Assembly: GCA_903887485.1 (NCBI GenBank)
Contig: CAISPV010000025.1
Span: forward strand, 1 to 49,723
Direction: 5' to 3'
DNA: 49,723 nucleotides
Source: an uncultured Desulfobulbaceae bacterium
GTDB lineage: Bacteria > Desulfobacterota > Desulfobulbia > Desulfobulbales > Desulfocapsaceae
Shown here: piece after piece, positions 1 to 49,723 of the stretch
Position numbering within the stretch: the stretch's first letter is position 1
How the letters are laid out: each line of letters begins with the position of its first letter
Notes under the pieces: generated by a model
What the model saw: only the letters and a program-made list of their open reading frames with translations
The model's database searches: none
Told to the model about the DNA's origin: nothing
Program-made: the position numbers and the translations under genes

Positions 1-531
1 ACGTTGACGAAGGAACAATTAGAGAACTACTTTGTAGACCTGGTCGAATCACATTCATGGAGCACTGTCAAATTAGACAGACTTGGCCTGATGTTCTTCT
101 GGAAGTTTGTCCTCAATCTCGATTGGCAATGGTTGAACATTGTCAAGCCCCCTAAGGTCAAGACCATTCCGGATATTCTTACCCCCACAGAAATTGAACG
201 GCTCATCGGAGCTACCCAAAAAATGTGTTATCGTGTTTTCCTGCTGACCACATATTCAATGGGGCTTCGCCTGGAAGAAACGCTGTCTCTTCATGTTGGT
301 GACATCGATGCAGGTCGAAAGCTTGTCCATATACGTCGTGGCAAGGGCCATAAAGACCGCATGGTTCCTTTGCCGGATCGCACACTGACAGCATTGCGAC
401 TATACTGGTGCGAGCATCGGCATCCAGCAATGATTTTTCCAAATCGCATCGGCTCACTGGAAACAATGAGACAGGCAACGACCCATATGGATAAGGGGGG
501 CCCCCTATTGTCTTCTCTGGGCGCATACTGA
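1..531 (+). pseudogene. Tyrosine recombinase (XerC/D-like), both ends missing
   Basis: The frame is open from base 1, so the N-terminus lies outside the window. What remains has the end of a core-binding domain and the start of the catalytic domain: the first catalytic Arg in YSMGLRLEE and the beta-hairpin Lys in RRGKGHKDR are visible. The style (TPTEIERLIGATQK, MVPLPDRT) is that of recombinases that travel next to IS91-type transposases; that link is from family knowledge. The frame leaves recombinase-like sequence after HMDKGG, near base 500, and ends at 531. The HxxR box and the nucleophilic Tyr are therefore absent and the product cannot be active. It abuts the 3' end of a second, unrelated integrase fragment on the other strand. 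Confidence 0.8.
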
Positions 532-1186
532 TTACTTCTGGTATTGATTTCCCCCGGTAAGGGAGTCGTTTGTTCATGTTTGGTGGTAGAGCCATCATAG
601 TCTCTTTGTAATATCGAGCTTGATCAAATCCTATGGTGCCCACTGGAATATCGCCAAGAATTTCCACAAGACGGTTTAATATACCCCTAAATTCTTCTGT
701 TGTTTCTGCAACCCATGCTTTCTCCCGTGCTTTTTCTGCACAGTATTTTTCAATCATGGCGGTGAGATATACCAAGTTTTCTTCGGCGGCTTTAACAACT
801 TCGCGAACAGCATCTGGGTTATCTTTGATAGCGTCAAGCAATGCACGGGCAATGTCGTACTCTTCTTCAGGGGACTCTCTATCTATTACGACATTCTGAA
901 CAGAGACACCCCTTGAGGTTATACCTGTCATGGTAATGGTCCCGAGATTAATCACATCTGGTTTTTTGATACCAATCATGGATAAGCGAACCTCCTGAAA
1001 TGCTTTTTCAACCTTCACCGATAGTTCCTGGGCAAGTAAGATTGCTTGCCGTCGGTTTGAGGTCTTGAGTGTTTTTTTAACTTCAGTCTTGCCGATAATA
1101 AGCCGAAGAGGGCGGGGAATTACAATCCTGAAATGATAAACACCGGAAGGATTTAACACAAGATGAGATGCAATAATGATAGCCAT
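212..1186 (-). pseudogene. DUF6538-type phage/island integrase, C-terminal catalytic domain missing
   Basis: The start is the ATG at 1186, preceded by an AGAGG ribosome-binding site; the longer frame to 1288 runs into tRNA flank. The N-terminus (VYHFRIVIPRPLRLIIGK, then a TSNRRQAILLAQEL helix) is the DUF6538 module of tyrosine integrases, followed by a helical core-binding domain up to about residue 225. Real homology appears to stop near base 505. From there to 212 the frame only reads the antisense of the other recombinase fragment. No R-H-R-Y catalytic residues remain. The gene begins about 100 bp from the 3' end of tRNA-Leu, the usual place for the integrase of an island that uses that tRNA as attB. 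Probably the relic of a tRNA-targeting element. Confidence 0.75.
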
Positions 1187-1289
1187 AAAAAAACCTCTTT
1201 CTTCTTTGTACAGTTGGATTGTACCGTTCGAAGAAAGAGGAATTTTTAAACAAAGAACTATCAGTAATTTAAAACACTTACATAACAAA

Positions 1290-1376
1290 TGGTGCCGAAG
1301 GTCGGAATCGAACCGACATGGGATTGCTCCCGCGGGATTTTGAGTCCCGTGCGTCTACCAGTTTCACCACTTCGGC
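1290..1376 (-). tRNA. tRNA-Leu (anticodon CAA)
   Basis: Read on the minus strand, the gene forms a full cloverleaf: 7-bp acceptor stem GCCGAAG/CTTCGGC, discriminator A and an encoded CCA (1290-1292). The anticodon stem is CGGGA/TCCCG around the loop CTCAAAA, so the anticodon is CAA and reads UUG. A long variable arm and a GGTTCGATTCC T-arm fit the class II tRNA-Leu family. It lies next to a truncated integrase gene and was probably the integration target of that element. Confidence 0.96.
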
Positions 1377-1391
1377 AATGAAAGCTAAAAC

Positions 1392-1420
1392 TTAATACCG
1401 TCCCTGTCTGCGTCTGTCAA
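1392..1420 (-). promoter_or_regulatory. Sigma-70 promoter of tRNA-Leu
   Basis: On the minus strand a perfect TTGACA -35 box (1415-1420) is separated by 17 bp from TATTAA (1392-1397), which lies 15 bp before the tRNA 5' end. The GC-rich stretch just before the tRNA start resembles a stringent-type discriminator. A small GGGG-AAA-CCCC hairpin just upstream may end pgsA transcripts. Confidence 0.75.
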
Positions 1421-1440
1421 GGAAAATGGGGTTTCCCCGA

Positions 1441-2007
1441 TTATGACTTGACTGTTTCCTGAAATATATTTCGTAAGTTATAAAAATAATCTATTCCTGA
1501 CCAGATGGCCATGACTAAACTGATATACAACAGTATCTGGCCGATCTGATGGAGATAGGGAACCGGCAGAACACCAAGAGGAAAAATTAGAAATCCAATC
1601 CCGAAATACTGAAAATTACTCTTGATCTTTCCCATTTGTCCAGCAGACACAACCACCCCGGTCGACGCGGCAAGCCCCCTGAACCCAGTAATAATGATCT
1701 CGCGACAGATAATCAGCAGACAAACCCAGGCAGGAATCCGTCCCATGGGAATAAGCATAATCAGGGCGGTTGCGACCAGCACCTTATCCGCAAGGGGATC
1801 CATCAGCTTGCCAAGAGTCGTCTCACTCTTGTATTTTCTGGCAAAATAGCCATCTACAAAGTCTGTAAGCGCGGCAAAGACAAAAACAAAAAAAGTCACC
1901 AGTTCAATAGCGGTTGTCTGTTCCACTGAAAACAACACTATGAGCACGGGAATCATGGCAAAACGAAGACCCGTGAATATATTTGGCAACGTCACCAGTT
2001 GATCCAT
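1441..2007 (-). CDS. pgsA: CDP-diacylglycerol-glycerol-3-phosphate 3-phosphatidyltransferase
   Basis: Makes phosphatidylglycerol phosphate from CDP-diacylglycerol and glycerol-3-phosphate, the committed step to phosphatidylglycerol and cardiolipin in the inner membrane. The full CDP-alcohol phosphotransferase signature is present: D49-x2-D52-G53-x2-A56-R57-x8-G66-x3-D70-x3-D74. The protein is 188 residues with several hydrophobic helices and an N-terminal TLPNIFTGLR typical of PgsA. Length and motif spacing are normal for the family. It lies between a lytic transglycosylase gene and tRNA-Leu, all on the minus strand. The closely related phosphatidylserine or cardiolipin synthases of this superfamily are less likely given the N-terminal motif. 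Confidence 0.93.
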   Translation of the reverse strand: MDQLVTLPNIFTGLRFAMIPVLIVLFSVEQTTAIELVTFFVFVFAALTDFVDGYFARKYKSETTLGKLMDPLADKVLVATALIMLIPMGRIPAWVCLLIICREIIITGFRGLAASTGVVVSAGQMGKIKSNFQYFGIGFLIFPLGVLPVPYLHQIGQILLYISLVMAIWSGIDYFYNLRNIFQETVKS

Positions 2008-2039
2008 TTCTTACTCCCAACCACAAGCCCTCTTGGCTG

Positions 2040-2729
2040 TCATCTCACTGTCACCAGACCACCCACCCTAATAGCCGAGGTTACAGAGACGGGTTGCCGC
2101 CCAACGCCCTTATAATCTTTATAGTGTTGCAGTACGCGCTGGACATATTCCACCGTCTCAGGGATCTGTGGTATCTGATTCGTGCGTTTGACCAGATTCG
2201 GCCCGGCATTATAGGCAGCAAGACTCAAAGGAATATTCCCGTTAAAGGTATCAAGCATAGTGCGAAAATAACGTGTTCCCCCATCAATATTTGCCCGTGG
2301 ATCAAAGGAATTGGACACATTGAGATCCCTGGCCGTTCCCGGCATGAGCTGCATGAGCCCCTGGGCGCCTTTTTGCGACCTGGCATAGCAATCAAAATCA
2401 GACTCTGCCTTAATGATTGCTTTTATGAGTTGAGGATCAACATTGTAACGGTAACCGCACTGTTTAATATGCTGATCATAAACAGTGCTATTTTTCTGAA
2501 AATCACGGCGTCCACCAACTCGAACCTCAGGCCAATCGCGACCTGACGGTTTACTGATAGCCTTTTCATCACTCTGATAGAGGCGACACTGGTTAGAGGC
2601 AGGGACATTGGTATAATAACGCGTTCCCTTGCTATCCACATAGGTGTACATATCAGCCCTGGCCATGGACTGTCCATAAAACAGGAGTGCCATCGCTGCC
2701 ACTAATAACATTCTACCGGCTGTTCCCAT
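2040..2729 (-). CDS. Lytic murein transglycosylase with N-terminal DUF4124-like domain
   Basis: Cleaves the MurNAc-GlcNAc bond of peptidoglycan with formation of 1,6-anhydroMurNAc. The first 26 residues form a Sec signal peptide ending near SMARA. A DUF4124-like segment follows (MYTYVDSKGTRYYTN, about 27-60), then an SLT domain of the MltC/Slt family (about 88-200) with catalytic Glu109 in KAESDFDC and the conserved boxes GAQGLMQLMP and AAYNAGP. The 229-residue length suits a compact periplasmic enzyme. An AAGGTG site lies before the ATG. It lies 32 bp upstream of pgsA. The exact class within family 1 lytic transglycosylases cannot be set from sequence alone. Confidence 0.9.
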   Translation of the reverse strand: MGTAGRMLLVAAMALLFYGQSMARADMYTYVDSKGTRYYTNVPASNQCRLYQSDEKAISKPSGRDWPEVRVGGRRDFQKNSTVYDQHIKQCGYRYNVDPQLIKAIIKAESDFDCYARSQKGAQGLMQLMPGTARDLNVSNSFDPRANIDGGTRYFRTMLDTFNGNIPLSLAAYNAGPNLVKRTNQIPQIPETVEYVQRVLQHYKDYKGVGRQPVSVTSAIRVGGLVTVR

Positions 2730-2850
2730 TTTTCACCTTTTTTGTCCCGAAATTTTTATACCCCTTGGCCTGCCGCTATCATACCATCATCTTTTCAACC
2801 CATTATTGGGTGCAAGGCCAATGTGACGACCTGAATACCTTACAAATGAA

Positions 2851-3495
2851 TCACTTTTTTCTTTTTTCCCAGTCAGCCAGAAACTGTTCCATGCCGAGAG
2901 TGGTTAAAGGATGTTTTGCCAACTGCTCAATCACCTTGAGTGGGATGGTGGCAATATCAGCACCTATCATCGCCGCATCCATCACATGAAGCGGGCTTCT
3001 GACACTGGCGACAATCACCTCACTCTGGAAATCGTAGTTACGATACACCGTCATGATCTCACTGATCAGCTCCATCCCATGCTGGCCAATATCATCAAGC
3101 CTGCCGACAAAAGGGCTGACATAGGTGGCGCCGGCCTTGGCGGCCAGAAGCGCCTGAGCTGCTGAGAACACGAGGGTCACATTCGTATTGATCCCCAGGG
3201 CCGTAAGTTGTTTGACCGCCTTCATCCCCTCCATGATCATGGGAATCTTGATCACAATATTGTCACTCAGGGCCGCAAGGACTTTGGCCTCCTTTACCAT
3301 GCCATCCGCCTCAAGACTGATCACCTCAGCACTGACCGGACCATCCACCACCTGACAGATCTCTTTCAGGATCTCTTCAAATTGCTTGTTTTCCCTGGCA
3401 ATCAGTGAAGGATTGGTTGTCACGCCATCGACCATACCCATGGCAACGCCTTTTTTGATCTCATCAATATTGGCGGTATCTATAAAAAACTTCAT
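2851..3495 (-). CDS. tal: Transaldolase of the small TalC/FSA family
   Basis: A class I aldolase of the non-oxidative pentose phosphate pathway. The ATG at 3495 is chosen over a longer frame because AAGGAG lies just upstream and [13 protein letters not shown] is the family N-terminus. The product has 214 residues. Lys83 in VIKIPM is the Schiff-base lysine, and Asp6 and the TTNPS loop are conserved. At the position of Tyr131 of E. coli fructose-6-phosphate aldolase (YVAPY) this protein has Phe129 (YVSPF). In this family Phe there marks transaldolase and Tyr marks the aldolase, so transaldolase is the better name. The start overlaps the stop of the YHS gene by ATGA, implying translational coupling. 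Confidence 0.88.
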
Positions 3496-3761
3496 TGTTT
3501 CTCTCCTTTTTCGCTGATAAACCGACTGCAACATGCCTCGCTGCAGAAATAATAGATCTGTTTTTCATGTTGCAACCGTATTGCCTGGCCCTTGGGAACA
3601 AGGGTATGACACACAGGATCCTCTACAAGCGCATCGGACACCGGGGGGGAATATCTTTCATCAGACTGTTTGTTAACAGATTTTTTCTTGCCAATGCCAA
3701 TAAGCAAACGATACCCAACATAGAAGAGAATGGCCAGAATCACCAAGCGTAGAGGACTCAC
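3492..3761 (-). CDS. Small membrane-anchored YHS-domain protein
   Basis: An 89-residue protein with a GTG start at 3761 preceded by AAGGGG. Residues 4-22 form one hydrophobic helix. A short polar linker follows, then a YHS domain (about 47-82) with EDPVCHT and [15 protein letters not shown] domains bind metals through such Cys residues and occur in copper and other metal-handling proteins, and the same fold is common as a small stand-alone protein of unknown role in Desulfobacterota. Its stop codon overlaps the transaldolase start, so the two are co-translated, but no shared function is obvious. The extra Cys pair (ACC) is a possible metal or redox site. Confidence 0.75.
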
Positions 3762-3814
3762 ACCAGCCCCCTTCTTTCGTTTATCATTTGGTAAAAAGAA
3801 AAACCCATAGAGTT

Positions 3815-3843
3815 ATTATAGTCGTCCATAGATAAATGTCTAA
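3815..3843 (-). promoter_or_regulatory. Sigma-70 promoter of the YHS-transaldolase pair
   Basis: On the minus strand TTAGAC (3838-3843) is separated by 17 bp from a perfect TATAAT (3815-3820), about 55 bp before the GTG start at 3761. It lies in the 139-bp gap after folK, so YHS-tal need not depend on readthrough from the long arg/dap operon. Confidence 0.65.
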
Positions 3844-3900
3844 TGATTCTTTCCCATAACAAATAGCGGTCCCATTCCTGATGATACGGCAGGGGTGCAA

Positions 3901-4443
3901 TCATTCTGCTCGTTCAATCCGGGTGATACCCTGCGCTGGGACTTTTCCTTGCTGAATTTGCAAGAGAAGCTGCTGGTAGAGGACCTCGACCGTCTGTCCG
4001 GTCAGAGGATCCCGGAACCAGGGCGCAATCTGGGCAAGCGGGGCAAGGACAAAAAGACGATTGGCAATATGGGGATGCGGCAGGAGCAATTCAGGTGAAC
4101 TGGACACTGTATCGCCGAAATAAAGCAGGTCCAGATCAAGAAAACGATCCTGATAGCCTGACGCATGAACGTCGCGCAGACGTCCATGCTCTGTTTCTAC
4201 CTGCAACAAAAGACGTAACAACTCTAATGGCCCGAGTTCCGTCTCCACCATGCCCACACCATTGGTAAAAAGAGACCGGCTGGTCATGCCCACAGCCTCG
4301 GTGACATACAGTGATGAGAGCTGGCACGGAGTAACCATTTTCTCAACGGCCAGTCGATTCCAGGCGCTCAAAACAAGTTGCCTGCCATTGCCAAGATTGG
4401 AACCAAAACCGATAAAGGCCTGGGTCGTTTTCCCCGCGCTCAC
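3901..4443 (-). CDS. folK: 2-amino-4-hydroxy-6-hydroxymethyldihydropteridine pyrophosphokinase
   Basis: Transfers pyrophosphate from ATP to 6-hydroxymethyl-dihydropterin in folate synthesis. The HPPK signature is present as YQDRFLDLDLLYFGD, with the two Asp that bind the Mg-ATP pair, and the N-terminal FIGFGSNLGNG opens the fold. Length is 180 residues, normal for a monofunctional enzyme. The start is a GTG at 4443, because the ATG two bases upstream leads at once to a stop. Only 3 bp separate it from the dapB stop, so it is the last gene of the arg-dap operon. Another folate-related gene, 5-formyl-THF cyclo-ligase, lies far away at 45 kb. Confidence 0.93.
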   Translation of the reverse strand: MSAGKTTQAFIGFGSNLGNGRQLVLSAWNRLAVEKMVTPCQLSSLYVTEAVGMTSRSLFTNGVGMVETELGPLELLRLLLQVETEHGRLRDVHASGYQDRFLDLDLLYFGDTVSSSPELLLPHPHIANRLFVLAPLAQIAPWFRDPLTGQTVEVLYQQLLLQIQQGKVPAQGITRIERAE

Positions 4444-4446
4444 ATC

Positions 4447-5256
4447 CTACAGATCCTGCAATCCCAAGACATCAAACATCGAGTACAAGCCTGGTTTTTT
4501 GCCAACAACCCAGGCCGCAGCAGTGGCAGCTCCCTTGGCAAAATTATCCCGACTGTGGGCACGATGGGTAATCTCAATGCGCTCGCCTGGGCCGGCAAAA
4601 TAAATAGTGTGCTCGCCTACAATATCTCCAGCCCGGATCGTCTGGATACCAATCTCTTTTTTGGTCCGCTCCCCAATCATCCCATGACGCGTATAAACAC
4701 CGACTTCGGCAAGATTACGATGCACACCCGACGCGGCCATTTCCGCCAGCTTCAAGGCCGTGCCGCTAGGGGCGTCTTTTTTCTTGTTATGATGGGCCTC
4801 GATAATCTCGATATCATAGTCATCACCAAGAATTGCAGCAGTTTTTGCAGCCAGTTTAAACAGGACATTGACGCCAACAGCCATGTTCGGGGCTTGGACA
4901 CAGGGGAAATGCCGGCTGAGACTGGCCAACTCTTCCAGCTCTTCCGCCGTCAGTCCGGTTGTGCCAATAACCATCGCCTTGTTATACCGTGCGGCCAGAC
5001 GGGCAAATTCCATGGTGGCCTTATGAAAGGTAAAATCAATGAGAACATCACCCTGTTCAATCACCGCCTCCAGACCTTCGGCAATAGAAACTCCAGCCCG
5101 TCCCCAGCCGGCAAGCTCACCTGGATCACGGCCAATGGTGGGACTACCGGCAGCCTCAAAGGCCGCGGCATACTGTAATTCTGGGTGCTCCTGCACCATA
5201 TATCCTACTCGCTGCCCCATGCGACCGGAGGCCCCGGCAATAATAACATTGATCAT
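4447..5256 (-). CDS. dapB: 4-hydroxy-tetrahydrodipicolinate reductase
   Basis: NAD(P)H-dependent reduction that follows DapA in the diaminopimelate/lysine pathway. The Rossmann loop GASGRMG lies at residues 8-14. The catalytic motif EAHHNKKKDAPSGTA has H155 as acid/base and K159 as the second catalytic residue. Length, 269 residues, matches the family. It is followed after 3 bp by folK and preceded 66 bp upstream by dapA, all on one strand, giving successive pathway enzymes in one operon. Confidence 0.96.
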   Translation of the reverse strand: MINVIIAGASGRMGQRVGYMVQEHPELQYAAAFEAAGSPTIGRDPGELAGWGRAGVSIAEGLEAVIEQGDVLIDFTFHKATMEFARLAARYNKAMVIGTTGLTAEELEELASLSRHFPCVQAPNMAVGVNVLFKLAAKTAAILGDDYDIEIIEAHHNKKKDAPSGTALKLAEMAASGVHRNLAEVGVYTRHGMIGERTKKEIGIQTIRAGDIVGEHTIYFAGPGERIEITHRAHSRDNFAKGAATAAAWVVGKKPGLYSMFDVLGLQDL

Positions 5257-5322
5257 TCCGTTTTCCTTTTCTCTGAATAAAGCACGCTCATTGCGGCAGT
5301 CTGCCTTGCGGGCAAAAACCCT

Positions 5323-6204
5323 TTATACCAATCCGGCATCTTTCATTGCCGCAGTCAATTTAGCAAGGGCCGCATCATCAATGGCTGACAATGGCAGCCG
5401 GGGCATACCATCTTTTATCTTGCCCATCAACTCAACCCCCTTTTTGGCAGGCACAGGATTGGGCGCACAAAACATCGCATTCATGAGTGGAAAGAGACGA
5501 TAATGAATCTTGTTGGCCTTTTTCAGGTCTCCAGCCAAAGAGGCCTCCATCAGATCAGCCATCCCTTTGGGATCGACATTGGAGGTCACAGAAATAACCC
5601 CCTTGCCGCCAATAAAAACTGTGGGCATGGAGGTAAAGTCATCACCAGAGAGCACAATAAACTTGGGAGGACAGAGACGGATTATCTCGCTGATCTGCTG
5701 CAAACTGCCGCAGGCCTCTTTAATGCCGATAATATTTTTAACCTTGGCAAGACGCGCCACTGTTTCCGGCAACATATTGATGGCTGTCCGTCCAGGAACA
5801 TTATACAAGAACATCGGGATCTTCACATTCTCAGCTATAGCCTTGAAATGCTGGAATAATCCTTCCTGGCTAGGTTTGTTGTAATAAGGAGTTACCGAGA
5901 GAACCGCATCGGCGCCGCTCTCCTTGGCACTCGCGGTGAGCTCAATCGCCTCTTTGGTGTTATTGGCACCAGTTCCGGCGATAACCGGAACCCGACCACG
6001 AACGGTCTTGACTGTCAGCTCAATAACCCGCTTATGCTCATCAAAATCCAGGGTTGCCGATTCACCTGTTGTTCCGCAGGGAACAATGCCATGTGTGCCA
6101 TTGGCAATCTGAAATTCAATAAGATCCACCAACCCCTGTTCATCCACTTTTCCATCAATAAAGGGGGTGACAATGGCAACGATTGCGCCGTAATACTTTT
6201 TCAT
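5323..6204 (-). CDS. dapA: 4-hydroxy-tetrahydrodipicolinate synthase
   Basis: Condenses pyruvate and aspartate semialdehyde, the first step specific to diaminopimelate and lysine. Schiff-base Lys162 lies in IIGIKEACG. Thr45/Thr46 in GTTGES and Tyr134 in LYNVPGRT complete the catalytic relay. The protein is 293 residues, as expected. The ATG at 6204 has AGGAGA upstream. No lysine riboswitch is recognisable in the 51-bp gap to dapF, and the gene probably relies on operon readthrough. Confidence 0.96.
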   Translation of the reverse strand: MKKYYGAIVAIVTPFIDGKVDEQGLVDLIEFQIANGTHGIVPCGTTGESATLDFDEHKRVIELTVKTVRGRVPVIAGTGANNTKEAIELTASAKESGADAVLSVTPYYNKPSQEGLFQHFKAIAENVKIPMFLYNVPGRTAINMLPETVARLAKVKNIIGIKEACGSLQQISEIIRLCPPKFIVLSGDDFTSMPTVFIGGKGVISVTSNVDPKGMADLMEASLAGDLKKANKIHYRLFPLMNAMFCAPNPVPAKKGVELMGKIKDGMPRLPLSAIDDAALAKLTAAMKDAGLV

Positions 6205-6255
6205 AATTCATCTCCTGATATGACTTTTGTAACCAAGATATATTTTTTCAACGGC

Positions 6256-7119
6256 TCAGAGCAATGCCTCTGCCGTCAATTTTCCTTCATAGATAATGCG
6301 AGCAGGCCCCTGGAGAAAAACATTCTCCGCCTGCGGCCCATGCTGGCCAACCTGCAGATCAAACAAAACAATCAATCGCTCCCCCCCTGAGGTGATCACT
6401 GTCACGGGTGAAGAGGCCAAGCCGTAAGTGGCGGCAAAGAGTGCGGATGCCACCGCGCCGGTGCCGCAGGCCATGGTTTCATCCTCCACCCCGCGCTCAT
6501 AGGTCCGAACCCGAAGGGTATTCTCCGCCAGTTTCTGCACAAAATTCACATTGGTGCCAGCAGGCTGGAACAGGGGATGAAAACGAACAATCTTTCCCCA
6601 CTCCTGAACGGGAACGCTCTCTTCATCCTCCATAAAAAGCACGGCATGGGGCACTCCGCTGTTCACAAAGGACAGGATTTTTTCCTGGCCAGCGAGGATG
6701 ACCGACAGATTTGTCCTGAAATCACAGGGAGCTGTCATCCGTAGCCGTACGGTTTCGTCGTCACCCGTGTTATTCCTGCAGATCTCAGCCTCAATGATCC
6801 CGGCCAGGGTCTCAAAGGACATACGGGAACCGGCAATCCCTTTATTATAGGCAAAACGGGCTGCACAACGAGCCCCATTACCACACATCTCGGCCACAGA
6901 ACCATCACCGTTATAAAAACGCCAGCGGAAATCAGCCACAGCAGAATTTTCAATCAAAATCAGTCCGTCGGCCCCCACGGAAAACATGCGGCGACACACT
7001 CGTTTCGCAAACCCTGCCTGCTCTGCCTCGGGAATCAGCGGTACACGATGATCAATGACAATGAAATCATTGCCCGCGCCGCTCATTTTGGTAAAGGGAA
7101 CCGGAAAATCAATGGCCAT
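6256..7119 (-). CDS. dapF: Diaminopimelate epimerase
   Basis: Interconverts LL- and meso-diaminopimelate by a two-base Cys mechanism without cofactor. Both catalytic cysteines are seen: C79 in EMCGNGARC and C218 in ETMACGTGAVAS. The N-terminal KMSGAGNDFIVID is the family hallmark. Length is 287 residues. Three base pairs separate it from the lysA stop upstream, so the two enzymes that make and consume meso-DAP are tightly coupled. Confidence 0.96.
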   Translation of the reverse strand: MAIDFPVPFTKMSGAGNDFIVIDHRVPLIPEAEQAGFAKRVCRRMFSVGADGLILIENSAVADFRWRFYNGDGSVAEMCGNGARCAARFAYNKGIAGSRMSFETLAGIIEAEICRNNTGDDETVRLRMTAPCDFRTNLSVILAGQEKILSFVNSGVPHAVLFMEDEESVPVQEWGKIVRFHPLFQPAGTNVNFVQKLAENTLRVRTYERGVEDETMACGTGAVASALFAATYGLASSPVTVITSGGERLIVLFDLQVGQHGPQAENVFLQGPARIIYEGKLTAEALL

Positions 7120-7122
7120 ATT

Positions 7123-8391
7123 CTACTCCGCACCACCTGGAATAGTCTCTCCCTGAACAAGAGACGCCATGGTCTCCCTCTGGCGGATTATTCCGTAATT
7201 ACTGCCATCCACGAGAACCTCGGCCACCCTGGGCCGTGAGTTGTAGTTGGAGGACATGCTGAACCCATAGGCTCCGGCGCTCATTACCGCCAGGAGATCA
7301 CCCTGCTCCACCCGTGGCAGTTCCCGGTCTTTGGCCAGAAAATCTCCCGTCTCACAGATCGGGCCGACAATATCCACCACCTCTCGCTCCGCACCTTTCT
7401 CACGCACAGGCACAATGGCGTGATAGGCGCCATACAGACTGGGGCGGGCCAAGTCGTTCATGGCCGCATCCACCACCACAAAATTCTTCACCTGATCAAC
7501 GCCCCGGTTGCTCTTGGTATATTGGACCTCAGTCACCAAAATAGCCGCATTCCCGACAATAACCCGACCCGGTTCAAGGATCAGGGTGGCATGCACCCCC
7601 TGCAACTCCTTCATAATCGCCGCCGCATACTCCTGGGGATGAGGCGGTTGTTCCTCATCATAGGTAATACCGACACCGCCGCCCAGATCGATAAATTCGA
7701 TGGAAATACCCTTGGCCGCAAGTCGTTCCACCAAACCTTTCACCTTCCGCAATGACTCAATAAAAGGTGAAATCAGGGTCAACTGCGAACCAATATGGCA
7801 ACTCACTCCTTTGACTGCAATATTCTCCATGGCCATTGCCCGAACATACAGATCAGGGACCTCAGCAATGGGAATACCGAATTTATTCTTGGCAAGCCCT
7901 GTGGAGATATAGGCATGGGTCTTGGGATCAACATCAGGATTAACGCGAAAGGAGACCGGGGCCTGCACTCCGATGGAGGCCGCAACCTGTTGCAGACGTT
8001 CAAGCTCCTGGGCGGATTCCACATTAAAAAGCAGAATGCCTGACTCCAAGGCATAACGCAACTCCTGCTCAGTCTTGCCCACGCCTGAATAGATGATCCG
8101 TTTGGGGTCAACACCGGCCTTCAGGGCCCGGTACAACTCACCACCTGAAACAATATCAGCGCCACCGCCAAGGCTTGCAAAAAGATTGAGAATGGCAATA
8201 TTGGAACAGGCCTTGACCGCAAAGCAGGTCAGATGATCAATACCGGCAAAGGCAGAATCAAAGGCCTGAAAATGACGAGTCAAGGTCGCTTTGGAATAGA
8301 GATAAAAAGGGGTTCCCACATCCCTGGCAATATCTGCAACCGCTACCTGCTCACAGAACAGCTCCCCGTTTTTTGACACAAAATGATTCAA
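7123..8391 (-). CDS. lysA: Diaminopimelate decarboxylase
   Basis: PLP enzyme that makes L-lysine from meso-DAP, the last lysine step. Lys60 in CFAVKACSN binds PLP. HIGSQL, the glycine-rich phosphate loop LGGGVGITY, EPGR and the active-site Cys of GPICETGDFLA are all present. The start is a TTG at 8391 with GAGG six bases upstream, giving 422 residues beginning with the typical FVSKNGELFCEQV segment. It lies between the Fn3 lipoprotein gene and dapF. Confidence 0.95.
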   Translation of the reverse strand: MNHFVSKNGELFCEQVAVADIARDVGTPFYLYSKATLTRHFQAFDSAFAGIDHLTCFAVKACSNIAILNLFASLGGGADIVSGGELYRALKAGVDPKRIIYSGVGKTEQELRYALESGILLFNVESAQELERLQQVAASIGVQAPVSFRVNPDVDPKTHAYISTGLAKNKFGIPIAEVPDLYVRAMAMENIAVKGVSCHIGSQLTLISPFIESLRKVKGLVERLAAKGISIEFIDLGGGVGITYDEEQPPHPQEYAAAIMKELQGVHATLILEPGRVIVGNAAILVTEVQYTKSNRGVDQVKNFVVVDAAMNDLARPSLYGAYHAIVPVREKGAEREVVDIVGPICETGDFLAKDRELPRVEQGDLLAVMSAGAYGFSMSSNYNSRPRVAEVLVDGSNYGIIRQRETMASLVQGETIPGGAE

Positions 8392-8436
8392 GACAACCTC
8401 GAAATGTTGAAAGAAAAAAGTGGTAAAGCTGTTTGC

Positions 8437-9501
8437 TCAGTGGCGAACGGTTGCCTCAGCCGAAGACTTGCTCTCATTGGCCGGCTTCATCTTATCATAG
8501 GCCGTGACAGAATAATAAAAGTGCCCATCGGCTGAAACAGTTTTGTCTTCATAAATTGTATAAATTGCCTCAACATCACCAATACGCTCTTTCTTCTTCT
8601 GATTGGCAGCACGACGATAAACATGATAGCCCTGAAGATCGTCTGCTGAGGATTTTTCCCAAAAGACCTTGAACCCGTTGCTGGTGGCTACAACGGTCAC
8701 CCCTGTGGGCGCTTCGGGCGGAGTCAAATCCACCGGCACCGCCGTCGTCACCTCGCTCATGCCGCCACCAACAACATTGCCATCAATCTGCAGGACAGAC
8801 TGGATCTTGTAAAAATAGCTCTGGCCATTCTGCGCCGAGTTATCAGTAAAGTTTGTCTCCTTACCTGCCGCGCCAAGTTCTGCAAAGGCCTTTCCGTCAA
8901 GACTTCTTAATACCTGGTACTGTACCGGCAGATCAAGCTGCTGGCCATCCATCAACTGGGTTGCCGGCCGCCATTGCAGACGAACAGAGCGATCGCCGAC
9001 GGTAGCCTGTAAACCCTCAGGCGCCTTGGCCGGTATATGCCAGACAAAGGTGACGATATTGGAATCAGCGCTTGCCGCCCACCAACTGGTACGCGAACGT
9101 ACCTTGAAGAAATACTTTTCACCCGAACGCAAGAGCGCACTCTCGTAAGTCCCTTTCCGTCTGCCATCCTTACTGATCATCCCACCAGGGACAACAAGGG
9201 GCTCACCGAAAGGAATAGGGCAAGTGGCACAATAACTGTCAAGAGGGACAACGGCCCGATAGACCTCAAAGGAAGCGATATCAGTAAGATCCGTCTCCTT
9301 GATGGTCTCAACCGGATACGACCAGGTCAGAACGACACCCTTTTCGTCCACAGAATAACGGAGGTCCTCAATGGCCTTGGGCACAATATTTTCAGGAGGC
9401 ACCGGCAAGGTTTTATACCCACAGCCCCCAAAAAACAACGCCCCAAGAAGCAACAACGTCCCGGCATGATGTGCTCGATTTGCCAAAAAAGCAATTTTCA
9501 T
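8437..9501 (-). CDS. Lipoprotein with fibronectin type III domains
   Basis: A 354-residue secreted protein. The N-terminus MKIAFLANRAHHAGTLLLLG ends in a lipobox FFGGC (Cys27), so it is acylated and Asp-free at +2 (Gly), which favours outer-membrane sorting in the E. coli scheme. The rest is beta-rich with about three Fn3-like repeats; the clearest are APEGLQATVGDRSVRLQW and APTGVTVVATSNGFKVFW. There is no enzymatic motif. Its ATG overlaps the argH stop as ATGA, so it is translated with the arginine genes although nothing links it to amino-acid synthesis. Orthologous lipoproteins next to argH are, from memory, common in Desulfobacterota. Function unknown; a cell-surface or envelope binding role is only a guess. 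Confidence 0.8.
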   Translation of the reverse strand: MKIAFLANRAHHAGTLLLLGALFFGGCGYKTLPVPPENIVPKAIEDLRYSVDEKGVVLTWSYPVETIKETDLTDIASFEVYRAVVPLDSYCATCPIPFGEPLVVPGGMISKDGRRKGTYESALLRSGEKYFFKVRSRTSWWAASADSNIVTFVWHIPAKAPEGLQATVGDRSVRLQWRPATQLMDGQQLDLPVQYQVLRSLDGKAFAELGAAGKETNFTDNSAQNGQSYFYKIQSVLQIDGNVVGGGMSEVTTAVPVDLTPPEAPTGVTVVATSNGFKVFWEKSSADDLQGYHVYRRAANQKKKERIGDVEAIYTIYEDKTVSADGHFYYSVTAYDKMKPANESKSSAEATVRH

Positions 9502-10904
9502 AATTTTATCCCCATATTATGTTCAGCCAGACCAAGAGCCTCTTCCACACGCTGCATAGCTGTCCCACCGGCTGAGATACGACTGTTGACAGAACCTTGC
9601 ACGCTCAACACCTCAAACACATCCTTCCCGATCACCGGAGAGAACTGCCTCATATCATCCAAATTCAGATCGGTAAGTTCACAGCCCTTATCAACACAAA
9701 ACGCAACAGCCCGGCCCACAATACCATGGGCCTCTCTGAAAGGAATATTCTTCAAAACCAGATAATCAGCAAGGTCAGTGGCCGTCATGAAACCAGTCTT
9801 GGTCGCCTCTTCCATGCGCTGGGTGTTGAAAACAAGATTGGACAGCAATTCTGCCATAATGGCAAGCGATGCCGAAACCGTATCCACCACATCAAAAACC
9901 GGTTCCTTATCTTCTTGCAGATCACGGTTATAGGTGAGGGGCAAACCTTTCAACAGGGTGCAAAGGGCCATGAGACTGCCCACCACCCGCCCGGTCTTGC
10001 CACGAATAAGCTCGGGGATATCCGGATTTTTTTTCTGCGGCATGATCGATGAACCGGTACAGAATCGATCAGCAATATCAACAAAGGAAAACTCCTGAGT
10101 GGACCAAAGAACCAACTCTTCGGAGAGCCGGGAAAGATGGAGCTGAATCAGGGTGCAGCAACTGACAAACTCGATGGCAAAATCCCTATCTCCGGTGGTA
10201 TCCATGGAGTTGGCGGTAATACCGGCAAAACCAAGAAGATCGGCCACCTGCTGCCGGTCAATGGGCAGACCGGTTCCAGCCAGGGCAGCGGCGCCCAAGG
10301 GCATGATATTGATCCGCTTCCGACAATCAGCCAGACGTTCCCGGTCGCGACCAAACATCTCATAATAGGCCAGCATATGATGTGAGATCAGCACGGGCTG
10401 GGCCCGCTGCAGATGGGTGTAGCCGGGCATCACCTTCCCGAGATACTTGCGGGCCAGGACAACAAAGGCCCGACGCGTGGCGTCAAGCAGTTCCATAAGA
10501 CGATCACACTGGTCCCGCAGATAGAGGCGCAGGTCGAGGGCAATCTGATCATTGCGGCTGCGGGCGCTATGCAGCCTGGCCCCGGCCGCGCCAACGCGAT
10601 CCACCAGAGCCTTTTCAATATTCATATGAATATCTTCCAGATCCTGCCTGAATTCAAAGGTACCGGCATCAATCTCGGCCTCAATGGCCGTAAGCCCTGA
10701 GATGATGGCCACAAGCTCTGCAGCCGACAACAACCCATGAGAGGCCAGCATGGTGGCATGGGCGCGACTTCCGGCAATATCGTATTTATACAACCGGGAA
10801 TCGTAATGGATAGAGGCGGTAAAGGCCTCAACCGAGGCGGCCGTATCCCCTGCAAAACGCCCACCCCAGAGTTTCTTTGATCCGCTTTTTTCGTGATTGC
10901 TCAT
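9498..10904 (-). CDS. argH: Argininosuccinate lyase
   Basis: Splits argininosuccinate into arginine and fumarate, the last arginine step. It belongs to the fumarase/aspartase superfamily, with the signature GSSIMPQKKNPD; the catalytic Ser is one of the S285/S286 pair and catalytic His164 lies in YTHLQRAQP. HSARSRNDQ is also intact. Length is 468 residues. It starts 19 bp after argG and its stop overlaps the start of the lipoprotein gene. Confidence 0.96.
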   Translation of the reverse strand: MSNHEKSGSKKLWGGRFAGDTAASVEAFTASIHYDSRLYKYDIAGSRAHATMLASHGLLSAAELVAIISGLTAIEAEIDAGTFEFRQDLEDIHMNIEKALVDRVGAAGARLHSARSRNDQIALDLRLYLRDQCDRLMELLDATRRAFVVLARKYLGKVMPGYTHLQRAQPVLISHHMLAYYEMFGRDRERLADCRKRINIMPLGAAALAGTGLPIDRQQVADLLGFAGITANSMDTTGDRDFAIEFVSCCTLIQLHLSRLSEELVLWSTQEFSFVDIADRFCTGSSIMPQKKNPDIPELIRGKTGRVVGSLMALCTLLKGLPLTYNRDLQEDKEPVFDVVDTVSASLAIMAELLSNLVFNTQRMEEATKTGFMTATDLADYLVLKNIPFREAHGIVGRAVAFCVDKGCELTDLNLDDMRQFSPVIGKDVFEVLSVQGSVNSRISAGGTAMQRVEEALGLAEHNMGIKL

Positions 10905-10923
10905 AAGCCGTTATTCAAAACTG

Positions 10924-12123
10924 CTATTTTTTCTGCATGGCCTGAATCCGCAGACGCAGGCCATTAAGACGGATAAACCCGCCGGCATCGGCCTGATTAT
11001 AGACCTGATCTTCCTCAAAGGTGGCAAAACTCTCCTGGTATAACGACTGACCAGACTTGCGGCCGACCGGAATACAATTCCCCTTGTACAGCTTCAGCCG
11101 GACGGTGCCGTTCACCGTTTTCTGGGTGGCATCCATGGTGGTCTGCAGCAGTTCACGCTCAGGCGAAAACCAGAATCCGTTATAGATCAACTCGGCATAG
11201 CGCGCCACCAGGGAATCCCTGATCCGCATCACCTCCCGATCCATGGTAATGGTCTCCAGATCGCGGTGCGCCGTGCGCAGGATGGTACCGCCAGGGGTTT
11301 CATAGACGCCATGGGACTTCATCCCCACAAAACGATTCTCCACCAGATCAAGACGGCCAATACCATTGGCCCCGCCAAGGGTATTCAACTTCATAAACAA
11401 GGGCAGGGGATCCATCTTCACCCCATCGAGTGCCACCGGATCGCCGTTTGCAAAATCAATCTCAAGATAAGTGGGCACATCCGGTGCCTTTTCCGGGGAA
11501 ACCGTCAGTTTAAACATGGCCTCATCCGGCTCATTCCACGGGTCTTCCAGAATGCCACCCTCAAAGCTGATATGCAGGAGATTCTCATCCGAACTGTAGG
11601 GTTTTTCCTTGGTCACCGGCACCGGGATAGTATGCTCTTTGGCATACTCCACCAGTTTCTTCCGCGAATTCAGGTCCCAGATCCGCCAGGGGGCAATAAT
11701 GGTCAAACTGGGATCAATCCCCAGATAAGCCAGTTCAAAACGCACCTGATCATTGCCCTTGCCGGTGGCACCATGACTGACTGCATCCGCACCCTCGGCA
11801 TGGGCAATACGCACCTGTTCTTTGGCAATGATCGGCCGCGCCAGCGAGGTGCCGAGAAGATACGAGCCCTCATAGATGGCATTGGAGCGAAAGGCAGGAA
11901 AGATATAGTCTTCGACAAATTCTTTTTTCAGATCAGAGATAATGACTTTTTCAGCGCCAGTGGCCAGTCCTTTGGCACGCACCGCATCCCAATCTTCTTC
12001 CTGACCTACGTCCGCGGCATAGGCCACAATAGGGCACTGATATTCCTCGGACAGCCATTTCAATATCACCGATGTATCAAGCCCGCCGGAATATGCCAGC
12101 ACAATCTTCTTCACATCCGCCAT
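10924..12123 (-). CDS. argG: Argininosuccinate synthase
   Basis: ATP-dependent joining of citrulline and aspartate. The N-terminal pyrophosphatase loop AYSGGLDTS is intact, as are the downstream blocks [16 protein letters not shown] and GRKSGQSLY. Two starts are possible: an ATG at 12129 that overlaps the argF stop, and the ATG at 12123. The GGAGG is six bases from the second and directly touches the first, so [11 protein letters not shown] is chosen (399 residues). It sits between argF and argH in pathway order. Confidence 0.95.
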
Positions 12124-12125
12124 CT

Positions 12126-13040
12126 TCATCCTCCGATCAATTTCTCAAGAATCGCCTTATGCATGTGCATCTTATTTTCTGCTTGGTCAAAGGCCACGCA
12201 ACGCTCTGACTCCAAGATCTCTGCCGTTATCTCTTCGCCACGATGCGCCGGCAGACAATGGAGGACAATGGCATGGGCCGGGGCATTGGCTAAGAGGGCA
12301 GCATTGATCTGATAGCCGCGGAACGCCGCCAGGCGCACGTCCTCTTCTCCCTCCTGCCCCATGGAAGTCCAGACATCCACATTAATCGCATCGGCCTCGG
12401 CCACGGCCTGTTCCGGACGGTGAACCAGAACAATGGGTCTTGCCGCATTGCTGCGCCCCTTTTGCAGGATCTCGGGATCAGGGCCATAGCCCTCAGGACA
12501 GGCAAGAATCAGTTCAAAACCAAGGAGTTCGGCGGCCTGAATCCAGGAATTGGCCACATTATTGCCATCTCCCACCCAGGCAATCTTGAGATTCTCAATG
12601 GGACCTTTCTTCTCAACCACGGTCATAATATCACTGAGGATCTGACAGGGATGATGCAGATCTGAAAGAGCATTGATCACCGGCACCGATGAATACCGGG
12701 CAAGCTCATCCACCACATCCTGGCCGAAGGTCCGCACCACCACACCATCGACATAACGGGCCATGACCCGGGCCATATCTTTCAGGGGCTCAGAGCGGGC
12801 AAGTTGGGTATCCCGGCCGGAGAGGAAGATCACCTCACCGCCCAGACCATACATGGCGGCCTCAAAAGAGACCCTGGTTCGGGTGGAGGGCTTTTCAAAG
12901 ATCATGCCAATGATCTTTCCGGCAAGCTGCCGATGCTTCACTCCGGCCTGACGTTCTTTTTTCAGCTCCAGGGCCCGTTCAATAAAAAACCCCAGCTCTT
13001 CCTTTGTACAATCCTGTAATGACCGCAGATGCCTTAACAT
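12126..13040 (-). CDS. argF: Ornithine carbamoyltransferase
   Basis: Makes citrulline from ornithine and carbamoyl phosphate. The carbamoyl-phosphate site STRTRVSFE (about 52-60), HHPCQ (about 133-137) and the ornithine-side [10 protein letters not shown] are present. Length, 304 residues, is typical. The 152-bp gap upstream to argD is the widest in the arginine part; it has an AT-rich stretch with a possible weak promoter (TTGCAA, 16 bp, TAGATA on the minus strand) that could boost argFGH. No clear ribosome-binding site precedes the ATG at 13040. Confidence 0.95.
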
Positions 13041-13192
13041 GGAAATCCATCTCTGTGCCAGGCAAGAGAATAGTTTCCTGCCTAATTTGCTCTACCCCCA
13101 AGCCCAATGCTTATTTATCTAGGGAAAAGACAATATCTACAAAAAAAAAGATGATTTGCAAAGAAATTTCCCACTCTCAGCCAATTGAGCCC

Positions 13193-14392
13193 TTATATAT
13201 CCCCCAAAACCTCTGCCAGGAGTTGAATCATCTGGTCGATTTCTTCCCGGCTGACAATCAGCGGCGGCAAAAAACGCAAGGCCACATTCCCAGCAAAATT
13301 AATCAGACAGCCCTTTTCAAACATCCTGGTGACAATAGCCCCGCCTTTTTCTACCCCAGCCTCAGTCAGCACCAGACCTTGAATAAGCCCAAGCCCTCGA
13401 ACCTCGGTCGCCAGAGCTGGAAAACGGGCAGCTAAGAGCTGTAACTGCTCGTGGAGATATTGCCCTTTTGCGCGCACCTCGGCCAGAAAACCATCGGCAA
13501 GCATCACCTTCATAGTGGCCACCGCTGCGGCCGAGGCCACCGGATTGCCGCCAAAGGTGGAGGCATGGCTGCCTGGGGTAAAGGCGGCAGCTATCCTTTT
13601 TGTCGTTACCATGGCACCAATGGGCAGGCCGTTACCCAGGGCCTTGGCGAGAGTCATGATATCCGGCACTATCCCTAGTTGCTCATAGGCAAACAGGGTT
13701 CCAGTACGCCCCATACCCGTTTGGATCTCATCAAAGATCAGCAGCAAGTCATATTTATCACAGAAACGCCGCAGACCTTGCAGGTAGTCACGATCAAGAG
13801 GCCGCACCCCGCCTTCCCCCTGCAGAGGCTCACAGAGAATGGCGCATGTCTGATCGGTAATCATGGACTCAAGGGAAGTCAGATCGCCAAAAGGGGCATG
13901 GCAAAACCCCTCGGGCATAGGCTCAAATCCTTTTTGAAATTTGACCTGACCAGTGGCAGCAACCGTGGCCAGAGTACGGCCATGGAACGATCCCGTCAGA
14001 GAAATAATTTCGTACCGGTTTTCTCCAGCCCAGATCCGGGCCAACTTGATGGCCGCCTCATTGGCCTCTGCTCCGCTATTGGCAAGAAAAACCCGATCAG
14101 CAAAGGAATGGGCTGTCAGCAGCTCGGCAAGCTCGGTCTGCGGCTCGGTATAATAGAGATTGGAGACATGCGTAAGCTCGCCTGCCTGCCTGCAAATGGC
14201 CGCCGTGACTGCCGGATGGCAATGGCCAAGACCACAGACGGCAATACCTGCCAGAAAATCAAGATATTCCTTGCCTTCTGCATCGGTCAATCGGCAACCG
14301 GCACCCTTAACCATGGCCGCCGGATACCGGGTATAAGTTCCTATGAACACCTGATCGCTCCTTGCCGCCAACTCCTTATTTGTAATTCCCAT
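13193..14392 (-). CDS. argD: Acetylornithine aminotransferase
   Basis: PLP-dependent class III aminotransferase that turns N-acetylglutamate semialdehyde into N-acetylornithine. The PLP lysine lies in TLAKALGNGLPIGAM, with FDEIQTGMGRTG before it and STFGGNPVA after. The product has 399 residues. The ATG at 14392 is taken because GGAG lies eight bases upstream; a GTG three bases earlier is possible. The ATG shares its A with the argB stop (TGATG). Dual use as N-succinyl-DAP aminotransferase (DapC) is known for some ArgD proteins and would fit the neighbouring dap genes, since no dapC is present here. Confidence 0.93.
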   Translation of the reverse strand: MGITNKELAARSDQVFIGTYTRYPAAMVKGAGCRLTDAEGKEYLDFLAGIAVCGLGHCHPAVTAAICRQAGELTHVSNLYYTEPQTELAELLTAHSFADRVFLANSGAEANEAAIKLARIWAGENRYEIISLTGSFHGRTLATVAATGQVKFQKGFEPMPEGFCHAPFGDLTSLESMITDQTCAILCEPLQGEGGVRPLDRDYLQGLRRFCDKYDLLLIFDEIQTGMGRTGTLFAYEQLGIVPDIMTLAKALGNGLPIGAMVTTKRIAAAFTPGSHASTFGGNPVASAAAVATMKVMLADGFLAEVRAKGQYLHEQLQLLAARFPALATEVRGLGLIQGLVLTEAGVEKGGAIVTRMFEKGCLINFAGNVALRFLPPLIVSREEIDQMIQLLAEVLGDI

Positions 14393-15282
14393 CACACAAT
14401 CTCCGTACCGACACCCTCATGGGTAAACATCTCCAGCAGAATGGCATGCTCAACGCGGCCATCAATGATATGGGCCTTGGTAACTCCATGCGCCAGTGCG
14501 TCTCCACAACAGCGCACCTTGGGAATCATGCCGCCAACAATGGTCTCGTTATCAATCAGGGACTCAATCTCCGCCCTGAGCAGAGAATGGATCAATGCCC
14601 CCTGACGATCCTTGACTCCCGCCACATCGGTGAGCAGGATCAGCTTGGCCGCCTTCAATTCGGCAGCGATTGCCCCGGCGACAAGATCGGCATTAATATT
14701 AAAGGCGGCGCCATCCGCACCAACACCTACCGGGGCAATCACCGGAATAAAATCATCCCGCTCAAGACTTCTGAGAACCTCGGCATTGATGCGGGTCACC
14801 CGCCCCACCCGGCCCAGATCAATAAGTTCTGGTGGCGCGTTTTCCATGGCCGCGGCATCAGCTTTCTTACTGACCTGCAGCTTTTCGGCACACACCAGAT
14901 CACCATCCCGTCCAGAAAGACCAACTGCCCTGCCACCGCAATGATTGATATTGCCAACAATTTCCTTATTGACCTTGCCCACCAGCACCATCTCCACCAC
15001 ATCCATCGTCTCACCGTCAGTCACCCGCATCCCCTGGACATAACTGGGCTTGATCTGCAGACGATCCAGTAGGAGGTTGATCTGCGGTCCACCGCCATGA
15101 ACGATCACGGGATTGATGCCGATATGTTTCATCAGGATCACATCGAGTGCAAACTGCTTTTTCAGATTTTCATCAACCATGGCATGACCACCATACTTGA
15201 TCACTACCGTCTTATGACGAAACGTCTGCATATAGGGTAAAGACTCGATGAGCACCTTGGCCCGTTCAATGCTTTCTTTCAT
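14392..15282 (-). CDS. argB: Acetylglutamate kinase
   Basis: Phosphorylates N-acetylglutamate, the second arginine step. The amino-acid-kinase landmarks [10 protein letters not shown] and [12 protein letters not shown] are intact, followed by [17 protein letters not shown] and the ATP-side LTDVAGVKD. Length is 296 residues. The N-terminal extension ahead of the kinase core is about 23 residues, which in some families mediates arginine feedback through hexamer formation; this is not provable here. It is the first gene of the arginine block. argC, argJ and argA are not in the window. Confidence 0.95.
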
Positions 15283-15348
15283 TGTTGTCCATCCTGTATT
15301 TGTGAAAACGCTACACCAATTATCACTACACCATTAACTGTTTTTGAC

Positions 15349-15813
15349 TTAAAAACCCCACAGCAATGACGCCTCGATCCATCCTTCCAGTCCTGATTCG
15401 TGTTTTACCTTGACCCACCCCTTCTCTTGTTTCTGTTTTTCAAAGACCACACCGTAATACGCCTGACCGATGATATCATATTTAGCTCCAGGGCCACGAC
15501 GTATGCTGATTTTTTTATTTTTCCCCTTATTCACTTTTACAATGGTATGGGGGGCCTTATTCAACATTGAAGCGTTTATCCAACCACTGTCATTCTCAAA
15601 ATCTTTAATTTTGACCCATTTCCCTTTTTTGGAGACAATCCTTACCGGAAAGCCATTTCCATACTCCCACTTCACACTATAGTTTTCACCTGGGCCGGTC
15701 CGCAGATCAACTTTTTCACTGCTTGTGCTTCTCATTTCTGCAAATGAAGATGTACAGACAAAGAGAAGGAGGATGGTTGTCACTAAAATTATAGATTTTA
15801 TTTTTGCTAACAT
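15349..15813 (-). CDS. Secreted protein with two bacterial SH3 domains
   Basis: A 154-residue protein starting at the ATG at 15813, which has AAGG about seven bases upstream; a longer open frame would overlap the upstream gene by more. It has a Sec signal peptide (IILVTTILLLFVCTSSFA), then two SH3b repeats: VDLRTGPGENYSVKWEY followed by WVKIKDFENDSGWI, and ISIRRGPGAKYDIIGQ followed by WVKVKHESGLEGWI. Such modules bind peptidoglycan or peptides in the periplasm. No catalytic domain is attached. It overlaps the end of the polyferredoxin gene by 7 bp. Exact role unknown. Confidence 0.82.
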   Translation of the reverse strand: MLAKIKSIILVTTILLLFVCTSSFAEMRSTSSEKVDLRTGPGENYSVKWEYGNGFPVRIVSKKGKWVKIKDFENDSGWINASMLNKAPHTIVKVNKGKNKKISIRRGPGAKYDIIGQAYYGVVFEKQKQEKGWVKVKHESGLEGWIEASLLWGF

Positions 15814-16709
15814 TCCTCTACCTTGTGACTCCTTGGTTTTTTGGGAGCTAACGAGAGTGGCAGGCCTGCGCATTGAAGAGAGATGGCTTCAAATCTACAA
15901 GCTTCTGTCATACAACGCATACAAAGAATGCACTCGGCGCTGTTCACGTTTTTATTAAATTGAATATCCATGGGACATACCTGCAGGCAGAGTCCACAAT
16001 CGGTACAGTGTTGTTTGTTGAGATGAAGCTGAAATAAGCTTATTTTATTAAACATTCCATAAAAGGCACCTAATGGACAGGTTGTTTTGCAGAATGGCCG
16101 GCTGGAGAAAATACTCCAGATGAGAAACCAAAACATCCAAAAAAGTTTATTATAAAAAAGATATCCCAGTGTGACCCTGAGATCTGGTTGGAGCAGGATC
16201 ATGGGAATGCCTGCTTCTATGGTGCCCGCCGGACAAACAAATTTGCAGAACCAAGGTTTACCCATTCCCCATTGGTCTGTGAGGATCAGTGGGAAAAGGA
16301 TAACAAAAAAAACAAGGATGAAATATTTAATGTATCTTAAAACTTGTGGTATTTGAAATTTTCTCCAGGAAGGGACTTTATAGAGCAACTCTTGTAAAAA
16401 ACCAAAAGGACAAAGCCAGCCACAGGTGAATCTTCCTGTTAGTGCTGCAATGATACCAATACTTCCAAAGACATATGAACCAAAATAATAAGAGCCTGTT
16501 TCAATGGAGAAGCGTACTCCCAGTAACAACTGTTGAATGGCACCAATGGGGCAGTAAGTAGTTGATGCTGGACAGGAGTAACAATTTAAACCTGGTGAGC
16601 AGAGTGTTTTTAATGGGCCTTGATATATATTTTTAGTCCATGGAAAAAGAAAATATCCATTGCTGATCAAGGTAAAGATGAGTTGTAGAAATTTTCTGAT
16701 AGTTTCCAT
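15807..16709 (-). CDS. Membrane 4Fe-4S polyferredoxin (NapH/NosR-C-terminal-like)
   Basis: A 300-residue inner-membrane protein of the COG0348 type. It has about five hydrophobic helices and repeated Cys motifs: CSPGLNCYSCPAS near the N-terminus, CGWLCPFG, CKFVCPAG and CKTTCPLG at membrane borders, and two C-terminal ferredoxin-like clusters (CTDCGLCLQVCP and CILCMRCMTEAC). Relatives carry electrons between quinone and periplasmic or cytoplasmic partners. It follows, by 47 bp, a tiny CXXC membrane protein on the same strand; that pairing recurs in anaerobes. The electron acceptor is not evident from this locus. Confidence 0.87.
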   Translation of the reverse strand: METIRKFLQLIFTLISNGYFLFPWTKNIYQGPLKTLCSPGLNCYSCPASTTYCPIGAIQQLLLGVRFSIETGSYYFGSYVFGSIGIIAALTGRFTCGWLCPFGFLQELLYKVPSWRKFQIPQVLRYIKYFILVFFVILFPLILTDQWGMGKPWFCKFVCPAGTIEAGIPMILLQPDLRVTLGYLFYNKLFWMFWFLIWSIFSSRPFCKTTCPLGAFYGMFNKISLFQLHLNKQHCTDCGLCLQVCPMDIQFNKNVNSAECILCMRCMTEACRFEAISLQCAGLPLSLAPKKPRSHKVEEC

Positions 16710-16756
16710 GCAATTATATCACAAGTCCAGGCGTTGCAAAAAATGATGAAGGGTTT

Positions 16757-16906
16757 TTAACCTATTCCTATACAATCCAAGCAGATATTCCAAGCTTGCT
16801 CCAAAACCCTTTGTGGTTCATTCGTGGCAATTCCGATCATGAAGAGAATGAGAAAGAACATGAGAGGGATGAAGCGAACCAATATTTTGAAATATTTTTT
16901 AGTCAT
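16757..16906 (-). CDS. CD1871A-like small CXXC membrane protein
   Basis: A 49-residue protein. It starts MTKKYFKILVRF, has one strongly hydrophobic helix (about 13-27) and ends NICLDCIGIG, with Cys42 and Cys45 forming CXXC. The ending CLDCIGIG and the overall layout match, from memory, the small CD1871A family of clostridia and other anaerobes. These lie beside a 4Fe-4S membrane protein, exactly as here (47 bp upstream of it). The ribosome-binding site is weak (GGA about 12 bases upstream). A redox or metal-relay role is inferred from the CXXC and the partner, not shown. Confidence 0.72.
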   Translation of the reverse strand: MTKKYFKILVRFIPLMFFLILFMIGIATNEPQRVLEQAWNICLDCIGIG

Positions 16907-17205
16907 GGTTGGTTGATTCCGGGCACTTTGATCTACTAATAATGGATTGAACTTATCACCAATTTTTATCTTCTTATCTCTTCGATCATCAATAGTGATC
17001 TCAGTTACTACCCTTATAGCTCCCTCTTCAAAAGAGGCTTCAGAGATATCACCTGTTGCAGCAGTTATGTCGCCTCGCCTTCAATTAACGTTCCCATATC
17101 TGACAAGCGTTTCTGGATGCTTAGAATGTAGTCGCCGAGATTTGGCGTTGAGGTGCCTATTGGTTATCATAGTAAGTTGCAATATAGCCATTATTCTGTA
17201 TTTTT
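16907..17205 (-). other. Gap after parB with traces of a decayed reading frame
   Basis: About 300 bp between parB and the CXXC gene without an intact gene. On the minus strand, protein-like stretches occur in different frames: one reads TPNLGDYILSIQKRL then MGTLIEGEAT before a stop. A second, offset frame reads GDITAATGDISEASFEEGA, then IRVVTEITIDDRR, and runs in frame into the CXXC start. Joining the two needs a frame change near 17085-17090. The GDI/EEG spacing faintly recalls bactofilin-type beta-strands, a family often placed after parB, but this is too weak to name. Confidence 0.35.
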
Positions 17206-18088
17206 TCAAATAGTTGTTTGTCTGGAGATCATTAACTCGATAACCCGTTCCAGGTCATCCAATGAATAATAGTCAATTTCTATCTTGCCTCGACTTCCAC
17301 TTTGAGAGATAACGACCTTTGACTGCAAGACGTTGGTGAGTTTATTTGTCAAGGTTGTGCAGTAAGATTGAGGAATTTCAGCAAGTTGAGGTCCTTGTTT
17401 AGCTGTTATAGATGCCTTTCCTGGCCCCGTTGTTTTGCGGATACTCTTCTCTGCTTGTCGTACCGAGAGATTCTTTTGGATAATTTGATTCCGCAACTCT
17501 TGCAATTCTGAGGGGCTGTCGAGAATCCGCAAAAGAACTCTGGCGTGTCCCTCGGTCAGACTTCCTTGTTCCAAATCATTTTTAATGTACGGAGGAAGTT
17601 GGAGCAATCTCAATATATTCGTTATTGTTGAGCGTTTTTTGCCGACCCTTTGTGCTGCTTGCTCCTGGGGTGTAATTAAATTTTTCGATGAGCTTGCTGT
17701 AGGCTTCCCCTTCTTCAATAACATTCAGGTCTTTTCGTTGAATGTTTTCAATAAGAGCCAGCTCTAACAGGGAGTCATCGTTATCAACGGAACGGATGAC
17801 AACCGGAACTTTTTTCAATCCTGCCCGTTGCGATGCCCTTAGTCTTCGCTCACCGGCAATGAGTTGATACGAGCCATCTGGTTGCGTAGTTACTATAAGG
17901 GGTTGGATGACCCCATGTTCTGTGATTGATTGCGTGAGTTCGTCCAATCCTTCCTCGGCAAAGTAGCGCCTTGGTTGGTGTTTATTGGGGACGATTTTTT
18001 CAATATCGCACTCAAAATACTTTTCATCGTCTTCATTTCCAAAAAGGAGTCCGACACCCTGTCCTAAGCCAGTTTTTTTTACTGACAT
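17206..18088 (-). pseudogene. parB: Chromosome-partitioning protein ParB, one-base frameshift
   Basis: Binds parS and loads SMC on the origin region. The first frame (17582-18088) gives the N-terminal CTPase/ParB domain with IVPNKHQPRRYF, the LIAGERRLRA box and ENIQRKDLNVIEEGEAY. The second frame (17206-17724) continues with the helix-turn-helix TPQEQAAQRVGKKRSTITN and the C-terminal dimer domain. The change is needed within the A5/T3 run at about 17678-17685 (coding strand GAAAAATTTAAT), where one extra base would restore 294 codons. Everything else looks intact, so a sequencing error or a very recent mutation is likely. parA ends 2 bp upstream. Confidence 0.88.
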
Positions 18089-18090
18089 AA

Positions 18091-18873
18091 TTACGACCTC
18101 TGCTGTTTAAGAAATTCACTGGCCAGATCCATATAAGCCGTTGCTCCACTTGAGCGGATATCATATTCAAGAATGGTTTGACCATGACTTGGGCATTCAC
18201 TGAGCCGGACATTTCGAGGAATCACTGTCTTGAAAACCTGATTGCCAAAGTGTTTAGCGACCTCATCTGCGACCTGATAAGTCAGCTTATTGCGTTTATC
18301 GTACATAGTAAGGAGAAGTCCTTCAATAAAAAGCTCTTTATTGAAGACTTTTTTGACAGAACGGATGGTTTTGACAAGTTGATCAAGGCCCTCCAGGGCA
18401 TAGTATTCGCATTGCAATGGTATGAGCACGGAATGTGCCGCGGTCAATCCATTAACGGTGAGCAAACCAAGTGATGGAGGGCAATCAATCAAGACGTAGT
18501 CAAAGTCGTCACTAACTGTCTTGAGCATTTTTTGCAAGTTGAATTCCCTCATCTCCATGGAGATGAGTTCTATCTCGGCAGCCACAAGGTCTATATTTGA
18601 AGGGGCAAGAGAGAGATTGTTTACCTTTGTTTTTACAACGATTTCAGATAAAGGGACTCCACCCGTATAGCTGTGATAAAGGTGCCGATCAAGAGACCTT
18701 GCATGAACCCCTAGACCGCTCGAGGCATTACCTTGGGGGTCAGAATCAACAAGAAGCACTCTCTTTCTCTTTTTGGCCAATGCCGCCGCCAAATTTACCG
18801 CCGAAGTTGTTTTTCCCACTCCTCCTTTTTGATTGGCAATCGCGATTATTTTGGCTTTATTTTTTTGCTTCAT
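18091..18873 (-). CDS. parA: Chromosome-partitioning ATPase ParA/Soj
   Basis: ATPase that moves ParB-parS complexes over the nucleoid. The deviant Walker A NQKGGVGKTTSA has signature Lys16 and Lys21. DSDPQGNASSG and the Walker B region VLIDCPPSLGLLTVNGL follow. Length is 260 residues, the size of short chromosomal Soj proteins without an N-terminal HTH. GGAGG precedes the ATG at 18873. It forms a two-gene unit with parB, and a parS site lies 0.6 kb away. Confidence 0.95.
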   Translation of the reverse strand: MKQKNKAKIIAIANQKGGVGKTTSAVNLAAALAKKRKRVLLVDSDPQGNASSGLGVHARSLDRHLYHSYTGGVPLSEIVVKTKVNNLSLAPSNIDLVAAEIELISMEMREFNLQKMLKTVSDDFDYVLIDCPPSLGLLTVNGLTAAHSVLIPLQCEYYALEGLDQLVKTIRSVKKVFNKELFIEGLLLTMYDKRNKLTYQVADEVAKHFGNQVFKTVIPRNVRLSECPSHGQTILEYDIRSSGATAYMDLASEFLKQQRS

Positions 18874-19872
18874 TTTTCCTCCGAGGCCCGCACAACCTCT
18901 TGTTATTATGTGAACTTATGCTAACAGCGTAGTGTTTTTTATACATAAAATACTGCAAGAAATTCCCAAAAACAGAGGTTATGCACAGCCTTACCTCCAC
19001 TGAAAACCCCACCCACACATACGAGATGAGCACGCTCCTTATTCATCGTAGGATGATCCTACATACCATATCCATACACCCGGTCCTGCTTCCACTACTC
19101 GCAAAAAACTCTATTGGCCACAAAATAGCAGAAACAACTCGTTACTTTTACGGAAAACATCGATCAAAAAGCCAGGCCCCACCGAGGATTCACGAGACGA
19201 TCACCTAAAAAGACTATGGCGGCAAAACAACCAAGTGCATCCAGCCGCGCCTTCACGACCATCGAAAGGCACTGGGCAAACTTACTAAAAGGGGAAGAAC
19301 AACCTCACATTAAACCCAATGCGCTAGAATTACAACCCGATCGAGCGAAAGAAGAGTGATTCGACAGTGGTTCTTTTTTCTAAGCAAGTTGCCATTGTGC
19401 CAGGTTGCTGTTTTTTGTATCGTTTTTCAATTTTTTATCGTTGAATGTTAACGGCCATTCCTACTAATTTTCTCTTACCTTGAATGTTTCACGTGAAACC
19501 ATTATCGCCTCATCGACAGAGGCCGAAAAATACAACCAAAGTCATCAAAAACTTCGCTGGCCATACAATGACAAATCTCAACACACAAGCTCGGGGAGAG
19601 CAAAGATATGTTTCCCTGAAATCGTGCAAGCCATGAATTATTACTCAACCATAGATTCTTGGCTGATTTCTTTTCACTCAACGATTTTTTGAATTGAGGA
19701 TTCCACCTAGCAACAGCAGAAAACATTCCGGGGACAACTGACATTTGCGTGGGATAACCATATCACATGCAAATCTTTTGAAAGGATTGCTTGAGTTTCC
19801 TTATACAGAAAATCTCTTCTATACAAATTTTGCCTATAAAATCTTACGGTTAATAGCATTCTCACAGGGAAT
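18874..19872. other. One-kilobase intergenic region between pgi and parA
   Basis: No convincing gene on either strand. It contains the parS site (19485-19500) and one 9-mer TTATGCACA fitting the loose DnaA-box consensus near 18976; no cluster of DnaA boxes is visible, so an origin call is not supported. A 47-codon plus-strand frame (19216-19359, product starting MAAKQPSASSRAFTTIERHW) lacks a good ribosome-binding site and stays doubtful. AT-rich runs lie at 19380-19450. The usual rsmG/mnmG neighbours of parAB are absent. Confidence 0.6.
19485..19500. promoter_or_regulatory. parS centromere site
   Basis: TGTTTCACGTGAAACC matches the bacterial parS consensus TGTTTCACGTGAAACA at 15 of 16 positions and keeps the invariant GTTTCACGTGAAAC core. 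It lies in the non-coding stretch upstream of parAB, where origin-proximal parS sites are expected, and would be bound by the adjacent ParB. Confidence 0.88.
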
Positions 19873-21483
19873 CTATTTAACCGTCATCCTTGATATTCGC
19901 AACAAGGCCATTTCCACTGCAGAATCACCTTCACTGCCTTTCTGCACCTCCTGCATGAGGGCAAGCACTCGACTGGCAAGCACCTTCCCAAGCTGCACTC
20001 CTTCCTGATCAAACGAGTTGATATTCCAACAAAATCCCTGAAAAACGATTTTGGCCTCATACAGTGCAAGAAGGGCCCCCATAATCTTGGGAGTCAGCCT
20101 GTCGGCAAGCAGAATCAAGTTAGGACGATTTCCTGGAAATTTCTTGTTAGGATTCTCGTTTTCCTGCCCCCTGGCCATTGCCAGAGACTGGGCCAGAAGA
20201 TTCGCCACCAGTTTCTGCTGGGATGTACTTCCTTCAATCTCCAGATCTTCCTCGTACTGACTCTGCCGAAAGCCAATGAACTCAACCGGCACAATCTCTG
20301 TCCCCTGATGCAGCAACTGATAAAATGCGTGCTGTCCGTTTGTCCCTGGCTCACCCCAGAGGATCGGACCGGTCTTGAGATGCACCGACTCTCCATATCG
20401 CGATACCGACTTGCCATTGGATTCCATATCACACTGCTGCAGATGGGCAGCGAATCTATGCAAAGCCTGACTGTAAGAAAGGACGGCGACAGTCGAAGCC
20501 CCGAGAAAGCTATGATTCCAGATCCCCAGCATCGCCAGCAAGAGAGGCAGATTCCGTCGCATTTCCGGTTCCTCCGCAGTTTCATCCATTGAGGAGGCGC
20601 CTTCAAGGAACTCCTGCACCCACTCAAATCCCAAGGCAAAACCGAGCATAACCACTCCTACCATTGAGGTTGAGCTGTATCTGCCACCGATAGAATCAAA
20701 CATATAAAAAGAGCGGAGATACCTGGTCGGATTATCCATGGGGCTTCCCTCACCGGTCACCGCAAGACAATGCCTGGCTGGGTCAAGCCCTTGTGCTGTA
20801 TAGGCCCTTCTGATCAAGGCCTCATTGGTCAAGGTTTCGAGAGTGGTGCCGCTCTTGGACACAACATTGACAAGGGTTGTGGCCAGATTAACCCGGCGCA
20901 GCACGACCGCCGCGTCATCAGGATCAACATTGGATACAAAAAAGACCTGCCGCCCCGGCCTCCCATAAACACGCAAGGCCTCATACACTGAACGCGGGCC
21001 AAGATCTGAGCCTCCAATACCCACATGGATCATGGTGTCGAAGGGATGCCCTTGCGCATTAACCAGAGTGCCATCGTCCAAATCATCAAGAAACGCCTTC
21101 AGCCTTGCAATCTCGCTTCTGGCTTGTCCGGACGCGTTTGGCTCTACCGGACTCTCGGTAAACAGATCCCGACAAGCAGTGTGCAGAACCTGACGTTCCT
21201 CAGAGGGAAAGCCATGAATACGATTCATGACCGCGCCCCGGCGCATCTGCCGAAACTGCTCTATCAGTTTACACTGATCGGCCAGTTGCTGCAGCCCGTC
21301 CAGCACCTCATCATTCACCCGCTGCATAGCATAAAGCAGATCAATCCCTGCCGCAGAACAGCAATATTGCCGTATCCTTGCCAGGCTCAACGCCTCAGGG
21401 GACGCAAGATCAAAGGGCTGTTGGGCCAGCCCTACAAGATGCTGATACACGGGTACATCTGTCAACGCCTGCCATCTATCCAT
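19873..21483 (-). CDS. pgi: Glucose-6-phosphate isomerase
   Basis: Interconverts glucose-6-phosphate and fructose-6-phosphate in the cytoplasm. The PGI signature DSIGGRYSSTSMVG is present, with the phosphate-binding SKSGTTLETLTNEA and the C-terminal NSFDQEGVQLGK region. Length, 536 residues, is close to the long form of the family. Rpe is the next gene upstream (48 bp) and a transaldolase lies at 3 kb, so several sugar-phosphate enzymes are near each other. No terminator is obvious after its stop. Confidence 0.95.
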   Translation of the reverse strand: MDRWQALTDVPVYQHLVGLAQQPFDLASPEALSLARIRQYCCSAAGIDLLYAMQRVNDEVLDGLQQLADQCKLIEQFRQMRRGAVMNRIHGFPSEERQVLHTACRDLFTESPVEPNASGQARSEIARLKAFLDDLDDGTLVNAQGHPFDTMIHVGIGGSDLGPRSVYEALRVYGRPGRQVFFVSNVDPDDAAVVLRRVNLATTLVNVVSKSGTTLETLTNEALIRRAYTAQGLDPARHCLAVTGEGSPMDNPTRYLRSFYMFDSIGGRYSSTSMVGVVMLGFALGFEWVQEFLEGASSMDETAEEPEMRRNLPLLLAMLGIWNHSFLGASTVAVLSYSQALHRFAAHLQQCDMESNGKSVSRYGESVHLKTGPILWGEPGTNGQHAFYQLLHQGTEIVPVEFIGFRQSQYEEDLEIEGSTSQQKLVANLLAQSLAMARGQENENPNKKFPGNRPNLILLADRLTPKIMGALLALYEAKIVFQGFCWNINSFDQEGVQLGKVLASRVLALMQEVQKGSEGDSAVEMALLRISRMTVK

Positions 21484-21531
21484 CGCTTACCTCATTTATA
21501 CGGGGATATTGTGCCAGCTTTCTAATCGAGG

Positions 21532-22221
21532 CTATTCACCTCTTGTTCTTCTTTTGCTGCCGGCCTCGGCCAACTCGCGCATTTCCTTGATCTCTGCCTG
21601 GTAATCCGCTCGGCCATAGATCGCTGAACCAGCAACGAAGATATTAGCCCCAGCCTCAGCCACTTCACCAATAGTTACCGGACTGATCCCGCCATCAATC
21701 TCAATACCAACCGTAAGTCCCAGATCATCAATACGTTTTTTCAACTGACTGATCTTGCGCAGGGTGGACCGGATAAAAGACTGCCCGCCAAATCCGGGGT
21801 TCACACTCATGAGCATCACCAGATCCACCTCTTCCAGGATAAAATCAAGCGTCTCCAAGGGGGTGGCTGGATTCAAAACCACACCTGCCTTCTTCCCCAG
21901 CTCCCGAATACGAGACACAGTCCGGTGCAGATGAGGACAAGCCTCCACATGCACGGTAATCCAGTCAGCACCAGCCTCCGCAAACGACTCAAGATAGCGG
22001 TCCGCATTCTCAATCATCAAATGCACATCAACAACCCTAGCCGTTACCTGGCGTACAGCCTTAACCACCAGTGGACCAATAGTGATATTGGGAACAAAAT
22101 GGCCATCCATAACATCCACATGGATCACTTCAGCCCCAGCCTGATCAACGGCACGGATTTCATCTCCCAAACGGGAAAAATCAGCTGACAATATGGATGG
22201 CGCAAATTGAATTTCCTGCAT
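21532..22221 (-). CDS. rpe: Ribulose-phosphate 3-epimerase
   Basis: Converts ribulose-5-phosphate to xylulose-5-phosphate in the pentose phosphate pathway. A TIM barrel with the metal-site motifs HVDVMDGHFVPN and VDVHLMIEN, then MSVNPGFGGQ and IDGGI is seen. The ATG at 22221 with AGAGG five bases upstream is preferred to the GTG at 22257 that overlaps dprA; it gives 229 residues starting MQEIQFAPSILSADF, the usual start of the family. Confidence 0.95.
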   Translation of the reverse strand: MQEIQFAPSILSADFSRLGDEIRAVDQAGAEVIHVDVMDGHFVPNITIGPLVVKAVRQVTARVVDVHLMIENADRYLESFAEAGADWITVHVEACPHLHRTVSRIRELGKKAGVVLNPATPLETLDFILEEVDLVMLMSVNPGFGGQSFIRSTLRKISQLKKRIDDLGLTVGIEIDGGISPVTIGEVAEAGANIFVAGSAIYGRADYQAEIKEMRELAEAGSKRRTRGE

Positions 22222-22253
22222 ACCTGCCTCTTCTGAGTGTTCTGTTTCTCTCT

Positions 22254-23375
22254 TCACTCTTTCCTCTCCCTGACAACCCGACGGACCTCATCACCTGGCA
22301 GCATCTCCACCAAACCCTCCAACTCCAAAAAAAGCAGGAACTCAGCCACCCGCCCTGAACTCAAACCAGACACAGCAATGAGCGTGTCACGTTTCATGGC
22401 ATACGGCTCGATCTTTTCCAGCAAGGCAAGGGACGCGGGATCAAGACTTACAAGCTTGCTCTCCACCCCCGAATCTCCAGTATGCGCGCCTTGCAGCCCT
22501 GGACAAAGAGGGAGTTCTTCAAGAATATCCTCGGCTGAAATGACCAGCTTGGCCCCCTGTTGCAACAGCCAGTGCGCCCCGGCGCTTTTAAAAGAATCAA
22601 CCTGCCCGGGCACGGCAAAGACATCCCTCCCTTCGTCAAGAGCAAGCTCCGCCGTAATCAGAGAGCCGGACTTGCGTGCCGCCTCAACCACTACCACCCC
22701 ATAACTCATTCCGGAAATAATACGATTTCGAGCCGGAAAACGAAAGCCTTCCGGGGTGGTTCCCAAGGGATACTCGGTCACCAGAAGCCCAGCGCCTTGA
22801 ATCTGTTCATACAAACGACTGTTCTGCTGCGGATAGATCACATCCAGTCCACAACCCAGGACTGCAATGGTGGCCCCGGAAGCTGACAACGCACCCGCAT
22901 GAGCCTCAGCATCTATCCCGAGCGCCAGACCAGAGACCACTGTTACTCCCCGGGCCGCCAGATCTCGGGCCAAGGTAGAGGCAATTCGACGGCCATAACT
23001 GGTTGCCGCCCGAGAACCGACAATTGCCACACAACACGTGCCAAGAAGCTCAATCCTGCCCAAAACATAGAGAACCGGGGGTGGGGAATTCGTCTGACGC
23101 AGCAAGGAAGGATAACGCGGATCATCAAGACAGATGGCTTGCGCTCCAAGCCCGACAAGGCGCTCCAGCTCTTGTTCACCCCTGTTCCGTACTTCATCTC
23201 CATCTGACAAGCCCAAAAGAGCTTCCGACCGTATTCCGGCAACCTGTGATCGTTCTTTGGCCGAGGCCAGCAGGACGCCATCCGGGCCATCAAAACAGTC
23301 GACAAGACGCCTCAATCCAGTCACCCCCAACCCCGGAACCAGGCTCAAGCTCACCCAATCAAGGATATCAGCCAT
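22254..23375 (-). CDS. dprA: DNA-processing protein DprA/Smf
   Basis: Loads RecA on single-stranded DNA taken up in transformation. An N-terminal helix-hairpin-helix-like segment (SLVPGLGVTGLRRL) precedes the Rossmann-like core with VAIVGSRAATSYGRR, VSGLALGIDAEAH and FPARNRIISGMS. A C-terminal winged-helix-like part (LSSGRVAEFLLFLELEGLV) ends the 373-residue product. The ATG at 23375 has AAGGGG at good spacing, whereas the GTG six bases earlier touches it. DprA is widespread even in species not known to be competent. Confidence 0.92.
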   Translation of the reverse strand: MADILDWVSLSLVPGLGVTGLRRLVDCFDGPDGVLLASAKERSQVAGIRSEALLGLSDGDEVRNRGEQELERLVGLGAQAICLDDPRYPSLLRQTNSPPPVLYVLGRIELLGTCCVAIVGSRAATSYGRRIASTLARDLAARGVTVVSGLALGIDAEAHAGALSASGATIAVLGCGLDVIYPQQNSRLYEQIQGAGLLVTEYPLGTTPEGFRFPARNRIISGMSYGVVVVEAARKSGSLITAELALDEGRDVFAVPGQVDSFKSAGAHWLLQQGAKLVISAEDILEELPLCPGLQGAHTGDSGVESKLVSLDPASLALLEKIEPYAMKRDTLIAVSGLSSGRVAEFLLFLELEGLVEMLPGDEVRRVVRERKE

Positions 23376-23471
23376 ACTCACCCCTTGTTACAGTGCAAAA
23401 AGGCTAAATTTTCTTGGTAAAAAATGAAAGAAGAAGACAGAAAAACATTCCCATAGACACATGACCGGCTA

Positions 23472-25118
23472 TTAATCGGTCATAAATACCCGCAACTCAT
23501 CCAGGCGCGAAGGATGTTTCAGTTTTTGTATTGCCTGGGCCTCAATCTGACGAATCCTCTCTCTGGTAACCGCAAAACATTTCCCCACCTCTTCCAAGGT
23601 ATGATCGCAACTCACGTCGATACCGTATCGCATCTGGAGAACCTTGGCCTCGCGTGCGGAAAGGGACGACATCACCCGGCAGAGACATTCTTTAAGTGAG
23701 TCAACCATAGAGGATTGATCAGGACCAATAGCGCCGCAATCTTCAATAAAATCAGAAAGAAACGATTCTTCATCAGCTCCTACCGGCGTATCCAGAGAAA
23801 CGGCATCTTTGGCCGTTTTCAGCGCTGTCTTGATTTTTGCAACATCACAACCAAGCTGTTCCGCCATCTCCTCAGGACTTGGCTCCCTGTTTTCTACGCG
23901 TATAAAATCTCTGGTCACGCGCAACAAGCGGTTGATCGTCTCGATCATATGCACCGGCAAACGGATAGTGCGCCCCTGATCGGCAATGCCACGGGTAATA
24001 GCCTGACGAATCCACCAGGTGGCATAGGTGCTGAACTTGTACCCCCGATGGTAATCAAATTTCTCAACGGCCTTCATCAGACCGATATTCCCCTCTTGAA
24101 TAAGATCAGGAAACTGCAGGCCACGATTAAAAAATTTCTTGGCAACCGAGACCACCAGACGTAAATTTGCCCGCACCAGTGATTCTTTGGCATATTTGAC
24201 GGTCTCCCGAGCTGATTCTATCTCATGCAGAGTCGCGTGCAAGGCCCGATAACCAAAACCAAGCCCCTCACGCATCTGTCGACCTACTTTTTTCTCAAGC
24301 TCCAAAGGACTGAGTTCCAGCTCCTCCTGGCCTGCCGCCGCCAGCTTATACTCCTGCATCACCTGCGCCCGAACCAGGCGAAAGCGTTTTGCCAGATCAT
24401 CCAGGCCAGCGGCAATGCCATTGATACAACGAGGACAAATGAGCCTGTCCTGAAAGATCTCTGTTATTTTTGTCCCTCTATCAAGGATCTGTTGATAGAT
24501 CTCCCTATCTTCGTCAGAGCCATCAGCACAACCAAGAAAACTCTGCCGCAACCGCTCTCTCTCCTGTTCAAGCTCAGTAGCCCTTGCGACCCGGTCGATA
24601 AACTCATCCTGTGCCTGGGCAATAATATCATGCTGATCATCAGGGATTCCCTTTAATGCCTGAAAGATCTTGATCCGACCAGCCTGCAGCTCCTTCGCCA
24701 CTGTCTGCAGAGCGGGAATAGCCAAAGGAGTTGCCAGCACCGCCCGCTGGACACGATACATCCCCTCTTCCATCATCCGCGCCAGCGCCAGCTCCTCTTC
24801 GTGGCTGAGCAGGGTCATGGTGCCCATCTCCCGCAAATAGATATTCATGGGATCAACGGTATGACAACCCTGCCCAGGCGAACACCCGGCAAGATGGCAT
24901 CCATCGTCTTCCTCCAGATCTACCGAGAAATCATCAATGCCATCATCGTCTTTCGCCACAACTCCTTGGAGTCCATCCACCCATTCACCAGAAAGCGAAT
25001 GTTTTTCCAGAACAAAACCACCGGTGATTTCTGCAAGATCAAAGGCATCATCTTCCAGCAGATTATCTCCATTTAGTACCCCTGGCTCGTGCTTATCAAA
25101 ATCTTCATCCCCAGCCAT
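23472..25118 (-). CDS. rpoD: RNA polymerase primary sigma factor RpoD
   Basis: Housekeeping sigma factor. Region 1.2 ([16 protein letters not shown]), a long non-conserved insert, region 2 ([28 protein letters not shown]), region 3 and region 4 ([21 protein letters not shown]) are all present. GGAGG precedes the ATG at 25118; 548 residues. The roughly 85 residues before region 1.2 are very acidic and carry [12 protein letters not shown] instead of a recognisable region 1.1, and the insert holds another CPRC pair. Its position after dnaG is the classic macromolecular-synthesis arrangement and supports the primary-sigma assignment over an RpoS-like one. Confidence 0.93.
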
Positions 25119-25212
25119 AAATCCCCCCTCCCGAGATTCCACGTCCTTATGTCAAGGAAAAAACAGGATATCCCCTCTCTTGCAACAAAATCACATAGTT
25201 CTCAGCTATGGC

Positions 25213-25240
25213 ACTATAGCAAGAAAAAATTATAAATCAA
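25213..25240 (-). promoter_or_regulatory. Sigma-70 promoter of rpoD
   Basis: In the 216-bp dnaG-rpoD gap, the minus strand has TTGATT (25235-25240), a 16-bp spacer and TATAGT (25213-25218), about 95 bp before the rpoD start. It would allow rpoD expression apart from dnaG. A short CATAG/CTATG inverted repeat follows it and may be fortuitous. Confidence 0.6.
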
Positions 25241-25334
25241 TAAGTTATTGAAAAGAGGAAGAGTTAAACTTCGCCCCCTCAAATTATTATTAGCATAAAC
25301 ACAAACACTGATTCCAAGTCATTTCCCCAACCGC

Positions 25335-27194
25335 TTACTCCAATGCCTGCAACTCTTTATTGATCTCGATCAACTTATTCTGAAGCAACGACAACTCATC
25401 CTCATCCAGTGGCGCCTCCATCTCCACAATCAACTTTCTCGACATCTCCAGTAACTCCTCTTTTTTCAGCCAGAGCAACAGCTCGGCCAACTCTTCTTCA
25501 GTCCCTGAAAAATGGCCGATCTCAGAAGCAGCAGGTGAGGCAGCCAACAAGATCTCTGCAACCAGGGTCCGTTCTTCTCCTTCGGGCAAGGCGGCAAGCA
25601 GCTCCTCGGGCTCAAACTCCCGTCCCTTGGCGTGCAGGGCCGCAAGCTGCAGAAACAAGACCTCCCCCACACTGGCGGCCAGCCTTTGTCTCAGGCCCGA
25701 CTGTTCCAGCCTCAAAAAATGGGCAGGATAGAGTACCATATGGGCGACCAGACGTTTCTGGGCACCATTGAGCCTGATCCGCTCTTTTCCTTCCTGGGAA
25801 AAACGGTTCGATTCCCTTGCTTGTGTGCCTGCCGGATATGGCTGCTCCAGGGATCGCCCCAACGGCAGAGTACCCGCAGGCGAAACTAACTGGGAATGGT
25901 CTGCGAGAAGCTCGCTCAACTGCTGCGCCGGAATCCCCAGTTTCTCACTGAAATGAGCAATCACCACCGAACGCTGCAACGGAGATGCCGCCGCTTGCAC
26001 CAAGGGCCGCAGCTCTTCCACGATTTTCCTTTTTCCATCAAGGGTAAGACCGTGCTCTTCGATCAGTTTGGCCAGCGCGAACTCGGCAAGCGGGGTCGCG
26101 GCATCCAGCAACCGCTCCAACTGTTCCAGACCCTTTTCGCGAATAAAAGTGTCTGGATCATGCCCTGAGGGCAGCAATGCCACCTTGGCGCTCATCTGTT
26201 CGGCCAGGAACAGGGGCACCGCCCGGATCGCCGCCTTGACCCCGGCCGCATCCCCGTCAAAAAGCAGGATCGCATTTTCCGCATAATGGCGCAACAGCTT
26301 CAACTGGGGCCGGGTCAAGGCAGTGCCAAGCGGCGCAACTACATTGGGACAACCATGAACCACCAACGAGACCAGGTCAAAATTCCCCTCCACCAGCACC
26401 ACCCGCTGCCGGGAACGGATCTCGGCGGCCTGCTGGAAAAGCCCCAGCAGCAACCGGCTCTTGTCAAAGACCAGACTCTCCGGGGAGTTCATATACTTGG
26501 GCTGACCATCCCCGACAATGCGTCCGCCAAAACCGCTGATCCTCCCCTTGGGGTCAAAGATAGGAAAAAGGATCCGGTCGCGGAAACGATCATAGGTGCC
26601 GCCCTTGTCATTTCTCACCAGAAGCCCCACCGCCTCGGCCGCCGCGCTCTCCTCACCCTGCAACCCGGCGCCAAGGAAATTCCAGCCGGCGCTTTCAACA
26701 GCCGGTGCATATCCTAACTGAAATTTCTCTTGAATAGCTAAGGGGATGCCGCGCCGTTCGAGATACGCCCGCGCTGAGGCCGCGCCTTTGCCCTGTAACA
26801 GATACTCCCGGAACAGACGGGCCGCCTTGGCATTAACATCATACATCGCCTTGCGTTGCCGCTCTTTCTCCTGTTCCGCCTGCGAGTACTGCTTTTCCGG
26901 CAGCTCAATCTGATAGCGTCTGGCCAGGGTCTGAAGAGCGGTGGGGAAATCCAGGTTATGATATTTCATCACAAAGGAGAAGACATCACCGGACTCGCCA
27001 CAACCAAAACAGTGATAGAACTGCTGGCCCGGATGCACGGAAAAAGAGGGGGTTTTCTCGCCATGAAACGGACAACGCCCCAGAAACCGCGCCCCCGCTC
27101 TTTTCAGGTCAACATATTCTCCAATGACCTGGACTATATCAGCCTGCTCCTTCACCTGGGCTGTTACTGAATCGCGTGTTTCCGAATATCCCAT
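25335..27194 (-). CDS. dnaG: DNA primase
   Basis: Synthesises RNA primers at the replication fork. The N-terminal zinc ribbon is intact (C41, H44, C62, C65 in CPFHGEKTPSF and YHCFGCGES). The TOPRIM core shows VLVEGNFDLVSL and LLFDGDAAGVKA, and a C-terminal DnaB-binding helical domain fills the last 150 residues. The ATG at 27194 (619 residues) is taken over an upstream TTG, although neither has a strong ribosome-binding site. rpsU, often first in this operon, is not adjacent; a TPR lipoprotein gene is. Confidence 0.95.
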   Translation of the reverse strand: MGYSETRDSVTAQVKEQADIVQVIGEYVDLKRAGARFLGRCPFHGEKTPSFSVHPGQQFYHCFGCGESGDVFSFVMKYHNLDFPTALQTLARRYQIELPEKQYSQAEQEKERQRKAMYDVNAKAARLFREYLLQGKGAASARAYLERRGIPLAIQEKFQLGYAPAVESAGWNFLGAGLQGEESAAAEAVGLLVRNDKGGTYDRFRDRILFPIFDPKGRISGFGGRIVGDGQPKYMNSPESLVFDKSRLLLGLFQQAAEIRSRQRVVLVEGNFDLVSLVVHGCPNVVAPLGTALTRPQLKLLRHYAENAILLFDGDAAGVKAAIRAVPLFLAEQMSAKVALLPSGHDPDTFIREKGLEQLERLLDAATPLAEFALAKLIEEHGLTLDGKRKIVEELRPLVQAAASPLQRSVVIAHFSEKLGIPAQQLSELLADHSQLVSPAGTLPLGRSLEQPYPAGTQARESNRFSQEGKERIRLNGAQKRLVAHMVLYPAHFLRLEQSGLRQRLAASVGEVLFLQLAALHAKGREFEPEELLAALPEGEERTLVAEILLAASPAASEIGHFSGTEEELAELLLWLKKEELLEMSRKLIVEMEAPLDEDELSLLQNKLIEINKELQALE

Positions 27195-27228
27195 AGTGAC
27201 CAATCAATTAACGTAGTTGAAACAATCA

Positions 27229-27795
27229 TCATCCTGATTTGATCCGGGCCTGCCGCGCCTTCTCCGGCTCTCCCAGTTCCCGATAGGCCTTTTCCATCAA
27301 CAACCAGTTCTGCTGGATCAAACCATAGTCCTTACCAGCCAGGCTGTTTGACTTGATACTGAACTGGACGGCCTGCCCATAATCCTTCTGCCCAAACTTC
27401 ACCTGGGCCATTTCATGCCACAGCCGGGCATTCCTGGGCTCCACCCGCAGGGCCCGTTCCAGCGTCATTTCGGCCTGACTGAACTGACCAGTCCGCGCGC
27501 TTTGGCGGGCACTGGCAAGCAGGGTCGCCGCGGCCTTTCCTTCTTCCGGCACGGGCACGGATTCCCGGCTGACACTGGGGCCAGGCTCAGGAGCAGGAAC
27601 CGGAGCGGGAGTGGGGGCAGGCAGGGGAGAAGGGGTAGGGTGCGGAATAGGAAGCGGAGCGGGAGCTGGTCTGGTTGGCAGATCAACAGGATGCTTTACC
27701 GAACAGCCCGGCAAACACAGATTCAACACCATGAGTAAGCCAACAGTGCCGGCAATATGTCGGAAACGTCCATCGCCTGTCAACTTCATCGTCAT
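27229..27795 (-). CDS. Proline-rich TPR lipoprotein
   Basis: The ATG at 27795 with AAGG upstream gives 188 residues; the longer frame would overlap the penicillin-binding protein gene. A signal peptide ends in the lipobox CLPGC. Residues about 35-75 form a Pro-Ala-rich linker of repeated PxP steps (PAPAPLPIPHPTPSPLPAP), able to span periplasm or peptidoglycan. A C-terminal domain has two to three tetratricopeptide-like repeats (GQFSQAEMTLERALRVEP, KDYGQAVQFSIKSN). It lies 17 bp after the bifunctional PBP stop, so an accessory role for that enzyme, as played by LpoA/LpoB-type lipoproteins in other bacteria, is a reasonable inference but unproven. Confidence 0.8.
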   Translation of the reverse strand: MTMKLTGDGRFRHIAGTVGLLMVLNLCLPGCSVKHPVDLPTRPAPAPLPIPHPTPSPLPAPTPAPVPAPEPGPSVSRESVPVPEEGKAAATLLASARQSARTGQFSQAEMTLERALRVEPRNARLWHEMAQVKFGQKDYGQAVQFSIKSNSLAGKDYGLIQQNWLLMEKAYRELGEPEKARQARIKSG

Positions 27796-27812
27796 TTTAC
27801 CTTCCTTCCCGA

Positions 27813-30083
27813 TCATCGATGAAACCAACCACGAATCGTATTCCAGACCTCAGGAACACGCCTCTCCAGAGTGTCAGATGACGGACGCTGGGCACCTGCG
27901 GGTACAGTTCCCGCGACAAATGGCAACTTCACATTCTCGCGGGACTCACCACCAAGGGGGCTATAGACGCCCGCATCAATCCTGGCCCACTCAATCCCCT
28001 CAGGTTCCGTAAGCTCCAGCGGCTGGGGATGCAGAGACTGCATGATCTTGCCCCACACCACCATGGCGCCACTGGCACCCGTAAACGCGGTCGGTTTGTT
28101 ATCATCATGGCCAATCCAGACGACCGCCAGCCGATCACCGGTAAAACCGGCAAACCAGCTATCCCGCATTTCATCGGTCGTTCCTGTTTTCCCGGCAGCC
28201 TGAACCGTCTCCGGGATATAATTCAAAAGCGACCTGGCTGTGCCGTGCGTTATCACCCGCTGCAAGGCGGTATTGAGCAGAAAAACAGTTTCAGGCGGAA
28301 AAAGCTGCTCCACAGTCAGGCCAAAACGCTGCACCACCTTGTTATCAACTGTCAGCACGCTGCCAATGACCCGTTGCGGCTGATAAAAACCACCCGTGGC
28401 CAAGACCTGATACATCCGGGCCACTTCCAGAGGCGACAGGGCCGCCGTTCCCAGCAGAAAGGAAGGGTAGGGCGGAAAGTCTCTGGTTATCCCCATCCGC
28501 TTGACATTTTCCACCACCTTTTCCACCCCGACATCCATCCCGATCCTGATCGTGGCCAGGTTATATGAATGGGCCAGCGCCTCATGAAAGGGCACCAGGC
28601 CATGTTCTTTCTTATCATAATTGGCCGGCCGCCAGTCCTTGGTACCAGCAGCGGCGAGGGTCAAGGCTATATCCTGCACCGGGGTCGCCAGGGTGTAGCC
28701 ATTGGCCAGGGCGGTCAAATAAACAACCGGTTTGATGAGCGAGCCAATCGGACGCTGGGCGTCAAGGGCCCGGTTAAACCCGGACTGCGAGGCGTCGCGA
28801 CCGCCAGCCATGGCCAGAATCTCCCCGCCCTCTCTGCTGCTGACAATCACCGCCCCTTCAAGCCCACTCGTGCCGGTACGTTTTTCGAGGACAGACAGCG
28901 TTTCTCCCAGATATTTCTCCACCCGCATCTGCACCTGGGGATCGAGGGTGGTCAGGATCTTCAGACCGCTAGAGACAAGATCCTCCTCACGATAATCCTC
29001 CTTCAACTGGCGGCGCACCAGATCGAGAAAAGCGGGATAGCGGTTAAACCCGCTCTGCACCGTCCCGGTCTTCTCCAGCTTGGCCGCCTTGGCCGTGGCA
29101 TAGGCCTCCGCCGAGATCACCCCTTCGGAACGCATCAGATCAAGCACCACCTGCCGGCGCTGCAGACAGCGCTCTGGAAACCGGCGCAGATCATAATACG
29201 ATGGCCCTTTGATCATCCCCACCATCATGGCCACCTGGGCAGCAGAAAGATCCTTCAACTCCCGCCGGAAATAAAACTGACTGGCCAGACCAAAACCATG
29301 AACCGCCCGCCCCCGGTCCTGACCAAGAAAAATCTCATTGGCATAGGCGGTCAGGATCTCGTCCTTGCTGTAATGGATCTCCAGCAACAGGGACATGATC
29401 AGCTCATTGAGCTTGCGCTGCAGGGTGCGCTCGTTATTGAGGAAAAAATTCTTCACCAGTTGCTGGGTCAAGGTGCTGCCGCCCTGGACCATCTTGCCGG
29501 CGCGGATATTGGCCAGCATGGCCCGCAGGATTCCCAGCGGATCGACACCGGAATGGCGATAAAAACGTTGATCTTCGACGGCAAGCAGGGTCTTGACCAG
29601 CAAATTAGGAAGTTCCTCCCGCTTAAACACAATCCGGTCTTCATTCTCCAGGGGATGAAAGCTGCCGATCCGGGCCGGATCAATCCGGGCCAGGGCAATG
29701 TCAGCACCCGTATCAGTATGGGTAATCTTCCTGACCACCGAGCCGGCAAACTCCACCGTAATCCGGGCCGACTGTTCCACGCCATCAGGAAAGGCAAAAT
29801 CCCTGGTCACCAAATGCATGACGTTACCGGTAAGGTCATAGCCGCCCGGATCTTTCGCCGCCTTGTCCTGACGATACCCAGCCAGCTGCAACTCATCCTC
29901 CAGCATTCTCGCCGAAAAAGGCAGATCAGGATACAATTCCAGAGGACGCGCGTACACCACGGCCGGCAAGGCCCAGCGCTTGCCGTCAAACTTCTGGCGG
30001 ATCACCTTATCCAGATGGGTGACATAGACGCCAAAAGCGACGCAACCAAGCAGCACCAGCGGCACCGCAATCGTGAACACCAT
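27813..30083 (-). CDS. mrcB: Bifunctional penicillin-binding protein (class A, PBP1b type)
   Basis: Polymerises and cross-links peptidoglycan. A membrane helix (about 3-20) leads into a UB2H-like domain (VVYARPLELYPDLPFS to about 130). The GT51 glycosyltransferase follows, with catalytic Glu170 in AVEDQRFYRHSGVD and GGSTLTQQLVKN. The transpeptidase has S448-x-x-K451, SYN and KTGTTDE. Total 756 residues. The frame stays open 54 bp upstream without ATG, GTG or TTG and would encode a basic tail (KKIIPKKAQRLSSRSRGW) typical of such proteins; the ATG used lacks a good ribosome-binding site, so a non-standard start is possible. The UB2H domain suggests regulation by a lipoprotein such as the neighbouring TPR protein. 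Confidence 0.92.
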   Translation of the reverse strand: MVFTIAVPLVLLGCVAFGVYVTHLDKVIRQKFDGKRWALPAVVYARPLELYPDLPFSARMLEDELQLAGYRQDKAAKDPGGYDLTGNVMHLVTRDFAFPDGVEQSARITVEFAGSVVRKITHTDTGADIALARIDPARIGSFHPLENEDRIVFKREELPNLLVKTLLAVEDQRFYRHSGVDPLGILRAMLANIRAGKMVQGGSTLTQQLVKNFFLNNERTLQRKLNELIMSLLLEIHYSKDEILTAYANEIFLGQDRGRAVHGFGLASQFYFRRELKDLSAAQVAMMVGMIKGPSYYDLRRFPERCLQRRQVVLDLMRSEGVISAEAYATAKAAKLEKTGTVQSGFNRYPAFLDLVRRQLKEDYREEDLVSSGLKILTTLDPQVQMRVEKYLGETLSVLEKRTGTSGLEGAVIVSSREGGEILAMAGGRDASQSGFNRALDAQRPIGSLIKPVVYLTALANGYTLATPVQDIALTLAAAGTKDWRPANYDKKEHGLVPFHEALAHSYNLATIRIGMDVGVEKVVENVKRMGITRDFPPYPSFLLGTAALSPLEVARMYQVLATGGFYQPQRVIGSVLTVDNKVVQRFGLTVEQLFPPETVFLLNTALQRVITHGTARSLLNYIPETVQAAGKTGTTDEMRDSWFAGFTGDRLAVVWIGHDDNKPTAFTGASGAMVVWGKIMQSLHPQPLELTEPEGIEWARIDAGVYSPLGGESRENVKLPFVAGTVPAGAQRPSSDTLERRVPEVWNTIRGWFHR

Positions 30084-30385
30084 CCACCCACGCGACCTGC
30101 TACTCAGACGTTGCGCTTTTTTCGGGATTATCTTTTTTTCTCAGGCAAAATTTAAAGTACCACTCAATAGAAAAAACCAGAAAGCTCTGCACCTGCTACT
30201 GGATAGGCAGATACGGTAACATAGCAGATTCATGAACCAGAGATTGAAATTCGGTTGAAATTTCAGTTTATTATTTATTTTGACTTTCCATCTTCCACCC
30301 CATAATATCGTTAGATACGGAAAACAACAACCTGAAACAGGTTATTGTTCAGAATGTTGAACGAGAGAATTTTGACAAGAGTAAA

Positions 30386-30450
30386 GATATTCCCCCCTTA
30401 TTTCTCGTGGGGAATATCGAAAAACTTTAAATATGAAGAACGTCCCCTTT
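30386..30450 (+). repeat. Relic of a RAYT element right end with REP-like hairpin
   Basis: A 10-bp perfect inverted repeat GATATTCCCC/GGGGAATATC (30386-30395, 30409-30418) runs into ACTTTAAATATGAAGAACG and TCCCC. The same order of bases occurs at the end of the intact transposase element (37621-37663: GGGGATATC, ACTTTAAATATCAGGAGCG, TTCC). Read on the other strand it also matches the left end of that element (AAAGGGGACGTACTT). It is therefore most likely a left-over end of a second copy. Confidence 0.6.
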
Positions 30451-30504
30451 TCTTTCCTTTTCTTTCCGATGATTTTTCCGTACTCATTGCCCTCTCCTCC
30501 TCTG

Positions 30505-30705
30505 TCATGGGTTGATCGGCATAACCGGAAAGGGGAGCCGTCGATATAGGCTCTCTTCCAAACGGGATAGCAAATGCTTCACCAGTGACAAAGACGCCAG
30601 CTCCCGGACCACGCTAACAAACGGGCGCAGGGCACCAATGACGATGCGGCCTCCACAGTCCGGCTGCCGCTTTTTACAATAAGCAACTTCAAAAGCTCGA
30701 TCAAG
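30505..30705 (-). pseudogene. Unidentified C-terminal gene remnant
   Basis: A 66-codon minus-strand frame, bounded upstream by an in-frame stop at 30706 and without a usable start codon near its beginning. It encodes a protein-like sequence (AFEVAYCKKRQPDCGGRIV, FVSVVRELASLSLVKHLL, then LPFPVMPINP). The amphipathic Leu-rich helix and lack of a start suggest the tail of a truncated gene. I do not recognise the family. It lies directly outside the first attC site, so truncation could date from formation of the island. Confidence 0.35.
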
Positions 30706-30743
30706 TTACTTTATGATAAATCGCCGCCGTAGGCGGTGTGAGG

Positions 30744-30835
30744 CGCTAACATGCGGGTCAAGCGGGACCGGCGAAATGCCGGCTTTGGTCTTTGCCAGCG
30801 CTTGCGCGCCGGCCCCTTACCCCTAGACGTTAGGA
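30744..30835 (+). other. attC site 1
   Basis: Begins GCTAACATGCGGGTCAAGC and ends CCTTACCCCTAGACGTTAGG. The outer arms pair with few mismatches, and an inner GCCGGC block gives a second paired box. The recombination point would be in GTTAGG at 30829. It belongs to a lost upstream cassette. Confidence 0.75.
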
Positions 30836-30843
30836 TGTTTGCT

Positions 30844-31605
30844 ATGGATCAGCTATACGACCAATCCTTGAGTAACATGGAGAATACTTTGCACGATCTC
30901 TCGCAACGCGTTCCTCAGCCGCAGCGCGTACCGTACAAGGATTCGTTTGTCTTTCGGTATGCCGAGAAAAATATCCATCAAGCACTAATTCAGAAGCTGG
31001 CGCGCCTTATAAGCAGCCTCCATGCTGCTCGACTCTTGATGGAGCATGGCTTTGTTCAAGAGCAGGCTGCGTTACAGCGCGTACTTGACGAGATTAGAGA
31101 AGACATTAGCTTTCTCGCATTTGCTGTGATCTTCAACAATAAAACTCCACTTCACCAAACATATCTAGATGCTTTTTTTGAAGAGGAGTTCGACGCCGAT
31201 ACAGCTATGGCTTCAACACAAAAACGTCCTATGGTTCAACGAAAGAAAATTCGCGCCTACAACACACGATGTTTGGGCGCAGCTATGGATTTTAGTAGTA
31301 ATGAAGCCTCTAGAACAGTTAGCAAGACATACTCGGGCTATGTTCATGCGGCATCACCACAAATCATGGACATGTACGGCGGAAATCCTCCAAGATTTCA
31401 TGTGCGTGGAATGCTGGGAACTGAGCGCCAACAGGAGCACAGGGATGACCTCTGGAATTACTTCTACCGAAGTATCCTTGCCTTTTCGTTCGCAGCCAAG
31501 GCTTTTGGCGACGAAGTACTTTTTGCAAAGATACATGAGTTCACCATAGAGTTTGAACGTCTATCCGGTAAGAACTATGGGCCAAGCAAGCAAAACCAAT
31601 CCTAA
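30844..31605 (+). CDS. Cassette 1: hypothetical helical protein
   Basis: A 253-residue cytoplasmic protein with no signal peptide or membrane segment. The AGGA of the attC end (GTTAGGATG) can serve as ribosome-binding site for the ATG at 30844; the ATG at 30835 inside that site is the alternative. The sequence is mostly alpha-helical (MENTLHDLSQRV, LIQKLARLISSLHAARLL, QAALQRVLDEIREDI), with a Tyr/Phe-rich C-terminal half. No catalytic motif is seen. The layout recalls cassette-borne hypothetical proteins of environmental integrons, but I cannot assign a family. Its TAA stop is the start of attC 2. Confidence 0.75.
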   Translation: MDQLYDQSLSNMENTLHDLSQRVPQPQRVPYKDSFVFRYAEKNIHQALIQKLARLISSLHAARLLMEHGFVQEQAALQRVLDEIREDISFLAFAVIFNNKTPLHQTYLDAFFEEEFDADTAMASTQKRPMVQRKKIRAYNTRCLGAAMDFSSNEASRTVSKTYSGYVHAASPQIMDMYGGNPPRFHVRGMLGTERQQEHRDDLWNYFYRSILAFSFAAKAFGDEVLFAKIHEFTIEFERLSGKNYGPSKQNQS

Positions 31606-31687
31606 CGATGGGCCTCAAACAGACGCCGGGGAGCGCTGTGGTATTGGCGAAGTCCAGTGGCGGCGCTGCTTAGGCCCATCGTTATGG
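31602..31687 (+). other. attC site 2
   Basis: The outer arms TAACGATGGGCCT (31603-31615) and AGGCCCATCGTTA (31672-31684) are perfect 13-bp reverse complements. Inner boxes GACGCCG/CGGCGCTGC pair with an unpaired offset. Recombination point GTTATGG at 31681. This is the best-formed site of the array. Confidence 0.9.
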
Positions 31688-31759
31688 TATAGAGTGCAAA
31701 AAAACTAACAGCCACTTAGGCGAGACACTAGTCAATTAAACATGGAATGGATGATCTAG

Positions 31760-32467
31760 ATGGAACCAGCAAACATAATAATATGGACATGTGTACTTGT
31801 TTTCATTGTAACTGCAACAATTGCACTTTTGCATGTGTCAGGAATAAGACCATTGCCTAATCCACGCCATGGGGAAATTCTATTTAAAGTATTAATCGTC
31901 GAAGTGGCTGTAATTGCTATTTCAATATTTGGTTCGTACAAGGAACTTTATCAGAAACATAACGAAGAAGTTCAATTCGCTAAGCCAGCCGTCGGATGGA
32001 AACAATTCACAGATAAAGAACGTGGATTTGCTGTTTCATTTCCAAACAGGTGGTTTTTGGATGACAGATCATACAAATTAGATGGCACTTTCTTTATACA
32101 AGTTCCTGATAATACTAAGGTAAACATTAATATTACATACGAAAAGGTAATTGATAAATATGTCAACGATATCAAATCCTACTTTGATGAGACGATAATT
32201 GAAAACAAAACAATGTTTAAAGCAACCATAAGTAATGAGACAAGATTTAATTATAAAGGGTTCCAATCAATGTCATTCATTGCCCAATTGAATGGCATTG
32301 GAAAAGATAGCACTTCATTCAAGCAATATGTGATGCAAGTCTACGACCAGAGGAGTGGAGTCGTTTACACGCTTGCTTTTACCTGTCCAGATAGTGTTTG
32401 GGAAAAATACTACCCTGATGGCAGAGATATAATGAATTCATTTGAGTGGCGTGAAAACAAAGCCTAA
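31760..32467 (+). CDS. Cassette 2: membrane-anchored protein with PsbP/DUF1795-like domain
   Basis: A 235-residue protein. Two N-terminal hydrophobic helices (about 6-26 and 44-62) are followed by a soluble domain that starts GFAVSFPNRWFLDDRSYK and contains alternating beta-strands and one helix, ending YYPDGRDIMNSFEW. This is the layout of PsbP-like/DUF1795 (DcrB) domains, found in bacterial periplasmic proteins of poorly known function; the assignment is by pattern only. Codon use is AT-rich compared with the flanking core genes. Its TAA stop opens attC 3. The ribosome-binding site is weak. Confidence 0.75.
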   Translation: MEPANIIIWTCVLVFIVTATIALLHVSGIRPLPNPRHGEILFKVLIVEVAVIAISIFGSYKELYQKHNEEVQFAKPAVGWKQFTDKERGFAVSFPNRWFLDDRSYKLDGTFFIQVPDNTKVNINITYEKVIDKYVNDIKSYFDETIIENKTMFKATISNETRFNYKGFQSMSFIAQLNGIGKDSTSFKQYVMQVYDQRSGVVYTLAFTCPDSVWEKYYPDGRDIMNSFEWRENKA

Positions 32468-32515
32468 TTATGTGCTCAATGCTCTAGCGGCATTCCGCAA
32501 AACTCGATGTTATGG
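32463..32515 (+). other. attC site 3 (short, degenerate)
   Basis: Starts with the stop of gene 2 (CCTAATTATG), has a central GCGG-CATT-CCGC hairpin and ends GATGTTATGG, with the recombination point at GTT 32509. Outer pairing is poor and the AAC box reads AAT. It is accepted mainly for its place between two cassette genes and its intact 3' end, which resembles that of attC 2. Confidence 0.5.
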
Positions 32516-32525
32516 TGAGGTATCA

Positions 32526-33029
32526 ATGAAAGAAAATTTGCAAAAAAGCATAAATCGAGCAATCACCCTATTAAACACGCCACAAGAATATGAAAAATAT
32601 ATTTCAATCAAATTGTCTCCACCGTCTGGGTGTTGCTGTTCTCATTGCTGGCCAGAAACATGGCGAAAAGTAAACGAATTCATTTCACCTTCAGGCCCTG
32701 TCGGGCATGAAGGTGACGCTTTAATAGAAATAAATAAAAACACATTTGTTCTTGAGTCTCACGAAAGTGGCCCAGAAATAACTTTATATCTTGCTCTGGC
32801 AACTGCATCAGCAACTTTAGTAAAATCAGTTATTGAACTTGTTACAGTTATTATTAAAGGCATATCAAACGAAAGCAGAAAGCAACCACCAAGAATCAAG
32901 ATTACAAAAAAGCAATTTACTAAAGGTGAAATTGAGGAAGAAATTGTATTTGAGATTGATATCCCTATTTCAAAAGGCATAGAAAAGCAACTTGAAGAAA
33001 AAATTATAAAGGCGCTTAATAAACCATAA
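32526..33029 (+). CDS. Cassette 3: hypothetical membrane protein with Cys cluster
   Basis: A 167-residue protein starting at the ATG at 32526, with GGTGAGG upstream; longer frames start inside the attC site. Near residues 34-45 it has a striking cluster, SGCCCSHCWPETW, that could bind metal or form disulfides. A hydrophobic helix (about 78-100, LYLALATASATLVKSVIELV) divides it from a basic and acidic C-terminal part (RIKITKKQFTKGEIEEEIVF). I do not recognise the family. It is AT-rich like gene 2. Its TAA stop begins attC 4. Confidence 0.72.
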   Translation: MKENLQKSINRAITLLNTPQEYEKYISIKLSPPSGCCCSHCWPETWRKVNEFISPSGPVGHEGDALIEINKNTFVLESHESGPEITLYLALATASATLVKSVIELVTVIIKGISNESRKQPPRIKITKKQFTKGEIEEEIVFEIDIPISKGIEKQLEEKIIKALNKP

Positions 33030-33113
33030 CCAGTCACTACAGCGGACCCGGTACAATCTGGCGTGAACTATCTGCAACTTCAATGGCCGGGTCCGCTGAG
33101 CTTGGCGTTAACG
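33025..33113 (+). other. attC site 4
   Basis: Starts at the stop of gene 3 (CCATAACCAG) and ends GGCGTTAACG (recombination point 33107). Inner boxes GCGGACCCGG (33042-33051) and CCGGGTCCGC (33087-33096) are perfect reverse complements, separated by about 35 bp. Confidence 0.88.
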
Positions 33114-33136
33114 CTGTCCATAAGGGAACTGAACGT

Positions 33137-33562
33137 ATGGAATCTGTATTGAATGCACTCATCGCAAAACTGCCAGTTCGAGCATTGAGCTTAACAGTTG
33201 CGTTTGTCCTAACTTGGATTTCTGGACTTACCATCGCAGGGATAGTTACTCATCGCGCAGTTGAGTTCTTTCCTCCAAAGATTGGTTCAGATCCGATCCT
33301 CCAAAAAGAGATGGCGGGTCTTTCGGCAGAAGTTAAGAATCTTGCTGCTACAGAAATGGAATATAGAAAGATTGTCTTCGCGGCTCAGGAAAAGGCAATG
33401 GACGATTTGATTGTGCTCAGACGAATCGGCTCGCCCGGGGAAAGTGAAGCCAAGAGCAATATTGAAAAATATGCCGAATTGTTGCGCAGCGAAGATTCCA
33501 AGATCAGCACTGCCATTGAAGAGCTAAAACAGAAGGCTGCGTCCATTGAAAAACAGCTCTAA
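33137..33562 (+). CDS. Cassette 4: small membrane-anchored coiled-coil protein
   Basis: A 141-residue protein from the ATG at 33137, preceded by AAGGGA; the longer frame starts within the attC site. A single transmembrane helix lies at about 13-37 (LSLTVAFVLTWISGLTIAG). Two long polar helices follow with heptad-like spacing (LQKEMAGLSAEVKNLAA, then YAELLRSEDSKISTAIEEL and KQKAASIEKQL), suggesting a coiled-coil stalk. No catalytic motif. The gene ends on the TAA of attC 5. Function unknown. It directly precedes the large lytic protein gene, but cassette neighbours need not be related. Confidence 0.74.
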   Translation: MESVLNALIAKLPVRALSLTVAFVLTWISGLTIAGIVTHRAVEFFPPKIGSDPILQKEMAGLSAEVKNLAATEMEYRKIVFAAQEKAMDDLIVLRRIGSPGESEAKSNIEKYAELLRSEDSKISTAIEELKQKAASIEKQL

Positions 33563-33622
33563 CCCTACGCTCAACCGGACCTGCGCGAAAAGCCGCGCAG
33601 GCCGGTTAGCTGCACGTTGGGT
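33558..33622 (+). other. attC site 5
   Basis: TCTAACCC at the stop of gene 4, and GTTGGG at 33616. Arms AACCGGACCTGCGCG (33573-33587) and CGCGCAGGCCGGTT (33594-33607) pair fully except for one extra A at 33579. A single unpaired extrahelical base of this kind is what integron integrases use to choose the strand of folded attC sites. Confidence 0.88.
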
Positions 33623-33683
33623 ATCGTGAAAACTCAGACTTGTCTTTATCGTTATTCAACCACCACGAGGGAGGCGAATAAAA

Positions 33684-36557
33684 ATGCAAAGCACACAAAT
33701 CAAAACCTTACTGCTAATGCGCGGCAACGCCGATCCAAAAGTCGCCGACCTCAAAGCAGCCTTGCACAAAACCTTGGGCAAGGCTACGGCAGCAACCTAC
33801 CCCGGCTTGTCCAGCGGCAATAAATTCGATGCCGACACAGAGGACGCGTTGCGGGCCTGGCAGGCCAGTATTGGCTTGGTGGCTGACGGTATTGCTGGAC
33901 CGCGCACTCTGTCCGCCTTGGGCATTTTACCGCCTGCGAAGCTGGATGTAACGGTGGATACCGCCACTGTGAGCAAGCTATTTCCCTTCACCCGCACATC
34001 CAGCATCGCCGCTAATCTGCCTTATGTAACGGCGGCGCTGGCGGCTTTCGGCCTGACCAGCAAGGACATGATCTGCGTTGCGCTGGGTACGATACGCGCC
34101 GAGACCGAGGGCTTTGTGCCGATTGCCGAATTGCCTTCGCACTTCAACACGCTGCCCGGCCAGGCCGCTTTCAGCGCCTATGAACGCAAGCTGGGCAACA
34201 AGAATCCCGGCGATGGGGCGCGCTATCGCGGGCGGGGTTATGTGCAGTTGACTGGCCTCAGCAATTACATCACTTACGGCGGCATCCTCGACATACCGCT
34301 GGCAGACAACCCCGAGAGCGCTTGCGCGCCGGAAGTTGCCGCCTGCTTGTTGGCCGCCTTTCTCAACGAGAACAAGATAAAACTGCAAGCCGAGCTCGCG
34401 AAGAACGACCTGAAAGCCGTGCGCAAAGTTGTCAATGGTGGTAGCCACGGGCTGGATCGTTTTACCGAAGCATTCAATGCAGGCCAGAAAGTGTGGGCTG
34501 TCGCACTGTCGCTGGCCGGTGCAGCACGCAAGGTAGCTCCCGTCGCGGCGCGGCGTGCCGCGCTCAATGTGACGAGCGACCCGAAGGATTTGCGCGACCG
34601 CTCATATACGCCGCCGCCAAACTCGCTGCCGCAGATGTACCCGACAAATGACAACATCAAGCATTTCATGGGAGCCTATACCAAAGCCGGTCTCATTCTG
34701 GACCAAGGGCAGGAAGGTGCATGCACCGGGTTCGGCTTGGCTTGCGTCATCAACTACCTGCGCTGGCATGCCGCCGGAATGCCAGCAAAACTCGAATCCG
34801 TCAGCCCACGTATGCTGTACCACTTCGCCCGCCGCTTCGACGAATACGAGGGTGAAGACTACGATGGCTCAAGCTGCCGGGGCGCGCTCAAGGGCTGGTA
34901 TTACAACGGGGTATGCGTCAAATCGAAATGGCCTTACGCAACGGGAAGGGACACCCTGCCCAAGCCGGGCTGGGATAGCGATGCCATCGAGCGGACACTG
35001 GGCGTGTATTACCGGATAGACCTCCAGACCATCACCGACTTGCAGGTAGCTATTCAGGAAGTCGGCGCGATTTACGTTTCGTCCTATACCCACAAGGGTT
35101 GGGATGCGGTAACGACCAGCACCACGCAGCCCGCATCCCATGCTGATCTGCCGGTGATACCCTACGATGGCAAGCCGTCGCGCAAAGGTGGCCACTCATT
35201 CGCCCTGGTGGGGTTTAACCGCACCGGCTTCGTGGTGCAGAATTCGTGGGGCAACAACTGGGGCGCGGGCGGATTTGCGGTCATCAGCTATGCGGACTGG
35301 CTGGTGCATGCCATGGATGCATGGGTCGCCGCCATGGGCGTGCCGGGGGTGGTATCGGGGCGCCTCACGTCGAGTGGCAGCAAGCATACAGCCGCCGCCG
35401 CTGGCGCCGCACACACCAACTGGTGGGACGAAGAAAAGGCCTACCAGCACAGCATCGTGCTGGGCAACAACGGACACGTCAACCACTTCGACAAACTGGA
35501 CGAAGTAACGCGCACGCTACAGCACCAGGCCTGTGTCATGCCGGGTGAATGGTTCCGGGAAAATCAGCGGCAAAAAAAACGCATCGTCATCTACGCCCAC
35601 GGCGGCCTCAACAGCGAAGCCAGCGCAATCCAGCGCGCCCAGGCGATGGGGCGATATTTCATGGGCAACGGCTGCTACCCGCTGTTCCTAGTGTGGAAAA
35701 GCGGCCTGCTCGAATCCATAGGCGACGTACTGGCGGACAAATTCGAATCCGGCACCGCAGAAAAAGCGGGCGGCATCCGCGACTGGATAAACGACAAAAT
35801 CACCGACCCCATCGTCGAAAAAACCATCGGACGCCCCTTCGCGCGCCCCCTGTGGACCGAGATGAAAGAAAACGCCGAACTGGCCTCAGAAAGCGGGCGC
35901 GGCGGCGACCTGCTCACCGACGCACTGCGCGGGCTGGCCAGCAGTTGGGGCAGTGAATTCGAAGTACACCTCATCGGCCATTCCGCAGGTTCCATCATGT
36001 TGGGCAGGCTGCTGAACAACCTCGCGCAAAAAGGCCTGACCGGCCACGTCAAAACGGTACACCTGTACGCCCCAGCCTGCACCGTCGCGTTTGCCAACCG
36101 CTACTACGCCCCGCATAAAGAAATCATGAACAACCTTTACATGGACATACTGGCGGATCAAAAAGAGCAAGACGACAACGTGGTGACCATTTACCAGAAA
36201 TCCCTGCTCTACTTCATCTCCAATGCGTTGGAGGCTGACACGCGACTCCCCATCCTGGGGCTGGCGAATGTCTACGATCAGAAATTCAACGGCTGGGATG
36301 GCACCTCATGCACAGCCGAAGCGCTCATCAACTGGCGCACTGCCGTGGAAAACAGCGGTCTGGAAAAGCGCAAAAAAATCCACGACGAAGAAAAATTCAT
36401 CACCTGCAGAGGAAACGGAGCGGATATACAACAGAAGACCGAAAGCCCATCGCACGGCGGCTTCGACAACAATATCGATGTCATCGGAGAAACGTTGAAG
36501 CGGATCGTTGGAGCGGTGGCGCTCGATATGCCGGTTGATGATCTGGTTGGGTTTTAG
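33684..36557 (+). CDS. Cassette 5: multi-enzyme lytic protein (PG-binding, GH19-like, papain-like, alpha/beta hydrolase)
   Basis: A 957-residue protein with GGAGG nine bases before the ATG. Four modules are visible. Residues ~12-80: peptidoglycan-binding type 1 repeat (FDADTEDALRAWQ, DGIAGPRTLSALG). ~98-275: GH19/lysozyme-like fold, with Glu140/Glu142 in RAETEGF and GARYRGRGYVQLTG. ~300-555: papain-like C1 peptidase, with LDQGQEGACTGFG (Cys347), GGHSFALVG (His504) and QNSWGNNWG (Asn520). ~630-957: alpha/beta hydrolase, with oxyanion loop YAHGG, GHSAG (Ser767) and a likely catalytic His924 in SHGGFDNN. No signal peptide. The set could attack cell wall, proteins and lipids, so an antibacterial or lysis role is inferred. 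High GC sets it apart from genes 2 and 3. No attC follows. Confidence 0.85.
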   Translation: MQSTQIKTLLLMRGNADPKVADLKAALHKTLGKATAATYPGLSSGNKFDADTEDALRAWQASIGLVADGIAGPRTLSALGILPPAKLDVTVDTATVSKLFPFTRTSSIAANLPYVTAALAAFGLTSKDMICVALGTIRAETEGFVPIAELPSHFNTLPGQAAFSAYERKLGNKNPGDGARYRGRGYVQLTGLSNYITYGGILDIPLADNPESACAPEVAACLLAAFLNENKIKLQAELAKNDLKAVRKVVNGGSHGLDRFTEAFNAGQKVWAVALSLAGAARKVAPVAARRAALNVTSDPKDLRDRSYTPPPNSLPQMYPTNDNIKHFMGAYTKAGLILDQGQEGACTGFGLACVINYLRWHAAGMPAKLESVSPRMLYHFARRFDEYEGEDYDGSSCRGALKGWYYNGVCVKSKWPYATGRDTLPKPGWDSDAIERTLGVYYRIDLQTITDLQVAIQEVGAIYVSSYTHKGWDAVTTSTTQPASHADLPVIPYDGKPSRKGGHSFALVGFNRTGFVVQNSWGNNWGAGGFAVISYADWLVHAMDAWVAAMGVPGVVSGRLTSSGSKHTAAAAGAAHTNWWDEEKAYQHSIVLGNNGHVNHFDKLDEVTRTLQHQACVMPGEWFRENQRQKKRIVIYAHGGLNSEASAIQRAQAMGRYFMGNGCYPLFLVWKSGLLESIGDVLADKFESGTAEKAGGIRDWINDKITDPIVEKTIGRPFARPLWTEMKENAELASESGRGGDLLTDALRGLASSWGSEFEVHLIGHSAGSIMLGRLLNNLAQKGLTGHVKTVHLYAPACTVAFANRYYAPHKEIMNNLYMDILADQKEQDDNVVTIYQKSLLYFISNALEADTRLPILGLANVYDQKFNGWDGTSCTAEALINWRTAVENSGLEKRKKIHDEEKFITCRGNGADIQQKTESPSHGGFDNNIDVIGETLKRIVGAVALDMPVDDLVGF

Positions 36558-36604
36558 GGGGTGGTTGAAAAATAGCGGAACTCAGATTGCGCTTATTCGA
36601 GTAC

Positions 36605-37663
36605 AAAGGGGACGTACTTAATATTTTCAGTTTTCATGATATACTGCCTTCATGCCTAGACATGCCCGCATAGATATTCCCGGATTGCTTCAGCACGTTA
36701 TCGTCAGAGGGATCGAGAAGTGCCCCATCTTCCTTGACGATCAAGACCGGGCAAATTTTCTCTCCCGCCTCCGCGTTCTCTTGTCGGAAACCGAAACCGA
36801 CTGCTACGCCTGGGCCTTGCTCGACAACCACTTTCACCTGTTACTGCAACCGAAACAACGGACACTGGCCGAGATCATGCGGCGCCTGCTGACCGGTTAC
36901 GCTGTGGTGTTCAATCTGCGCCACCATCGTACCGGACACCTTTTTCAAAACCGCTACAAGTCCATTGTCTGCGATAAAGACCCCTATTTTCTGGAGCTGG
37001 TGCGGTACATCCATCTGAACCCAGTACGGGCGGGAATTGTCGGAGATCTTGAGACGCTGGCGGCTTACCCTTGGTGCGGGCATTGCGAACTGCTCGGACG
37101 AGCATCCATGCCGATGATTCAAGTGGATGAGGTTTTGCCGCTCTTTGCAAGGCAGCGCAAGGCCGCACGGCAAAAATACGAATCTTTTATTGCCGATGGG
37201 TTCCATGACCACTCCATGACCAAGCTCTCAAGCGGCGGAAGACGATCGAGCAGGGCCCTGGACCCGTCCATTGCCGAAGATGCGATGTTTGACGACAGGA
37301 TCCTTGGAGGAGGGCATTTTGTCGAGCAAGTGCTGAACACGTCCAGCATCGTGCAGAACAATCACCGTATGCCGCTCACCGAACTGGTGCAGCGAGTGGC
37401 CACCTCTTTGCAGATCGCGCCGGCTACTTTGAGCGCCCCAAGCAAGGAACGGAACATTGTCCGCGCCAAAGCCATAATCAGCCACATAGCGGTCAGAAAG
37501 TTGGGGATCAAAGGGCTGGATGTCGCCGCCACGCTGGGCTATAGTTCGACAGCGGTGACCCAGGCGGCAAAAAGAGGTGAGGCGCTTCTGGCTGCGGAGA
37601 GAGATCTGGGAAAGATGTTGGGGGATATCACAAAACTTTAAATATCAGGAGCGTTCCGTTTTT
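36605..37663 (+). mobile_element. RAYT (REP-associated) transposon with imperfect terminal inverted repeats
   Basis: Left end AAAGGGGACGTACTTAATA (from 36605) and right end ACTTTAAATATCAGGAGCG plus TTCCGTTTTT (to about 37663) are imperfect reverse complements flanking one transposase gene. The same end is found alone at 30409-30450. IS200-like HUH elements of this kind move as single strands and often leave hairpin repeats. The right end touches the 3' end of the DUF2721 gene, whose stop codon (37662-37664) lies in the terminal T-run. Confidence 0.7.
36652..37641 (+). CDS. REP-associated tyrosine transposase (Y1/HUH)
   Basis: Single-strand transposase of the IS200/RAYT family. The HUH motif is LLDNHFHLLLQP (His60, His62) and the catalytic Tyr is Tyr119 in LVRYIHLNPVRAG, the usual RAYT signature. 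The N-terminus MPRHARIDIPG and HVIVRGIEK are also typical. Unlike minimal IS200 enzymes it has a C-terminal extension (about 230-329) with a DnaA domain IV-like helix-turn-helix (RAKAIISHIAVRKLGIKG, DVAATLGYSSTAVTQAAKR), a form seen in many Desulfobacterota RAYTs. 329 residues and apparently intact. Confidence 0.9.
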   Translation: MPRHARIDIPGLLQHVIVRGIEKCPIFLDDQDRANFLSRLRVLLSETETDCYAWALLDNHFHLLLQPKQRTLAEIMRRLLTGYAVVFNLRHHRTGHLFQNRYKSIVCDKDPYFLELVRYIHLNPVRAGIVGDLETLAAYPWCGHCELLGRASMPMIQVDEVLPLFARQRKAARQKYESFIADGFHDHSMTKLSSGGRRSSRALDPSIAEDAMFDDRILGGGHFVEQVLNTSSIVQNNHRMPLTELVQRVATSLQIAPATLSAPSKERNIVRAKAIISHIAVRKLGIKGLDVAATLGYSSTAVTQAAKRGEALLAAERDLGKMLGDITKL

Positions 37664-38066
37664 AATCCGGTCTCCCTTTGCTCTCCATCGAACACAACTC
37701 AAGATTAAGCGCCTCAACAGAGAGCAAAATTTCCCGAAACGAGATACCAAGAGAGGCAAGCAACAGGAATAAACTGATCGCGAACACGATCTTGCCGGCA
37801 AACTGCCAGCCAAAAAAAAGAAACAGCATACAGACCACGCAACTAAAAAGTCCTGCAACCCCACAGGCCTGCATATTTCTGATCAGCATCACCCGCCGAC
37901 GCAGACTCTTGATCTGAGAGAGTAAGATAGCATCAGGATTTACCTGATACCGATCATGCAGGTTGCGGATCCGCGAACCAAGGGCCAGAAAGCGATTGGT
38001 ATAGGCGATAAGAAGAAAGGTCACGGCCGGAAAAAGCAGGGCTGGTGTGGTAAAAGTGATATCCAT
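37662..38066 (-). CDS. DUF2721 membrane protein
   Basis: A 134-residue protein starting MDITFTTPALLFPAVTF, with LLIAYTNRFLALGSRIR close behind, the hallmark of the DUF2721 family. Three hydrophobic segments (about 8-24, 68-84, 88-108) flank a conserved polar stretch (QIKSLRRRVMLIRNMQ). The function of the family is unknown. The stop codon falls in the T-run at the right end of the RAYT element, so the insertion may have replaced the last few residues. It is the first core gene on the right of the island. Confidence 0.8.
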   Translation of the reverse strand: MDITFTTPALLFPAVTFLLIAYTNRFLALGSRIRNLHDRYQVNPDAILLSQIKSLRRRVMLIRNMQACGVAGLFSCVVCMLFLFFGWQFAGKIVFAISLFLLLASLGISFREILLSVEALNLELCSMESKGRPD

Positions 38067-38261
38067 GGCTAAATTTGCTCCGGTAAGTCCCGTCTGTTGC
38101 TAAGATTCAGGGCATGTTGACGGATGTCGTAACTGTACAATCCACCCCCCTGTTTGACACAGAAAGACAATACGTTATCTATCAAAAAATCAAATATTTA
38201 CCCTGGTTCAGGGCTGGGAGCAAGAAATTTATCACCAACGCAGTTTGTTCTCTCAATTTCC

Positions 38262-38289
38262 TTGACGTCCGCGCCATTAGGGGTATAGT
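38262..38289 (+). promoter_or_regulatory. Sigma-70 promoter of pal
   Basis: TTGACG (38262-38267), 16-bp spacer, TATAGT (38284-38289), about 90 bp before the pal start. The 313-bp gap between DUF2721 and pal holds little else: a second TTGACT near 38335 and no gene. Confidence 0.65.
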
Positions 38290-38379
38290 AAATTTCGCAT
38301 CGAATTATATTCCCCCAGTTCAATCAAGTTTTGACTTGACTGGAAACAACAATTTCTCCCTTTTCTAAAAGTGAACATC

Positions 38380-38961
38380 ATGAAAAAAAAGACCCTGCAT
38401 ACCCTTCTCTTTCTGACTCTCATTGGCTCACTCACCCTTGTTTCCGGAGGTTGCAGTAAAAAAGAAGTCACCCCCCCAACATCAGGAGGAGCTGCAGGTG
38501 GCAATACTGTGAACTATCCAGACGCAACCGGCAGCGCCAGTGGCACGCTGGATGACTCCACCAATCAGAAAAACGGCAGCTTTGGTCAAGGCGAGCAAAG
38601 CGATGACTATAAACGCCAGCATGGCCGCTCTTCTGCCCAGTTTCAACCAATCTACTTTGATTTTGACCAGTCAAGTATCCGCAAAGATATGGCCCAGAAT
38701 CTGGTGGCCAATGCCAAATACATGAAATCATCATCAGAGTCCATCGTTATTGAAGGCAACTGCGATGCCCGGGGCACCAATGAGTACAACCTGGCCCTTG
38801 GTGAAAGACGGGCAATCAACGCCAAAAAATACATGGTGGATCTTGGCGTGAACGCTTCACGAATCCGCACCGTCAGCTATGGCGAGGAAAGACCACTCTT
38901 TGAAGGATCAGATGAATCAAGTTATCAATACAACAGACGCGATGACTTTGTTATTGAATAA
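38380..38961 (+). CDS. pal: Peptidoglycan-associated lipoprotein Pal
   Basis: Outer-membrane lipoprotein that ties the envelope to peptidoglycan in the Tol-Pal system. The ATG at 38380 gives MKKKTLHTLLFLTL, and the signal peptide ends in the lipobox VSGGC. A Gly/Ser/Asn-rich linker (about 25-85) leads to the OmpA-like domain (YFDFDQSSIRKDM, IEGNCDARGTNEYNLALGE, RIRTVSYGEERPLFEG) with the Asp and Arg that hold meso-DAP. 193 residues. tolB or tolA genes are not adjacent; it is a single-gene unit with its own promoter and terminator. YbgF-type neighbours are absent. Confidence 0.9.
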   Translation: MKKKTLHTLLFLTLIGSLTLVSGGCSKKEVTPPTSGGAAGGNTVNYPDATGSASGTLDDSTNQKNGSFGQGEQSDDYKRQHGRSSAQFQPIYFDFDQSSIRKDMAQNLVANAKYMKSSSESIVIEGNCDARGTNEYNLALGERRAINAKKYMVDLGVNASRIRTVSYGEERPLFEGSDESSYQYNRRDDFVIE

Positions 38962-38987
38962 TTTTTTCTCTTCTTGATATAAAAAAA

Positions 38988-39021
38988 GGGCCGATACTCA
39001 AAATAGTATCGGCCCTTTTTT
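38988..39021. terminator. Bidirectional Rho-independent terminator between pal and cmk
   Basis: Perfect 11-bp stem GGGCCGATACT/AGTATCGGCCC with loop CAAAAT, flanked by an A-run on the left and a T-run on the right. It lies between the convergent genes pal and cmk and can stop transcription from both sides. Confidence 0.95.
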
Positions 39022-39051
39022 ATTGTTTTTATCCTTACGACTGACACAAAT

Positions 39052-39750
39052 TCAAGTTCTTTTTGCCTGAACAACCTCCAGCATCTTTGTGCATACCCCG
39101 TCAATATCAAGAGAGGTGGTATCAATACTGAGCGCATCATCAGCCTTTTGCAACGGGGCTAATGTCCGCTCCTGATCATCGCGGTCACGTTTGGTAATCA
39201 TGGCCAGCAACTCCTGGGCGTCAACCTCCTGACCGGCAGATCGAAGTTGCGCCACTCGTCTGCGGGCCCGTTCTCCAAGATCTGCTTCCAGATAAAACTT
39301 CCAACGGGCATCAGGAAAAACCACGGTGCCAGTATCTCTTCCTTCGGCAACGATCTTTCCCTTGTGGCCAAGAACCTGCTGCATCTCGGTCAACCTCTTT
39401 CTCACCACCGGAATTGCCGACACCCTCGAGGCCAGCATCCCTGCCTCAGGGGTGCGAATCGCGCTGCTCACATCCTGGCCGTTGACCACAACCCCCACAT
39501 CACCATCTTCCTGTTTGGCCGGCAACAACTGTAAATCCAACCCGGCAAGGGTAGAAGCCACCGCCTGCTCATCAGTCAGGTCTATCTGCAATTGCTGGAG
39601 ACATAATCCCACCGCCCGATACATGGCGCCCGTATCCAGATAGGTATAGCCAAGGGCCGCTGCTACCTTTCGACTCAAGGTCGATTTCCCTACCCCAGAT
39701 GGTCCATCAATCGTAACAATCTCCCGCTTTTCCGGCAAATCCTCAGACAT
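39052..39750 (-). CDS. cmk: Cytidylate kinase
   Basis: Phosphorylates CMP and dCMP. P-loop DGPSGVGKSTLSRK, TGAMYRAVG and the CMP-side GRDTGTVVFPDA are all present; the LID region RDRDDQERTLAPL is typical. The ATG at 39750 gives 232 residues; a second ATG at 39762 is possible. It overlaps the end of hisC by 8 bp, so it is coupled to that gene. ispH and rpsA, common neighbours of cmk, are not here. Confidence 0.95.
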   Translation of the reverse strand: MSEDLPEKREIVTIDGPSGVGKSTLSRKVAAALGYTYLDTGAMYRAVGLCLQQLQIDLTDEQAVASTLAGLDLQLLPAKQEDGDVGVVVNGQDVSSAIRTPEAGMLASRVSAIPVVRKRLTEMQQVLGHKGKIVAEGRDTGTVVFPDARWKFYLEADLGERARRRVAQLRSAGQEVDAQELLAMITKRDRDDQERTLAPLQKADDALSIDTTSLDIDGVCTKMLEVVQAKRT

Positions 39751-40855
39751 AGGAAAGCTCATGCAGACACACGGACAACGCGGCCAGAAAGCGATTATTT
39801 TCCTCTTCACTGCCCACGGTAATACGCACCATATCGGTATAACCATAGGGTTTCATCGAGCGAATAATAACCCCTTTGTAGAGCATGGCCTCATACAGTG
39901 CCGTGGCATCACCCTGCACATCAATCAGAAAAAAATTAGTCTGCGATGGATAACTTTTACATCCCAGTTTCTCCACTTCACTCTGCAGATACCGCAACCC
40001 TTCACGGGTTCGCCGCAGGGTTTGCTGATAAAACTCTTCGTCCTCAAGAGCGGCGAGGGCGCCAATCTGAGCCAGTTGATTCACATTAAAAGGCTGCCGC
40101 ACCTTATGCAGATTCTCCGCCACCTGGGACGGCATCAAACCATAGCCGATGCGCAACCCGGCCAGGCCGTATGCCTTGGAAAAAGTACGCAGAGACACCA
40201 CCCCGCACCGCCCCTTGGTGTTACGGACCAGAGAAAAGATATCGACCTGAAGGTCACTGTCCATAAAATCCACATAGGCCTCATCAAGCACCACCAACAC
40301 TGATTCCGGAACCTTGCTGAGAAAGGCATACAGGTCGGTAGGTTTAATCGGACTACCAGTGGGATTATTGGGATTATCAAGAAAAATCAGTCGTGTCCTG
40401 TCGGTAACGGTAGCCCGAATCGTGGCCAGATCATGATGCATCCTGGTCAAAGGGATAACACTATTCACTCCGCCCCGGACCTGGACAATCTTTTGATACA
40501 TGAGAAACGAGGGATGGCTGGTAATAACCTCATCCCCTGTCTGGACATAGGCCTTGACCAACATCTCAATAATCTCATTGGAACCATTGCCCAGCACAAT
40601 TTCTTCGGGGGCAAATCCAAGTTTTTCGGCCAAGGCATGGACCAGACGGTAACAACTCCCATCAGGATAACGATGCAGGTTGTCCAGCGCCCCACGGATG
40701 GCCTGAATAGCCTTGGGGGAGGGCCCCCAGGGATTTTCATTGGAGGCCATCTTGATAGAGCCACTGACTCCATACTCCCTTTCCAGTTCCTCTAAGGGTT
40801 TACCTGGTGGATAAGGAACTATAGATGCAATATTATCAGGTACCTGGATCTTCAT
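39743..40855 (-). CDS. hisC: Histidinol-phosphate aminotransferase
   Basis: PLP class I/II aminotransferase of histidine synthesis. MASNENPWGPSP, HRYPDG, FLDNPNNPTG and the PLP lysine in TFSKAYGLAGLRIGY are the HisC set. The ATG at 40855 is chosen because AGAGG lies five bases upstream; the GTG six bases earlier is too near. 370 residues. No other his gene is adjacent. Related enzymes accept phenylpyruvate or imidazole acetol phosphate, so a broader role in aromatic amino-acid synthesis is possible. Confidence 0.92.
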   Translation of the reverse strand: MKIQVPDNIASIVPYPPGKPLEELEREYGVSGSIKMASNENPWGPSPKAIQAIRGALDNLHRYPDGSCYRLVHALAEKLGFAPEEIVLGNGSNEIIEMLVKAYVQTGDEVITSHPSFLMYQKIVQVRGGVNSVIPLTRMHHDLATIRATVTDRTRLIFLDNPNNPTGSPIKPTDLYAFLSKVPESVLVVLDEAYVDFMDSDLQVDIFSLVRNTKGRCGVVSLRTFSKAYGLAGLRIGYGLMPSQVAENLHKVRQPFNVNQLAQIGALAALEDEEFYQQTLRRTREGLRYLQSEVEKLGCKSYPSQTNFFLIDVQGDATALYEAMLYKGVIIRSMKPYGYTDMVRITVGSEEENNRFLAALSVCLHELSYV

Positions 40856-40902
40856 CCCCACCTCTTCACAATTCGATTTAACAATCTTGATTAATTATGC
40901 CG

Positions 40903-42363
40903 TTACGCAATTCCAGGCCGTTGTGGCGGCAGGTTCAACCCTTGTTCCAGGTTATAAGCAACCTTAAACAAAGAATCTTCCCTGAAATGAGCCCCTTGGA
41001 GCTGAATGCCAATGGGCAATCCATCTCGACTAAAACCGCCAGGCACCGAGATACCTGGAATTCCCGCCAGATTAGCAGAGATAGTCAACACGTCCGAAAG
41101 GTACATGGCCAAAGGGTTCTCGGCCTTCTCTCCCAACTTCCAGGCCGGAGTAGGAACAACAGGGGAAATCAGGACATCGCACTGCTCAAAAGCGCGATTA
41201 AAATCACCCAGAATCAGGGTACGAACCTGGGAGGCCTTTTTATAATATGCATCATAATACCCGGCAGACAGGGCATAGGTGCCAATCAGGATCCGCCGTT
41301 TCACCTCGGCGCCAAACCCCTGTGAACGGGTCTCCTTGTACATCTCCATGAGGGTCTTCACTTCCAGGTCTCGAAAGCCATAAGAAACACCGTCATAGCG
41401 CGCCAGATTGGAGCTTGCCTCAGCCGTGGCAATCAGATAATAAACAGCGACACAATAATCTGTACGCGGCAGCGATACCTCAATAATCTCCGCCCCTGCA
41501 TCCCTGAGCACGTCAATGCCGTGGGTCACAACCGCCCGAACCTCCGGATCTAACCCCTCGCCAAAATATTCCCTGGGTACCCCCACCCGCATCCCTTGCA
41601 GACCTTTGGTAAGAGAGGAGCTGAAATCAGGTACCTCCTGCCTGACCGATGTCGAATCCTTGGGATCATAGCCGCTGATGGCATTCATCATCAAGGCGCA
41701 ATCAGTGACATCACGGGTGAGAGGACCAATCTGATCCAGGGAAGAGGCAAAGGCCACCAGACCATAGCGCGAAACCAGACCATAGGTTGGTTTAATCCCT
41801 ACAATACCGCAAAGAGAGGCTGGCTGGCGAATGGAGCCGCCAGTATCCGAACCAAGGGAACCTGGACATTCCAGGGCCGCAACCGATGCGGCAGAACCAC
41901 CGGAAGACCCCCCACTCACAAATCCCAGTTTCCACGGATTTTCAGGGACCCGAAAGGCACAATTCTCCGAGGTTGACCCCATGGCAAATTCATCCATGGC
42001 TACCTTGCCAAGAATAACCGCACCTTGCCCCTTCAGCTTTTCGACAACAGTTGCATCGTAAGGAGGGACAAAATGTTCGAGCATCCGGGAACCACAGGTG
42101 GTAACAATCCCTTTGGTGCAGAGCAAATCTTTTATGGAGAGTGGAATACCACATAAGGGCTGCGCATCGCCACGAGCCCGAATCATATCCGCCTCGTCGG
42201 CCTGGGCCAGGGCCAGTTCCGGAGTAACTACCAGAAAGGCCTTAACCTTATCATCAACGGCCTTGGTACGTTCAAGACAACTTTGGGTTAATTCACGGGA
42301 CGAGAGGCTTCCTGCGGCCAATTGCCCGCTTGCCTGGGCAATGGTTAATTCATACGGATTCAT
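40903..42363 (-). CDS. gatA: Aspartyl/glutamyl-tRNA(Asn/Gln) amidotransferase subunit A
   Basis: Amidase that frees ammonia from glutamine for Gln-tRNA(Gln) formation. The amidase signature GGSSGGSAAS is present, with the catalytic triad Lys78 (SIKDLL), Ser153 and Ser177 (GSDTGGSIRQP), matching family spacing. GAGG is five bases from the ATG at 42363, which is better than the TTG before it. 486 residues. gatC lies upstream on the same strand but 158 bp away, with a large hairpin between; gatB is not in the window. Confidence 0.95.
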   Translation of the reverse strand: MNPYELTIAQASGQLAAGSLSSRELTQSCLERTKAVDDKVKAFLVVTPELALAQADEADMIRARGDAQPLCGIPLSIKDLLCTKGIVTTCGSRMLEHFVPPYDATVVEKLKGQGAVILGKVAMDEFAMGSTSENCAFRVPENPWKLGFVSGGSSGGSAASVAALECPGSLGSDTGGSIRQPASLCGIVGIKPTYGLVSRYGLVAFASSLDQIGPLTRDVTDCALMMNAISGYDPKDSTSVRQEVPDFSSSLTKGLQGMRVGVPREYFGEGLDPEVRAVVTHGIDVLRDAGAEIIEVSLPRTDYCVAVYYLIATAEASSNLARYDGVSYGFRDLEVKTLMEMYKETRSQGFGAEVKRRILIGTYALSAGYYDAYYKKASQVRTLILGDFNRAFEQCDVLISPVVPTPAWKLGEKAENPLAMYLSDVLTISANLAGIPGISVPGGFSRDGLPIGIQLQGAHFREDSLFKVAYNLEQGLNLPPQRPGIA

Positions 42364-42403
42364 CAATACCTCAAAAAATAATCGCTCTCAATAAAAACAG
42401 TTT

Positions 42404-42456
42404 AGGAGCCGTTACGAAATAACTTGTCTCTTTATGACTGTTTCGTTACGGCTCCT
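42404..42456. repeat. 16-bp perfect inverted repeat between gatC and gatA
   Basis: AGGAGCCGTTACGAAA (42404-42419) and TTTCGTTACGGCTCCT (42441-42456) are perfect reverse complements around a 21-bp loop. A diverged version occurs at 45051-45103. It has no T-run and is therefore not a standard terminator; it looks like a small interspersed hairpin repeat. Confidence 0.75.
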
Positions 42457-42521
42457 TATGCCGTTTTCGCCATTAAGATGTCCATGTTATTTCTTTACAA
42501 CGGCTTGTCTCCGGATGACCT

Positions 42522-42806
42522 TTAAATAATTCTCGGCACCACAAACGCCTCTCCATTCTGGCAAGGACCATTCGCCAAGGCCTCTTGCCTGGTCAGCGAT
42601 TCAGTCACCCGGTCTTCACGAAAGGCATTGGAAACAGAAAAAGCATGGGTCATTGCTTGTACCCCAGTGGTATCAAGCTCATCCAGTTTGGCCACATAGG
42701 AAAGAATGGTATCCAGTTGACCAGTCATGGTATCCAGCTCCTGTACACTCAGATTCAACCGGGCCAAATGTGCCACCCTCTCGACTTCTTCTTTTGTTAT
42801 CTTCAT
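42522..42806 (-). CDS. gatC: Aspartyl/glutamyl-tRNA(Asn/Gln) amidotransferase subunit C
   Basis: Small subunit that stabilises the GatA-GatB complex. The 94-residue sequence starts MKITKEEVERVAHLARLNL, contains QLDTILSYVAKLDELDT and ends EAFVVPRII, all characteristic of GatC. AAAGGGA directly precedes the ATG. It is followed by gatA after a gap with an inverted repeat and preceded by the HD-GYP regulator gene on the same strand. Confidence 0.94.
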   Translation of the reverse strand: MKITKEEVERVAHLARLNLSVQELDTMTGQLDTILSYVAKLDELDTTGVQAMTHAFSVSNAFREDRVTESLTRQEALANGPCQNGEAFVVPRII

Positions 42807-42831
42807 TCCCTTTCAACCTGACATCTTGATA

Positions 42832-43902
42832 TTATAACGATACATTGTAGGTGAGCACAAAATCTTGAATAGCATGGGAGAAAACATCCACAGTTTTTTT
42901 ATCAAATTCAGAACCAGAATGTAGTTGCAGTTCACAGAGGGCCTCTTCCATATTCAAGTTCCGACGATAATTGCGCTTGGAAGTCATGGCATCATAACTA
43001 TCCACCACTATAAGAATCTTGGTCAACTGATCCAGATCTTCACCCTTCAGGCCATCCGGATATCCTTTTCCATCCATCCGCTCATGATGGTGCTTGATAA
43101 TAAACTGCTCCCGCTCCATGAACCCCAATGGTTGAATAATATTAGCGCCGATAACCGGATGTTTTCTGATCAGTATCCACTCGTCATCGGTTAATTTCCC
43201 CGGCTTCTGAATACAGGAAAGATCTATCACCAGTTTGCCGATATCGTGAAACTGGGCAGCCCTCCGCAACACCAGCAGTTCTTTTTCCGGTAAATCCATA
43301 GCAAGACCAAGCATTAATGCATACTCTGTCACTCGCATGGTATGACCGGCAGTATAGAAATCCTTCTCCTCCATGGCGTTCTGAAGACTACTCATCAACT
43401 GGACCGTTGCATTCTCCAGACTATGACTATACGTGAGCAAAAGCCTGTTTGTCTCTTCCAGCTCTTTGGTCTTGCTCTGAACCTCCTGTTCCAAGGAAAT
43501 TTTATATTGTCTTTCCCGAAGAATAAATGATCTTTTTTCTATGGCACGTCGGATTTTGACATTAAAGATATCAAGATCTTCAATGGGTTTCGTTAAAAAA
43601 TCATATCCTCCAAGATTAATCGCTTGCACCACATATTCCATGGAACCAGCACCAGTCAGAAACAAGACCGGGATATCATACTGACGAGAGTTCAAGACCT
43701 GAATGGTTTCAAAACCACCCATACCCGGCATATTAATGTCGAGAATGACCACATCATAGGAATCATCAATCAATTCAAGAACGTCTCTGCCATCGGTAAC
43801 AGTGTTTACTATATGACCAAACATCTCCAGTACCGTAGATACAGTGGTCCGAACCGTGACGTCATCATCTGCGAGTAATATTTTTGCCTTTTTTCCTTCC
43901 AC
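42832..43902 (-). CDS. Response regulator with HD-GYP phosphodiesterase output domain
   Basis: Likely turns over cyclic di-GMP under control of phosphorylation. The receiver domain (5-125) has the acidic pair ADDD, phospho-acceptor Asp55 in VVILDINMPGMGG and Lys in FLTKPIEDLD. A coiled-coil linker (about 130-170) leads to the HD-GYP domain, with FHDIGKLV, a following IRKHP and HHERMDGKGYPDGLKGE, all metal ligands apparently intact. The start is a GTG at 43902 with AAGGA seven bases upstream; 356 residues. No partner sensor kinase lies beside it. Confidence 0.93.
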   Translation of the reverse strand: MEGKKAKILLADDDVTVRTTVSTVLEMFGHIVNTVTDGRDVLELIDDSYDVVILDINMPGMGGFETIQVLNSRQYDIPVLFLTGAGSMEYVVQAINLGGYDFLTKPIEDLDIFNVKIRRAIEKRSFILRERQYKISLEQEVQSKTKELEETNRLLLTYSHSLENATVQLMSSLQNAMEEKDFYTAGHTMRVTEYALMLGLAMDLPEKELLVLRRAAQFHDIGKLVIDLSCIQKPGKLTDDEWILIRKHPVIGANIIQPLGFMEREQFIIKHHHERMDGKGYPDGLKGEDLDQLTKILIVVDSYDAMTSKRNYRRNLNMEEALCELQLHSGSEFDKKTVDVFSHAIQDFVLTYNVSL

Positions 43903-43960
43903 ACCAATTTCCTTTTGAAGGTTTCACTAAAATTCAATACACAAAAACATCCTATAAAGC

Positions 43961-45025
43961 TTACATTTTCCAATATTTTTTTGCAACCTCCCATGCTTGG
44001 AGAATAGCCGGGTGCGATGATTTTTTCCGGCTCAGATACATGGCGGTATCATCATCCAAATTAGTTGAATACCCTGTATCAAGCACACGACCACACAACT
44101 CCCCAAGAACAGCCAGAATACCATCCCGCTGCCCGTTAAGATTATATCCTCCCTCCAGAGTAACCAGCAAACGCCCGTCACAAACCTCTTCAGCCAACCG
44201 GACTAGGGTTCTGGTTAGATAGGCAAATCCTGGCGCAGTCACCTCCATAGCCCCGAGGGGATCACCTCGATAAATGTCAAATCCGGCAGAAACAAGAATG
44301 AGTTGCGGTTTATATTCATGGCCAATGGGAGTGACCAGATCATCAAAGATAGTGGCATAATCCACATCACCTTGATATCCAGGCAAAGGAATATTTATTG
44401 TAAATCCCACTCCTTTCCCTCGGCCGGTTTCCTTCAACGAACCAGTTCCAGGATAATAAGGATACTGATGCATGGAGAGATAGAGAACTTTTTCGCTCTC
44501 ATAAAACGAATGCTGGGTTCCATTGCCATGATGCAAATCCCAATCTACAATCATCACTCGCTCGAGACCCAGTACCTGTATGGCATAATGGGCGGCAATG
44601 GCCACATTGTTAAACAGACAAAACCCCATGGACTGATTTCTTTCCGCATGATGACCAGGGGGACGCACCAGGGCAAAACCATTATCAATCTCACCAGCCA
44701 TTAACAGATCAACCCCTTTAATCAGGGCACCCACCGCCAGACAGGCAGCGGCATAGGAATCCGGTGAGGTATGAGTGTCAGGGTCAAGGGTATCAAAGAT
44801 CTTGCCGGCGGTCTCAGAAACCCTGGCAATAAGGGCTTCTGAATGATTCAAACCGATAACTGCATGGGAAGCCGGGTTAAATTGCGGTTCCAAAAAACAG
44901 CCAGATAACACCTTGCCATCAAGAATTTTATAAATACCCTTTAATCGCTCCGGCGACTCCACATGATCAAAACCAGGGTCGTGATCTAAAAAAAGAGGAT
45001 CTCTGAACACTGCTGTTTTTCGCAT
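43961..45025 (-). CDS. Histone deacetylase-family amidohydrolase
   Basis: A zinc amidohydrolase of the arginase/deacetylase fold, related to AcuC and acetylpolyamine amidohydrolases. The zinc ligands Asp163 and His165 (DWDLHHGNGT) and Asp250 (SAGFD) are present, with the catalytic HH pair in RPPGHHAE (125-126) and the C-terminal LEGGYN. 354 residues. GGAGGG lies before the ATG. The substrate in bacteria is usually unknown: acetylated lysine on enzymes such as acetyl-CoA synthetase or acetylpolyamines. It stands alone between the HD-GYP and cyclo-ligase genes. Confidence 0.92.
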   Translation of the reverse strand: MRKTAVFRDPLFLDHDPGFDHVESPERLKGIYKILDGKVLSGCFLEPQFNPASHAVIGLNHSEALIARVSETAGKIFDTLDPDTHTSPDSYAAACLAVGALIKGVDLLMAGEIDNGFALVRPPGHHAERNQSMGFCLFNNVAIAAHYAIQVLGLERVMIVDWDLHHGNGTQHSFYESEKVLYLSMHQYPYYPGTGSLKETGRGKGVGFTINIPLPGYQGDVDYATIFDDLVTPIGHEYKPQLILVSAGFDIYRGDPLGAMEVTAPGFAYLTRTLVRLAEEVCDGRLLVTLEGGYNLNGQRDGILAVLGELCGRVLDTGYSTNLDDDTAMYLSRKKSSHPAILQAWEVAKKYWKM

Positions 45026-45050
45026 ATCCCTCCTGCCGATATAAAATTCT

Positions 45051-45103
45051 TAGAAGCCGCAAAATAACGGGTATTTCTTGACATTTCGTTGCAACGGCCT
45101 ATC
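45051..45103. repeat. Diverged copy of the gatC-gatA hairpin repeat
   Basis: TAGAAGCCGCAAAATAAC, then TTCTTGACATTTCGTTGCA and ACGGCCT follow the same order of blocks as the repeat at 42402-42458 (TTAGGAGCCG, AAATAAC, TTTCGTT, ACGGC). Pairing is now poor. It sits between the deacetylase and cyclo-ligase genes and reaches the stop of the latter. Confidence 0.5.
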
Positions 45104-45683
45104 GGATCCCGTGAATTATTCTTTTTTCAGTAATAATCAAATCAAGTAGCTCATCATGGGCCCGTAAAGCCAATCTGTCAACTACCTGAAAATCAAAGGC
45201 CAGCCCAATGCGTTTGGCTTTGGGCGCATCACAGGCCATAAAACGGTCATAATACCCGCCACCATAACCCCATCTTCCACCCCGCTCATCAAAAACAGAT
45301 CCAGGTAGAATAATCGTCTCTATCTCACCACTGGCTACCATGTGACTTTTTCTGATCTCCAATCGTGGTTCCGGTATAGAACAATAACCTGGTACAAGAT
45401 CTTTTTCCACATCAGTAATTACCACCGGAAGCAATCTCTTCTCCTTGACTAAAGTGAGAGGAACCACCACCCGCTTACCCCGCTTGAGAAGTTCGGCAAT
45501 CAGGATATGAGTCTCGACCTCGGAACGAAAATCAACATAAATAAAAAGAGTTTCACTGTTTGTAATCTCTTCAAGAAGGAGAATTTTTTGGGTAATCTCC
45601 CAACTCATGGATTGACGTTCCAGAAGATGCAGATCATCACGAGCAACAAGGGTTGTTTTTCGTAAAAGAGAAGAATCGTACAA
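45099..45683 (-). CDS. 5-formyltetrahydrofolate cyclo-ligase
   Basis: Converts 5-formyl-THF to 5,10-methenyl-THF with ATP and so salvages folate. The substrate/ATP block LPGSVFDERGGRWGYGGG and YYDRFM is intact, and SEVETHILIAELLKRGKRVVVP is family-typical. A TTG at 45683 with AAGG seven bases upstream is chosen, giving 194 residues; upstream of it the frame only runs into a terminator hairpin. In enterobacteria the gene follows 6S RNA; no 6S-like structure is evident here. Confidence 0.9.
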   Translation of the reverse strand: MYDSSLLRKTTLVARDDLHLLERQSMSWEITQKILLLEEITNSETLFIYVDFRSEVETHILIAELLKRGKRVVVPLTLVKEKRLLPVVITDVEKDLVPGYCSIPEPRLEIRKSHMVASGEIETIILPGSVFDERGGRWGYGGGYYDRFMACDAPKAKRIGLAFDFQVVDRLALRAHDELLDLIITEKRIIHGIR

Positions 45684-45697
45684 GAATACACCTTCGT

Positions 45698-45739
45698 TAA
45701 AAAAAAATCGCAACCCCTGTATCCACAAGAGTTGCGATT
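45698..45739 (-). terminator. Rho-independent terminator after the YeeE/YedE gene
   Basis: Read on the minus strand: a 9-bp perfect stem AATCGCAAC/GTTGCGATT, followed by a run of about nine Ts. It lies 31 bp past the transporter stop and just before the start of the cyclo-ligase gene. Confidence 0.9.
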
Positions 45740-45769
45740 AAATGGACCCGCCTTATGACAACAACATTA

Positions 45770-47011
45770 TCACATGGGAACAATCAGCTTATTGGTGTCC
45801 TCATTCCAGGTTACCACCAAATACCAGATCATCATAATGGCAGCGATAAAAAACAAGGTACCGCCATACCCCATAACATTTGGCAAATATACTTTAGAAC
45901 CAAGAACACCTTTACCCTCAAAATCACCAGCCTTAAACCAGGCCGTCATAATCGAATTGGAAATAGCGAAGAAAGGAACAACCATCATTAACTTTACCTG
46001 TCCTTCCCCTACACGCCACAAGGTACCTGAACCACAGCCACCAGCAAGCATAGCACCCAGACCAAAGATAAAACCACCAACAATCGAACCCCAACCAAAG
46101 GTTCCCCGTACATAATTATCAGGATCAAGAACCGCAACACCTTCAGCCCGAAGAGGAACAGAATATTTCAAAACAGCCGCACCTATAGCCACGATCAGAA
46201 TAGAGAGGGCTACAGATTTGGCAAGGGTACAATCTCCAGTCATGTGTGGTTCGCGAAACCCCTGGACCATACACCAACGACCACGATGCATTACATATCC
46301 CAATGCGGCAGCAATAACAATAACCCCACTCAATGTCGCTATCTTCGCGTTCGTATTGCCAGCAAAACTGTATGCTCCCCAGATAACACCAACCATAGCC
46401 GCCACACCAAGCAAATAAATAAGTACCGTAGGCAACTCTATTGTGGCAGAACCACCATCACCCCAGGTTATATACTCCATTTCCATATACAGGAGCTTCA
46501 AACCTAAAATAACTCCTGCTACCAGACCTATCCACATGGTAAAACCGTTGGCCGCAAGATTACCAATGGCATTGTACATACCACCAACATTGCAACCGCC
46601 AGCTAAAGCAGATCCAACCCCCATAAACATTCCGGCAATGACAGCCTTGACCATCTCCCGATACGGAGGAATGCGAAAAGCAAAATCTTTTCCAAGACAG
46701 GCAGAAATAAAGGCACCAGCTACAAAACCAATACCAATAATAGACCCGGAATCCTGTAAAACAGATTTAGGGGCTGCTCCATAATAACTAAAGATACCGG
46801 AACTTGATCCCGTAAGACTGGTTATTCCATACATAATCCAGTCACCCCAATTTCTAACAGCCCCCACTGCCCCCCAAGGTCGCCACCACGCCATAATCAT
46901 AACGGAAAAGAAGGCAACCAAAACACCGGTTACCGTGGCATTCCACTCTGACTGACACAGGGTTTTGTAAAGCTCTTTAACCTTACCACCCATCACATTT
47001 TCCTCACTCAT
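45770..47011 (-). CDS. yedE: YeeE/YedE-family sulfur-compound transporter
   Basis: A polytopic membrane protein of the family that includes thiosulfate transporters (TsuA/YeeE). The ATG at 47011 has a G7 run upstream; 413 residues. About nine to ten hydrophobic helices carry the two family repeats, each with a central Cys: GVGSALAGGCNVGG and GLGAMLAGGCGSGT, plus RGRWCM between them. In the known structure such Cys residues pass thiosulfate or persulfide sulfur through the membrane. It is divergent from tusA-dsrE and has its own promoter and terminator. Together with those genes it matches the YTD set associated with sulfur disproportionation. Confidence 0.92.
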   Translation of the reverse strand: MSEENVMGGKVKELYKTLCQSEWNATVTGVLVAFFSVMIMAWWRPWGAVGAVRNWGDWIMYGITSLTGSSSGIFSYYGAAPKSVLQDSGSIIGIGFVAGAFISACLGKDFAFRIPPYREMVKAVIAGMFMGVGSALAGGCNVGGMYNAIGNLAANGFTMWIGLVAGVILGLKLLYMEMEYITWGDGGSATIELPTVLIYLLGVAAMVGVIWGAYSFAGNTNAKIATLSGVIVIAAALGYVMHRGRWCMVQGFREPHMTGDCTLAKSVALSILIVAIGAAVLKYSVPLRAEGVAVLDPDNYVRGTFGWGSIVGGFIFGLGAMLAGGCGSGTLWRVGEGQVKLMMVVPFFAISNSIMTAWFKAGDFEGKGVLGSKVYLPNVMGYGGTLFFIAAIMMIWYLVVTWNEDTNKLIVPM

Positions 47012-47068
47012 ATCCCCCCCTTTTATCAAAAAATCACTTAAAACACTGTTTACCTTAAAACAAAATTT

Positions 47069-47097
47069 TCTTTACCCTTGCAGACAACTTTTGTCAA
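47069..47097 (-). promoter_or_regulatory. Promoter of the YeeE/YedE gene
   Basis: On the minus strand: perfect TTGACA (47092-47097), 17-bp spacer, TAAAGA (47069-47074), about 58 bp before the start. The -10 box is weak, which would fit dependence on an activator. Confidence 0.6.
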
Positions 47098-47208
47098 GCT
47101 CACAAGAGGGAAGGGATTTTTATTTTTATCTGTTGATATGATCATATTTTTTATAAAAACAGAACGTTACAAGCATTAACAAGCCTTGAATAGTCATTCA
47201 TTTTGCCC

Positions 47209-47237
47209 TTGACAGATAGGGTTTGCTAAAGTATAGG
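47209..47237 (+). promoter_or_regulatory. Promoter of the tusA-dsrE operon
   Basis: Perfect TTGACA (47209-47214), 17-bp spacer, TATAGG (47232-47237). It lies about 118 bp before tusA, leaving an AT-rich leader of roughly 110 bases. Confidence 0.75.
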
Positions 47238-47354
47238 TCACATTTGTTGATTTATTCATTATTCAGGTTATTAATGACCCTGAATATGTATTTTTTATTT
47301 CAGGTATAAAAAATTTATACCTACTTACAATATTTTTTATAGGAGGAAAACAGA

Positions 47355-47612
47355 ATGAGTGATTTCAAGGTTGCCGCAGACGGATTGGCAGTAGCAGCTA
47401 CGCTTGACGCAAAAGGATTGAGTTGCCCAATGCCTCTTCTTCGTACCAAAAAAGAGATTGGAAAAATTAAATCTGGTGAAATATTGCAAATTGACGGTAC
47501 CGATCCCGGTTCCCGTAACGATATTCCAGGCTGGTGTGCCCGTGGAGGACATGAGTATCTGGGCGAAAAGGAGCAGTCTGGTTATATCAGCTTCTTTGTA
47601 AAAAAAGGTTGA
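47355..47612 (+). CDS. tusA: TusA-family sulfurtransferase
   Basis: An 85-residue persulfide carrier. The active-site CPxP is LSCPMPLLRTKK with Cys24, and a second conserved Cys61 sits in PGWCARGGHEYLGE, both as in TusA-like partners of YeeE and DsrE. Strong GGAGG precedes the ATG. It opens a four-gene operon that faces the transporter gene. Likely role: accept sulfur imported or released at the membrane and hand it to the DsrE-like proteins downstream. The reading of the pathway is inferred from the cluster; the protein family is clear. Confidence 0.94.
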   Translation: MSDFKVAADGLAVAATLDAKGLSCPMPLLRTKKEIGKIKSGEILQIDGTDPGSRNDIPGWCARGGHEYLGEKEQSGYISFFVKKG

Positions 47613-47654
47613 TCTTTTCCATTTTTGCATTTTTCCTAACGGAGGATAGAACCA

Positions 47655-47987
47655 ATGTCTGCTGACCCAAATAAACTTGCTATTTTTGTAACCTCACCGC
47701 AAAATATGCGGCACGTCATAGGTCTTGCCAATGCCGCTGAAAAGGCTGGAAAGAAACCTATGGTTTTCTTTACCTATAAATCTATTCATCTTACGAAGGA
47801 TCCGCGCTTTAAAGTTTTGGCTGATAAGTGCGGCGCAGACAATATAGCTATTTGTGCTGATAGTTATACTTGTGAAGGATATGATTATATAGCTGATGTT
47901 CCTGCTGGATTGTCAGCTAGTCAAATGAGAACTCAGGCTTTCCATGGCGCTCTGCTTGACGAGTGCGGCAAGTACATCGTTTTATAA
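47655..47987 (+). CDS. DsrE-family sulfur-relay protein
   Basis: A 110-residue protein with the DsrE/TusD-like fold: KLAIFVTSPQNMRHVIGLANAA at the front, split by the helix, and KPMVFFTYKSIHL as second strand. Four cysteines are present (59, 67, 73, 104); Cys in ICADSYTCEGYDYI is a candidate persulfide site. GGAGG precedes the ATG, 42 bp after tusA. Family members accept sulfur from TusA. As a lone DsrE-like gene without dsrF/dsrH in usual form, it belongs to the YTD type and not to the purple-sulfur Dsr cluster. Confidence 0.85.
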   Translation: MSADPNKLAIFVTSPQNMRHVIGLANAAEKAGKKPMVFFTYKSIHLTKDPRFKVLADKCGADNIAICADSYTCEGYDYIADVPAGLSASQMRTQAFHGALLDECGKYIVL

Positions 47988-47998
47988 GGAGTGTAAAA

Positions 47999-48355
47999 AT
48001 GGAATCATTAAAAGTATATATTCTGGTTGCAAACCGTATGTACACTGACGGTATTCGCTCTGGTCTGGGATTGGCAGTTGAAAATCATTATGCCTTTCCA
48101 GTTATAATGAACGGAGAGTTTCCTTCTTTTTCTACCTACATGAGCGAGAATATTGCATGGGTAAAAGACATGGAGGGCCAGGTTTACTCCTGTGGAGCTC
48201 CAGCCCCTGATGCTTGTGTGGATGAAGACGGTGATAAACTGATTGCTGAAATTACTCTGGAAGAGTTGGGAGAAGCTATGCGGGATGCTGATTTTATTAT
48301 TCCCTATGGCCTGTCTAAACAAACCAATGAGCCACCACCTGCATGTGCTGAATAA
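47999..48355 (+). CDS. Conserved small protein of the YTD-like sulfur cluster (DsrE-like fold possible)
   Basis: A 118-residue cytoplasmic protein, start at the ATG at 47999 with AAGGAG upstream, 11 bp after the DsrE-like gene. It begins LKVYILVANRMYTDGIRSGLG, compatible with a degenerate DsrE-like Rossmann strand and helix. Three Cys (65, 73, 116) lie in YSCGAPAPDACVDEDG and the tail PPPACAE. I do not recognise a named family; position matches one of the two hypothetical genes reported in YTD clusters. Role in sulfur transfer is inferred from operon and cysteines. Confidence 0.75.
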   Translation: MESLKVYILVANRMYTDGIRSGLGLAVENHYAFPVIMNGEFPSFSTYMSENIAWVKDMEGQVYSCGAPAPDACVDEDGDKLIAEITLEELGEAMRDADFIIPYGLSKQTNEPPPACAE

Positions 48356-48371
48356 CTAAAGGAGTTCTATA

Positions 48372-48545
48372 ATGAAAATTTTACAAGTATATCGTTCAGA
48401 ACCCAATAACGATGTAAAAACATTAGTTGGAATATTAAACAGAGACCGTGATGCAGATGAATTTAATCTGAATGTTGAAAATCCAGACTATGATATGTTA
48501 GTTTCTAAAATATTTGCTGCTGATAAGACTGTTTGTTGGTGGTAA
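48372..48545 (+). CDS. Tiny conserved protein ending Cys-Trp-Trp, last gene of the sulfur operon
   Basis: A 57-residue protein with AAGGAG before the ATG, 16 bp after the previous gene and 30 bp before a strong terminator, so its place in the operon is firm. It starts MKILQVYRSEPNNDVK, is polar and acidic in the middle (NRDRDADEFNLNVENP) and ends ADKTVCWW with a single Cys third from the end. A C-terminal Cys beside aromatic residues recalls the exposed Cys of DsrC-like and DsrH/TusB-type sulfur acceptors, but size and sequence differ. Unknown family. Confidence 0.72.
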   Translation: MKILQVYRSEPNNDVKTLVGILNRDRDADEFNLNVENPDYDMLVSKIFAADKTVCWW

Positions 48546-48576
48546 TTTTAGAAATATTTTTATAAGTTTAAAAAAA

Positions 48577-48613
48577 GCCCTCTATCTTGAATATAAGATA
48601 GAGGGCTTTTTTT
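48577..48613. terminator. Bidirectional terminator between the sulfur operon and the beta-lactamase-like gene
   Basis: Perfect 12-bp stem GCCCTCTATCTT/AAGATAGAGGGC with a 6-base loop, A-run before and T7 after. It ends the plus-strand operon and also the convergent minus-strand gene. Confidence 0.96.
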
Positions 48614-48617
48614 ATCA

Positions 48618-49721
48618 TTAACTGTAACACAAGCAACGCATAACCGTATCATGAAAAAAAGGTCTGAATTTTTTAATTAACTCATTTTGTTTACTCGGAT
48701 GGACCCTGTTTGTTAACAAAACAATAATAAGTTCTTTTTGCGGATCGATCCAGAAAGATGTCCCGGTAAAACCAAGATGACCAAAACTGGATGCTGAAAA
48801 AAATTGGCCACTACTTGATCCTGTTACAGATGGTGTATCAAAACCAGATGTCCAACCAAAGCTTCCCTCTTTTGTTACAGCCTTTCTTAAGTTTTCGTTT
48901 CCATAAAATGAATAGTTGCTTCTTCCTTTAACCTGGGAAAGTAAATGTTCACACCATTGAACCACACCCTCTATTGTTCCAAAAAGACCAGCATGACCAG
49001 CAACCCCACCCAACGATCGGCAATTATCATCATGAACCACACCTGAAAGCATTTTTCCTGTCCATGGACATGTTTCTGTTGCAGCATAAAAAAGACCTTC
49101 TCTTTTTTCTTTTTGTGCGAAAATAAGTTTATTTTGTAAAAGAAGGGGTTTGTATATTTTTTCTTTTACATATTCATCAAGACTTTTCCCTGATATTTTT
49201 TCAACAATAAATCCCAACAACATAAAACCTAAATCACTATATACAAAATCAGTTCCTGGCAGATACATTAATTTTTCTTGTAATATCCAGGTAAATAATT
49301 TTTTTTTTCTCTCTGTCTGTTTTAATAATTGTTTATAATACTCATTATGGGCAGGCAAACCTGAACAATGTGACATTAACTGTTTTATTGTTATTTGAGC
49401 TTTATCTTTTGGAATTTCATCTTTAAAAATTTTAGCCAGATTTAAATTCCATGATAATTTTTTTTCTTCCATTAAAGACAATAAAGCTGGAACTGTAGTC
49501 AGTGCTTTTGTTAATGAAGCAAGATCAAAAAAAGTATCTTCAGTAAGTTTAATCGTCTCTGGACAAGTTTGAGCTAAACCATAATAATATATATTTCTAT
49601 CATAATTATTTCCATTCCATAGAGAAATTCCTACCGTTGCTCCAGGAAACACTTTTTTATCTAATGCGTATGAAAAAATTGTATAAAGTCTTTGACTTAA
49701 ACTTGTTTTTTTAAAAAACAT
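48618..49721 (-). CDS. Serine beta-lactamase-family protein (class C/esterase-like)
   Basis: A 367-residue protein of the beta-lactamase/PBP4* fold. Active-site Ser69-x-x-Lys72 is in ASLTKALTT, the YxN motif is YSD (VYSDLGFMLLG, about 160), and the third box is GHLGFTGTS near 315, HLG in place of KTG. This set is common in esterases and D-alanyl peptidases of the family, so antibiotic resistance is not implied. No clear signal peptide at the visible start, which lies 2 bases from the window edge; a longer N-terminus is possible. AT-rich like the neighbouring sulfur cluster. Confidence 0.85.
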   Translation of the reverse strand: MFFKKTSLSQRLYTIFSYALDKKVFPGATVGISLWNGNNYDRNIYYYGLAQTCPETIKLTEDTFFDLASLTKALTTVPALLSLMEEKKLSWNLNLAKIFKDEIPKDKAQITIKQLMSHCSGLPAHNEYYKQLLKQTERKKKLFTWILQEKLMYLPGTDFVYSDLGFMLLGFIVEKISGKSLDEYVKEKIYKPLLLQNKLIFAQKEKREGLFYAATETCPWTGKMLSGVVHDDNCRSLGGVAGHAGLFGTIEGVVQWCEHLLSQVKGRSNYSFYGNENLRKAVTKEGSFGWTSGFDTPSVTGSSSGQFFSASSFGHLGFTGTSFWIDPQKELIIVLLTNRVHPSKQNELIKKFRPFFHDTVMRCLCYS

Positions 49722-49723
49722 CA

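What the first reader, a model, noticed from the sequence alone, without database searches (positions are those of the whole stretch)
33684..36557. Cassette-borne protein with three putative lytic enzymes in one chain
One 957-residue product combines a peptidoglycan-binding repeat, a GH19/lysozyme-like domain (Glu140/Glu142), a papain-like Cys peptidase (Cys347, His504, Asn520) and an alpha/beta hydrolase (Ser767 in GHSAG, possible His924). All key residues are visible. There is no signal peptide. Such an arrangement would let one protein attack glycan, protein and lipid or ester bonds. I know of no described family with this exact order. It may be an interbacterial effector, a phage-like lysis factor or a defence effector. 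Its presence in an integron cassette is unusual because cassettes are normally short.
Basis: partly seen in the sequence, partly recalled or inferred. Interest (0 to 1): 0.85.

Follow-up and report, generated by a model that had tools for sequence, protein, structure and literature searches.

The report
Three lytic enzymes in one protein
A bacterial gene encodes one protein that joins a cell-wall-cutting enzyme, a protein-cutting enzyme and a probable fat-cutting enzyme; the same three-part protein occurs in a small group of other bacteria and may serve to break cells open, though when and in whose cell it acts is not known.

Summary
In detail: 33684-36557 (+) is one intact 957-codon frame with a PG_binding_1 repeat, a GH19 endolysin-type domain, a C1 (xylellain-like) papain fold and a lipase-like alpha/beta hydrolase. 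Named residues are conserved, but the second GH19 acid is Glu149, not Glu142. It is no assembly join: 17 further loci from 16 other genomes (14 Gallionella/Nitrosomonadales-type, 2 Variovorax) have the same order, the fused forms in the tree make one branch, and every module is under purifying selection. 'Cassette-borne' is not shown: the gene follows the last attC-like site of a small array and no attC was recognised after it. The wider family, papain plus alpha/beta hydrolase, is widespread and mostly solitary; on Rhizobiaceae plasmids 8 of 11 copies lie beside a cell-wall hydrolase gene of varying family (GH19 in three), often with a caspase gene after it. Fusion and adjacency point to joint destruction of the envelope. 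No signal peptide is visible, the host and the seven Gallionella-type hosts tested lack a T6SS sheath gene, and no neighbour looks like a common immunity gene. I favour a latent cytoplasmic lysis effector over an injected toxin; that part is inference. New variant of a known kind.

The parts
33684..36557 (+). CDS, 957-aa fused lytic protein (stop included)
33670..33674 (+). GGAGG, likely ribosome-binding site, 9 bases before the ATG
   Evidence: read
33705..33929 (+). Peptidoglycan-binding repeat, about aa 8-82 (Pfam PF01471 at 46-79)
   Evidence: 10 of 27 members of A1 match
33960..34499 (+). GH19 endolysin-type domain, about aa 93-272; acids Glu140 (34101-34103) and Glu149 (34128-34130)
   Evidence: acid spacing as in TseP E654/E663
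34554..35342 (+). Xylellain-like C1 peptidase with N-terminal pro-like stretch, aa 291-553; Gln341, Cys347 (34722-34724), His504 (35193-35195), Asn520 (35241-35243)
   Evidence: 3ois Z 26.4, rmsd 3.6, 240 aligned; that Gln341 is the oxyanion-hole residue is inferred from its place six before Cys347
35427..36518 (+). Lipase-like alpha/beta hydrolase, aa 582-945; Ser767 (35982-35984), His924 (36453-36455), HGG 639-641, acid probably Asp825 or Glu828
33558..33622 (+). Last attC-like site of the array before the gene
   Evidence: folds with z -5.69, 0 of 200 shuffles as good
30745..33120 (+). Small attC-like array: sites near 30745-30838, 31601-31692 (z -5.55), 32460-32523, 33022-33120, with ORFs of unknown function between
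   Evidence: seen by eye; folds (three of the five sites are weak)
36605..37664 (+). Y1 (IS200-like/RAYT) transposase element directly after the gene; also present in two related genomes

Best explanation
The gene encodes a fused envelope-lytic protein. A phage-endolysin-type GH19 glycosidase with a peptidoglycan-binding repeat has been joined, once as far as the tree samples it, to a two-enzyme unit made of a xylellain-like C1 peptidase and a lipase-like alpha/beta hydrolase. Shown: the modules, their folds, conserved catalytic residues, purifying selection on each module, one branch for the fused forms sampled, closest relatives in Gallionella/Nitrosomonadales-type genomes and absence from the host's sampled relatives (so probably acquired), and, on rhizobial plasmids, the unfused unit beside separate cell-wall hydrolase genes. 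Inferred: the protein is kept in the cytoplasm in a latent state (the conserved stretch before the peptidase looks like a pro-segment), is released by proteolysis, a ligand or cell damage, and then attacks membrane lipid, peptidoglycan glycan and protein together, so that a dying or infected cell is lysed, or neighbours are attacked after lysis.
For: Modules and folds. Conservation. Same order in 18 loci, window included. One branch for the 10 fused rows in a 41-row quick tree, SH-aLRT 100. dN/dS 0.08-0.26 for the four modules in 7 pairs. In one search, 8 of 35 unfused loci have a cell-wall hydrolase homologue within 3 kb, all 8 among the 11 Rhizobiaceae plasmid loci; families differ: Amidase_2+PGB, PGB with a sub-cut-off CHAP, CHAP, DUF2272+SH3, GH19 (Pfam run for six of the eight; L099 and L101 by homology). 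Same queries on 245 kb of five of the same plasmids elsewhere: no hit; no cell-wall hydrolase named among the 117 listed features of the three annotated control stretches. Caspase gene with a GDSL-like part (GDSL just under cut-off) directly after the unit in L083 and L099-L102. No T6SS sheath gene in the host. No common immunity candidate.
Against: The adjacency is confined to Rhizobiaceae: 27 of 35 unfused loci lack such a neighbour and many stand between unrelated genes; the queries came from loci that they then recovered, and several positive loci are near kin. No activation signal, holin or regulator is seen beside the window gene. PADLOC has no match. A protein held in the cytoplasm cannot reach peptidoglycan unless something, possibly its own lipase-like part, breaches the membrane. 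Lipid as substrate rests on fold similarity only (Z 12.4, 15% identity). Both Variovorax hosts do have a T6SS sheath gene.
Confidence: 0.42

Rival explanations
1. Interbacterial effector delivered by a secretion machine (T6SS or another contractile injector), comparable to the chimeric amidase-lysozyme TseP: the three enzymes attack the prey's envelope after injection.
For: No visible signal peptide; the GH19 domain matches TseP's lysozyme domain 8xcl; two-enzyme chimeras are known T6SS effectors (listing and passages of PMC11893102); both Variovorax hosts and one Rhodobiaceae host of the unfused unit have VipB.
Against: VipB absent from the host and from 14 of 17 genomes, among them all 7 Gallionella/Nitrosomonadales-type fused-gene hosts tested; no common immunity candidate beside 18 fused loci. 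Only this one T6SS marker was searched, and other injectors were not.
Confidence: 0.2
2. Degradative enzyme released by host lysis or an unrecognised export route, used to digest dead cells for nutrients, with no killing role.
For: Three complementary hydrolases; often solitary genes in environmental bacteria.
Against: No signal peptide seen; caspase, trypsin and S8 peptidase neighbours on some rhizobial and related plasmids are not typical of scavenging genes.
Confidence: 0.2
3. Domesticated phage endolysin whose extra C-terminal domains only tune or target the lysin.
For: Residues 91-286 match a phage endolysin family (phrog_181 E 2.5e-29) and residues 8-270 mycobacteriophage lysin A; free-standing 265-272 aa PGB-GH19 proteins exist (L095, L096).
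Against: No phage record has a place covering 80% of the protein; none in viral contigs at close range; the C-terminal enzymes keep their own catalytic residues under purifying selection and exist without the lysin.
Confidence: 0.1
4. Assembly or binning artefact: a chimeric contig joined a Gallionella-type gene into this genome.
For: The gene differs in G+C from the window (58.7% against 49.2%) and is 92% identical in DNA to a gene of another genome; no same-genus genome searched carries it.
Against: One contig holds the attC-like array on the left and, on the right, a Y1 element and DUF2721 gene that lie side by side in a sister genome (G004). The fused frame itself is not the artefact, since 17 other loci have it.
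Confidence: 0.08

Closest known systems
SPN1S-type GH19 endolysins (4ok7) and the TseP C-domain (8xcl)
   Same: GH19 lysozyme fold; acid pair nine residues apart; a peptidoglycan-binding module is common in such endolysins (recalled)
   Different: Here the N-terminal part of a 957-aa protein with two more hydrolases; not in a phage or T6SS cluster
Xylellain (3ois), bacterial C1 peptidase
   Same: 27% identity over 240 aligned residues, Z 26.4; catalytic Cys/His/Asn; a shared stretch before the peptidase
   Different: The xylellain chain has 291 residues and one enzyme domain
Lipases with alpha/beta hydrolase fold (A. fulgidus lipase 2zyh, PGAP1, DUF900)
   Same: Fold, GHSAG nucleophile elbow, late His
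   Different: No clear sequence family: Pfam DUF900 under cut-off, best PDB profile match E 0.031
TseP chimeric T6SS effectors
   Same: Several cell-wall enzymes in one chain
   Different: TseP has an immunity protein and a T6SS; neither is found here
Alphaproteobacterial peptidase-rich conflict systems (system 3 of Kaur et al. 2020, PMC7159879)
   Same: Several peptidases with lysozyme and papain-like effectors, mostly in alphaproteobacteria, like some rhizobial neighbourhoods here
   Different: Those are defined by a NucA nuclease and trypsin, some with EAD1; no such Pfam match in the window protein

Membership tests
GH19 endolysin (SPN1S/TseP-C type) | Sequence and fold homology | tested here: met
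   4ok7 E 5e-16; Foldseek E 3.4e-6, TM 0.60 on the target. PF00182 is missed by the window protein itself and matched at E 0.01 or better by 6 of 27 members of A1 (best E 0.0023)
GH19 endolysin (SPN1S/TseP-C type) | Catalytic Glu pair | tested here: met
   Glu140/Glu149 align with two Glu of 4ok7 (that these are its catalytic acids is recalled) and have the spacing of TseP E654/E663; both invariant in 10 fused proteins
GH19 endolysin (SPN1S/TseP-C type) | Phage lysis context | tested here: not met
   No phage record with 80% coverage; the neighbours scanned are not phage genes
Peptidase C1 (xylellain-like) | Pfam cut-off, catalytic Cys/His/Asn and fold | tested here: met
   PF00112 over cut-off; 25 of 27 members match, the other two lacking the domain; xylellain Z 26.4, rmsd 3.6, 240 aligned
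Peptidase C1 (xylellain-like) | Proteolytic activity | not testable with these tools
   needs an assay
Alpha/beta hydrolase, lipase-like | Fold, GxSxG, Ser and His | tested here: met
   Z 12.4 to 2zyh, rmsd 3.4, 178 aligned; Ser767 and His924 invariant in 40 rows
Alpha/beta hydrolase, lipase-like | Catalytic acid | tested here: inconclusive
   Glu828 invariant, Asp825 nearly so; geometry not inspected, coordinates not available
T6SS effector | T6SS in the producing genome | tested here: not met
   VipB in 0 of 1 own genome; in 3 of 17 others, among them both Variovorax hosts
T6SS effector | Conserved adjacent immunity gene | tested here: not met
   18 fused loci compared; recurrent neighbours are housekeeping-like
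T6SS effector | Delivery marker domain | tested here: inconclusive
   none in the Pfam scan; no dedicated search was made
Integron gene cassette | attC directly after the gene | tested here: inconclusive
   none recognised by eye at 36557-36640; the stretch 36555-36640 folds better than shuffles (z -2.55) but as a branched structure, not one long attC-like stem; no attC model was available
Integron gene cassette | attC directly before the gene | tested here: met
   33558-33622, z -5.69
Integron gene cassette | Integron integrase in the genome | tested here: inconclusive
   TIGR02249: 17 matches, none over cut-off; best is a 137-bit C-terminal piece on contig C115; genome in 124 contigs
Known defence systems | PADLOC model match | tested here: not met
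   0 families
Kaur system 3 | EAD1, trypsin or NucA in the protein | tested here: inconclusive
   no such Pfam match; whether Pfam models EAD1 was not checked; neighbours of the window gene have no such match either

The most novel reading that the evidence does not exclude
The papain plus alpha/beta hydrolase unit is the constant core of an undescribed bacterial lysis or conflict system that takes on interchangeable cell-wall hydrolases, either as a neighbouring gene (CHAP, Amidase_2, DUF2272, GH19, in part followed by a caspase gene, in rhizobia) or by fusion (GH19, here), giving one protein that can take a cell apart from within on a trigger.
Probability: 0.25. Interest if true: 0.8.

Novelty: new variant of a known kind. 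Interest (0 to 1): 0.5.

Why it matters
If the reading is right, this is a single-chain enzyme set against glycan, protein and probably lipid, and the wider papain plus hydrolase family (seen in several phyla) gets a functional lead: on rhizobial plasmids it travels with cell-wall hydrolases and caspases. That can be tested directly in laboratory E. coli and in culturable Variovorax or rhizobia.

Tried and rejected
Phage origin of the whole protein: rejected. Conserved immunity gene: among 18 fused loci the shared neighbours are two syntenic groups (L138-L141; L009-L010), small blocks or single genes shared by a few loci (such as L004/L006, L005/L136, L135/L137, L003/L007) and one gene in 7 loci at differing distance and side, which by my reading of its sequence is a DjlA-like J-domain gene (no library scan of it). 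The window locus shares none. Single-locus lipoprotein-like genes after the gene in L004, L006 and L137 have no relatives among the other fetched loci. T6SS. Known defence family. My attC script found only one of the five sites seen by eye, so the other four rest on reading, and three of the five fold weakly. Foldseek's list for the whole chain is filled by papain folds, hence the separate hydrolase model. The M15 peptidase gene 7 bases after the gene in L004, with matching pieces in L005, was not followed further. Rows left out of counts: L011 (residues 665-957 only, two frames), L020 (unit in two frames; scanned for neighbours but not in the tree), L021 and L022 (cut by contig ends); the second papain-hydrolase copy in L082 was not scored for neighbours; L076 has a neighbour related to the DUF2272 protein of L082 (E 9e-17) without a Pfam match and was not counted. 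Paper searches listed no description of this architecture in the held open library; that is no proof that none exists. Catalytic-site superposition was not possible without coordinates.
Full report
What is there. The frame 33684-36557 (+) is open for 957 codons from an ATG, with GGAGG nine bases before it. Pfam finds PG_binding_1 at 46-79 and Peptidase_C1 at 338-535, both over cut-off, and only a hint of an alpha/beta hydrolase (DUF900, E 0.15). PDB sequences give the SPN1S GH19 endolysin (4ok7, E 5e-16) and xylellain (3ois, E 1e-12); PHROGs give endolysin families for the N-terminal part (phrog_181 at 91-286, E 2.5e-29). AlphaFold2 of the full chain (27-row alignment) has mean pLDDT 74.7 and pTM 0.46, with a poor stretch at 148-183 inside GH19. 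Foldseek lists cathepsins and papain first, then 4ok7 and 9ms7, with TseP 8xcl at rank 50. VIA-align puts xylellain first: Z 26.4, rmsd 3.6, 240 aligned. A separate model of 576-957 (21 rows, pLDDT 78.0, pTM 0.83) is an alpha/beta hydrolase nearest to A. fulgidus lipase (Z 12.4, rmsd 3.4, 178 aligned; rows within one Z unit are tied).

Active sites. Cys347, His504 and Asn520 are listed at 90% or more over the 27 rows (two rows lack the domain). Ser767 and His924 are invariant in the 40-row alignment, with Glu828 invariant and Asp825 nearly so as possible acid. The alignment to 4ok7 puts Glu140 and Glu149 on two Glu nine apart (that these are its catalytic Glu49 and Glu58 is recalled), and in TseP the active residues are E654 and E663, also nine apart (passages of PMC11893102). 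Spatial geometry was not inspected.

Is the fusion real? Nine loci from genome contigs have the full order, seven Gallionella/Nitrosomonadales-type MAGs (one titled only 'Proteobacteria') and two Variovorax. In the family of the Gallionella genome behind L004, 34 of 150 sampled genomes match: 13 have a full-length copy (six already seen), 18 hold only the distant papain-hydrolase part, and three hold partial or broken copies. With the window that makes 18 loci compared. In a 41-row quick tree of the papain-hydrolase part the 10 fused rows included fall on one branch with SH-aLRT 100, although several other rows have long branches. dN/dS is 0.08-0.26 for all four modules in seven pairs; the short linker varies from 0.08 to 0.93. 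The refutation 'assembly join of separate genes' fails for the frame.

Where it came from. None of 57 relatives of the host carries the full protein; two (G030, G039) carry most of the papain-hydrolase part at 38-41% identity and others only short pieces. In a phylum sample only the window's own genome of 395 has it full length. DNA identity to L002 is 92% over 33611-36587, gene plus short flanks, and G+C is 58.7% against 49.2% for the window. Acquisition from a Gallionella-type donor is the simplest reading. Related genomes show the place to be variable: G015 has other genes between points equal to 30459 and 37670; G004 has the Y1 element beside DUF2721 as here but other DNA to its left; G008 has the Y1 element about 6.7 kb from DUF2721.

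Is it a cassette? Five attC-like sites were seen by eye; two fold far better than shuffles (31601-31692 z -5.55; 33558-33622 z -5.69), the others weakly (z -2.15, -1.32, -0.31). The gene starts right after the last one, and homology to L002 begins within about 10 bases of its end, which would fit a cassette boundary. Against this, no attC was recognised after the gene (36555-36640 folds with z -2.55, but branched), and no integron integrase scores over cut-off in the genome; the best match is a C-terminal piece in one frame with transposase sequence on another contig. The cassette label is unproven. I did not scan the relatives' flanks for attC sites.

Context of relatives. The unit without the lysin (mostly about 610-740 aa) occurs in Rhizobium, Rhodobiaceae, Acidobacteria, Nitrospirae, Flavobacteriales, Anaerolineales and others, often between unrelated genes. 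On Rhizobiaceae plasmids it is different: Amidase_2+PGB before it in R. etli (L081), PGB with a sub-cut-off CHAP, divergent, in S. fredii (L080), DUF2272+SH3 in R. gallicum (L082), CHAP in S. meliloti (L083) and Rhizobium CC1099 (L102), GH19 in S. mexicanum, S. chiapasense and S. terangae (L099-L101). That is 8 of 11 Rhizobiaceae plasmid loci and 8 of 35 unfused loci. The GH19 neighbours match the window's own GH19 (E 1e-7 to 2e-5). The same queries found nothing in 245 kb of control stretches from five of these plasmids. Caveats: queries were drawn from positive loci; L083 and L099-L102 are near kin; 27 unfused loci lack such a neighbour. In L083 and L099-L102 a caspase gene with a GDSL-like part follows; R. 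leguminosarum has trypsin, caspase and YEATS-helix genes; a Roseivivax relative is fused to a trypsin-like domain. In Gallionella L004 an M15 peptidase gene begins 7 bases after the fused gene.

Neighbours of the fused form. Among 18 loci, L138-L141 share one place and L009-L010 another; a few other pairs share single genes or blocks; one DjlA-like gene (my reading of its sequence) occurs in 7 loci, from under 1 kb to several kb away and on either side; the window locus shares none of these. Nothing behaves like a cognate immunity gene.

Mechanism. Partners that are separate genes in one group and one chain in another usually act together. I read the protein as an envelope-lytic effector. The stretch 291-315 (D299, D302, R304, D305, P310 nearly invariant) aligns with the N-terminal part of xylellain and lies where VIA-align pairs the model with pro-segments of cathepsins, so a latent form is plausible. 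With no visible signal peptide, no VipB in the host or in 14 of 17 other genomes, and no common immunity gene, self-lysis or release on lysis fits better than injection; both Variovorax hosts do have VipB, so delivery there stays open. Activation, substrates and place of action are inference.

Known or new. All modules are known. I found no report of this order, or of the papain plus alpha/beta hydrolase unit, in the listings of my searches of the held library. The nearest concept in print is the peptidase-rich alphaproteobacterial conflict system of Kaur et al. 2020 (PMC7159879; section 32 and passages read), with lysozyme and papain-like effectors, but its defining parts were not found here. 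I rate it a new variant of a known kind.

Noticed in passing
L099-L102, L083 (Sinorhizobium and Rhizobium plasmids): Recurrent three-gene set: cell-wall hydrolase (GH19 or CHAP), papain plus alpha/beta hydrolase, caspase with GDSL-like part; looks like an undescribed lysis or conflict operon.
   Followed up: partly
window 36605-37664 and 30408-30451: Y1 (RAYT-like) element after the gene, about 94-96% identical in two same-genus genomes (beside DUF2721 in G004, some 6.7 kb from it in G008); a 44-nt repeat like its end lies before the attC-like array.
   Followed up: partly
L108 1204-1842 (genome contig C115): Piece resembling an integron integrase C-terminus in one frame with a Y1 transposase N-terminus.
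   Followed up: partly
window 4-531: Fragment of a tyrosine recombinase cut by the contig edge (TIGR02249 positions 41-175, E 3e-20).
   Followed up: no
window 30751-33562: ORFs of unknown function between attC-like sites; one (31760-32467) has a weak PsbP-like match under cut-off.
   Followed up: no
L008 12691-13161: Second, partial copy of the hydrolase C-terminus (residues 798-957, 70% identity) about 2 kb after the full gene; partial or broken copies also in G531, G464 and G546.
   Followed up: partly
L004 10860-11459; L005 10720-11043 and 13173-13325: M15 peptidase gene 7 bases after the fused gene in L004, matching pieces in L005.
   Followed up: partly
L065, L066: The same chromosomal place in sister genomes holds different genes (signalling genes, transposase-like genes): a variable spot.
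   Followed up: partly
L006, L135, L137, L138-L141: Fused gene lies near a DjlA-like J-domain gene in 7 of 18 loci, at differing distance and side; may be a preferred region in Gallionella-type chromosomes.
   Followed up: partly
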